Origin: Actinomycetota bacterium
Lineage (GTDB): Bacteria > Actinomycetota > Acidimicrobiia > IMCC26256 > PALSA-610
DNA: 43,647 nucleotides
Reading direction: 5' to 3'
Assembly (NCBI GenBank): GCA_003134555.1
Contig: PLBO01000052.1
Location: forward strand, 1-43,647
Positions 1 to 43,647 of this stretch are shown piece after piece. Numbering within the stretch: the first letter of the stretch is position 1; every line of letters begins with the position of its first letter. Made by a program: the position numbers and the translations under genes. The notes beneath the pieces were generated by a model. That model was not told the origin of the DNA. It worked only from the letters and a program-made list of their open reading frames with translations, and ran no database searches.

Positions 1-414
1 GCCATGCGCGCGAAGCGCAGTTGTGAAGAACCATCGCGCGGCGCGGATGTCCCGCTTCGCTGAGACGTAGACGTCGATGATCTGGCCGTACTGGTCGACC
101 GCCCGGTACACGTACCGCCACCGGCCGGCGACCTTCACGTAGGTCTCGTCCACAAACCAACGGTCGCCGACCACGTGGCGGCACGGCCGGGCCGCGTCCG
201 CGAGCAGCGGCGTGAAGCGCTGCACCCATCGGTACACGGTGACGTGGTCGACCTCGATCCCACGTTCGGCGAGGAGTTCTTCGACGTCGCGGTAGGAGAG
301 CCCGTATCGGAGATACCAGCGCAACGAGAGCACGATGATCTCGGGCGGGAACCGAAAGCCTTTGAACGCCGAACTCGGGGCTGCGGGAACCAAACAGGAA
401 CGGCGACACATCAT
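1..414 (-). CDS. IS6-family DDE transposase (5' part only)
   Basis: This is a DDE transposase that catalyses cut-and-join transposition of its IS. The 138 visible residues begin MMCRRSCLVPAAPSSAF and include the family block FRFPPEIIVL, the HTH-like segment GIEVDHVTVYRWVQRF, and the first catalytic Asp in GDRWFVDETYVKVAGRWRY. The reading frame is open to the left edge and ends there at RAHG. The second Asp (VVTDRA) and the Glu lie outside the window. It is closely related to the copies at 11939-12655 and 14149-14866 but shows neither of their disabling mutations in the visible part. The ATG at 414 was chosen because the equivalent start is used in the other copies; 411 is a possible alternative. 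Confidence 0.85.
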   Translation of the reverse strand, partial: MMCRRSCLVPAAPSSAFKGFRFPPEIIVLSLRWYLRYGLSYRDVEELLAERGIEVDHVTVYRWVQRFTPLLADAARPCRHVVGDRWFVDETYVKVAGRWRYVYRAVDQYGQIIDVYVSAKRDIRAARWFFTTALRAHG

Positions 415-461
415 CCGCCACCCTCACCGCCCGGCCCGACAATGCGCCAATGCAACAGTCC
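1..461 (-). mobile_element. IS6-family insertion sequence, partial at window edge
   Basis: An IS6-type element reads leftward and runs off the left edge. Its outer terminal repeat is at about 448-461 and, read on the minus strand, begins GGACTGTTGCATTGGCGC. The same end motif recurs at 604-619, 11831, 11890, 12700, 14087, 14899, 15375 and 15525. The element has inserted into an older copy of its own family, whose remnant begins at 462. Only its 5' half is visible, so its other end and any target duplication cannot be seen. Confidence 0.85.
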
Positions 462-619
462 ACCGGAGGTTCCGGCGCACTGCGAGAACGATGATCTCGG
501 GCGGGAACCGGAACCCGGCAAACGCCGAACTCGATACTGCGCGGGCCGGGCCAGGATGAGATCGGAACATGCCGCCACACTCACCGGCGACCGCGACTAC
601 GCGCCAATGCAACAAAGCC
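462..619 (-). mobile_element. Remnant of an older IS6-family copy, split by a newer insertion
   Basis: About 158 bp of the 5' end of an IS6-type element. The terminal repeat lies at 604-619, and a transposase N-terminus starts at 570 on the minus strand (MFRSHPGPARAVSSSAF, then GFRFPPEIIVLAV). The reading frame stops matching the family after VRRNLR at about 462, exactly where the end of the neighbouring element begins. The remainder of this older copy would lie left of the window if it survives. Confidence 0.75.
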
Positions 620-703
620 GCCACAGGTCGGCGACCCGAGCGCGGAGCCTCGTGAAACGCGTTTTCGCCGGATCCGGAACGAGGCGGCCTCCGGTGCTAC
701 GAG

Positions 704-1819
704 TCAGTCCGCGGGATGGGGTCGAGAGCGAGCGGTTCGTTTGGGGTTGGCGCGAGCTTGCGCGAGCAGACGGTCGACGCGGACCGCTGCATCGGCGTGT
801 GCTGGGACGCGTCGCCGCCGGGATGGGGAGCGTCGTTTCCGGGCGTCATTGCGGGTGGGCTTAGCGGGGTGGCGTGGGCGGGGGCGCGTTGGACGTTGGG
901 TGCGACGCTTCCTTCGGCGGTGGGCATACCAGATGCACGCGGCGATCAGGATGCCGCCGAATAGGACGAGCGCGGTGGGTTGGACCACGAGGACGTGCTT
1001 GGTGAGCACGATTTCGGTTGTCGCGGCATCGGTGCGGCCTGGATAGAAGATATGGACGTGCATCGTTACCATCGCGATGAGGAACGAAGGTTTGGCCTCG
1101 ACAACGACCGTCCGAGACCGCCCGGCTGGCAGAAGCGAGCGGTCGAGTAGCCCTTGGCGGGGTTTCGACGATCCTGGTGTCGCGGTCGTGTCGTTCTCGC
1201 CCCAGTACATGGCCGCGGCCTTGCCCACGTTGTGGACATGCAGCTTCGCGTCGACGCCGCTGCTGATCGCGAAGCTGGGCAGGTGGAGGTCGGCGACGAG
1301 TGTGCGTGTGCGCGGGCCGGGGACGTTGATCGTGATGTACGAGCCGATCTGATTGATGTAGGTGAGGTTCCCCGCCGCGTTGGGCAGCGGTGTAACAAGG
1401 AAGCCGACAAAGTAGAAGTCCGGGTCGATGCGAGCGGGCATATGCACCGTGAGGCCCACACGTCGATAACTCTGGGCGGCGATTGTGATCGGGCTAGCGG
1501 GGAAATCGATCCGGCCGTCCCACATCGGATCGCTACCCGAGATCGTGACGCGACCATCGTCGCCGAATCGCACGCCTTGACCCGTGAGCCGCACGGTGAC
1601 GGGTGTCGATCCCGGATTCACAACCCGGATCGGGATCGTCCCCGTCGCGCCCGGATCGAGTGGTGCAGCCTCGGACGGAACCGAAACTGCAATCGGCCGT
1701 CGATTCCCGACTGGACCAGGCGCGGCGAGTGCGGGGACCGCGCCCGCCAGGATCGCGATTATCGCGGCGAGCGACGCCGCGTTCCGGCAGGCACGAGCTG
1801 TGAACGTCCGCGGATGCAT
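704..1819 (-). CDS. Secreted, membrane-anchored DUF916-like protein (WxL-locus partner)
   Basis: A 371-residue exported protein. Residues 1-33 form a signal peptide (AIIAILAGAVPALAA). Residues about 40-265 are beta-rich with ordered segments such as LDPGATGTIPIRVVNPGSTP, resembling the extracellular DUF916 domain that accompanies WxL proteins in Firmicutes. A single membrane helix (LVLFGGILIAACIWY) at about 279-298 precedes an Arg-rich tail of about 70 residues, presumably cytoplasmic. A longer frame runs upstream to 2926 but only shadows the next gene; ATG 1819 is the first start followed by a signal peptide. It lies 32 bp after the WxL-like gene and is probably co-transcribed with it. In Firmicutes such partners bind peptidoglycan and display WxL proteins; the same role here is inference. 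Confidence 0.72.
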   Translation of the reverse strand: MHPRTFTARACRNAASLAAIIAILAGAVPALAAPGPVGNRRPIAVSVPSEAAPLDPGATGTIPIRVVNPGSTPVTVRLTGQGVRFGDDGRVTISGSDPMWDGRIDFPASPITIAAQSYRRVGLTVHMPARIDPDFYFVGFLVTPLPNAAGNLTYINQIGSYITINVPGPRTRTLVADLHLPSFAISSGVDAKLHVHNVGKAAAMYWGENDTTATPGSSKPRQGLLDRSLLPAGRSRTVVVEAKPSFLIAMVTMHVHIFYPGRTDAATTEIVLTKHVLVVQPTALVLFGGILIAACIWYAHRRRKRRTQRPTRPRPRHPAKPTRNDARKRRSPSRRRRVPAHADAAVRVDRLLAQARANPKRTARSRPHPAD

Positions 1820-1851
1820 GGGGTTTCCAGGTCGATCTACAGCGTGGCCGA

Positions 1852-2844
1852 TTAGGTGTAGTTGGGTGTCACGGTGTAAGTGATCGTGTCTGTGTAGATG
1901 ACCGCCGGCGCCGTGTAGTCGATGGCCACGCGGTTCGCGATCGTGACCGTATCGGCGGTGCCTCCAGTCGCGTTGGCCCGGCTCGCGATCTGTTCGCCCG
2001 CGCCGACGTACCCGGCGTACTTCGTCCCGTTGAACGCGCCGTCGATCGTCGCGCCGGTGCCTGTGACCGTGTATCCGTAGTTTGGTGCGCCCGGCCACGC
2101 CAGTGAGGTGGCTTTGCCGGTCGAGACCCTGGCGATCGTGGGGTTGCCGGTCGCGGCGCTTTGCAGGCCGGTCGCGTTGTCGGCGACCGTGAGCGTGTAT
2201 CCAGAGTGTGCGTTGGTCTGCACCGTCAGACCGACGTTGCTGGTCTGATCGGCCAGCGCCGGAAGGCTCGGGTCCAAGTCGAGTTCGAACGCGGTGTTGT
2301 TGATCGTGAACGTGAGGCTCTTGGCGACGCTGACGGTCACCGCGGTATTGCTCGCTGCGAGCGTGACCGCCGGCGAGGTCGCGGTGTCGATCGTCGCCGG
2401 AGCCGCGGTCTTGGTCGTGATGACCGTCGTGTAGCTCCCCGCGGTGCCGCTGTTGGTGAGACCCGAGAACTCCAAGTAAATGGGAATCCCGGCCGACACC
2501 GCCACCGCCGCAGTCACCGTGTAGGTGATCGTCTGACCGGCAATCGCGACCGAGCCTGCCCCTACACCGAAGTTCCTGGCGATCGCGGGTGCTCCGGCGA
2601 GGCCCGCACCGGAGACCGCCATCGTGATCGTCTTGATCGTGCCCGTCGTCGCCGCCGTAAACGAGAACGCATACGTAACATTCGTCGCGCTGACCTGGTT
2701 GTTCGAAACCGACCAACTCACGTTCGTCAACGCCGCGGCACCGGCAGGCGCAGCCTGATACGCCGACGCCAAAACCCAGGCGAAAACAAGCGCCAAGGCG
2801 ACAACGCCCGCACGCAGCTTGGTGCGCATTACGGCGTGCAACAT
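1852..2844 (-). CDS. Secreted WxL-like surface protein
   Basis: A 330-residue exported, Thr/Ala/Val-rich protein of low complexity typical of cell-surface proteins. A signal peptide occupies residues 1-37 (basic MRTKLR, then a hydrophobic core, then PAGAA). The body is beta-strand-rich with many T-x-T and N-rich turns. The C-terminus (YTDTITYTVTPNYT) resembles the last strands of WxL domains, with Tyr where the signature Trp normally stands. The ATG at 2844 has a strong Shine-Dalgarno sequence GGGAGG at 2850-2855, so the in-frame extension up to 3042 is rejected. The next gene encodes a DUF916-like protein, the usual companion. No cysteines or catalytic motifs are visible, so a structural or adhesive surface role is likely. 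The WxL assignment rests on C-terminal resemblance and context. Confidence 0.68.
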   Translation of the reverse strand: MLHAVMRTKLRAGVVALALVFAWVLASAYQAAPAGAAALTNVSWSVSNNQVSATNVTYAFSFTAATTGTIKTITMAVSGAGLAGAPAIARNFGVGAGSVAIAGQTITYTVTAAVAVSAGIPIYLEFSGLTNSGTAGSYTTVITTKTAAPATIDTATSPAVTLAASNTAVTVSVAKSLTFTINNTAFELDLDPSLPALADQTSNVGLTVQTNAHSGYTLTVADNATGLQSAATGNPTIARVSTGKATSLAWPGAPNYGYTVTGTGATIDGAFNGTKYAGYVGAGEQIASRANATGGTADTVTIANRVAIDYTAPAVIYTDTITYTVTPNYT

Positions 2845-3005
2845 CAAACCCTCCCAACGAAACATCCTCGCGACCCTCTGCCACCATCGGTACGCCGAAC
2901 GCCCTATTGAGGCAAACGTGCGGCAACCCCGGGTTGTCACCTGCGGTTTCACCGTAGACCTCGGACTCTCTGTCCGCCTGGCGGGAAAGACGTATGAAAC
3001 GAGGG
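2845..3005 (-). promoter_or_regulatory. Hairpin-rich leader of the WxL-like operon
   Basis: The 161 bp upstream of the WxL-like start hold three small inverted repeats in a row: 2924-2936 (CAACCC/GGGTTG), 2944-2954 (CGGT/ACCG with a 3-nt loop) and 2962-2976 (CGGAC/GTCCG). Read on the minus strand, the segment GGTCTACGGTGAAACCGC followed by GGGGTTGCCG loosely recalls the second half of a cyclic-di-GMP-I riboswitch. The conserved first half is not clearly present, so no riboswitch class is assigned. A structured 5' UTR is the cautious reading. Confidence 0.35.
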
Positions 3006-3291
3006 CTAGATCAGGTTCGGCCGAAATCTCGGCCGTAACCAACTCTGAGGGTCGACCGTTGCGGGTTCAACGACACGGTCAAGGCAGTCGGGCCGTCCCT
3101 GCGCCGACGCCTCGACCTCGCTCCAAGCCCAGATCGGCCCAGGTCTGAAGTCGGCGGACTGGGTCCGCGAACTCGGCATGGCGACGACGCCAGTCGTGCA
3201 CAACGTTCGCGCCGACGCATAATCGTTGGGCGATCTCGGTCGCGCCACCAGATCCTTTGCCAGGCAGTACGCGCGCCCGGCCGGCGAACAA
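3006..3291 (-). pseudogene. Frameshifted small HTH DNA-binding protein (excisionase/AlpA-like)
   Basis: The first frame (3291 to about 3130) reads ATEIAQRLCVGANVVHDWRR, a helix-turn-helix, followed by RRHAEFADPVRRLQT. The continuation GPIWAWSEVEASAQGRP is found only in the neighbouring frame. That pattern (HTH, F-x-x-P-x-x-x-L, then a W-x-W-x-E-V strand) is typical of small winged-helix MerR/AlpA-type proteins of phages and integrative elements. A one-base insertion near 3147 (ACCTGGGCC where ACCGGGCC would keep frame) explains the break. No convincing Shine-Dalgarno sequence was found. It could be a remnant of the same element as the recombinase at 6349-7719. Sequencing error is an alternative cause of the frameshift. 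Confidence 0.55.
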
Positions 3292-3815
3292 GGCGGTTCG
3301 CGAGGTTTCGATTTCAGTGCGCCGTTCCTGCGCGTTGAAGCCTGCACGCTTGGCTGATCTGACCGCCGGCGCTGCTCCGAATTTCCGTTTCGAGTCGGTC
3401 GATCCGGTCTAACCCACTGGCGACCCGGGGCGAGGGCCCAGCGAGACGTCTCCAGGCCATGTCTCCCGGAGACGCCCCGCTGGAAGGTCGGGATGGAGGT
3501 CACCGACCCAATGCGTGTCTATCGGCCGGCCTCGACAAGATTCGATCCCAATGCAGAATTGCTCTGGACGTAACGCGCGAAGACGTCAAAGTCCGACACC
3601 GAGGCCCTGAGACTTGCCGGCTGCGCTTCGGCGCCGTCGTCGCCTGGGTGATCGGTCGGTCGCTCCGAGGTAGGAGATTTCGGACATTGTCGCCCGTTCT
3701 CCTGCCTTGGATCAGCGCGACCTCGCCGGCCATGGACCGCCATCGGGATGGACGAACGAAGGGGCCCAACCGTTCAAATGACTTCAGGAGCGAAGTAATT
3801 GGTCGATCATCAGCT

Positions 3816-4001
3816 GTGCTTACGGACCTCGAGCCGCTCGTCGTAGCCCGACAGTTGCTGCACCAAGCCTTCAGCTCCAACTTGATTGCGGAGCGACTTC
3901 GACACGAATACGACCTCGAATCGAGTGAGGCCGTCGCCGTCGTCGCCGCCGCGCGCGCCTTAGTGCAATACGAGTCGCAACACACGGCACCATTGGATTG
4001 A
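3816..4001 (+). CDS. Small helical hypothetical protein
   Basis: About 61 residues starting at a GTG. The stretch LEPLVVARQLLHQAFSSNLI followed by AERLRHEYDLESSEAVAVV reads as two or three amphipathic helices, with leucine spacing like small helical DNA-binding or regulatory domains. The frame stays open up to 3459, but the upstream part (many Arg/Pro, no pattern) does not look coding. No strong Shine-Dalgarno sequence precedes the GTG; AGGAG at 3786-3790 is about 25 bases away. No function is assigned. The existence of the gene rests only on the helical pattern. Confidence 0.35.
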   Translation: MLTDLEPLVVARQLLHQAFSSNLIAERLRHEYDLESSEAVAVVAAARALVQYESQHTAPLD

Positions 4002-4356
4002 GTCGGCGCGCAGCCTTCTAGCTCCGCCGGCAATCCAAGCGCGATCGCAAGCTCGGAGCGCTCCTCGCGTGTCTCTGATGACCTGCCCAAGCAGGCTGCG
4101 TTGGTGAGCGTCGACTTTGGACAGGTTTCGCCTTCCGTTACCGCCGCGGCGCGGCCGATGCTGGCTATCTAAGGTGAAATCGGCTCGATGATGCCTTTTG
4201 CTACCGCAGCCGATTCGGGATAGTCGGTGACGTCGGTGCTGGCGATATCGTGCGATCAGCGGATCTTCTTAGTACGGCAGGGCGTGCCCGTTGAGGCGCC
4301 CGTGCCGCCGCGAGGACGGAACATCGGAGTTCCGGTCGATTCCTTACGATGGCGCT
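4002..4356. other. Intergenic stretch with no recognised gene
   Basis: About 355 bp between a small hypothetical gene and the HDOD operon. Codon use and translated products in all frames look random. The only possible signal is TACGAT at 4345-4350, placed six bases before the GTG at 4357, as a -10 box for a leaderless transcript would be. Confidence 0.4.
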
Positions 4357-4671
4357 GTGAGTTCCGCTAACCGGCCGAGATCGCCATCAATCGGGCGTGT
4401 CATTCTAATCCGCTCCTTGGCCAGGGATTCCGGGCGCGTTTCCAAGGGAACCGAGCGGTATGAGAAGTGGTCGCGAATGGTCCTGCACCGCTCCGCGCTC
4501 ATGCAGAGCCAGTCGCACATTCTGCATCGCGCGGCGTATTTGGTCAACGCTGCACAACCCTCTGATCACCCTGCACTCATGGCGTCGATCGATGACACGC
4601 TCGCAAGCCAGGGGTCGCGCACGTCCTTGCGAAAACGACGCTCAAGCGTGAATCTCGTTTGGCCGACTTGA
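4357..4671 (+). CDS. Hypothetical protein, first gene of the HDOD operon
   Basis: A 104-residue basic protein of unknown function. The middle part (HRSALMQSQSHILHRAAYLV) looks helical and the C-terminus is Arg/Ser-rich. The frame keeps a moderately high third-position GC content, supporting a real gene. The GTG at 4357 lies six bases after a TACGAT box, which suggests leaderless transcription; ATG 4477 is a shorter alternative. It stops six bases before the zinc-ribbon gene, so the two are likely co-transcribed. No family was recognised. Confidence 0.4.
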   Translation: MSSANRPRSPSIGRVILIRSLARDSGRVSKGTERYEKWSRMVLHRSALMQSQSHILHRAAYLVNAAQPSDHPALMASIDDTLASQGSRTSLRKRRSSVNLVWPT

Positions 4672-4677
4672 ACGGAC

Positions 4678-4920
4678 ATGAAACTCGAGAAGTGTCCGTA
4701 CGATATGTCGCCGATCTCGGTGCGTTGCATCGTATGCGACTCCTTCGCAATCTCCTGCGATGCATGCGGCGCGGCGTGGGAGATGCGTGGCTCTTCACTC
4801 CGTCGCCTGCGCGCTCCCGATGCCGCCACCATCAAGGCAGTCCGAGAGGGCTTGTTCCCGGGCGTCTTGGGCGATGAGCGAACCGCTGCGAAGGAGTGGT
4901 CCAACAGTGCTACAGGTTGA
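4678..4920 (+). CDS. Small zinc-ribbon-like protein
   Basis: An 80-residue protein with paired cysteines: an early Cys in LEKCPYD, then CIVCDSF and CDACGAAWEM. The two C-x-x-C knuckles are the classic tetracysteine zinc ribbon. The C-terminal half (LRAPDAATIKAVREGLFPGV) looks like a short helix. Its stop codon (4918-4920) lies inside the start region of the HDOD gene, so translation of the two is probably coupled. A small DNA-, RNA- or protein-binding adaptor for HDOD signalling is a guess from context only. Confidence 0.5.
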   Translation: MKLEKCPYDMSPISVRCIVCDSFAISCDACGAAWEMRGSSLRRLRAPDAATIKAVREGLFPGVLGDERTAAKEWSNSATG

Positions 4921-5749
4921 CGCTCCGGAACAGGTTCAAGCGTCTGACGAGATACCGACAGACCGAAGGGTTGCGCTGCGGCTCCTCTGGATGCTCGACG
5001 ACCCCAACGCTCCGTTGGACGAGATCAGTCGCGTGATCTCGACTGATCCCGCGCTGACGGTTCGGATGCTCACGCTGGCGAACGCGCCGTACTTCCGCAC
5101 GACCGGAGACGTCACGGCACTCCCGCGGGCGGTGTCTGTACTGGGAACACAAGCAGTGCACTCGATCGCGAGCACAGCGGTTCTCGGGCTCTTCGCATCG
5201 GATCGCGGCGAGCTCGCGGAAGACTTTTGGCTCCACGCGATAACCGCGGCCGTCGCTGCGGCTCGCGTTGCAGAGCACGTTCAGGTGGATCCGGCCGAGG
5301 CGCTGACCGCGGGCCTCTTACACGACCTCGGCGAACATCTACTGCGCAGCCGCGATCCTCAACGGTTCGACGAGACAATTCGAGCGGTGTCCAACGAGTC
5401 CGACGAAGGCCGCCTGGCGATCGAACGACGGATCTTCGGGGTCGATCACGCAACGCTCGGAGCGCAGGTTCTGTCGAGACAAGGAGTGCCCCCCGCAATC
5501 ACCAATGCACTCCTCGACCATCACCTCACCACCGCGACCGCCGCGCCACTCACACGGGCCGTGCACGTCGCCGACTGCATCGCAAAGATCGTCGAAGGCG
5601 ACACCCGAGTTGATTTAGACGCGACCTTGCGAGAGGCCGGCGTCGCGGCGACGGGCAGCAGCCTGATAGACCAGACAGAGGACGATCGGCGCGCGATTCT
5701 CAAGTTTCTCGCCGCCGAGTTCCTCGCGCCCCGCACCGCACGCCGTTGA
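4907..5749 (+). CDS. HDOD domain signalling protein
   Basis: A 280-residue protein made almost entirely of an HDOD domain, a non-catalytic relative of HD hydrolases used in bacterial regulation. Typical features are the N-terminal segment LDEISRVISTDPALTVRMLT followed by LANAPYF, the LPRAVSVLGTQAVHSIA block, and AGLLHDLGEHLL, the remnant HD centre. Longer in-frame starts exist (4760, 4874). GTG 4907 was chosen because AAGGAG lies at 4891-4896 and because it overlaps the preceding stop by 14 bp, the usual coupling arrangement. No partner output domain is attached. Such proteins often act in c-di-GMP, stress or motility control, but the specific role here is unknown. Confidence 0.85.
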   Translation: MLQVDAPEQVQASDEIPTDRRVALRLLWMLDDPNAPLDEISRVISTDPALTVRMLTLANAPYFRTTGDVTALPRAVSVLGTQAVHSIASTAVLGLFASDRGELAEDFWLHAITAAVAAARVAEHVQVDPAEALTAGLLHDLGEHLLRSRDPQRFDETIRAVSNESDEGRLAIERRIFGVDHATLGAQVLSRQGVPPAITNALLDHHLTTATAAPLTRAVHVADCIAKIVEGDTRVDLDATLREAGVAATGSSLIDQTEDDRRAILKFLAAEFLAPRTARR

Positions 5750-5983
5750 CCCGTCGGCGGTACGTCGATTTCTCTAACGCACGTGAACTAGCGCGCTGGC
5801 GAGTCGCCCGAAAACGCAACAATGCAGACCGTCGAATATGAGCCGCGCGCTCTGAGAAGTCTTTTCTGCCGGCCGCCGTCGCACCCGGTACACGGGGATA
5901 CGCAATGGCTTGCGAACTCGATGTGACAGTCGTACGGCGAGATCAGATCTGATCGTCGCAAGTTGGGTTGTGGGCGGGGTCGG

Positions 5984-6217
5984 TTAGCCGCGCTCGCGTC
6001 GCCGGCGTTGGCTCGACGCATCGTGAATGTACGTTACCGATGCGATGTTCGACTCCTTGTCGCTGCGGCTCTTCAACTCCGAGTCGCGTACGAGCAGGGT
6101 GAGAGCCGTCGCGAGTTTTAACACCTCAGTCGCGTGTTCATATGTGGCGATGTCGGCCCGATGCCGTTCAGCAAGGCTCGGACCTGAACGCCGTCTTCCG
6201 GGATTGGCGATCCTCAT
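5984..6217 (-). CDS. Hypothetical small protein divergent from the recombinase
   Basis: A possible 77-residue protein. ATG 6217 is preceded by GGAGAG nine bases upstream, a good Shine-Dalgarno sequence. The central segment HATEVLKLATALTLLVRDSE looks like a helix. The C-terminus is Arg-rich. A plus-strand frame covers the same region (6027-6302) but has no ribosome-binding site and poorer composition. A small regulator or directionality factor next to the recombinase is conceivable but unproven. Confidence 0.3.
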   Translation of the reverse strand: MRIANPGRRRSGPSLAERHRADIATYEHATEVLKLATALTLLVRDSELKSRSDKESNIASVTYIHDASSQRRRRERG

Positions 6218-6348
6218 CGAATCTCGCTCTCCGATGTCGTGGTGTTTCAACCGAACGACGACCTGTAGCAGCGACGCCGGATCTAGCAGGTCGCCGGTAT
6301 AATCGGCGGACCGATGGTCATGTTTCGGCAGAAGCGAGCGGCGACTGA

Positions 6349-7719
6349 ATGGTGAGGGTTGGCATCTACACCCGGATCAGCCGGGATGACGATGCGAACG
6401 CGCTCGGCGTTCGGAGGCAGGAGCGCCTGTGTCGGCAGTACGCCGCCGATCGGGGTTGGCGAGTCGCCGGGGTGTACTGCGACAATGACGTGTCGGCTAG
6501 TAGCTATGCGCACGTGCGTCGTCCTGCATTCGAGCGGTTGGTTGCCCACGTTCGTACGCAGCGGTTCGAACGTGTGGTGGTGCTCGCGCAGGATCGGCTT
6601 GTGCGTCGACCCGAACAGCTCGAAGAGATTCTTCGGCTGCTGTCGTCAGTCGGTGGTTCGGCGGTGGAGTGCGTACTCGGCGGACCACTCGATGCCGCAT
6701 CGGCGACAGGCCGCATCCACGCTCGGGTTAAGGTCGTCTTCGACGCCGCGTACGCGGATTTCATCTCTGAGCGCGTTTCGCTTAAGAAACGGGAGCTTGC
6801 GGATCGCGGGTTGCCGCCGGGCGGCGGGGCGCGGCCTTTCGGGTACCGGCGAGGTGGCTTGATTGTGGTGCCGGCCGAAGCATCGCTTATCCAAGAGGCA
6901 GCAGCGCGCGTCGTTGCAGGCGAAGCACTGTACGCGATTTGCGCAGACTGGACCCGGCGTGGGATTCGCAGTGCCCAGGGCTTCGGGTGGCGTGGGGGAG
7001 TGTTGCGGAAAGTTCTCGAGGCTCCGCGCATCGTCGGGCTGCGTGAGTACCGAGGTGAGATCGTGGGCCCGGCCGCGTGGCCGGCGATTCTCGATGATCA
7101 AACGTACGCCAACGTGCGAGCAATGTTCGGTGATATGACCCGCCGACATGGCGGGCGCCCCGCAGTGTCCACGCATCTTCTTTCTGGCACAGCCCGGTGC
7201 GCCCGCTGTGGACGCACATTGTACTCAAATGTCATACGCGGAGTGCGGTATTACGTTTGCCGGTCTGTACCTACTAGAGGCGGATGTGGGCGCCTCGGCA
7301 TCCAGGCGCGACCCGTGGAAGATCACGTCGTTGAGACACTGTTCTCGATGCTACGCGTCACCGACGGCGACGGTGTCCAAGACGGCCTGACGGACATTCG
7401 ACACCGATTGGACTCCGACCGACAAGCCCTCGAGGCGCTCGCTCTTCGACGTTATGTGCAACGGGACCTAACTCCCCGCGAACACGAAGCGGCTCGCGCT
7501 GCGCTCCTAGCTCGCATAGAAGCCGCCGAACGTCATTGCGCGGTTCGGGAGCGGGAAGCCCGTGACCCGATCACCGAACTCCAACATTGGGCGACCCTAG
7601 ATTCCGAGAGCAAACGTGCGTTTCTCCGTGAGCACATCGCCAGCCTCATCATTCATCCCGCCGTGCGAGGCCGTAGCCACGTCGACCTCAACCGAGTTGA
7701 ACTCCTGCTAGGTCCCTGA
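6349..7719 (+). CDS. Large serine recombinase (site-specific integrase)
   Basis: A 456-residue recombinase of the phiC31/Bxb1-type family, which joins attachment sites through a covalent Ser-DNA intermediate. The resolvase domain covers residues about 1-145, with GIYTRISRD giving nucleophile Ser11 and Arg9, and AQDRLVRRP the conserved active-site Arg. The recombinase domain follows (RELADRGLPPGGGARPFGYR, then a winged-helix part). A zinc ribbon lies at about residues 285-315 (CARCGRTL ... CRSVPTRGGCG), followed by a helical C-terminal arm. The length is full and no frameshift is visible. A TATAAT hexamer at 6298-6303 may be its -10 box, though no good -35 is seen. Attachment sites could not be located, so the ends of the element are unknown. 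Confidence 0.92.
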   Translation: MVRVGIYTRISRDDDANALGVRRQERLCRQYAADRGWRVAGVYCDNDVSASSYAHVRRPAFERLVAHVRTQRFERVVVLAQDRLVRRPEQLEEILRLLSSVGGSAVECVLGGPLDAASATGRIHARVKVVFDAAYADFISERVSLKKRELADRGLPPGGGARPFGYRRGGLIVVPAEASLIQEAAARVVAGEALYAICADWTRRGIRSAQGFGWRGGVLRKVLEAPRIVGLREYRGEIVGPAAWPAILDDQTYANVRAMFGDMTRRHGGRPAVSTHLLSGTARCARCGRTLYSNVIRGVRYYVCRSVPTRGGCGRLGIQARPVEDHVVETLFSMLRVTDGDGVQDGLTDIRHRLDSDRQALEALALRRYVQRDLTPREHEAARAALLARIEAAERHCAVREREARDPITELQHWATLDSESKRAFLREHIASLIIHPAVRGRSHVDLNRVELLLGP

Positions 7720-7811
7720 ATCCACACGTCAGGCGAACCACTCCACTTCGGCTCGGACCCGAACCCGAACCCCGACACATGTTCAAGGTCGACGCCGAGC
7801 TCAGATCGCTT

Positions 7812-7826
7812 GATAGGTGACCTATC
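7812..7826. promoter_or_regulatory. Palindromic operator for the ArsR-type regulator
   Basis: The 15-bp sequence GATAGGTGACCTATC is a perfect inverted repeat with 6-bp arms and a 3-bp centre. It lies 20 bp upstream of the GTG start of the ArsR-SRPBCC gene, with a possible -10 (TAACTAT, 7831-7837) between them. ArsR-family repressors commonly bind such sites in their own promoters. An autoregulatory operator is therefore the simplest reading. Confidence 0.6.
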
Positions 7827-7846
7827 GGGGTAACTATTGTCGGCCT

Positions 7847-8599
7847 GTGGATGAAGTGTTCAAGGCGCTGGCCGATCCGACTCGGCGGAGCTTGCTCGAC
7901 GAGCTCTTCCGCGAGGACGGGCAGGCGTTGGGCACGCTCGCGGCGCGGTTCGACATCACGCGTTTCGGGGTCATGAAACACCTGAAGCAGCTCGAGGAAG
8001 CCGGGCTGGTGGTCACCAAGCGCCGGGGCCGCGAGAAGCTCCATTTCTTGAACCCGGTCCCGATCCGCCTCGTCCACGACCGTTGGGTAAGCAAGTACGC
8101 CGAGCCCTGGGCCGCTGCGCTCAGCGGCCTCAAGACCGAGCTGGAGAGTCAGATGGAGAAGGTTTTCGAGATCTACATCCGCACAACCCCGGAGCGTCTC
8201 TGGGAGGCGATCACCGACAGCGAGACCAGGAGCAAGTACCAGTTCGGCATGCGGATCAGCTCGGACTGGACGCCCGGCTCGCGCTTCGAGATGGGCAACC
8301 CCCACGCCCCCGTGCTCCTCGGCGAGGGCGAGAACCTCGAGGTCGACCCGCCGCGCCGGCTCGTCCAGAGCATGGTGGCGCTCTGGAGCGACGAGGTGAA
8401 GAGCGAGGGAACCTCGAGGATCACGTGGGAGATCGAGCCCGTCGGCGACTCCTGCCGCCTGACCGTGACCCACGACGAGCTGCGCGAAGGCGCGAACGAC
8501 CAGCTCTACGGCGGCTGGCCGATGATCCTCTCCGGCCTGAAGACGTGGCTCGAGACCGGCGAGTTGCTCACCACACCGGGATCGCTGATGTACGGCTGA
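7847..8599 (+). CDS. ArsR-family HTH regulator fused to SRPBCC (AHSA1-like) domain
   Basis: A 250-residue fusion. Residues 1-95 are an ArsR winged helix (FKALADPTRRSLLDELF, then TRFGVMKHLKQLEEAGLV). Residues about 105-245 are an AHSA1-type SRPBCC ligand-binding fold (EIYIRTTPERLWEAITDSE, PRRLVQSMVALW, GWPMILSGLKTWLETGE). The combination is known in actinobacteria and is thought to let a bound hydrophobic ligand control DNA binding. GTG 7847 was preferred over the upstream GTG-type start at 7817 because the latter lies inside the palindromic operator. A -10-like box about ten bases upstream suggests leaderless transcription and autoregulation. The ligand is unknown. Confidence 0.85.
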   Translation: MDEVFKALADPTRRSLLDELFREDGQALGTLAARFDITRFGVMKHLKQLEEAGLVVTKRRGREKLHFLNPVPIRLVHDRWVSKYAEPWAAALSGLKTELESQMEKVFEIYIRTTPERLWEAITDSETRSKYQFGMRISSDWTPGSRFEMGNPHAPVLLGEGENLEVDPPRRLVQSMVALWSDEVKSEGTSRITWEIEPVGDSCRLTVTHDELREGANDQLYGGWPMILSGLKTWLETGELLTTPGSLMYG

Positions 8600-8623
8600 A
8601 GGGCGCGGTCGTAACCTTCACCC

Positions 8624-9175
8624 GTGGCCCTCGCCGTCGACGACATCATCAGTCGGTGCCGCGCGGCACTCGACGAGCACACGCCGGTGCTTGCGGTCCG
8701 CGACGTCCTCGACGAGCTCGTCGCCGACGCGGGTGCGCTCGACCACGCGCTCGGACCCGTCGAGGTCGGCGGCATCACCACGCTGCACAACGCCGCCGAC
8801 CTCACGATCCTCCGCGTGGCATGGACGCCCGGAATGGCGCTCAATCCGCACGAGCACCGGATGTGGGCGGTCATCGGCATGTACGGCGGGCAGGAGGACA
8901 ACTCCTTCTACCGACGCGCGTCCGGCGGGCTGGAGCCGGCCGGCGGGCGCGAGCTGCCGGCCGGCGACGTACTCGTCATGGGCGACGACATCATCCATTC
9001 CGTTGCAAATTCCCGGCGCGAATTCGCGGCGGCGCTGCACGTCTACGGCGGCGACTTCTTCAACGGCGATCGCTCCGAGTGGGACTTCGAGACCTACGAG
9101 GAACGACCGCGCGACTTCGAGCGCACGCGGCGGCTCTTCGAGGAGGCCAACGCGCGCTGGCGCGAAGAGGCTTGA
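8624..9175 (+). CDS. Cupin-type metal-dependent enzyme (cysteine-dioxygenase-like fold)
   Basis: A 183-residue double-stranded beta-helix protein of the predicted metal-dependent enzyme group related to cysteine dioxygenase. Metal ligands are suggested by His-x-His in NPHEHRMWAVIGMYGG and a later His in GDDIIHSVAN. The N-terminal 60 residues are helical (AVRDVLDELVADAGALDHAL). The GTG start at 8624 is 24 bp after the ArsR-SRPBCC stop in the same direction, so co-transcription is possible. The exact substrate (a thiol, or another small acid) cannot be told from sequence. Confidence 0.72.
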   Translation: MALAVDDIISRCRAALDEHTPVLAVRDVLDELVADAGALDHALGPVEVGGITTLHNAADLTILRVAWTPGMALNPHEHRMWAVIGMYGGQEDNSFYRRASGGLEPAGGRELPAGDVLVMGDDIIHSVANSRREFAAALHVYGGDFFNGDRSEWDFETYEERPRDFERTRRLFEEANARWREEA

Positions 9176-9185
9176 CGCCGACGAT

Positions 9186-9815
9186 CTACCAACGCTCGAA
9201 CAGCCACCACGTGACGCGGTCCCAGCCCTCTTCGGGGCTCAGGTAACCCTGGCGGACCAGCGTCAGCTCGTGGGGGAAGAGCTCGAGGAACAAGCCGCCG
9301 TAGTCGCGGCGGAACAGCGCGCCGTCGTGACCTCGGTACGGCACCTCGACCGTCTCGGTGTCGAAGTACTCGCCGCAGAACACATAGCGGCTCGACGCGC
9401 GCACCATCTCGCTCATCACCTTTTCGAGCGTCTCGTCCGGTTGGTGGATGAGCACACCCATGGTGAACACGAAGTCGGTCGATCGATCGGCGACCGGCAG
9501 ATCGCGCGCCGGGGAGTGGATCGCACGGACGCCCGGCACGCGCCGGTCGAGCAGACGCAGCGCCTTGGCGTTCACGTCGACTCCCGTCACGCGCGCCGGA
9601 TCGACCCGCTGGGTGATCCATTGCAGATTGCCGCCGACGTTGCAGCCCACCTCGAGCACGCTCTCGGGCCGGAGTTCGTCGAGCAGCGGCAACCAGAACT
9701 CGCCCCGGCGGTCGTACGCCGACAGGTTGCGATCGACGTACTCGTTGCCGAAGTCGCCGGCCCACAGCTCCTCGAGCCGGCCGGCCTCGCTGGTATTGGT
9801 CCTCGTGGAGGTCAT
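9186..9815 (-). CDS. SAM-dependent methyltransferase (pseudaminic-acid-associated type)
   Basis: A 209-residue class I methyltransferase with the SAM-binding motif VLEVGCNVGGNLQWI at about residues 52-66, the acidic motif VTGVDVNAKAL, and motif IV-like FVFTMGVLIHQPDETL. The N-terminal segment EELWAGDFGNEYVDRN is typical of the group found beside pseudaminic acid and other surface-glycan genes. It faces the WbqC-like stub at 9854 on the other strand, also a glycan-locus gene, so both may be survivors of a lost glycan cluster. It ends 10 bp from the convergent cupin gene. The acceptor is unknown. Confidence 0.8.
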   Translation of the reverse strand: MTSTRTNTSEAGRLEELWAGDFGNEYVDRNLSAYDRRGEFWLPLLDELRPESVLEVGCNVGGNLQWITQRVDPARVTGVDVNAKALRLLDRRVPGVRAIHSPARDLPVADRSTDFVFTMGVLIHQPDETLEKVMSEMVRASSRYVFCGEYFDTETVEVPYRGHDGALFRRDYGGLFLELFPHELTLVRQGYLSPEEGWDRVTWWLFERW

Positions 9816-9853
9816 ACCTCTCTATCGACAGGCTGGGCCGCCGATGGAGAGAC

Positions 9854-10123
9854 GTGGAAAGCCCGCGAGTCGCGCTGATGCAGCCGGCGTTCCTGCCCTG
9901 GCAGGGCTATTTCGGGCTGGTCGCGGCGGCCGACGTGTTCGTCCTCCTCGACGACTTCCAGTTCCAGCGCCACTCGTTCCACCAGCGCAACCGGATCCGC
10001 CTCGCCGATGGCAGCGACGTACACAGCGTCCCCGTCGCCTACCGCTGTTGCATGGCGTCGCGTCCTCGTTGCACTGGACGCCCACGTCTGCGTGAAACCG
10101 ATCTCATTCGCGCGGACTCGTAG
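9854..10123 (+). pseudogene. Truncated WbqC-like protein
   Basis: The first 55-60 residues match the start of WbqC-family proteins (RVALMQPAFLPWQGYFGLVA, then VFVLLDDFQFQRHSFHQRNR). Family members are around 230 residues long, but homology here stops after VPVAYR and the frame closes after a further 25 unrelated residues. The break at about 10043-10056 contains CTGTTGCATGGCG, very like the terminal repeat of the IS6-type elements in this window, so an IS-mediated deletion is plausible. The family is linked to surface polysaccharide synthesis. The start is a GTG with GGAGAG just upstream. A functional product is unlikely. Confidence 0.65.
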
Positions 10124-10183
10124 GCCGCCCATTCCCTCGACGGCATCCACCGCGCGCCCGTAGTCTCCGCCGTCGAGGGGAGC

Positions 10184-11827
10184 GTGGTGAGTGGACTGCG
10201 GGAAAACCTGCGCGAGTCGGCCGTGGCATTGCGCCGCGTGTTTCGCAATCCGGGGTTGCTACGGCTGAACCTCGCGTTCGCCGGGTCGATCATCGGCGAC
10301 TGGGCCTTCGCGGTGGTCATTTCGCTCTACGCCTACGAAAAGGGTGGCCCGACGGCGCTGGGCGTCGTGGGCGTCGTGCGCTATCTCACGATGGCGGTAC
10401 TCGCACCGCTCCTTTCGACCCTGGCCGACCGTCACCCGCGCAAGCACGTGATGCTGGGCGCCGATCTCGTACGCGCCGCGCTCGCCGCCGTAGTCGCCGC
10501 GCTCGTCGCGACCGACGGGCCGGCACTCGCGGTTTACGCGTTGGCGACGGCAACTGTCGTCCTCGGCACTGCGTTCCGGCCGGCGCAGGCCGCGTTGCTC
10601 CCCTCCCTCGCGCAGGATCCGGCGGAGCTCACGGCCGCCAACGTCGCGTCGAGCACCATCGAGAGCATCGGCTTCTTCGCCGGGCCGGCGCTCGCGGGGT
10701 TGCTACTCGCGCTCGCCAACCGGCAGACCGTGATCCTCATCAACGCAGCGTCGTTCCTCTGGTCGGCGGCGCTCATCGCGGGCCTGCGGGTCGAGGATCA
10801 GGTGCCGCAGGCCGAACGCGAGCGGCAGAGCTTCGTTGCCGAGACCACGGCCGGTTTCCGCACGATCAGCGCCGACAGAGACCTACGACTTCTCATGGGC
10901 CTCTTCTTCGCGCAGACAGTCGTCGCCGGCGCGAGCCTCGTGTTCCAGGTTTCGATCGCGTTGCACCTTCTGCACCTCGGACAGTCGGGAGTCGGATACC
11001 TCGGCGCAATGACCGGCATCGGCGGCATCGTTGGAGGGCTGATGGCACTCGTCCTCGCAGCGCGCAAGCGCATCTCGATCGACTTCGGCGTGGGGGTGAT
11101 GCTCTGGGCCGCGCCGCTCGTCATCCTCGCGGTCTGGCCCACGCTCACCGCCGCGATCGGTGCGATGGTTCTCATCGGCGTCGGCAACTCGCTCGTCGAC
11201 GTCAACGCGTTCACGATCCTGCAACGCATCGTGCCAGACGACGTGATGGGGCGCGTGTTCGGCGCAGTCGAGAGCACGCTCGTTGCGGGCATGGCGCTCG
11301 GCGCGTTGCTCATGCCGCTGTTCATCGCCACCATCGGGCTACGGGGAGGGCTTGCCATCATCGGCGTCTCGGTAACCGGTCTCGTGGTTGCCGGCATCGC
11401 AGGACTGAGCCGTATCGACAGCACGACCCTCGCTCCCGCGAAGCTGCCGGTCGTGAGGGCGAACGAGATACTCGCTCCGCTCCCGGAAGGGGTGCAGGAG
11501 CGGCTCGCCCGCGCGCTCATCCCCGTGCACGTGCCTGCCGGCGGTGTCGTGTGCCGGGAGGGCGACGCCGGAGATCGTTTCTACCTCATCGAGCAAGGGA
11601 CCGCGGAGGTCACGAGCGAAGGTGTGACAGTGAACGAGCTCGGTCCGGGCGATGCCTTCGGCGAGATCGCGCTGCTACGCGACGTGCCTCGCCAAGCGAC
11701 AGTGCGCGCGGTGACCGACCTCACGCTTCACGCGCTCGAGCGCGACGTGTTCATCGGCGCGGTCACGGGCCACGGCGAGGCGCGCCGGCGCGCGGAGAAC
11801 ACGATCGCCCGATTCCTCGCGGTCTGA
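10184..11827 (+). CDS. MFS transporter fused to a C-terminal cyclic-nucleotide-binding domain
   Basis: A 547-residue membrane protein. Residues about 20-415 are a 12-helix major-facilitator domain of the MFS_3/efflux type, including a LADRHPRKHVMLGADLVRA loop between helices 2 and 3. Residues about 430-545 are a cNMP-binding domain with the phosphate-binding cassette FGEIALLRDVPRQATVRA, which keeps the Glu and the Arg that contact cyclic nucleotides. The architecture suggests export gated by cAMP or cGMP. Class III cyclases occur at 19110 and 22814 in this window. The adjacent GTGs at 10184 and 10187 are both possible starts behind GAGGGG (10175-10180). A remnant IS end begins three bases after the stop. 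The substrate is unknown. Confidence 0.88.
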   Translation: MVSGLRENLRESAVALRRVFRNPGLLRLNLAFAGSIIGDWAFAVVISLYAYEKGGPTALGVVGVVRYLTMAVLAPLLSTLADRHPRKHVMLGADLVRAALAAVVAALVATDGPALAVYALATATVVLGTAFRPAQAALLPSLAQDPAELTAANVASSTIESIGFFAGPALAGLLLALANRQTVILINAASFLWSAALIAGLRVEDQVPQAERERQSFVAETTAGFRTISADRDLRLLMGLFFAQTVVAGASLVFQVSIALHLLHLGQSGVGYLGAMTGIGGIVGGLMALVLAARKRISIDFGVGVMLWAAPLVILAVWPTLTAAIGAMVLIGVGNSLVDVNAFTILQRIVPDDVMGRVFGAVESTLVAGMALGALLMPLFIATIGLRGGLAIIGVSVTGLVVAGIAGLSRIDSTTLAPAKLPVVRANEILAPLPEGVQERLARALIPVHVPAGGVVCREGDAGDRFYLIEQGTAEVTSEGVTVNELGPGDAFGEIALLRDVPRQATVRAVTDLTLHALERDVFIGAVTGHGEARRRAENTIARFLAV

Positions 11828-11830
11828 TCC

Positions 11831-11889
11831 GCACTGTTGCATCGGCGGAGGGTCGGGTCGGGCGGTGAGAGTTGGGGATGATCTCGCGC
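11831..11889 (+). mobile_element. 59-bp IS6-type end remnant
   Basis: Starts GCACTGTTGCATCGG and continues in alignment with the first 59 bp of the copy at the left edge, up to the region of the transposase start. It is cut off by the terminal repeat of the next IS at 11890. This is a second example of one family member inserting into another. Confidence 0.7.
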
Positions 11890-12716
11890 GGCTCTGTTGC
11901 ATTGGGCGATGCGGGTGTCTGGGGGCGACAGTGGTGGGATGCTCCGATCTCATGGTGGTCTGGTACCTGTCGTCCCGAGTTCTGCGTTCGAGGGCTTTCG
12001 GTTCCCTCCCGAGATCATCGTCCTCGCCGTGCGCTGGTACCTGCGGTACGGGCTCTCGTACCACGATGTCGAGGAACTCCTCACCGAGCGCGGGATTGAG
12101 GTCGATCACGTCACGGTGTACCGGTGGGTGCAACGCTTCACGCCGCTCCTCGCGGATGCGGCCCGGCCGTGCCGCCACGCGGTCGGTGACCGCTGGTTCG
12201 TCGATGAGACCTACGTGAAGGTCGCCGGCCGGTGGCGATACGTCTACCGTGCGATCGATCAGTACGGCCAGATCATCGACGTCTACGTTTCGGACCGACG
12301 CGATATCCGGGCGGCGCGACGGTTCTTCATGACGGCGCTCGGCGCCCACGACGAACCGACGGAGGTGGTGACCGACCGGGCCTGGACGTTACGGGCTGTG
12401 ATCGATGAGCTCATCCCGGGCGCGTTCCACAACACCGAGCAGTACGCCAACAATCGGATCGAAACCGATCATGGCTGGCTCAAGGCACGGCTCCGTCCGA
12501 TGCGTGGCCTCAAACGCGACCACACCGCACGCGTGATCATTCGCGGTCACGCGCTGATGTAGAACATTCGGCGCGGCCATTACCAACTCGGCATCGATGC
12601 GCGCGCCCATCGGCGTGTCGCGGCCGCGTTCACCGAACTTGCCCGCACCATCTGAAACGGACCCAGACCGCAGGCGCGGTCTCGCGCGGCCAGGACCGAC
12701 CCAATGCAACAGAGCC
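11890..12716 (+). mobile_element. Complete IS6-family element (transposase disabled)
   Basis: An 827-bp element with 17-bp perfect terminal inverted repeats, GGCTCTGTTGCATTGGG at 11890-11906 and its complement at 12700-12716. The size is normal for IS6-type elements. The 8 bp on each side do not match, as expected if recombination with neighbouring copies has removed the target duplication. The transposase carries an internal stop. Confidence 0.88.
11939..12655 (+). pseudogene. IS6-family transposase with in-frame TAG
   Basis: The coding frame is intact from MLRSHGGLVPVVPSSAF through the DDE triad: GDRWFVDETY (first Asp), VVTDRA (second Asp) and ETDHGWLKARL (Glu with its following basic residues). 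A TAG at 12560-12562 interrupts it after GHALM, where the copy at 14149 reads GHAFIRNLRRGHYDLG. Downstream, the frame continues with NIRRGHYQLG to AFTELARTI and TGA at 12653-12655. The stop removes 31 residues after the catalytic core, so some activity cannot be excluded. ATG 11939 matches the start used in the sister copies; the in-frame ATG at 11897 lies almost at the terminal repeat. Confidence 0.82.
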
Positions 12717-12878
12717 CGGGGATGCGTGTTCGGGGATACTCGGCTGTGCGACTCGGGGACGCGCGACTTCGTGTGGGTGAGCTACGTCTTGGCGGGCGAA
12801 GCGTCGCGAGGCGCGTGGGACGGTGGTCGGTGGCATTGTCGGATCACCGGCTGTCGAGGCGCCGCCGAGGCTCTCGTC

Positions 12879-12908
12879 GGCTAGGGCTAGGGCTAGGGCT
12901 AGGGCTAG
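12879..12908. repeat. GGCTAG hexanucleotide tandem repeat (5 units)
   Basis: Five perfect GGCTAG units in a row, followed by a partial unit. They lie in the 206-bp non-coding gap between the IS at 11890-12716 and the small membrane gene ending at 12923. Each unit contains a TAG stop on the plus strand, so it is not coding there. Slipped-strand expansion is the likely origin. Confidence 0.9.
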
Positions 12909-12922
12909 GCGGACGGGCGGGC

Positions 12923-13132
12923 CTACTTGGCGTGCCGGTCGATCCACAATGCGACAACGATGAGTGCGCCGGCCATCGCGATCGCGATGCCCGCGAATCG
13001 CGCGTAGCGCGCTTGACGTCGCGAGACGTGGTTCTGTGGCTGAAGGCGGAGACGGTCAGCGATGTGCGACTTCTCTGTTGGCCAGAGGGCGAAGAGTGCA
13101 CCGACAGTGAGAAGCCAGGAACCGAATAGCAC
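12923..13132 (-). CDS. Small two-helix membrane protein
   Basis: A 69-residue protein with two hydrophobic segments: LFGSWLLTVGALFALW at residues 2-17 and FAGIAIAMAGALIVVALWI near the C-terminus. They are joined by a basic loop (HVSRRQARYAR). The GTG start at 13132 lies eight bases after the stop of the channel-like gene, so both are probably one operon. A longer frame to 13318 merely overlaps that gene and is discarded. No function was recognised; an accessory subunit of the neighbouring membrane protein is possible. Confidence 0.6.
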   Translation of the reverse strand: MLFGSWLLTVGALFALWPTEKSHIADRLRLQPQNHVSRRQARYARFAGIAIAMAGALIVVALWIDRHAK

Positions 13133-13140
13133 GCGAGTGC

Positions 13141-13971
13141 CTATTTCAAGATGTTGACGGCGCGGGCGATGACGAGCGCGACCGTCATCACTGAGATCGC
13201 CGATTGGGTGAGCATGGTCAGCTTCGCCCAGCGGGTCATGGGCATCACGTCGGTGGGACTGAACGCCATCGCGTTCGTGAACGACACGTACAGATAGTCG
13301 ACGAATCCGGGCTCCCAATCCGCCGGCGCGAGGTCGGGGATCGTCATCTGCGGGAACAAGAAGTCGGGGTACGGCTCAGTGCCGGCTGCCCGTTCCATGG
13401 GTCCACCCCGGTCGAACTCCCAGTACCACAGTCCGAACACGATGACGTTCGTGAGCCAGATCGACGCGCCAGTCAGCAGCAGCTGCGCGGGTCGCGAATA
13501 AATGCCTTGAGAGCGCACGAGATCGACGATCAAGCGGCCGGCAGATGCGGCGTTCGAGAGACTCAGGACGGCAATGAGCGCCAAGCTCGCGATCCGCACC
13601 AAACGCGATCGCTGCGCAAGGCGGCCCGACTTGGCCGCAAAGACACCGATCAACAGGACAACGGCAAGTCCGGTCAGCACCCACCGGGGATGGTTCGCCA
13701 CCCGCGCTGGCAGCGCCAACATCAGGCCGATCGCAATCAGGATGGCAGCGGTCACCTGCACGCGCGGTTCCTCGCGCGTCGCACGCCGCCACGCGACCTC
13801 TGCGTGCCCTTCGACCGCATGGGCAGCAGTTCGCGGATCGACCAGGCGCTCCAGCCTCCTCAACAGCCCGTGCAGTTCGTCGCCCGCCGGGCCGGACTCG
13901 CCAGTGCCGGCCGTCTGGCCCGGTCCGGCCGCGTCCTCGTCGGCTGTGCGATCAGCGTCGTCGCTCGTCAT
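13141..13971 (-). CDS. DUF1345-like membrane protein with channel-like pore segment
   Basis: A 276-residue protein. An acidic cytoplasmic N-terminus of about 60 residues is followed by about five hydrophobic segments (VTAAILIAIGLMLALPARV, WVLTGLAVVLLIGVFAA, IASLALIAVLSLSNAA, LLLTGASIWLTNVIVFGLWY, and a last helix). The C-terminal section YLYVSFTNAMAFSPTD followed by VMPMTRWAKLTML parallels the pore helix, filter and inner helix of two-helix ion channels, but the potassium filter TVGYGD is absent. DUF1345 proteins share this layout. ATG 13971 was chosen as the last start before the acidic region; further upstream ATGs exist close to the IS at 14087. The transported ion, if any, is unknown. Confidence 0.65.
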   Translation of the reverse strand: MTSDDADRTADEDAAGPGQTAGTGESGPAGDELHGLLRRLERLVDPRTAAHAVEGHAEVAWRRATREEPRVQVTAAILIAIGLMLALPARVANHPRWVLTGLAVVLLIGVFAAKSGRLAQRSRLVRIASLALIAVLSLSNAASAGRLIVDLVRSQGIYSRPAQLLLTGASIWLTNVIVFGLWYWEFDRGGPMERAAGTEPYPDFLFPQMTIPDLAPADWEPGFVDYLYVSFTNAMAFSPTDVMPMTRWAKLTMLTQSAISVMTVALVIARAVNILK

Positions 13972-14086
13972 GCTCCAAGAGTCTGCCGCGACCAAAGCGC
14001 CCACGCGGCCGGACACCATGCCAACCTCCTCCCCGCACCCGTCAGCCCGAGAACTGGAGCAGCGCCGCCGTTGCCCACATCGCGGA

Positions 14087-14912
14087 GGCACTGTTGCGTT
14101 GAGCGTGGATGGCGCCGCGCGTGATCGGGTTGCCCTCTCGTTTCGTCTTCAGATGGTGCGTGCGAGCTCGGTGAACGCGGCCGCGACGCGACGACGGGGA
14201 TGAGCATCGACACCGAGGTCGTAATGGCCGCGCCGGAGATTCCGTATGAACGCGTGACCACGAATGATCACGCGGGCGGTTCGGTCACGTTTGAGGCCGC
14301 GCATCGGTCGCAGTCGCGCCTTGAGCCGGCCGTGATCCGCCTCGATCCGATTGTTCGCATACTGCTCGACGTTATGGAACGCCGCAGGGATGAGCTCATC
14401 GATCACTGCTCGTAGCGCAGGAGCCCGGTCGGTTACCACCTCGGTCGGCTCGCCGTGCGCCCGAAGCGACGTGGTGAAGAACCTTCGCGCGGCACCGATG
14501 TCGCGCTTGGATGAAACGTAGACGTCGACGACTTGGCCGTACTGATCGACCGCCCGGTACGCGTAGCGCCAACGGCCCGCGACCTTCACGTACGTCTCGT
14601 CCACGAACCAACGGTCGCCAACCGGATGCCGGCACGGCCAAGCCGTGTCCATGAGTAGCGGCGTGAAGCGCTGAACCCACCGGAACACCGTGACGTTGAT
14701 CGACCTCGATCCCACGCTCGACTAGGAGCTCTTCGACGTCGCGATACGACAGCCCGAACCGCAGATACCAGCGCACCGCGAGGACGATGATCTCCGCAGG
14801 AAACCGGAACCCAGCGAACGCCGAAATCGGGAACACGGGCGTCGAACGACAACGGCGAGATCTCATCCCGCCACCCCCGCCCCGCCCCGCCCCTGCGCCA
14901 ATGCAACAGTCC
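14087..14912 (-). mobile_element. Complete IS6-family element (transposase frameshifted)
   Basis: An 826-bp element in reverse orientation. The ends are GGCACTGTTGCGTTG at 14087 and CAATGCAACAGTCC at 14899-14912; the inverted repeats are imperfect. No flanking 8-bp duplication was found. With the copy at 11890 it brackets the membrane-gene pair at 12923-13971 in inverted orientation. Confidence 0.87.
14149..14866 (-). pseudogene. IS6-family transposase with one-base frameshift
   Basis: Starts at ATG 14866 (MRSRRCRSTPVFPISAF) and reads normally to GIEVDQ. An extra A at about 14700 (GATCAACGTCACG where the intact copies have GATCACGTCACG) throws it out of frame. The remaining part in the next frame, NVTVFRWVQRF to AFTELARTI (stop at 14149), holds all DDE residues: GDRWFVDET, VVTDRA and EADHGRLKARL. 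IS6 transposases are not made by programmed frameshifting, so the copy is probably dead. Confidence 0.82.
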
Positions 14913-15050
14913 CCGTCCGGGACCTTCGCATCTCTAACTGGCAGTGGCATCGTAGCTATCTGCGGCAACACGCGGATGGTTGAACTAGTCGATGCCGGCG
15001 TACGTACGAATGGTCGACTGTCGTTGTTGATGAGAGAGGGAGATGGTGCC

Positions 15051-15371
15051 GTGATCGGTCTTCGACGTGTGGTTTGCCTGGCCGCGTTGAGTGGTGCTCT
15101 GTTGGTCGTCCCTGCTGGTGTGGCCGGCGCGATTCAGAACCCGACGACCGGCCAGCCCGGCACAACAGCCGGCTTCAACTGTGGTACCGGCACGGCTCCG
15201 GTCGAGCCCGGACACGCTGCGACCGCACCCGGCGCTGCTTTTAATGAGTCGGGGTCAGGCGTCGCCGGGATGCACTACGCCGGAAACGACGAAACGGCGT
15301 CCCTCGCGCACGCCGGAAGCACCGCGGCGGTCTCGCAGTACGACAGCGCCTGCCGACGGCTCAGCAGTTAA
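15051..15371 (+). CDS. Small secreted hypothetical protein
   Basis: A 106-residue exported protein with a signal peptide at residues 1-28 (LRRVVCLAALSGALLVVPAG, cleaved after AGA). The mature part begins with repeated Gly/Thr/Pro (NPTTGQPGTTAGFNCG) and ends with HAGSTAAVSQYDSACRR. Two cysteines could form a disulfide. Short secreted proteins with the AHAGS and VSQYD pattern are widespread in actinobacteria without known function. GTG 15051 has GAGGGAG eight bases upstream; ATG 15030 is a weaker alternative. The gene ends just before the probable MITE. Confidence 0.65.
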   Translation: MIGLRRVVCLAALSGALLVVPAGVAGAIQNPTTGQPGTTAGFNCGTGTAPVEPGHAATAPGAAFNESGSGVAGMHYAGNDETASLAHAGSTAAVSQYDSACRRLSS

Positions 15372-15374
15372 CTT

Positions 15375-15538
15375 GGCACTGTTGCGTTGGACGCAAATGG
15401 GACACGACGCGGGCTCCCCGTGAGGCTCTCCGGGTAGGCAAATACACCACCGGGGTCTATTCCACGCCGGACAAATCACCCATCCGGCGTCTCGCGGCGG
15501 CCCGGAAGGTCCCCGCGCCGCCGTAATGCAACAGTGCC
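15375..15538. mobile_element. Probable MITE derived from the IS6-type family
   Basis: A 164-bp non-coding segment bounded by inverted ends of the local IS family: GGCACTGTTGCGTTGG at 15375-15390 and AATGCAACAGTGCC at 15525-15538. It contains no transposase part. It starts four bases after the secreted-protein stop and ends 19 bp before the lipoprotein start. No clear flanking duplication is seen. The interior (ATCCGGCGT, GGCGGCCC) shows no coding pattern. A non-autonomous element mobilised by the IS copies is the best reading; a deletion product of a full IS is the alternative. Confidence 0.65.
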
Positions 15539-15557
15539 GCGAAATGGGAGGTACGTC

Positions 15558-16088
15558 GTGAAACGTTGGCGAGTCATGTTGGTCGGGTTGGTCGGGACGG
15601 CTGTATTGCTTGCCGCGTGCTCGTCATCGAGCAAGTCATCGACGTCTAAGACGACAACGACGCCTGCGCCGGTGGTGAGCACAACCTCGTCATCGCCTTC
15701 GACGAGTACGCCATCTACGTCGGTCGCGGCTCACGCGACGCTCGCGGTGGTGACGAACAGCAAGCTCGGCAAGCAGATCATTGTCGCCGCGTCGGGCAAG
15801 ACCGTGTACCTGTATGTGCCTGACGGGACGAGCACGACCAGCAAGGTGCCCGCGGCCCTAAAGTCTGTGTGGCCTGCGGTGACCGCGTCGGGGACGTCAA
15901 CGGTGGGCGCGAGTCTCGACAAGACCAAACTTGCCGTGGACCCCCAGCCCGATGGCACCAAACAGGTCGCGTACAACGGTCACCTGCTGTACACGTTCCA
16001 GGGCGACGCGGCGCCCGGCAGCGCTAGTGGTGAGCGCCTGGGTGGCATTTGGTTCGTGCTCTCACCTGCGGGGACCAAAATCGCGTAG
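15558..16088 (+). CDS. Lipoprotein with secreted-repeat (Lipoprotein_15-like) domains
   Basis: A 176-residue lipoprotein. The lipobox LLAAC places the modified Cys at about residue 21. A Ser/Thr-rich linker of about 45 residues follows (SSSSKSSTSKTTTTPAPV). From residue about 65 there are two units of the short beta repeat typical of the PF03640 family: a first around SGKTVYLYVPDGTSTTSKVP and a second around QVAYNGHLLYTFQGDAAPGS, ending with GIWFVLSPAG. GTG 15558 has GGGAGG six bases upstream. It is separate from the redox genes by orientation. Related proteins sit in the cell envelope; their molecular role is poorly known. Confidence 0.82.
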   Translation: MKRWRVMLVGLVGTAVLLAACSSSSKSSTSKTTTTPAPVVSTTSSSPSTSTPSTSVAAHATLAVVTNSKLGKQIIVAASGKTVYLYVPDGTSTTSKVPAALKSVWPAVTASGTSTVGASLDKTKLAVDPQPDGTKQVAYNGHLLYTFQGDAAPGSASGERLGGIWFVLSPAGTKIA

Positions 16089-16169
16089 CGAACACGCCGA
16101 AAAACGCGCCGGCAGCACGAGGCCGAAGCCTTCGTCGTCGTGGGGCCGGAGCCGTTCGGGTTACGTGTG

Positions 16170-16883
16170 TTAGAGGCCGTGTACGGCGGGCACGAACCGG
16201 GCCAGATACGAGGTGAGGTGCTGGTAGGTATCGGTGGTGAGCAATAGCCCGAGCCCGACGAGGAGCGCGCCGGCGATGCGTTCCAGTTTCGGTCCGGCGC
16301 GCCGCAGTCGCGCCGCGAGGGCGGGTGACGACGCGAGACCGAGCGCGGCGAGGAGGAAGGGCACGCCGATGCCCGCGGCGTACGCGCTGAGTAACAAGGT
16401 GCCTCGCCCAACGGCCTGGGTTCGGGCGGCGATGGTGAGCGCGGCGGCGAGTAAGGGTCCAACGCACGGGCTCCAACCCGCGCCGAACGCGATGCCGACG
16501 ATGTAGGGGCGGGCGACGCCGGTGACTTTCGGCAGGGTGGGGATGAGGCGGCGTTCGCGGGCGAACGGCCCGCGCAGGATGCCCAGCAAGGCGAGGCCCA
16601 TGACGGTGATGACGATGCCGCCGACGACGCGTACGGTGCTTTGGAATGTCGACAGTGACGAGCCGAGGAGGGCGGCGGTCGCGCCGAGTCCGGCGAATAC
16701 GGTGGTGAACCCGGCGATGAATAACAGGGTTGCGGGTACGGCGCGTGCGGGATCGTGGGCGTCGCCGATCTCGCCGACGATGATGCCGAGGTAGGCGGGC
16801 ACGAGCGGCACGATGCACGGCGCGAGGAAGGAGGCGACCCCGGCGCCGAATAGCGCGACGACTTGGGTCGCGGTGTTGGTCAT
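16170..16883 (-). CDS. ccdA: CcdA-type thiol-disulfide membrane transporter
   Basis: A 237-residue, six-helix protein of the CcdA/DsbD transmembrane family. It passes electrons from cytoplasmic thioredoxin to extracytoplasmic thioredoxin-like proteins, for instance for cytochrome c maturation. The two redox cysteines are in FLAPCIVPLVPAY (Cys23) and GWSPCVGP (Cys140). It is 36 bp downstream of the DipZ-like thioredoxin gene in the same direction. Together the two genes carry the modules that mycobacterial DipZ fuses in one chain, though in reverse order, so they are very likely redox partners. Confidence 0.9.
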   Translation of the reverse strand: MTNTATQVVALFGAGVASFLAPCIVPLVPAYLGIIVGEIGDAHDPARAVPATLLFIAGFTTVFAGLGATAALLGSSLSTFQSTVRVVGGIVITVMGLALLGILRGPFARERRLIPTLPKVTGVARPYIVGIAFGAGWSPCVGPLLAAALTIAARTQAVGRGTLLLSAYAAGIGVPFLLAALGLASSPALAARLRRAGPKLERIAGALLVGLGLLLTTDTYQHLTSYLARFVPAVHGL

Positions 16884-16919
16884 CGTCGGTCGGCTATGAC
16901 GGCGTCATCGGGGCCGCGT

Positions 16920-18035
16920 TCATCCGAAGGTGAAGTCGTACGCCTCGACGCCGGCTTGGGCGGCAACGACGGTGAGTTGATGGTCCTGCACGCCGGGCGC
17001 GAGTACGAGGCGGTACATGTCGGGCGCGGTGACCGTGACGACGGTCTGGCCGCTCGCGTCGACATGGAGGCTCGCGCCGCGAGACTTCACAGGTATCGGC
17101 TTGCCATCGAGCGCGACGACGACCTCGATCGGCTTGCCGGTCGCGGACGCGAGGACGAGATTCACCGACTGCGCATGCATCGCGAGCACGATCGTCGCGC
17201 CGACCGCCGCGGACGTGACGTTCTCGTTCGCGCCGGTCCAGGCGCCTTCGAGCGCGACGTTGGGTGGCGCGAGCGTTCCGGCCGCCGGATAGACGTGTAT
17301 GCCTGGTCGGGCGCCGAGTTGACCGTGCGCGACGTCGAGGTACGTCTCGGGGTTCACGTTCTGGCCCGATGTGGTCTCTGCTTTCACGTTCCGATCGGCC
17401 CGCGGCGACCCCGCGGCGACCCCGAGCAGCGAGCGCAGCACATTCTCGGTATTGCCGTAGTCGCCCTCACCGAAATGGGTGTAGCGGATGTGACCGCTGC
17501 GGTCGGCGACGTAGTCGGCGGGCCAGTACTGGTTATTGAACGCATTCCAGATCGTCATGTCGTCGTCGAGCGCGACCGGCCAGGTCACGCCTAGCCGCTT
17601 GACCGCGGCTACGACGTTCGCATGCACCTTCTCGAAGTCGAACTCCGGTGAGTGCACGCCGACCACGACGAGCCCATCGCTACGGTAGCGGTCGTACCAC
17701 GCGCGCACATACGGGAACGTCCGCACGCAGTTGATACACGAGTACGTCCAGAAGTCATAGAGCACGACCTTGCCCGTGAGGTCAGACGCAGTGAGCGGCG
17801 CCGCGTTGATCCAACCTTTCGCGGCCAGCGCCGGTGCCGGACCCTTGTCGGGAAGATGCGACGTGTCCACCGGACCGGAAATCGACGACGGGTTCGATCC
17901 CGCCGCGACGAGCACGCTCGCCAACGCAACCGCCCCAATCGCGACCGCAACAATCACATACTTGCCTCGACGCCGAGGTCGCACCGATCCCAACTCGCCC
18001 GACAACGTCGGCTTCCCCACGCGCCCAGGCGCCAC
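16920..18035 (-). CDS. Membrane-anchored TlpA/DipZ-like thioredoxin with C-terminal beta domain
   Basis: A 371-residue protein with one membrane helix at residues about 26-46. A thioredoxin domain at about 65-220 has the active site YSCINCVRTF, Cys100 and Cys103. A C-terminal beta domain of about 130 residues starts near YLDVAHGQLGARPG and matches the carbohydrate-binding-like end of DipZ. It should act outside the membrane, reduced through CcdA encoded downstream. An in-frame extension to 18323 lacks pattern. GTG 18035 is favoured by a TATGCT box just upstream, giving a leaderless transcript; ATG 18134 is an alternative. The Sec-peroxiredoxin gene diverges from it about 245 bp away. Confidence 0.85.
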   Translation of the reverse strand: MAPGRVGKPTLSGELGSVRPRRRGKYVIVAVAIGAVALASVLVAAGSNPSSISGPVDTSHLPDKGPAPALAAKGWINAAPLTASDLTGKVVLYDFWTYSCINCVRTFPYVRAWYDRYRSDGLVVVGVHSPEFDFEKVHANVVAAVKRLGVTWPVALDDDMTIWNAFNNQYWPADYVADRSGHIRYTHFGEGDYGNTENVLRSLLGVAAGSPRADRNVKAETTSGQNVNPETYLDVAHGQLGARPGIHVYPAAGTLAPPNVALEGAWTGANENVTSAAVGATIVLAMHAQSVNLVLASATGKPIEVVVALDGKPIPVKSRGASLHVDASGQTVVTVTAPDMYRLVLAPGVQDHQLTVVAAQAGVEAYDFTFG

Positions 18036-18280
18036 GACCCGAGCATACGAGCCAACCCGACCATTACGACGTCGCGGACCGCCCAACTCCCGAGCGTCGA
18101 GGCCCTTCCCGACAACGACCGCGGCGATGTCCATCGCGCCCCGCGAGCACGGACGCGATGCATCGTGACCTCTACAGCCGATACCGTCACCACCGCGCCG
18201 CGTCTGCCGGTCGGCGCAGTTGGCGGGTTCCTTCGGCGCCCCTATTCGAGGATCGTCGGGCGACGTAGTGTCATCAACCG

Positions 18281-18763
18281 ATGGCGACGCACAGCACGAC
18301 CGCGGCAGTTGGGACCACGGCACCGACCTTCGCGCTTCCCGACGCGACGGGAAACACGGTCGCGCTGGGTGCTCTCGTCGCTCGCGGACCGGTCGTGTTG
18401 GTGTTCTTGCGCGGGTTCGCGTGACCGTTCTGCCGCCGGCATCTCGCGCAGTTGCGCGACGACCACGCCCAGTTCACTGACGCCGGAGCCTCGGTGGTCG
18501 CGGTCGCGCCGGAACCGACGGCAGCGGTCGAGCGGTACGTCAGCCAGCATCCGGTGCCGTACCCGATCCTCTCCGACGCCGACCACACCGCCTTCGACGC
18601 CTACGACGTCGCGAGCCGTGCGATGAGCCTCGGGCAACGTCCCGCCCTGTTCGTTATCGACGGGAGCGGCGTCGTGCGGTTCGACTCGGTTGGCACGCAG
18701 CAATGGCAAATCCCCACCAACCAGCAAGTCCTCAAGGTGCTCGCCACCCTCACCGGACACTGA
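18281..18763 (+). CDS. Peroxiredoxin-like protein with TGA-encoded selenocysteine (candidate selenoprotein)
   Basis: An AhpC/TSA-type redoxin of 160 residues if TGA is read through. The frame is continuous from ATG 18281 (VGTTAPTFALPDATGNTVAL) through a single in-frame TGA at 18422-18424 to the stop at 18763. The TGA is codon 48 in LVFLRGFA-U-PFCRRHL. Relatives have Cys there (family pattern RGFWCPFCRR), so TGA replaces exactly the peroxidatic Cys, and Cys51 gives a U-x-x-C motif. Downstream homology is fully kept: VVAVAPEPTAAVERYV, then VPYPILSD. A SECIS-like hairpin follows at 18444-18459. Expected function is peroxide or thiol reduction. It diverges from the thioredoxin/CcdA genes. The alternative is a TGC-to-TGA nonsense mutation; decisive would be selA/selB/selC/selD elsewhere in the genome. 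Confidence 0.75.
18444..18459 (+). promoter_or_regulatory. Candidate bacterial SECIS hairpin
   Basis: The sequence TCGCGC-AGTT-GCGCGA forms a 6-bp perfect stem with a 4-nt loop. The loop begins 25 nt after the TGA and its second base is G. Bacterial SECIS elements are typically short hairpins just after UGA, with a small apical loop carrying G in its first two positions about 16-37 nt downstream. A competing hairpin (18430-18451) has a loop starting only 12 nt away. It lies within the coding region. Confidence 0.5.
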
Positions 18764-19109
18764 CCGCGCGCACGGGCTCGGACACCTTCGCCGGCAACGC
18801 GGCGGGCGGACGGCGTCGAGACGCTCGATAAGGCGACTGCCCGCGCCCGCTCGTTAAGTTGTCGCATGGCAGTTGTTCATCGTGGTCAACTGAGAGCGAC
18901 CAGCGCCGGAGGCCGACCCGACCTAGGACTTCCAAGACCCGGCCAGCGAGGATGCGCGGCGGCACAGCGCGAGAGACTGACGAGGTTCGATCTCACGGCC
19001 GACCCGGCGTACGGGGATACCCGAGGCGCGAGATACTGGGGCGCGCGTTCGGGGACACCTCGCCGCCAACGCGGAAGCGGCGACTGGCGTCGGAGCGGAT
19101 GTCGCTGGT
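18764..19109. other. Intergenic stretch with no recognised gene
   Basis: About 346 bp between the candidate selenoprotein and the cyclase fusion, which are convergent. A plus-strand frame at 18866-19189 and several minus-strand frames are Arg-rich with no domain pattern and overlap the cyclase end. No strong terminator hairpin was noticed. Confidence 0.4.
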
Positions 19110-20413
19110 TCAGTGAGGTCGGTGGACGGATGCGATTTGCCAGTCGCCGATGCCGGCGAGGTGTCGTGTGGTCGGGTCGTGGAAGCTGATGGCGGTGCCT
19201 GCGGTGAGTGACGCGACCGCGGCGGATACGAGGATCTCGCCGGCGGTGGCTTGCGCGGCGATACGCGCCGCGATGTGGACCGCGAGTCCGTGCAGGTCTC
19301 CATCGTCGGCGATCTCGACTTCGCCTGCATGGATCCCGGCACGGATCTCGAGATCGAACCGATCGAGCGCTGGTCGCATTGCCGCGCACGCCTCGATCGC
19401 TTCGCTCGGTGTTTCGAACAGGGCGAGGACACCGTCGCCGGTGCGTTTCACGACGCGACCTCGATGACTCGACACGATCGCCGCGACGAGTTGGTCGTGA
19501 TCGGCAAGGGTTTCGACCCATTCCCGGTCACCGAGCGTCCGCGCTCGTTGGGTTGATCCGACGATGTCAGTGAAACAGATCATTGCGAGGGCCCGACGGG
19601 TCGGCGACTTGGGCCGAGTGCCGGTCAGGAACTCGCTGATGTCAGCGAGTATCGCCCGAGTATCGGTCGGCCGTACCGGGAAATGGTCACCGAAGTCCAA
19701 CGTGACCAGCCGGGCGTCGGCAATCAGAGCGGTGAGCGCGGCTGACTGGCTTGGAGTCGCGTTGGCGGAGTCGCTCGTCGTGTCGATGATCAGTGTCGGA
19801 CATGCGACACGTTCGAGGAGGTCGGACACGTCCGCCGACAACACCATCGAACCCATTGGTCGCATAACTCGGCGTCATCGGCCGCGCTCGGAGACAACAT
19901 GCGCATGAAGCCCGGGGTCGCCCACAGGGCCATCGTCAGCTGCACCGACTCTTCGACCGTTGCCGGCAAGACCCCAGCCACCGTCTCGGATCCGGCGTAG
20001 CACGCGACCGGGTTGATGAGCACCAGTTTGTCGACCCGCTGGGGATACATCGCCGCGAACGCGATCTGAGCCAGCGCGGCTTGGTCCCAGCCGAGAAGCG
20101 ATGCTGATGACCATCGCTCGCGATCGAGTACCGCGGTGATCGTGTCGGCCCAGACGCGACGGTCGGTGAGTTGATCGCGCGAGACGATGTCGGACTGGCC
20201 GACCCCCAGCTGATCGATGACAGCCAACGTGCACAACGACTCGAGGCCACCGACGAAGGGACGAAACACATCCAGGGTGGCCAACGCGTCGATGTTCGAG
20301 ATCCAGTTACTCACGAACACCGTGCGCGGTCCAATACCACTCACGCGATACGCGGCCGACGCTCCGACCGAAGCGACCGGCGCGTAACCAACCTTCGGCT
20401 CCATCTCGGCCAA
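19110..20413 (-). pseudogene. Alpha/beta hydrolase-class III cyclase fusion, frameshifted
   Basis: Two overlapping frames together encode one actinobacterial hydrolase-cyclase fusion of about 430 residues. The upstream frame (20413 to about 19850) carries the hydrolase N-terminal part (LAVIDQLGVGQSDIVSRDQL, ASLLGWDQAALAQIAFAAMY). The other frame (about 19850 to 19110) carries its last strands (VACPTLIIDTTSD, LVTLDFGDHFPV) and the cyclase domain (CFTDIVGSTQRART, VKRTGDGVLALFETP, AARIAAQATAGEILVS). A one-base shift lies near 19850, around WVRW versus MVLSADVSDLL. The elbow reads GWDQA, with Asp where Ser usually sits. The cyclase keeps both metal-binding Asp, but the usual Asn of VNxAARL is His. 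An assembly indel could equally explain the break. Confidence 0.72.
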
Positions 20414-20839
20414 GCGTACCGACGTCGCACCGTCGCAACCCAGGCCAAGGAGGGCCTCGCGTCAGCTCGCCGAACCTCAGAGCCGGCGACACAGCGGCAA
20501 GGTAAATGCCGATCCGCGACGATCGCGACCGCCCCTGTGCCGGCGTACTGGGCACGTCAGGGGCGTGGTTATGGGACGCGGCAAGCGGGATGTTATGCAG
20601 GGTGGTCGGCGCAGGACCGTTCGGGTCCCGTCGCAATGCCAATCGAAATCGCTCGCGAACGTGAGCGCGCTCCCGCTCACCGGCCGCGACCCGTTCGGCC
20701 AGGAGTTCTTCGACTTCGTCGGCGAATGGAACGAGGCCGGCGCGACTACCGGTGGGGCAACGCCGCACTCCGTAGGGATCTCTGAGCCGCCGGTCGTTCG
20801 CCGGAGGTTCCTTCTCCGACCCGTAGGCCTCAGGGATGG
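20414..20839. other. Intergenic stretch with a short inverted repeat
   Basis: About 426 bp without a recognisable gene. The frames at 20307-20768 (minus) and 20565-20843 (plus) have no domain pattern. One inverted repeat, GTGAGCG-cgctcc-CGCTCAC at 20661-20680, has 7-bp perfect arms and could be an operator or a weak hairpin. No tRNA-like fold was recognised. Confidence 0.4.
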
Positions 20840-21592
20840 CTAGGCCGGCGGCGGTCGGACACCGACGGAAGGGCTCTCCTCCACACCCTCGCGCGTCAGG
20901 TCTATGACCAACTCGGGCGACGGGGCCGCGACGCGGTACTGACGCAATCGGACTGCGAGCGACACCAGGTACACGAAGTCGAGTATGCCAACCATCACCG
21001 CAAGGGTCTTGATGAAAGCGTTGTCAGGATATTCCATGAACACGAATACCGACACCATTCCGGTACCGAGTCCCTTCGACCACGCAACGGTGAACGACAG
21101 GTCGCGCGGATCGGCGCGCGTCATCACGAACCAGATGTACAGACCTGACATCAAGATGTTGTCGAGGTACGCAGACATACTGCCCAGTGGGAGGTCGTAG
21201 TGACTCGAGTGCAATGACCAGTAGAAGGCGATCCAGCCCGCGAGCAACGCGACGACGACCACGTTGAAATAGCGGGCGTAGATCGGCGCGAGTGACTGCG
21301 TGCGACCGAGCCGGAACACCGCCAACAAGATGAGCAGATCCAGGATGCACGCCCCGCGGTAGACCCACTGCAAGCCCGGTCCCATGTTCTGCCTGAACAC
21401 GAAGCCCCAGAGGAATTCCCAGGTGACGTTCGCCGTCACGGCGATGACCGGGATCTCGAGCCGGCGTCTTCGCACCGCGATGATCACGATCGCGATGTAC
21501 GCGGGTGCCCACACGACGAAACCGCCGACATACCAGAAGGTTTCCCAGTGCGAATACGTCTGCGCCGCGAGGACGCCAGGGGGCACGATCAC
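20840..21592 (-). CDS. Seven-helix membrane protein resembling PaxB/Pyr4-type terpene cyclases
   Basis: A 250-residue polytopic protein with about seven hydrophobic segments, including VGGFVVWAPAYIAIVIIAV, VVVVALLAGWIAFYWSL and TLAVMVGILDFVYLVSLAV. The segment NVTWEFLWGFVFRQNMGP followed by WVYRGACILDLLILL recalls the N-x-x-W-E-x and LLD blocks of the small membrane-bound terpene cyclases of fungal meroterpenoid pathways. That similarity is my recollection of the motif and is not proven. The GTG at 21592 overlaps the stop of the preceding MpaB-like gene by four bases (GTGA), so translation is coupled; a TTG at 21607 gives a longer alternative. A shared lipid or terpenoid substrate with its neighbour is inferred. 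Confidence 0.55.
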   Translation of the reverse strand: MIVPPGVLAAQTYSHWETFWYVGGFVVWAPAYIAIVIIAVRRRRLEIPVIAVTANVTWEFLWGFVFRQNMGPGLQWVYRGACILDLLILLAVFRLGRTQSLAPIYARYFNVVVVALLAGWIAFYWSLHSSHYDLPLGSMSAYLDNILMSGLYIWFVMTRADPRDLSFTVAWSKGLGTGMVSVFVFMEYPDNAFIKTLAVMVGILDFVYLVSLAVRLRQYRVAAPSPELVIDLTREGVEESPSVGVRPPPA

Positions 21593-22740
21593 TTCGACAG
21601 TTCCCAATTGCGCGCGAGGGTGTCGGGGATGGCGAACGACGCGCGGATCCCACCGCGCTCACACGCGAACGCTCCGACCAACACGGCGCGCGCGAAGGGT
21701 TCGATACATCGCTTGACGTGCTCGTCGTGCTCGATATCGGACTCGATGAGTCGAATCAACGTGAACAAGGGCGCGAACACCGAGAGCCAACGGGATCGTG
21801 CCTTCGGCACGGCAATGAGGTCGGCGGTTTCGTCACCGATGAGATGACGGATCACCACCGGCACGAGACGACCGAGCCCTCGCACGTGCGCCGGACCGCT
21901 TCGCCGACGTCCGAGATGCGGCGTCAGCTCTTCGAGGAGCTCCACCAGTGCGGCGGTCATCGCCGCGCCTTCGGGAGAACTGCGGTAGTGGCGGCGACGA
22001 ATCGCGGCGACGAGCGCCGCCGCGTCCTCCAGATCGTCGGGTCGTAGTTCCGGACGCAATCCGATCATCCCCGCCACGACGTTCCAGGTGTAGATGTAGT
22101 CACCCATGTCTTCGGGAGTGACATCGATGCCGAGGCGCGCCATCGGCTCCACGGGAACGTACGAGAACGACAGCATCGTTCCGGCCAGGTCCTCTTGATT
22201 TATGGGCACTCCCCACCGCTTCGTATCCCACGTGCCGCCGTGAAGAATCAACTGGCGGACCGCCGCGTGCATCAGGCGAACGCGTTGAATTGTCCGAATA
22301 CCGTCGCCGCCGGGTGCGAGTCCTCCGGACTTCATCACGTCCATGAGGAATTGGCCGGATTCGAACACGCGGCGTCGCGCGTCAGTTTGCAGGCGTGCGG
22401 TTTCGAACAGCACCTTGACACCGTCCGCAGCCGCATAGGCCGACGGCAATGACGCACAGAAAAGACACATCGAGATCTGCAGGCCCCAGATCTGGAAGAA
22501 CGCTTCCGATCGTTCAATCCGTGCTCGATCGACGTTGCTCGGCAACAGATTGGTCGCGAGATACTCCTCGACCTCGTTCGGCAGTGACGTCGGGATCAGA
22601 TCGTCATTGTGAATGAGCGTCCGCATGAGCTCGTTGACCCGATCGACACTGCCGTTCGCGAAGATCTTCTGGACGAGCTCGTCGGCGAGCGGATCACCGC
22701 GGTGCCGAGAATCGTCGAGAAATGCGTCGGAGCAGTCCAT
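21589..22740 (-). CDS. MpaB/latex-clearing-protein-like oxygenase (DUF2236)
   Basis: A 383-residue protein of the DUF2236 family, which includes fungal MpaB and the rubber-cleaving Lcp, both heme-dependent oxygenases acting on isoprenoid chains. Family blocks are visible: DVMKSGGLAPGGDGIRTIQR, then VRLMHAAVRQLILHGG (likely heme-ligand His), then WGVPINQEDLAGTMLSFSYV. In Lcp the active-site Lys and Thr differ, so polymer cleavage is not implied. The frame is open to 23016 but that part overlaps the divergent cyclase. ATG 22740 was selected, with GGAAGGAT about 8-9 bases upstream. It is coupled to the seven-helix membrane protein gene. The substrate is unknown; a membrane-lipid or terpenoid target is inferred. 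Confidence 0.8.
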   Translation of the reverse strand: MDCSDAFLDDSRHRGDPLADELVQKIFANGSVDRVNELMRTLIHNDDLIPTSLPNEVEEYLATNLLPSNVDRARIERSEAFFQIWGLQISMCLFCASLPSAYAAADGVKVLFETARLQTDARRRVFESGQFLMDVMKSGGLAPGGDGIRTIQRVRLMHAAVRQLILHGGTWDTKRWGVPINQEDLAGTMLSFSYVPVEPMARLGIDVTPEDMGDYIYTWNVVAGMIGLRPELRPDDLEDAAALVAAIRRRHYRSSPEGAAMTAALVELLEELTPHLGRRRSGPAHVRGLGRLVPVVIRHLIGDETADLIAVPKARSRWLSVFAPLFTLIRLIESDIEHDEHVKRCIEPFARAVLVGAFACERGGIRASFAIPDTLARNWELSK

Positions 22741-22813
22741 CGCGGGATCCTTCCATAACGCGAAAGCGCACGGCCACCGGCAATGATTCCGAAGGTCACG
22801 GTAACCTGACGAC

Positions 22814-25618
22814 ATGGCACCGGCCGACGTAGCGTCTCCGGACCACGGGCGGGAGACAACGACGATCGACGCCATAACGATTCTGTTCACCGATATCGTC
22901 GATAGCAGCGGCCACTGGGACGCCGACGCCGATGCGATGCGTCTGGCGCTGTCGGAACACGACGAGATCCTGCGGCGCGAGATCGGGGCTGCGGGTGGCG
23001 ACTTCGTGAAGCACACCGGCGATGGGGTGATGGCGACGTTCGCGAGTGTCGACGGCGCGATCCGAGCAGCAGTTGCCGCACAACTCGCGCTGATAGAGCG
23101 TTCCGGCGTCCGTCAGGGCTCGGTCACGCTCGACGTCCGCATGGGTATACATACGGGCGAAGCCGAGCGGCGCGCGGGCGACTACTTCGGACGCTCCGTG
23201 ACGCGCGCGGCGCGATTGATGGGCGTCGCGCAGGGCGGGCAGATCCTCGTTTCGGAGACGTCCGCGCTGCTCGCGGCCGAGCAGCAGCTGCCCGCGAGTA
23301 TCGACCTCGCGCAGCTCGGCGAAATCGCACTGAGGGGTCTGTCCGGGGTCGAACGACCGCGCCAGGTCATCCACCCGCAACTGCGTATGGAGTTCCCGCG
23401 GCCGATGCCGACGCGCTTGACGCTGGGCAACCTGCCGATACCGCTGACCGAGCTCATCGGTCGTGCCGACGACCTCGAACGCGCATTGCAAGCGCTCTCG
23501 AGCTCACGACTCGTCACGCTCTCCGGCTATGGCGGAGTCGGCAAGACTCGATTGGCCCTCGAGGTTGCTCACTCCGTTCGGTCGTTCCGCTGCGATGGAG
23601 CCTGGTGGGTGCAACTCGCGCCAATCCGCGACTCCTCGGCAGTCGTGCACGCGGCCGCGAACGCACTCGGGGTCGTCGGAGCCTCGCGAGATGATCCGCT
23701 TACAGCCATCGTCGACTCCTATTCGCCTCGCGACACCCTCATCGTGCTCGACAATTGCGAACACCACGTCGCCGAGAGCGCGCGGCTGGTCCGCACGTTG
23801 TTGGAGCGCTGTCCCGGCGTATCGGTTCTCGCGACGAGTCGAGTACCGCTGCGCGTACCCGGCGAGTGTCTGATCGTCGTCGAACCGCTCCAGTTCACCG
23901 GCAATTCGGAGCGCACCGATTCGCCCGCGGTGCAGTTGTTCGCGGAACGAGCGTGCGCTTCGTTGAGCACCTTTGGCCTCAGTGAATCCAATCTCGACGC
24001 GGTGGTCACAATCTGTGAACAGCTCGACGGCCTCCCCCTCGCGATCGAACTCGCCGCCGCGAGAGTGCGGTCGATGACTCCGGCGGAGATCGTGCTTCGA
24101 CTCAACGACCGGTTCCGGCTCCTCGACCGCGGCCGATCGGATGACGACGAGCGCCATCACTCGATGCTGCGCACCCTCGAGTGGTCCTACGACCTCTTGA
24201 GTCCGGAGCTTCAGGTGGCGTTCGATCACCTGTGCCTCTTCGCCGGGGATTTCGATGCGACGGCGGCCGCGCGGATGTGCGGCGAGCAGGAGGTCGACCC
24301 GTTCGAGGTCACCGACGTGTTGGCCGAACTGGTTGATCACTCGATGCTCTCGGTCGTGCAACGCAGCGACGACGGCGGCGTTCGTTACGGACTCGTCGAA
24401 ACCTTTCGGGAGTTCGGCATGGCGCATCTCGTGCAGCGCGGGGAGTTGAAGTGGGCCCAGGAACGCTTCGTGCGGTATTGGCTTTCGTTCAGCTCGGCCG
24501 CACACGAAGGCGTCAAAGGCCCCGACGAAGCGGAGTGGCGACGCGCCGTCGACGCCGACATCAGCAACCTCCGGTCGGCGCACTCCCTACTGGTCGCCGC
24601 CGGCGCTGCAGAGAGTGCGTTGCAAATGGCGATCGACCTCTACGAGTACGCGTTCTTCGGGATGCACCTCGAGATCGGCAGCTGGGCATCAGCCGCCGTC
24701 GCCATGGAGGGCGCCGTGACCAGCTGGCTCTGGGCCGAAGGGACGGCGGTCGCCGCACTGCTCGCCTGGTCCGCTGGTGCATGGGTAGAGACCGAGACTC
24801 ACCTCGCCGCACTGAACGCGCGGCCCGAACTTGCCCGGCCGTCCGGGTCATACCTCGTGGAGTTCGTGCGGGGCCTGGTCGCCGCGTTCCGCGGCCGCAC
24901 GGTGGAACAAGGCGAACAGTACGAACTCTGTGAGTCGATCGCGGCGGCCGACGGCGACACGTTCCGCCTGGCGCTGATCTCGGGCCAGCTTGCGTTTGCC
25001 CGCGTCCTCACCAAGGATCGCAGAGCCGCGGAGACCGGAGAGCGCGCCGCGCGGATCGCCGAGACGCTCGGAAATCCGACCGCGTTGTCGGCGGCCCTGT
25101 GGGGTCTCGGCCTCGCGTTGGTTGCCGCCGATCCCCGCCGGGCCTTGGCCTTGTTCGTCCGCGCCGCCGAGATCGCGCGGGACGCGGGGTGCCCACTCAA
25201 CGAGAGTGCTGCGGCCTCAGGCGCGCTTTCCGTGCGCGACTGGACGACCTCGCCGCTCGAGGAGTTGCTCAACGCGCTCGAGCAGTGGGGGCTCTGGCGG
25301 CGCGGTGGCGCAAATCCATCACACTGGACCGCGCTGCGACGCATCGCGTTCGTGTTGCTGCGCGCCGATGAGTTCGCCGCGGTCGCGGTGGCGCTCGGCG
25401 CCGAGGAGGCGGCGCAACTGCGGCTCCCGCGGTCGCCGAGCGAGGATCAGCGCATCGAGGTCGCGATCACGACGTTGGAGCAGCGTTTGGGAGCCGACGA
25501 CGTCGCGCAGCTCAAGGTGATCGGAGCCGCGATGGATCCCGACGAGCTCGACCGTTACGTCGGCGAGGCCGCCGAACGGGCGATTGCCGAGCTCCGGCGC
25601 CAGGGCTCGGGCGGCTAG
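22814..25618 (+). CDS. Class III cyclase-STAND ATPase-TPR regulator
   Basis: A 934-residue cytoplasmic protein. Residues about 17-185 are a class III cyclase domain (ILFTDIVDSSGHWD with metal Asp pair, KHTGDGVMATF). Residues about 215-560 are an NB-ARC/STAND ATPase with Walker A GYGGVGKT at about 238-245 and Walker B LIVLDNCEHH, then a winged helix (LRTLEWSYDLLSPELQVAF). Residues about 600-930 are TPR-like helices. The position that is usually Asn in VNxAARL is Thr here (SVTRAARL), which may weaken catalysis. Mycobacteria have similar proteins. TAACCT eight bases upstream of ATG 22814 suggests a leaderless mRNA. It diverges from the MpaB-like gene. The signal sensed is unknown. Confidence 0.88.
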   Translation: MAPADVASPDHGRETTTIDAITILFTDIVDSSGHWDADADAMRLALSEHDEILRREIGAAGGDFVKHTGDGVMATFASVDGAIRAAVAAQLALIERSGVRQGSVTLDVRMGIHTGEAERRAGDYFGRSVTRAARLMGVAQGGQILVSETSALLAAEQQLPASIDLAQLGEIALRGLSGVERPRQVIHPQLRMEFPRPMPTRLTLGNLPIPLTELIGRADDLERALQALSSSRLVTLSGYGGVGKTRLALEVAHSVRSFRCDGAWWVQLAPIRDSSAVVHAAANALGVVGASRDDPLTAIVDSYSPRDTLIVLDNCEHHVAESARLVRTLLERCPGVSVLATSRVPLRVPGECLIVVEPLQFTGNSERTDSPAVQLFAERACASLSTFGLSESNLDAVVTICEQLDGLPLAIELAAARVRSMTPAEIVLRLNDRFRLLDRGRSDDDERHHSMLRTLEWSYDLLSPELQVAFDHLCLFAGDFDATAAARMCGEQEVDPFEVTDVLAELVDHSMLSVVQRSDDGGVRYGLVETFREFGMAHLVQRGELKWAQERFVRYWLSFSSAAHEGVKGPDEAEWRRAVDADISNLRSAHSLLVAAGAAESALQMAIDLYEYAFFGMHLEIGSWASAAVAMEGAVTSWLWAEGTAVAALLAWSAGAWVETETHLAALNARPELARPSGSYLVEFVRGLVAAFRGRTVEQGEQYELCESIAAADGDTFRLALISGQLAFARVLTKDRRAAETGERAARIAETLGNPTALSAALWGLGLALVAADPRRALALFVRAAEIARDAGCPLNESAAASGALSVRDWTTSPLEELLNALEQWGLWRRGGANPSHWTALRRIAFVLLRADEFAAVAVALGAEEAAQLRLPRSPSEDQRIEVAITTLEQRLGADDVAQLKVIGAAMDPDELDRYVGEAAERAIAELRRQGSGG

Positions 25619-25982
25619 GACGCATCGACCCCTTTAGGCCCTAGTCCCAGGAACGCGCCAGGCGATATCCAACAGGCAAGAGAGCTCTTCACCAACGCAC
25701 GCTGCGGCGAAAGAACACGAGTACGCGAACATCGAAAGACGCGCCACCCAAGCACTCCAACAGGTCAACTGACCCCTCGCCGACCTGTCCAGCGAGTGTC
25801 CCAATAACCCGCCGGGCCGCCCCCGGACCCGCGTCACGTATGTGCCGTACTGGGATACCCAGTCCGCCGTCTCAGCCGTGGTCGGTCACCCCTGTAGGTC
25901 AACGGCGTCGCCGTCGCGACTCCTCCACTTCGGGAGGTTTCGAACAACCATCGCGCTGCGGCGAGAGCCTAGATGTCGGTCG

Positions 25983-26000
25983 TCGGGCGCTTAAGCCCGA
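25983..26000. repeat. Hairpin TCGGGC-GCTTAA-GCCCGA
   Basis: A perfect 6-bp-arm inverted repeat. Its arms and loop differ from the neighbouring hairpin (26028-26044) by paired changes (C-G in place of T-A), with a similar GCT(T/C)A loop. It lies downstream of the stop of the hydrolase gene at 26057 and may act as a transcription terminator for it. Confidence 0.55.
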
Positions 26001-26014
26001 ACCAGGGGAGCGAT

Positions 26015-26044
26015 GCCGCCGCCGGCGTCGGGTGCTCAACCCGA
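26015..26044. repeat. 30-bp dispersed repeat with hairpin, copy 1
   Basis: The 30 bases that begin GCCGCCGCCGGCGTC and end with the hairpin TCGGGT-GCTCA-ACCCGA (26028-26044) recur exactly at 42339-42368. Both copies are intergenic. Here it is 13 bp past the stop of the minus-strand hydrolase gene. Terminator or REP-like function is possible. Confidence 0.7.
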
Positions 26045-26056
26045 AGTAGGGAAGCA

Positions 26057-27262
26057 CTACGACGGCCGTTTGGTCGTCCTCGAGGGTGGATCTAGCCGAG
26101 CTGCCGCCAGCCGGCCCTTGCGATCTTCGGCGACACCCGTTTCGACGAGGGCGTTCGAGATGTGGCGCTGGACGGAACGCGCGGCGAGGAATCCCATGTG
26201 CCCGCCCGCGTACCAGGACACCTCCGGGTCGCCCCAGTGCGCGATGAGCCGCCGCACCTGGGATGGACGAACGAGGCGGTCGGCGCGACCTGCCCAGATC
26301 GAGCGCGTCCCGGAGCGCTGCGCGGGGGCGGGCAACGCAAGCGCGGAGGTGACGCCTTCGAGTTGTTGCGCGATGGTGCAGAAGTCGTCGAACAGGGGAT
26401 GGTGGAGGAAGCGCGACGGGGCGTGTGTGCGCATCAGATCCGAGATGTCGACCACCGGCACCCCGACAATTACGCCCGTGAGCGTCGGTTCGAGCGCGGC
26501 AACGGCCGCCGCGACGTAGGCGCCCAACGAGATGCCGAACAGCATTGCCGGTTCTTCACATGTGGTGATGTACGAAAGCAACGCCCGCACGTCGGCGATC
26601 GCTTGCGCGGCTGCGTGGAGGTTGACCGCGAGGTCATCGGAGGGAAACGCGACCTCGAAGCGTCCAGCGCCCCGCGGACCGTGGTGGGGGAGAACCGGTA
26701 TCGCGACATTGAATCCGCGGCTGTGCAGGTGTGCAGCGCGAAAGGCGAACATGTCGGCCAGTGGGTCGCCCATGCCCGCGCCGTGCAAGCACACCACCCA
26801 CGGCGCGCGCACCGTCTGACGGAGCATCCATGCGTGCACGACGTGGTTGTCGGTATCGCGCGCGAAGCGCGTCGCGCCGGGTATTTCAGCGTCCGGGCTG
26901 TATGGGCTCGCGTAGGTCGCGTGCCCGAACCGCGTTCGGCCGACGCGCCGTATCCTGACCTCCATCACCGCGGGCGGCGGCGCACGGTGAAATTTCTCCG
27001 GCGTTGCGAGCAGGCCGTTCCGATCGAGGTACGCGACGAGCCCGGCCGCCTCTTCGAGGGTCGACGCCAGGCCTTCGTCGCCGGTCGGCGCCCGTAGCTG
27101 GCGGAACGTGGCGAGGAGGAGTTCGTCGGCCGCGGCGGCCGCAGTGAGGCCGACGCGCCGCAACACGCCGTCGGCGGCGGCGTCGGGATCGCGCCCCAAT
27201 CCCCGCGCGTAGCCGACCGTCCTACTCGCGGCGTCGGCCAGATCGCCCCCGATGGTCCACAT
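26057..27262 (-). CDS. Alpha/beta hydrolase (ABHD18-like)
   Basis: A 401-residue hydrolase with a helical N-terminus of about 150 residues. The catalytic fold starts near WVVCLHGAGMGDPL (oxyanion block). The nucleophile is in LFGISLGAYVAA (G-x-S-x-G), the acid Asp likely in WAGRADRLVRP, and the His in YAGGHMGFLA. Similar proteins form the ABHD18-like group. A longer frame to 27658 is Arg-rich and overlaps the divergent WS/DGAT gene, so ATG 27262 was preferred; a GTG a few codons upstream is also possible. The lipid setting suggests an ester or acyl substrate, as inference. Confidence 0.78.
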   Translation of the reverse strand: MWTIGGDLADAASRTVGYARGLGRDPDAAADGVLRRVGLTAAAAADELLLATFRQLRAPTGDEGLASTLEEAAGLVAYLDRNGLLATPEKFHRAPPPAVMEVRIRRVGRTRFGHATYASPYSPDAEIPGATRFARDTDNHVVHAWMLRQTVRAPWVVCLHGAGMGDPLADMFAFRAAHLHSRGFNVAIPVLPHHGPRGAGRFEVAFPSDDLAVNLHAAAQAIADVRALLSYITTCEEPAMLFGISLGAYVAAAVAALEPTLTGVIVGVPVVDISDLMRTHAPSRFLHHPLFDDFCTIAQQLEGVTSALALPAPAQRSGTRSIWAGRADRLVRPSQVRRLIAHWGDPEVSWYAGGHMGFLAARSVQRHISNALVETGVAEDRKGRLAAARLDPPSRTTKRPS

Positions 27263-27473
27263 CCGGTGTCCGATGCCCGCGACACTTTGCACGCGTCGAC
27301 GCTCCGCCCGCTGGGGTCTTTCGTCAACGGCCGGAAGTCCCAATCTGCAGCGGAGACGCGAGCCCGGTCGTTTGCGCCGCCGCCGGACCCGGCTGCATCG
27401 GGCCTTTCGGCCCTCGTCGCGAGAGCAAACAATCGCGACGATCAACTGAGAGGCAGGCTCGTGACGGGAGGCG

Positions 27474-28920
27474 ATGGTGCGACGGCTGTCGGGAACTGAC
27501 TCGCTCTTCTTCGCCGGTGAGACCCCCGCGTGGCACCAGCACGTCGCCGGGCTGACGATCCTCGATCCGCGCGACGCGCCCGGCTTCGGATTCGAGTCTT
27601 TGATGAACACGGTCGGCGAGCGACTCCCGCTCATCCCCAAGCTCACCTGGAAGCTCAAGCCCGTTCCGCTCGGTCTTGATCGAGCGGTTTGGGTCGACGA
27701 CCCCGACTTCGATCTCAGGCGTCACATCCGTCGCATCTGCGTCGCCACGCCGGGCGGCCCGCGCGAAACGGCAGCAGCAATTGCACCGATCCTGAGTACT
27801 CAGCTCGATCGTCGCCATCCGCTGTGGGAGCTGTGGTACGTCGACGGGATGGCGAACGATCGCGCCGGAGTTGTGATGAAGTTCCACCACTGCTTGCTCG
27901 ACGGCGCCGCCGGCAGCCGTGCTCGCGACACTGCTGCTCGACCTCGAACCGTTTCCGTCGCCGCGCGCCGCTACCGCGATGCCGACGGCGGAGCCGCCAC
28001 CGAGCGACCTGCGGCTGCTGCTTGACAGCGTCGTACCGGTCGCGACGACGCCACTGCGCGCGGTCCGCTATGCCGGGCGGCTCGCGCGTCGTGGAATCGA
28101 TCTTGGTCGGTACGTCCTGTCCCCTCGTCCGAAGCCCGATCTGGCTGCGATGTTGCAGGCGCCGAACACGTCGTTCAACGGTGTCATCGGCCCCCGGCGC
28201 GCGATCGCGTTCAGCAGCGTGGCGCTCGACGACGTGAAGACGCTACGTCGACACTTCGACGCGAAGGTGAATGACATCGTGCTCGCGCTCTGCTCGGGTG
28301 CGCTGCGCTCGTACCTGGAAGAACGTAATGAGCTGCCGGCACAATCGATTACCGCCGGCATCCCGGTCTCGATTCGCGCCGAGGGCGATACTGCGCTCGA
28401 CAACCAGCTGTCGTACATCGCCGTTCCGCTCGCGACCGACGTCGCTGACGCGGCCGAACGCGTGCACACGATCTGGCGGCACACGCGCGCCGCCAAGGAG
28501 GTGAACGAGGTGCTGCGAGAGCACCCGGTCGGCTCGATCGCCGACACGGCGCCGCCGTTCGTGATCGGCGGGTTGCTCCGCGTCGCGTACGAGACCCACC
28601 TGCTGTCCTACGTGCCGGGAATGATGAACACGATCGTCTCGAACGTGCCGGGCCCGCCTGTGCCGCTCTACCTGGCGGGCGCGCGTCTGACGGGCATCTT
28701 CTCGGCGAGCGTGCTGCTCGACCACATGGGACTCAACATCACGTTGTTCACCTTCCGGGATCGCGTCGACTTCGGTGTACATGTCGACCCCGACCTCGTA
28801 TCCGACCCCTGGGAAATCGCCGACGCGATCCCGGCCGCGCTCGCCGAGCTGATGGCTAGCTGCGAACTGGGTGCGCCCAGACCGGTCGAGGACGCGTTCG
28901 AGATCGCGTCACGCGTCTGA
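27474..28920 (+). pseudogene. WS/DGAT acyltransferase, frameshifted after the active site
   Basis: A wax ester synthase/diacylglycerol acyltransferase gene split by one base. Frame one (from 27474) has RRLSGTDSLFFAGETPAWHQ, the PLWELW block and the active site KFHHCLLDGAAG (HHxxxDG). At about 27915 the frame shifts: the expected continuation AVLATLLLDLEPFPS is in the next frame, followed by KVNDIVLALCSGALRSYL, SNVPGPPVPLYLAGARL and the C-terminus at 28920. Joined, it would be about 480 residues, the family's normal length. The break lies in a GCCGCCGG run where sequencing slippage is common, so it may be an assembly error. It faces the intact paralogue at 28957 and diverges from the hydrolase at 26057. 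Confidence 0.8.
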
Positions 28921-28956
28921 CGTCGAGACTCCGCGCGTGGTCAGGCCCGCGAGTGG

Positions 28957-30369
28957 TCAGGCCGGCTCGGCCCCCAGTTGGCGGGCTTCGGCTGCCGCAA
29001 CGAGCTCGTCGAGGCTGGTGCGCAACGCGCCGGCGAGCTCCCAGATGTCGGGAGCGTGCTCACGACAAGCCATCACCGCGACCGCCATCTCCCCGGCGTA
29101 GCTCCATCCTGTGAAGTTGACTCCGATCCCTTCGACGAGTGGACCCATCGAGATCATGTGCACGAGTCGCGCGCCGTGTCGGTACAGCTTCACTGCGGGG
29201 CCGGGCACGCTCGAAACGATGGCGTTGTAGCTCGGCCGGCCGATGAACGGACGCGCCATCTTCGGCACGCCGAGTGTGACGACCCGGAACAGCCGCCAAT
29301 ATTCGGCCCACGAGTGCTGCAGTTCCGAATCGGTTGCCTTCATCTCGGCACGCGCCGCGAGCGTGCTGCGCGTAATCAGCTGCAGACGCGTAGCCGGATC
29401 CTGCACGTCGGTCGCCATTGTCACGAACCAGGTTGCGACGCGATTGCCCCACGTTCGCTCCTCGTCCGGTTTCCGGATCGAGACGGGCACCGCCGCGGTA
29501 AGTGACTCGTCCGGCAGTTCGCCGTGAGCCTGAAGATATGTGCGCAACGCACCGGCTGCCATCGCGAGCAGCACGTCGTTCACGCCCGCGCCGAACGCGT
29601 GGCTCACCTTCTTGACCTCCGCCAGATCGAAGATCTCGTATGCGAACCAGCGATGCGGCGTGAGTGGCTCGTCGAAGCGAGTGTGTGGGCCGGCGAAGGG
29701 CTTCGTCGTCGAATCACTCCGGCCGCGCGAGTGCTTACGACCTCGTCGCGCCGCGCGCGCGGTGCGGAACAGCAGGAAGGGAAGCGCCACCGTCATGCGC
29801 AATGCGTCCGCGAGCCCGAGTCCGAGGAGGCGCCACCAACCGGGCGCGATCTCGGCCTCGAGTGCGCCGCCGGCTCCCATCGGCGTGTGATCGGGCCGTT
29901 CCGCGAACGCCTCTGCGAGCAATCGTTCGCTCGCCATGCCGTCGGCGAGTGAATGGTGCACTTTGGTGACGTAGGCGACCTGGCCGTCGGCCATGCCTTC
30001 GACGAACCACACCTGCCACAGCGGTCGGTCGCGCTCGAGTCCGACGCTCGCGATCCTCGAGATCACCTCCGAGAACTCGCGAGGCCCGCCGGGCGCCAAC
30101 ATTGCGACGCGCTGTACGTGATAGTCGAGATCGAGATCGGGCGCGTCGATCCAGTACGGATGGCCGAGGTCGAATGGCACTCGCACGAGTCGCCAGCGGA
30201 ATGGTTCGAGCAGCGGGAGCGCCTCGCTGATCTGTTCGCGCAACGCGTCGTAGGTGACCGGCATGTCGGCGCCCGCGGGATCGACGACGGCGATCTTCAG
30301 CGTGTGTTGATGCCGGGCGCGGTTCTCGTTGAAGATGAACAGGCTGTCGGCGCCCGCGAGACGCTGCAT
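28957..30369 (-). CDS. WS/DGAT-family acyltransferase (wax ester/triacylglycerol synthesis)
   Basis: A 470-residue bifunctional acyltransferase that transfers acyl groups from acyl-CoA to diacylglycerol or fatty alcohol, making storage lipids at the membrane. The active site HHSLADG is in VTKVHHSLADGMASE; other family blocks are PLWQVWFVEG, GVNDVLLAMAAGALRTYL and VSSVPGPAVKLY. The ATG at 30369 follows the acyl-CoA synthetase stop by 10 bp, with a GAGG upstream; the longer frame to 30504 is discarded. Co-transcription with the synthetase that makes its acyl-CoA substrate is very likely. Confidence 0.9.
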   Translation of the reverse strand: MQRLAGADSLFIFNENRARHQHTLKIAVVDPAGADMPVTYDALREQISEALPLLEPFRWRLVRVPFDLGHPYWIDAPDLDLDYHVQRVAMLAPGGPREFSEVISRIASVGLERDRPLWQVWFVEGMADGQVAYVTKVHHSLADGMASERLLAEAFAERPDHTPMGAGGALEAEIAPGWWRLLGLGLADALRMTVALPFLLFRTARAARRGRKHSRGRSDSTTKPFAGPHTRFDEPLTPHRWFAYEIFDLAEVKKVSHAFGAGVNDVLLAMAAGALRTYLQAHGELPDESLTAAVPVSIRKPDEERTWGNRVATWFVTMATDVQDPATRLQLITRSTLAARAEMKATDSELQHSWAEYWRLFRVVTLGVPKMARPFIGRPSYNAIVSSVPGPAVKLYRHGARLVHMISMGPLVEGIGVNFTGWSYAGEMAVAVMACREHAPDIWELAGALRTSLDELVAAAEARQLGAEPA

Positions 30370-30379
30370 GTCCGGAACC

Positions 30380-31990
30380 TCACTCGCCGGATGCAAGCGC
30401 GCGTTCGCGTGCCCATCGGTAGTCGGCCTTGCCGTTCGGGCCCCGTACGACCGCGTCGACGACGCAGAGCTCGCGAGGGAGCTTGTATCCCGCGAGGAAG
30501 CCACGGCAGTGCTCCCGAATCTCGTCGAGCGTTACCGCCGTACCGGGACGCGGCGCCAGCACGACCACGACCTGCTCACCCCACCGTTCGTGCGGCGCCC
30601 CCACCACCACCGCGTCCCACACGCTCGGGTGGTTCTTCACGATCGCTTCGACCTCTTCCGGGTACACCTTCTCGCCGCCGGTGTTGATGCTCATCGAGCC
30701 GCGCCCCAGCAACACGATCGTGCCGTCGGCGTCGACCGTGGCGGCATCGCCGGTCAGCGCCCAGCGGACGCCGTCGGCTTGCACGAAGGTGGTGGCACTC
30801 TTCGCGGGATCTTTGTAGTAGCCGATCGGTACCCGACCCCGGCGCGCGAGCCGACCGACCACGCCCGAGCCCGGCTCGATCGGCCGGAGGTCATCATCGA
30901 GGACCGCGCAATGATCGTCGAGCGTGAAGCGCGTGCCCTCCTCAACCTCCGCGCCCGGCATCCGCGCACGCGATCCGCTGACTCCGGTCTCCGTCGAGCC
31001 GAATCCGTCGATCGTGATCACGTTGGGAAGGAGCGCACCGATCTGGGTCTTGGTCGATGTCGACAGCACCGCGCCTCCCGACGCGAACACGAAAAGGGAC
31101 GACGCGTCATAGCGCGACGGGTCCTCGGCGAATGCGTCGAGCAGAGGTCGGGCCATCGCATCACCCACGAGGGTCAAGATGTTGACGTGCTCCTTGCCGA
31201 CGAGCGTCCATACCGCGTGCGCGTCGAGGCTGCCCGGCGACGTGAGCACGACTGTGCCACCGCCGTAGAGGATCGAGAAGGCTCCCCACTGCGCGCTGAC
31301 GTGCATCAGTGGCGGCAGCAGCAGCATCACCACGCCGGTCGGCAATACGCGTGCCACAAGCTCGTCCGGATGCGAGATCGGTCCTTGCCCGGTTGTGGGG
31401 TCACCGCCGCCCATTGCCGCGAAGAAGATGTCCTCGTGGCGCCACACCACGCCCTTGGGCATGCCGGTCGTGCCGCCCGTGTACGCGATGTACAAGTCGT
31501 CGCCCGAGCGTCCGGTGAAGTCGCGCTCCGCCGACGCGCCCGCGATCAGCTCCTCGTACCTCTCCGAGCCGGTGATCACGTCGTTGCCGCTGTCGTCGTC
31601 GACGACGACTACTGGTCCCGAGATAGGTATGCGGCCGAGCGCGGTCGCGATCCTGCGTGCGAACGCCCGGTGATACACAAGGGCGTAGAGATCGGCGTCG
31701 TCGTAAAGGTGCGCGAGCTCCGACTCCACATACCGATAGTTCACGTTCACCGGAACGGCCCGGAGCTTGTACGCGGCCAGCATCGCCTCGATGTACTCGA
31801 CGCCGTTGTGCAGTTGAAGGCCGACGTGCGTCCCGGGGCCGACGCCACTCGCCGCGAGTGCATTGGCGAGCCGGCTCGCCCGGGCGTCGAGCTGCGCGTA
31901 GGTGCGGCGCACCACCGGCGTCACGATTGCTTCGCGTTCGGGCACGGCATCGGCGACCCGCTCGAAGAGCTCGGACAGGTTGTAGCTCAC
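30380..31990 (-). CDS. Acyl-CoA synthetase (AMP-forming, FadD-like)
   Basis: A 536-residue ANL-superfamily ligase that activates a carboxylic acid as acyl-AMP and then acyl-CoA. Motifs seen are the phosphate loop YIAYTGGTTGMPKGVVWRHE, TIDGFGSTETGVSG, the ALTGDAATVDADG segment and the hinge GRGSMSINTGGEKVYPEEVE. The catalytic Lys near the C-terminus is in VRGPNGKADYRWA. The start is GTG 31990 with GAGGAGG about seven bases upstream. It is the first gene of a pair with the WS/DGAT, suggesting that it feeds storage-lipid synthesis. Chain length cannot be predicted. Confidence 0.92.
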   Translation of the reverse strand: MSYNLSELFERVADAVPEREAIVTPVVRRTYAQLDARASRLANALAASGVGPGTHVGLQLHNGVEYIEAMLAAYKLRAVPVNVNYRYVESELAHLYDDADLYALVYHRAFARRIATALGRIPISGPVVVVDDDSGNDVITGSERYEELIAGASAERDFTGRSGDDLYIAYTGGTTGMPKGVVWRHEDIFFAAMGGGDPTTGQGPISHPDELVARVLPTGVVMLLLPPLMHVSAQWGAFSILYGGGTVVLTSPGSLDAHAVWTLVGKEHVNILTLVGDAMARPLLDAFAEDPSRYDASSLFVFASGGAVLSTSTKTQIGALLPNVITIDGFGSTETGVSGSRARMPGAEVEEGTRFTLDDHCAVLDDDLRPIEPGSGVVGRLARRGRVPIGYYKDPAKSATTFVQADGVRWALTGDAATVDADGTIVLLGRGSMSINTGGEKVYPEEVEAIVKNHPSVWDAVVVGAPHERWGEQVVVVLAPRPGTAVTLDEIREHCRGFLAGYKLPRELCVVDAVVRGPNGKADYRWARERALASGE

Positions 31991-32079
31991 GGCCTACCTC
32001 CTCGCCGAGCATCGCGCCCGGCCGCACGTGCGGGAAGGGCCGTTCGTCCCCAGTCGTCCGTGCCCGAGGAACGCTCGTG

Positions 32080-32526
32080 CTAGTGATCGGCCGTGTCGCC
32101 GTCGACGGTCCTCGGTGCGATGGCCTCGGCGAGCGCCGTGATCGCGTCGATCACGCGATCGGTCTGGACCTGCTGATCGGCGACGAGACGGGCGAGCCAG
32201 AATCGCAGGAGCCGGGCCGCCGAGTACCGCGCGAACAAGATGACGCCGACGAGTACCAGCGCCACCCCGAAGATGCCGCCCGAGATGACGTAGGGGATCT
32301 CCTGGTAGACGTACTTGGTGCCGGACGCGCCCCACCAACCGAGCCCGATGACGGCGAAGCCCGCGCACGCGATCACGATCGCCGCCCCGTACATCCTGCG
32401 CTCGCGCCGCTCGGTCTGGCTGGGGACCTGGAGCGCGTACACACCGGCCAGGAACTGTTCGACGCGATCCGACGTAGTCGACTCACCGGTCGAGCCGGAC
32501 GAGGAAGGGACTCCCTGCTCGTTCAT
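32080..32526 (-). CDS. Small two-helix membrane protein at the end of the Liv-type operon
   Basis: A 148-residue protein. A polar N-terminus (VPSSSGSTGESTTSDRVEQF) leads to two hydrophobic segments (AAIVIACAGFAVIGLGWW and VISGGIFGVALVLVGVILFA). An amphipathic C-terminal helix follows (VIDAITALAEAI). ATG 32526 overlaps the stop of the fused ATPase gene as ATGA, so it is translationally coupled to the transporter. A long frame up to 32985 is a shadow of the ATPase. No family was recognised; an accessory or regulatory partner of the transporter is an inference from coupling. Confidence 0.68.
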   Translation of the reverse strand: MNEQGVPSSSGSTGESTTSDRVEQFLAGVYALQVPSQTERRERRMYGAAIVIACAGFAVIGLGWWGASGTKYVYQEIPYVISGGIFGVALVLVGVILFARYSAARLLRFWLARLVADQQVQTDRVIDAITALAEAIAPRTVDGDTADH

Positions 32527-34037
32527 GCATTCGCTCCCAAATAGGCCGACGACAGGCCGGCTTGGATATCCGTGGGCCGGCCCGCCGCGGTGATCCGGCC
32601 CTGCACCATCACCACGGCGAAATCGGCGACACCCAATACGATGTGGGCGAACTGTTCGACGACGAGGATCGACACACCGGACCGGGCGACGTCGGCGACC
32701 AGCCCGTACAGCTCGTCGACGACTAGTGGCGCGAGACCCATCGACATCTCGTCGAGCAGCAGTGCGACCGGATCGGTCACGAGTGCCCGCGCCATCGCCA
32801 ACATTTGTTGCTCGCCTCCGGACAGGGTTCCGGCGAGCTGAGATCGACGCGGTTCCAGACGCGGGAAGAACGCGTAGGTCCGTTCCTCGATCGGCCCCAG
32901 GGAAAAGCCCGCATAGGTGGCCATGACCAGGTTCTCGCGCACCGTGAGGTTCGGGAACACTCCTCGTCCCTCCGGGATCGCGCACAGCCCGACGCGCGTC
33001 AGCGCGTGGCCGGCCGCACCGTTGACGTGGCGGCCGCCCAGGTGGATGCAGCCACTGCGCGGTGCGATCTGGCCGCTGGCGACTTTCAGTGTCGTGCTCT
33101 TTCCCGCTCCGTTCGGTCCGAGCAGCGCGACGACGGCCCCGCGCGGGAGGGCCAAGTCGATGCCGTGTAGTACCTCGATCTTTCCGTAGGCCGCGGTGAC
33201 GTCGCGAAGCTCCAGCATCGGCACCGCGGGCGGCACGTGGACACGGCGGGCCGGTTGCTCGGCGCCGCGATCGGTTTCGCGCACGCGCACGGGGGCGTGG
33301 CGCGCCCGTGTCGATCCGTCGCCGAGGTACGCGTCGAGCACGGCTTGATCCTGTCGGACTTCGGCCGGAGTGCCCACCGCGAGCACCGTGCCGTAGTCGA
33401 GTACGTTGACCGACTCGGACACGTCCATCACGAGCCCGACGTCGTGTTCGACGAGCAGTACTGCAGTTCCCTCCGCGACGAGCGAGCGCAAGAGCTCGGC
33501 GAACCTCGCGGTCTCACGGTCGCTCAAACCCGAGGCCGGCTCGTCGAGCAACAGCAGCCGCGGGCGGGCTGCGAGGGCGCGGCCCAGCTCGCAGAGGCGG
33601 GCGAGCCCCGTCGGAAGCGTGTCGGCGCGGTCGTCGGCCACCGCGCGCAGTCCGACCCGATCGAGGATGACGTCGGCGTCGTGGTCGGGATCTGCGCGCA
33701 GGTCACGCGCCCAACGCCGCCGGATCTCGGCCGCGACCAGGATGTTCTCGCGGGTGCTGAGGCTCCCGAACACCTCGAGTTGCTGAAATGTGCGCGCGAT
33801 ACCGAGACGGGCCCGGCGGCGCGGCGACTCCTGGGTGATGTCGCGTCCGTCGAGCATCAACGTGCCGCGGTTCACCTCCTGGAGCCCCGTGATCGCGTTG
33901 AAGATGGTGGTCTTGCCGGCACCGTTCGGCCCGATCAGGCCCGTTACGCAGCCGCGCGCGACGTCGAGGTCGACGCCGTCGACGGCTGCGTGTCCGCCGA
34001 AGCGGATCGTGAGCCCGCGGGCCTCAAGCAGGGCCAC
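32523..34037 (-). CDS. Fused branched-chain amino acid-type ABC ATPases (LivG-LivF)
   Basis: A 504-residue protein holding two ABC ATPases in one chain. The LivG-like half (1-~250) has Walker A GPNGAGKTT, and TLPTGLARLCELGRALAARP in place of the usual LSGGQ block, then LLLLDEPASGLSD. The LivF-like half (~273-504) has GPNGAGKSTTLKVASG, signature LSGGEQQMLAMARAL and VALLLDEMSMGLAP. Usually these are separate subunits. The GTG 34037 start overlaps the permease stop by 14 bp, and the end overlaps the small membrane gene. It should power import by the permease encoded at 34024-36057. The substrate may be a branched amino acid, amide, urea or other small acid. Confidence 0.9.
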   Translation of the reverse strand: MALLEARGLTIRFGGHAAVDGVDLDVARGCVTGLIGPNGAGKTTIFNAITGLQEVNRGTLMLDGRDITQESPRRRARLGIARTFQQLEVFGSLSTRENILVAAEIRRRWARDLRADPDHDADVILDRVGLRAVADDRADTLPTGLARLCELGRALAARPRLLLLDEPASGLSDRETARFAELLRSLVAEGTAVLLVEHDVGLVMDVSESVNVLDYGTVLAVGTPAEVRQDQAVLDAYLGDGSTRARHAPVRVRETDRGAEQPARRVHVPPAVPMLELRDVTAAYGKIEVLHGIDLALPRGAVVALLGPNGAGKSTTLKVASGQIAPRSGCIHLGGRHVNGAAGHALTRVGLCAIPEGRGVFPNLTVRENLVMATYAGFSLGPIEERTYAFFPRLEPRRSQLAGTLSGGEQQMLAMARALVTDPVALLLDEMSMGLAPLVVDELYGLVADVARSGVSILVVEQFAHIVLGVADFAVVMVQGRITAAGRPTDIQAGLSSAYLGANA

Positions 34038-36057
34038 TGCAGTCCTTCGTACTGAAGCCCAACTCTCTGTCGAGTACGCGCAGCTCGGACACGGTGACGG
34101 GACCGCGCAGGCCGACGAGCTCGGGGATGACGGGTGACGATGTGGGACGCGACTCGCTCGAACCGCGGAACCTCGGCAAGGAGATGAGCCGCGCGCGAAG
34201 ACCCCGGATCGCGTAGCGCACGTCGCTGGCGACCCCGTCCGGATTGCGACCCAAGCTGATTCCGGCGAGGCCGGGCAACAAGATCATCAGATCGTTGAGC
34301 GACGGGTAGTCGGCCGCGATCTGCGGCATTGCGACGAGCAAGAGCGCACCGATCATGGCGCCTGACACGACGGTGATCCCGCCGACGACCACGAGCAGAA
34401 GTACCGGCAACGCGGAGAGGGCTCCGGTCAACAGGCTGAAGTCGTCCTTGCCGACCGTGCCTTTCCACCCCGCCAGCAGGAACCCGCCGATACCGGCGAT
34501 TGCCGCGGCGAGGGCGAATACCTGCACCTTGGTGCGGGTCAGATCGAGTCCGACCGTGGTGCATGCCGCAGGGCTGTCGCGCATCGCCTGGAGTCGACGG
34601 CCGAACTCGCCGCGTCGCAACGCGGTGACGAACCATGCGAGCGCGACGAACACCACGGCGATCGCGACGAAGTAGGCCTTGTCGCTGGCGAGCGGGCTCC
34701 AACGCACGAACGCACGGCTGTCGGTCGCGAATCCCTGGATCTGCCCGAGCACGTTCTGCTCGACGACCAAGGCGAACGCCATCGTTCCCAGCGCCAGGTA
34801 GAGGTCGCGCAGTCGGAGGCACGGAATCGCGATCACACCGCCGACCACTCCTGCGAACCCCGCGGCCACCAACATGCCCACCGGTGATGCCCCGATCTGG
34901 CCCGGCAACCACGACGCGGCCAACACGCCCAGGCCGGCGAATGCGAGCTGAGCCAACGAGATCTGGCCCGCGTAGCCAATCAGCAGGACGAGCGAAAGCA
35001 TCACGATCGCGATCGCGAGACCCTGTCCGGCCGCTCGCAGCACGGCGCCGTGCATGAACCCCTCCGCGAACCACGCGGCGGTGACGAACGCGAGGCCGCC
35101 CGCAACTGCCGTCCGTATCGACGGCACAACCGACGCCCCGCGCGTGCGCGGCGCCGTCGTGAGCTGGACGCGGTCCTGCGGGAGGAGTAGCAGAACGACG
35201 AACAACATGATGATCGGTAGTGAGTCGTGGATGCTCTGCATCCAAACGGGCACGTGCGGCATCTTGCTCAGGCCCCAGTCGAAATAGCTGAGCGTCAGTC
35301 CGAGGATCACCGCGCCCAGGGCGGTGAACGGCAGGCTGCGCAAGCGGCCGACGGCGGCGACCGCGTAGGCGCTGATGACGAGCAAGGTCAGGCGGACGAC
35401 GTCGAGCGCGAGGATCGGCGCGAGCAGGATGCCGGCGAGCACCGCCAGCATGCAGCCCACGACCCAGCTCGCGGCCGAGGCCACGGCGGGGTTCTCTCCG
35501 TTGAGGCGCGCCAAATCGCGGTCGTCGACCACCGCGCGCATGGCGATGCCGATGCGCGTGCCCGCGAGGAGCGTCCACAGCCCGAACGCGACCGCGACCG
35601 AGATTGCGAGCACGATGAAGTAGTGCCACGGAATGGCTGTGCCGGCGAGGGTCAACACCTTGGATTGATAGAACCTCGGGAGTGCCGGTGTCGCGGCGAA
35701 CTTGTTCGGCGCCCACACCACCGAGCCGATGCCGAGCAGCGTGACCAGCAGCCCGATCGTGACGACGATATTGGTGATCGTGGCCGCGCCGCCGAGATGT
35801 CGCATGATCAACCGCTCGATCACCAGGCCCATGATCGGTGCCTCGACGAGCAGCACAGCTGCGAACGCGACCGGCGCCGGCAACTGGCGTTGGACCCGCA
35901 GCTCCCAATACGTGAACGCGCCGATCATCGCCACCGCGCCGTGCGCGAAGTTGAAGATGCCCGACGCGCTGTAGGTGACGACGAGCCCGCTCGCGGCGAT
36001 GAAGTAGACGCCAGAGAACGCGAGGCCGAAGATCGTGTAGCGCCAGAACTCGCTCAT
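34024..36057 (-). CDS. Fused ABC permease (LivH-LivM type)
   Basis: A 677-residue permease joining a LivH-like half (about 1-300; GIFNFAHGAVAMIGAFTYWE, GLVIERLIMRHL) to a LivM-like half (about 320-610; LIGYAGQISLAQLAFAGLGV, TRTKVQVFALAAAIAGIGGF). Each half has about eight membrane helices. About 60 residues of polar tail follow. ATG 36057 overlaps the substrate-binding-protein stop as ATGA. The three transporter genes are thus tightly coupled: binding protein, permease, ATPase. Fusions of both permeases and of both ATPases are the notable feature. Confidence 0.9.
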   Translation of the reverse strand: MSEFWRYTIFGLAFSGVYFIAASGLVVTYSASGIFNFAHGAVAMIGAFTYWELRVQRQLPAPVAFAAVLLVEAPIMGLVIERLIMRHLGGAATITNIVVTIGLLVTLLGIGSVVWAPNKFAATPALPRFYQSKVLTLAGTAIPWHYFIVLAISVAVAFGLWTLLAGTRIGIAMRAVVDDRDLARLNGENPAVASAASWVVGCMLAVLAGILLAPILALDVVRLTLLVISAYAVAAVGRLRSLPFTALGAVILGLTLSYFDWGLSKMPHVPVWMQSIHDSLPIIMLFVVLLLLPQDRVQLTTAPRTRGASVVPSIRTAVAGGLAFVTAAWFAEGFMHGAVLRAAGQGLAIAIVMLSLVLLIGYAGQISLAQLAFAGLGVLAASWLPGQIGASPVGMLVAAGFAGVVGGVIAIPCLRLRDLYLALGTMAFALVVEQNVLGQIQGFATDSRAFVRWSPLASDKAYFVAIAVVFVALAWFVTALRRGEFGRRLQAMRDSPAACTTVGLDLTRTKVQVFALAAAIAGIGGFLLAGWKGTVGKDDFSLLTGALSALPVLLLVVVGGITVVSGAMIGALLLVAMPQIAADYPSLNDLMILLPGLAGISLGRNPDGVASDVRYAIRGLRARLISLPRFRGSSESRPTSSPVIPELVGLRGPVTVSELRVLDRELGFSTKDCSGPA

Positions 36058-37457
36058 CGTCCGAAGCCCGGCGGCAGGGACTCGTAGCTCTTCTGCATCT
36101 GCACCGAGTTGGCGTCGCTGCAGTCGAAGCCCGAGGTTCCGTCGGTCGGCAGCTTGGGCCAGTACCTCACGAATGTTGCCCCGTTGACCTGCATGTAGAG
36201 GAAGCAACGGAGGCCCCGATTGTCACCAGGGTCGGCGGGTGCCTGCAGACCGCCGCCGTCCCAGTGCTTGATCGTCTTCAGCCGGCTCAAGAGCCCGTCG
36301 CGGGTCAGGTCGGATCCCAATGCGGTTGCCGCTTGCGCGAAGAGCAATCCCGCGGAGAACGCCTGCACCCCGAGTGTGGTCGGGGGCGTGTGCGGCGAGG
36401 CGGCCTTCAGCCAACGGAGGTACACCTGCAGCGCCGGGCTGCGGTCGGCCTCCTCGAACGGAACGGTGTTCGTGAGGACCAGCGCGCCGTTGGTTCCGGG
36501 CTTCCCCGGAAGACTCTCGTCGTAGAACTGCTGACCGAGGTCGACCACCGTCGGTTTCCATCCCGCGTCGCTGGCGGCCTGCAGGAGATGCTCCATCTCG
36601 GTCAGTGTGGTGACGTCGGTGATCCAGGCGACGTGAGCGTCCTGGAGGCCGGCGACGATCGGACCCCAGTTCTGCACCAACACGTCAGTCGGATTCGCGT
36701 ACACGAAGTCGAATCCGGCGGCCTGCTCGAAAGCGTCGCGTTGACGGGCTGCTTGGGTTCGCCCGACGGGCAGGTTCGGCCACAGGATCGCGGCTTTCTT
36801 TACTGCGTCGGGGAAATGCGCCGCGATGAACTTCCCGGGACCGACCGCGTACTCCGTGCCGGGGTTGGGTACGGGTGAGAACAGTCGCGGCGACAACCCC
36901 TTGACGTACGTCGCAGTGTACGCCGCGACCTCGACCAACCCGCACTGCACCATCGTCACCGCGCCCTGATCGTCTTGCACGGAGCCCGAACCGACCAGCG
37001 CAAAGATGTGGTCATCACACGCCTGTCTCATCGCGTCGCCCTCGTTGAGGATCTTCGAGTCGTAGTGCTTGAGCACGAGGCGGCGTCCGTTGATCCCGCC
37101 GAGGCTGTTGCAGAACTGGACGAAGGCTTCGACGGAACCGTCGATACCCGCGGTCGGCACGGCGACGACACCCGACTTGTCGGAGATGACGCCGATCGTG
37201 AGCGTGGTATCGGTGACGCCCTTGTCGGTGGCGCCGTGCGCAGGATGGCCCGAGCCGCAAACGGGCGCGAGCGTGCCGACGGCGCCGCTCGAAGCGTGGC
37301 CACCCGAGACCGCCGTACTCGACGTGGCGCCGCCGCTTCCCGCTTCGCCACCGGGCGGCGGACCGCTCTGGCGCGAACCGCACGACGCGACCAGGCATAA
37401 TCCCGCGATGAGAACGAGCGCGACCCGTCGCTGCCGCTGTGCGCCGCCGTGTCCCAC
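36054..37457 (-). CDS. Substrate-binding lipoprotein of the Liv-type ABC transporter
   Basis: A 467-residue extracytoplasmic receptor. The lipobox is in ALVLIAGLCLVASCGS (Cys about residue 26), followed by a Gly/Ser-rich linker. The type I periplasmic-binding fold starts near DTTLTIGVISDKSGVVA and includes VEAFVQFCNSLGGINGRRL and VGRTQAARQRDAFEQAAGF. The C-terminal lobe has several cysteines (RCFLYMQV, GFDCSDAN). GTG 37457 was chosen because it immediately precedes the signal peptide; the in-frame extension to 37931 is an Arg-rich shadow. It is the first gene of a four-gene unit with permease, ATPase and a small membrane protein. The ligand is not predictable. Confidence 0.87.
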   Translation of the reverse strand: MGHGGAQRQRRVALVLIAGLCLVASCGSRQSGPPPGGEAGSGGATSSTAVSGGHASSGAVGTLAPVCGSGHPAHGATDKGVTDTTLTIGVISDKSGVVAVPTAGIDGSVEAFVQFCNSLGGINGRRLVLKHYDSKILNEGDAMRQACDDHIFALVGSGSVQDDQGAVTMVQCGLVEVAAYTATYVKGLSPRLFSPVPNPGTEYAVGPGKFIAAHFPDAVKKAAILWPNLPVGRTQAARQRDAFEQAAGFDFVYANPTDVLVQNWGPIVAGLQDAHVAWITDVTTLTEMEHLLQAASDAGWKPTVVDLGQQFYDESLPGKPGTNGALVLTNTVPFEEADRSPALQVYLRWLKAASPHTPPTTLGVQAFSAGLLFAQAATALGSDLTRDGLLSRLKTIKHWDGGGLQAPADPGDNRGLRCFLYMQVNGATFVRYWPKLPTDGTSGFDCSDANSVQMQKSYESLPPGFGR

Positions 37458-37626
37458 CTTGCCCCCCGGGTCGTTCGCTCCCGCCACTCGTCGCCGGGGA
37501 ATCCCCACGGCGACGGAGCACGTACGCCACCACGAGCGTGCCCGAGATCGATGATCCCGCAATCGGCCGCCCGCGAAAAGAGCCGCGAGCCCAGGGTCTG
37601 ACGGTCGAAGGTCCGCGCGATCCCCG

Positions 37627-38553
37627 TCAACCCTCGGGGTTCGCCTCGCCGGGCACGGCGTTCCAGCATTCCAGCAAAGCAGCGAAGACCTCGTTCGCGA
37701 CGTCCAGCGCGCCGAGATGGCTCTCACTATGGCGTACGCGAAGCTCCGAATCCGGGACGAGCCTCGCCATGTGCGTCGCGTGTGCGAGAGGAACGATGTT
37801 GTCGGCGTCACCATGCCAAAATCGAATCGGAACCCGAAGCTCCTGCAACGAGAATCCCCAATGCCTCGCGAAGAGCAACAGGTCGAGAATCGGCGCATCG
37901 AAGCGCGCGCGCGATGAACGCACGAGATCATCGAGGAACATCTCCTTCATTTCCGGCCTTCGGAACACGCGCTGGTCGCCCGCGGGTGAGATCAGGATGT
38001 ACAGATCGAAGAGCTGCGAACGCAACGGCAGAAGGAACCGTGTGCCGAGATGCAGCGCACGAGCGGCAAGACCTCGCACCGGCTGCAGCAACGGAGCGAA
38101 GTGGCGCGCGAGCCCGATCGCACCACCTCCGATCGCATCGGCCCCGCGCGTCGGTGCGACGCCGCCCAACACGGCGCCGGCAACCATGCGAGCCGGGAAC
38201 CGAGCGGCACACGCGAGGACGTACGGACCGCCACCCGAGAGGCCGATGCACGCGAAGCGCTCGATACCGAGTTGATCGGCAATGACTTCCACATCGGCCG
38301 CCCACTCGGCCACGTCGTCGAACAAGTGCACTGTCGAATCACCGATTCCCGGTCGTTCGAGCATGATGAGACGGATGCCGAGATCCTGCGCGGCCACTCG
38401 TGCCGCGGGCGCGATCTGCCCCCGCCCACCCGGCGTCCCGTGGAACCAAAAGATCGGGACCCCGTCGGCCCGACCGTATTCGGCGAATCCGAGTTGCCGA
38501 CGACCCGAAAGTCGGTAGACCCCCACAAGACGCGCTTCCGGCTGCACTCCCAC
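37627..38553 (-). CDS. Alpha/beta hydrolase
   Basis: A 308-residue hydrolase with a complete fold. It has the oxyanion strand IFWFHGTPGGRGQI, nucleophile elbow CIGLSGGGPYVLA (G-x-S-x-G), cap region, acid residue in RFWHGDADNIVPL, and catalytic His near RHSESHLGALD. The start at GTG 38553 gives MGVQPEARLVGVYRLSG, a normal N-terminus. It lies downstream of a second (frameshifted) hydrolase and upstream of the transporter genes. The substrate is unknown; the lipid setting suggests esters, as inference. Confidence 0.85.
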   Translation of the reverse strand: MGVQPEARLVGVYRLSGRRQLGFAEYGRADGVPIFWFHGTPGGRGQIAPAARVAAQDLGIRLIMLERPGIGDSTVHLFDDVAEWAADVEVIADQLGIERFACIGLSGGGPYVLACAARFPARMVAGAVLGGVAPTRGADAIGGGAIGLARHFAPLLQPVRGLAARALHLGTRFLLPLRSQLFDLYILISPAGDQRVFRRPEMKEMFLDDLVRSSRARFDAPILDLLLFARHWGFSLQELRVPIRFWHGDADNIVPLAHATHMARLVPDSELRVRHSESHLGALDVANEVFAALLECWNAVPGEANPEG

Positions 38554-38660
38554 ATTGCAAGTGTCACACCGTCGAAGCCCGCTCTTGGGCTCGAAGTCGC
38601 CGGACCTTCGTCACTTTTCGCGGGTCGCGCGCGTCGGTGTCGGTGTCGGTGTCGATTGGC

Positions 38661-39577
38661 TCAGGCGTTGGCGCGCCACGCGACGTCGCGGCAGGCGCTC
38701 AGCATCGGCGCCGTGAAGGTCGCCCGCGCGCACGCGGTGTGACCGCCATCGTGCTCGACGAGTCGGGCGCCCGGGATGTTCGTGACAAACGCGGTCTGGC
38801 GAGCCGGGTCGACGAGGCGGTCGCGGTTGGTGCGAAGGACCGTGGTCGGGACGTCGATATCGCCGATCCAACTGCGGGAGTCGAACCGCGTGATGCTGCG
38901 CGCGGCCTCGGTGAGCATGCGCACGTCGTGGCGACGCATCTCCTGGGCGGTCCATTCGAGGAAGCCGGCCGGACGATCGGCGCGGACGCGACGTAGCAAG
39001 TTCGCGCCTGCGGCCGGGACCGCGGCGAGTTGGCCGGCGACGCGCGTCAGTGCGGCGAGCGTCGCAAGGGATGCATCCGTCAGGTGCCGGGACTCCGCCG
39101 AGTACGCGGGCGCGGTCGCGCAGAGCACGAGGCCTGCGACCTTGTCGGGGTGACGCCGCCACAGCAGCTGTGCCACCGAGCCGCCCATCGAGTAGCCCAC
39201 GGCGATCGCCTTGGTGGCGCCGAGTTCGTTCAGGAGCGCCGCGACGTCATCGGCACAGTCTGTGAGACGCATGTGCCGGCGGGAGCGGATACCTCGAGCA
39301 TGGCCGCGTAGGTCGGGCGCGACCACATGGAACTCCCGGCTCAGCGCGTCGAACGTACGAAACCAGTTGAGCCCGCCGCTCGCGACGAACCCGTGGAGCA
39401 AGAGGAGGGTCGGCGCCCCGGGCGGACCGGCGACCTCGCGAAGAAAGGTGGTCCCGCGTCCCGCACCCGGCGGCCGAACGGCACGGCGGGACCGATCCGT
39501 CCGTCGGCGCGGACGACCGGCGCGGGCACGGCATCGCCGACCACCAGCCGGAGCAGATCCGAAGCCGTTCGCTGCAT
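38661..39577 (-). pseudogene. Alpha/beta hydrolase, frameshifted near the N-terminus
   Basis: The N-terminus begins at ATG 39577 (MQRTASDLLRLVVGDAVPAP, then RIGPAVPFGR). The rest of the fold is in the next frame from about 39480: RGTTFLREVAGPPGAPTLLL, then LHGFVASGGLNWFRTF, nucleophile AVGYSMGGSVAQLL, acid in VLRTNRDRLVDPA and His in EHDGGHTACARA, ending at 38661. One base is missing or added around 39480 in a GC-rich run. All catalytic residues are intact, so this may be an assembly indel. It is convergent to nothing and co-directional with the hydrolase at 37627. Confidence 0.78.
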
Positions 39578-39648
39578 GTGCCCCCCCAGCGTCACGCGAA
39601 CCACCAGGTTGCCACGAATCGTCTGTGGCCGCGGAACAAGCGCCCCCG

Positions 39649-40461
39649 CTAGAGATCTTCCAGGCCGAGATCGAGGTTGGGCTGGTCGAGCCCACCGTCG
39701 ACCTCCAACACCTTGCCCGTCACGTACGCCGAAGCGGGCGACGCGAGATAGACGACTGCCGCCGCGACGTCTTCGGCTTCGCCGATGCTGTGCAATGGTG
39801 TGGCGTCCTCCATCGCCGCGCGCACATCGTCGTTCTGCACGACGAACTCCAGCGCCGACGTCGCCACGGAGCCGACGGCGATGGCGTTGACCCGGATCCG
39901 TGGTGCGAGATCACGCGCCGCGAGGCGCGTGTAATGCGCGAGCGCGGCCTTCGCCGCACCGTATGCCAGATACCCCCGCCCGCTCACGCGTCCCATTATC
40001 GAGGAGATGTTGACGATCGTCCCGCCCCCGCTCGCGAGCATGAGCGGCACCGCAGCACGGCACAGCGCATGTGCAGTCGCGACGTTGAAATGAAAGGCCT
40101 CCTCCATGTACTCCGTCGTCGTGTCGAGAAACGCGTTGGGGATTGTGCCGCCGACATTGTTGATGACCACGTCGAGCCGGCCGAAGGACTCGTACGCGGC
40201 GTTCGCCAGCCCGGCCACGTTGTCGAGATCGGACAGGTCGGCCGGTACCACCAGCGCCCGTCGTCCCGCGCTCCTGATCCGTGCCGCCACCTCCTCGAGC
40301 TGCGGGGCCGTACGGGACGACACGACGACGTCGGCGCCTGCCTCCGCGACAGCCACGGCGCTAGCTGCGCCGATCCCGCGACCCGCGCCGGTTACGACCG
40401 CGACGCGGTCGGTGAGCAGAAATCGCTCGAGGATCTTCGCGTGGGCATACGGGACACTCAT
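39649..40461 (-). CDS. Short-chain dehydrogenase/reductase (SDR)
   Basis: A 270-residue classical SDR that uses NAD(P) to oxidise an alcohol or reduce a ketone. It shows the cofactor motif TGAGRGIG at 24-31, the NNVGG motif, and the catalytic Ser (NISSIMGRV) with Tyr-x-x-x-Lys (AYGAAKAAL). The C-terminus ([13 protein letters not shown]) is typical of FabG-like enzymes. ATG 40461 is the start; the frame to 40539 has no pattern. Its neighbours are WS/DGAT and hydrolase genes, so fatty or steroid-like substrates are plausible. Confidence 0.88.
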
Positions 40462-40689
40462 GATGAGATCATGCGCCGGATCGCGCGCCACCGCCAAGTG
40501 GCCACAACGGCAACGACCGCCTCGCTCGGTTGGTTGCAAAGAGATGACCTAAGCCTCTGGGACTGGCGCCGGGGGCGTCGGATGCTTGGGGCGGAGGTAC
40601 GCAGATCGAGCGGTTGCGAGGTCAGAGTTCTTGGTGCTCACACACCAGAAACAGTCGGCAACGCACCATCGTTCGGATGAGGGGCGCGC

Positions 40690-42099
40690 ATGCGAAAAGC
40701 AGGGGGCATCGATAGTACGTTCCTCGCGCTGGAGACGCACGATCATCCGCTCCATGTGATGGCAGTGTTGATACTCGACGCGACGACCGTCCCCGGCGGC
40801 TACTCGTTCGAGGGTCTGATGGATTTCGCCGCCGATCGGTTGGGCGGGATCCCGCCGTTCCGAAAGAAGCTCGTTCCCGTACCGTTCGGTGTCGGACGTC
40901 CGCGTTGGGTCGACGTCGAGGTCGACCTGAACGATCACCTGCACCGGGTGATCTTCGACGGAGGCGGTCTCCCTGAACTCGCACGCTTCGTCGCCGACCT
41001 CGAGCCCGTACCCCTGGACCGAGACCGCCCGCTTTGGAGCATGTACGCGGTCGAAGGGCTCGACCACGACACGGTCGCGGTGGTCGCGAAGGTGCACCAC
41101 GCGCTGATGGACGGCGTCGGCGGTATGCAGTTCATGGCGAGCATGTTCTCGCTCACGCCGACGCCGGAGCCGGTCGTACTCATCGGTGACGACGAAGAGC
41201 GGACTCCTCCACCGTGGGAGCGGCTCCTGCGCGCGGTGCCCGAGATCGCGACCGCGCCGCTGCGCGTGGCCCGTGCGCTCGTGTCGTCGACTCGAGCGGT
41301 GCGGCACGTGCGCGACGAGTTCGGTGCCGACGAGACCCTTGCGCTTCCTGCGTCGGCACCGCACATGCGCTGGAACGATCCCCTCGGTCCTGGCCGAGCG
41401 ATCGCGTTCGCTTCCCTTCCTCTGCACGACGTCAAAGTCGTCGGCCGGGCAGCCGGCGCGACCGTCAACGACGTCGTGCTCGGCGTGCTCGGTGGCGCTG
41501 CCCGGTCGTATCTCGAAGCGCGCGGCGAGCTCCCCGATCGCGCACTCGTCGCCGCAGTCCCCGTGTCGGTCCGCGGGCCCAACGAAGACGTGAACGAGGT
41601 CGCCAACGCGGTAAGTCTCATGTTCACGTCCCTCGGTACCAACATCGCCGATCCCCTCGCCCGGATCGAGGCCGTGCACTCAAGCGCGCACGGCGCCAAG
41701 CACCTGCAAGGTGCGATCGGCCCCGACGCGTTCCTGCAGTGGCTCGAGACGCCGAGTCCGTTCGTCATCGCGGCGGCCGCGCGCCTGTACGTCGGGCTCC
41801 ACCTCGCTTCCCGAACGCCCGCGATCATGAACCTGTTGGTCTCGAACGTGCCCGGGCCGCCGGTCACGCTCTTCTTCGGCGGCGCGCGCCTGCTCGCGCT
41901 CTACCCCCTCGGCCCGATATACGATGGCGTCGGTCTCAACATCACCGTTGTGAGCAGCGCCGACACCATCGGCTTTGGGTTCGTCACATGCCCTGACTTG
42001 ATATCCGACGTCGATGATCTCGCGGCCGCCGTCACCGACGAGTTCACCAAACTCCGCCGCGCAGTCGAAACTGCCGGCACGGGGGAGCCCGTCTACTGA
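40690..42099 (+). CDS. WS/DGAT-family acyltransferase
   Basis: A 469-residue intact paralogue of the acyltransferases at 27474 and 28957. Motifs are GIDSTFLALETHDHPLHVMA, RPLWSMYAVEG, the active site VAKVHHALMDGVGG (HHxxxDG), TVNDVVLGVLGGAARSYLEA and LVSNVPGPPVTLFFGGARL. The ATG at 40690 follows GAGGGG. It diverges from the SDR gene across about 228 bp. Three copies of this family in 15 kb suggest active neutral-lipid storage. Confidence 0.92.
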   Translation: MRKAGGIDSTFLALETHDHPLHVMAVLILDATTVPGGYSFEGLMDFAADRLGGIPPFRKKLVPVPFGVGRPRWVDVEVDLNDHLHRVIFDGGGLPELARFVADLEPVPLDRDRPLWSMYAVEGLDHDTVAVVAKVHHALMDGVGGMQFMASMFSLTPTPEPVVLIGDDEERTPPPWERLLRAVPEIATAPLRVARALVSSTRAVRHVRDEFGADETLALPASAPHMRWNDPLGPGRAIAFASLPLHDVKVVGRAAGATVNDVVLGVLGGAARSYLEARGELPDRALVAAVPVSVRGPNEDVNEVANAVSLMFTSLGTNIADPLARIEAVHSSAHGAKHLQGAIGPDAFLQWLETPSPFVIAAAARLYVGLHLASRTPAIMNLLVSNVPGPPVTLFFGGARLLALYPLGPIYDGVGLNITVVSSADTIGFGFVTCPDLISDVDDLAAAVTDEFTKLRRAVETAGTGEPVY

Positions 42100-42338
42100 A
42101 CGGGCACGAGATCGGGCCATTCGCCCCTACAACTCCGTGAACGCAAACGCGCGCCTCACGACTTCGTTCGCCGGCAAGGCCGAGGTGGAACGCGCTGGTT
42201 CAAGTGGTCGAGCCGATGGCATGGCGAGGCGGGACGTTCCGCTATCTCGTCGTAAAGCGGCGGCGAACCCGACGGGCTCTTCCGTGCGGCTAGCTATCGC
42301 GTCATGACTGCGGTGCAGTCCGCCGGCTTCGCAGCGAC

Positions 42339-42368
42339 GCCGCCGCCGGCGTCGGGTGCTCAACCCGA
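42339..42368. repeat. 30-bp dispersed repeat with hairpin, copy 2
   Basis: Identical over 30 bases to 26015-26044, including the hairpin TCGGGT-GCTCA-ACCCGA at 42352-42368. It lies about 240 bp after the WS/DGAT stop in non-coding sequence. Confidence 0.7.
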
Positions 42369-42553
42369 CGGTCGTACCGCTCGCCTGCCACAGACTCGAA
42401 ACCGTTGGCTTTCAAGTTCGATCGGCGACGCGTTGATGGAGTGTCGTATCCGGCGGCCGAGGCACGCTGGACCGATCGCGTCGTCATGGGTATTGTCCCG
42501 CGACAGCGGAGCGGGGCTAGGTGCCAAAAGATGAAGCAGAGCTCTACCCGGTA

Positions 42554-42585
42554 GTCGGCTGGGAGCGCGGACACTCCCAGCCGAC
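42554..42585. terminator. Strong inverted repeat, possible terminator
   Basis: GTCGGCTGGGAG (42554-42565) and its exact complement CTCCCAGCCGAC (42574-42585) flank an 8-nt loop. The 12-bp GC-rich stem would fold very stably in RNA. There is no T run after it, so factor-dependent or hairpin-only termination is possible; an operator is an alternative. Confidence 0.45.
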
Positions 42586-42825
42586 CCCACTCTCACGTCG
42601 TTCGTCGAATGTCTCATTCGTGCGGTGGCGGAGTAGGAACGAGACCTTCGGCTTGGGCGCCCATCGCCAGAATCGGCGACTGAGCGCATCACCATCATGC
42701 GGCCCCGGAGTTTCCTGGACTATTGGTCACTCTGACAGTTCGCAGAAAGCGCAGGACTGAACGCGCTAGGTGGATCGACGCAGCGGGTATGCACGTTCAG
42801 ATCGAATCGCCCACAATGAGGAATC

Positions 42826-43647
42826 GTGAGGCGACGCGAGCGGACCCCGAACCTCATCGGGCGTGAGTCCGCGCTCTCGGCCCTCGGCGAGGCGCTGGGC
42901 GGCGTGGCCGACGCCGGATCGCTCGTGTTGGTTCGCGGGGAGGTGGGCATCGGGAAGACCCGCTTGCTCGAGGAGTTCGCGGCGCGGGTCGCCGAGGAGG
43001 CGCATGTCGTCCGCGGCGGTTGCGTCGAGGGCGTCTCGTATGCGCCCTGGACCGAGGCGCTGCGACGGCTGCTGAATAACGCCGACCTCGTCGCGGCCGA
43101 CGATCTCCCGCGCCGGGTCCGGTCCGAGATCGCGCGTCTCCTCCCGCACCTGTCGCTCGACAAGGCCGATGCCGGTGGCGTGGACGAATCCGGTGGTCAG
43201 CACCTGCTCTTCGAAGCGGTCGTCGAGCTGTTGACGCACGTCGCGTTACGCACGCGGCTGGTCCTCGTGGTCGACGACCTGCACTGGGTCGATCCCGCGA
43301 GCAGCGAGCTGATCCGCTACGTCGCCAACAATCTCGGCCGGGCGCCGATCTTGCTCGTCGTCACGTACCGTGCCGAGGACGCGGCCGCCGAGCGCGAGCT
43401 GATCGCCCAACTCGCACGGCTCGCTTCTCGCCAAATCACACTCTCACCGCTCGCGAAAGACTCGACCGCCGAGATGGCCGAGGTTCTGCTCGGCCCGGAC
43501 GCGAGCCCGGCCGACGTTCGGCGCATCGCGCGCGACGCCGACGGGAATCCTTTGTTCGTCGAGGAGCTCGTGGCCGCGCTCGGTACGACCGGGGTTCCGC
43601 AGACGGTTCGCGACCTCATGCTGGCGCGCTTCAATGTGCTCGATGAA
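42826..43647 (+). CDS. AAA/STAND ATPase regulator, LuxR-type, 5' part only
   Basis: The first 274 residues of a large regulator running off the right edge. It opens with RRRERTPNLIGRESALSALG, typical of AAA_16 ATPases at the N-terminus of LAL-type LuxR regulators. Walker A is VRGEVGIGKTRLLEEF and Walker B LVLVVDDLHWVDPAS, followed by sensor-like VTYRAEDAAAEREL and GNPLFVEELVAALG. Whether a cyclase, TPR or LuxR HTH output follows is outside the window. GTG 42826 is preceded by GAGGA about five bases upstream. Confidence 0.82.
   Translation, partial: MRRRERTPNLIGRESALSALGEALGGVADAGSLVLVRGEVGIGKTRLLEEFAARVAEEAHVVRGGCVEGVSYAPWTEALRRLLNNADLVAADDLPRRVRSEIARLLPHLSLDKADAGGVDESGGQHLLFEAVVELLTHVALRTRLVLVVDDLHWVDPASSELIRYVANNLGRAPILLVVTYRAEDAAAERELIAQLARLASRQITLSPLAKDSTAEMAEVLLGPDASPADVRRIARDADGNPLFVEELVAALGTTGVPQTVRDLMLARFNVLDE

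Follow-up and report, generated by a model that had tools for sequence, protein, structure and literature searches.

The in-frame UGA at codon 48 of a peroxiredoxin-like gene in an Actinomycetota genome is almost certainly decoded as selenocysteine (Sec), so that the gene would encode a selenoprotein; this high confidence, founded on comparative sequence analysis, concerns Sec decoding and is separate from the exact reaction, for which the catalytic cycle proposed below derives from fold and motif. The gene occupies positions 18281..18763 on the + strand of the window (the whole 43,647-nucleotide stretch of DNA analyzed), running from an ATG at 18281 to a terminal TGA stop at 18761-18763. Its sequence and translation contain one internal in-frame TGA, at 18422..18424 (+), in the context FLRGFA-U-PFCRR (FLRGFA-U-PFCRRHLAQLRDD). 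The 160-residue read-through product, counting Sec48, matches the AhpC/TSA family (Pfam PF00578; E 1.1e-27) over most of its length (residues 10-134), and its score of 96.9 bits lies above the curated cut-off of 26. The preliminary description of a TGA interrupting an otherwise intact 160-residue AhpC/TSA frame was therefore exact, and its observation that homology runs on past the TGA holds as well: on either side of the TGA region, substitutions favor third codon positions. The product is apparently cytosolic, with no signal peptide evident by eye.

The same TGA recurs among relatives. Within the order of the source genome, nine further genomes carry orthologues (54-69% identity) with TGA at the same codon, as do an Actinobacteria MAG (L057, 58% identity) and a Chloroflexi MAG (L058, 47%), which excludes chance. 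All 11 close orthologues (about 48-70% identity) thus have TGA at codon 48 and none has Cys there; in the 12-row alignment of these sequences with the window gene, residue 48 is TGA-encoded in 12/12 and Cys51 (TGC, 18431..18433, +), the partner of Sec48, is invariant. A profile search of a 396-genome sample of the phylum added 18 further matches: 15 were of the U-x-x type, all with TGA, while the three without TGA were ordinary TxxC PrxQ-type peroxiredoxins. Since a TGA lies one base from a Cys codon, the window by itself cannot discriminate between a Sec codon and a nonsense mutation in a pseudogene or a miscalled Cys codon. However, the TGA is shared by genomes that were assembled independently and belong to several families, and also by Chloroflexi/Thermomicrobia, purifying selection is apparent on both of its sides, and a hairpin downstream is conserved, making mutation or sequencing error extremely improbable.

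Cys-containing homologues (CPFC) occur at much lower similarity: one in a Chloroflexi MAG (L059, FACPFC, FACPFCRQHMARL) and another in Rhizobium (L104, LHCPFCRRQ). The exchange of Cys and Sec that the preliminary description had proposed looking for in homologues is therefore seen, at the same position, and the gene shows the conserved in-frame UGA at a redox-active position, with Cys in homologues, that characterizes bacterial selenoproteins. These homologues also bear on whether the TGA could be read as Trp or another residue, through a code change or unspecific read-through, for which we found no support: they have Cys rather than Trp at position 48. Furthermore, TGA otherwise acts as a stop, ending 18 of the 26 long genes of the window and the Sec gene itself; the tRNA-Trp found in the genome has the anticodon CCA, and the UCA tRNA found is tRNA-Sec. 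Such a reading has next to no probability. Code reassignment and a pseudogene were both rejected on these grounds, the latter being contradicted by the conserved TGA.

The source genome assembly (4.63 Mb in 154 contigs, about 98% complete, 2.3% contamination) contains selA, selB, selD, and a tRNA-Sec gene, the four components by which the preliminary description had suggested its proposal be judged and which are expected in the genome of a bacterial selenoprotein gene. The tRNA-Sec gene (C84:74241-74332; 70 bits) has the anticodon UCA, selA and selB are adjacent with overlapping ends on one contig (about C84:96834-99856; SelA 437 bits, SelB 312 bits on TIGR00475), and selD lies at C136:16358-17287 (404 bits). 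SelB carries the C-terminal winged-helix domain PF09107, which in characterized SelB proteins binds SECIS hairpins. Contig C20 of the same assembly (G000), a 4.3-kb contig with unread bases, contains at positions 1-2795 a second, divergent selA-selB pair (L019), which may be either a contaminant, given the assembly's 2.3% contamination, or a real second copy. Across the order, selA is present in 38/58 genomes, pointing to Sec decoding in use within this little-cultured actinobacterial lineage. It was found in 9/10 genomes carrying the gene and 29/48 non-carriers, a co-occurrence that is only suggestive; the sole carrier lacking selA (G019) is a 70% complete genome.

A candidate SECIS hairpin, with stem UCGCGC/GCGCGA, lies within the coding sequence at 18444..18459 (+), its apical loop AGUU at 18450-18453 placing 25 nt between UGA and loop. 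RNAalifold recovered this hairpin unprompted. All pairs of the 6-bp stem form in 12/12 genes and two covary: three genes have U-G or U-A in place of G-C, and one has G-C in place of C-G; the covariation score was reached by 0/500 shuffles, and shifting the pairing partner abolished the signal. In a 21-gene set that adds distant members, the Thermomicrobium roseum homologue, and five SelL-like genes, 96% of pairs form and the covariation result is upheld. The DNA 3' of the TGA is also more conserved than the protein demands: Leu58 is encoded by TTG in 12/12 genes, whereas about 5% of the other Leu codons in these genes are TTG, and the commonest codon has an average share of 0.91 across codons 49-61 versus 0.71 elsewhere (Mann-Whitney p 0.001, a guide only because the rows are related). 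This codon constraint is explained by the hairpin. The published bSECIS model calls for a loop of 3-9 nt with G in its first two positions, a stem of 4-16 bp, a spacing of 16-37 nt, and MFE <= -7.5 (PMC13188914), and the hairpin agrees with it in loop size, loop G, 25-nt spacing, and energy (-10.7 kcal/mol). Since the 54-nt region does not fold at a lower energy than its shuffles (z 0.38), the case for the hairpin comes from covariation and codon constraint rather than from stability. An Rfam scan of the gene region returned no family match. The SECIS search recommended in the preliminary description thus yielded a covarying hairpin, and, together with the machinery, the conserved TGA, and the Cys/Sec exchange, it supports the original proposal that the TGA encodes Sec48: a complex of SelB, GTP, and Sec-tRNA(Sec) would be recruited to the hairpin 25 nt downstream, and the UGA would be read as Sec.

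The placement of Sec48 in the active site depends on the family used for comparison. In a phmmer alignment with M. tuberculosis BcpB, Sec48 pairs with the Thr of TxxC and Cys51 with the peroxidatic-position Cys, so by this alignment Sec lies outside the classical peroxidatic position; aligned with a ResA, Sec48 corresponds to the first, attacking Cys of CxxC and Cys51 to the second. The preliminary claim that the TGA sits exactly at the catalytic Cys is thus right for CxxC-type homologues, but replacement of the classical peroxidatic Cys is not supported. In place of the classical PxxxT/SxxC motif the gene has R44-x3-U48-x2-C51, in which P and T are lost and the peroxidatic-position Cys is retained. 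An AlphaFold (AF2) model (pLDDT 85.7) has residues 49-60 helical, with Sec48 immediately before the helix, and the nearest solved structures to it are AhpE, Bcp, PrxQ, and ResA. Most likely, the Sec48 selenolate would attack a peroxide or disulfide, Cys51 would resolve the resulting intermediate via a selenylsulfide, and the enzyme would be regenerated by cellular thiols or thioredoxin.

Whether the product would act as a peroxidase or a thiol-disulfide oxidoreductase is a roughly even choice on the sequence and structural model. That Sec is inserted into a thioredoxin/ResA-like thiol-disulfide oxidoreductase, and not a peroxidase, is a serious possibility falling slightly short of an even chance. 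It is favored by the match of Sec48/Cys51 to the ResA CxxC, by ResA structures among the nearest folds, by the missing P and T of the peroxiredoxin motif PxxxTxxC (R44 and Sec48 here), and by the designation of such UxxC proteins in the literature as Prx-like thiol:disulfide oxidoreductase (PMC13188914, PMC1088965), whereas AhpE, Bcp, and PrxQ are closest in overall sequence and fold.

A search for a conserved operon revealed none, and gene neighborhood was not used as functional evidence. A divergent gene for a redoxin-domain plus Thioredoxin_10 protein (DipZ-like; 16920..18131, -) and one for a CcdA/DsbD-type membrane protein (16170..16883, -) lie next to the gene, but this pair has no homologue beside it in nine relatives, and no other neighbor recurred in more than three of the nine (frames overlapping the gene itself set aside). 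Elsewhere in the window, two transposase-like frames that resemble each other (11897-12562, +; 14149-14715, -) lie about 2 kb apart in opposite orientations and share the stretch VDETYVKVAGRWRY. Two overlapping frames at 27474-28920 (+) look like one wax-ester-synthase/DGAT-like gene that a frameshift near 27919-28025 has split; the window also has full-length frames similar to it, at 28957-30504 (-) and 40690-42099 (+).

Related Sec genes occur beyond the window. The same genome has three further AhpC/TSA-fold genes (the L083/L087/L088 set), each with one in-frame TGA: a PrxQ-like TPGU (TPGUT) gene (G000 C6:120945), an ASWUGC gene (C118:19543), and a SelL-like FLRHFGULHC gene (C138:68036) whose hairpin core is identical to that at 18444-18459. 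The phylum also contains a distinct Sec group of the FGRGTWUPHCREYMGH type (L064-L068, L070-L073, L075, L077, L078), which has its own perfectly paired hairpin, GUAUAUG-GGU-CAUAUAC, with two covarying pairs; the partner Cys is absent in L070 (UPNA) and L067 (UPNW). Thermomicrobium roseum DSM 5159 encodes a homologue (35% identity, LLRGLRUPYCRRHLAQLR) with the same hairpin core on a plasmid (L099:1483-1938), where public annotation stops at the TGA and lists a 42-aa hypothetical protein (WP_012643006.1), an example of how automatic annotation cuts such genes off. This cultured organism offers direct access to the protein and to the short shared SECIS. The concept of Sec insertion is unchanged by the present gene. 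Tentatively, and with the balance leaning against it, these genes may define a distinct Prx-like UPFC subfamily, Sec-fixed across actinobacterial and Chloroflexi-type lineages, with a near-invariant SECIS core (CGC-AGUU-GCG) common to the ~45%-identical SelL-like family; this would imply a lineage-wide SelB recognition code forcing Leu58 to be TTG.

A literature search for Acidimicrobiia selenoproteins found none. The gene is a member of an already known type. The Prx-like thiol:disulfide oxidoreductase class is described as PF00578 proteins with UxxC/UxxU (PMC13188914), and a Sargasso Sea study reported UXXC instead of the TXXU of Sec-peroxiredoxins (PMC1088965); the gene product has both the PF00578 domain and the UxxC motif, and therefore belongs to this kind. 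With the Prx-like oxidoreductase selenoproteins (PMC13188914, PMC1794560, PMC1088965) it shares the fold, a first-position Sec in UxxC, and an in-CDS bacterial SECIS, but most of the present clade comes from a single actinobacterial order, with Sec in every close member seen; likeness to the class, whose named example is WP_010940744.1, is drawn by class description. The SelL-related redox protein model NF040769 was the best-scoring NCBIfam model, the hairpin core is identical, and FLRHFGUxxCREHAAQLR resembles FLRGFAUPFCRRHLAQLR of the present gene, yet the gene scores 75.2 bits, under the curated 120-bit cut-off, has UPFC rather than U(L)(L/H)C, and differs in its C-terminal part. Sec peroxiredoxin/PrxQ proteins (TxxU), exemplified in the same genome by the TPGU gene on C6, have the same fold but Sec at the peroxidatic position, while here Sec precedes that position by three residues, taking the place of the Thr, and the peroxidatic-position Cys is retained. 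ResA/TlpA-like oxidoreductases are similar in that Sec48-x-x-Cys51 aligns with their CxxC; unlike them, the present protein has no evident membrane anchor or signal sequence and is closer overall to peroxiredoxins.
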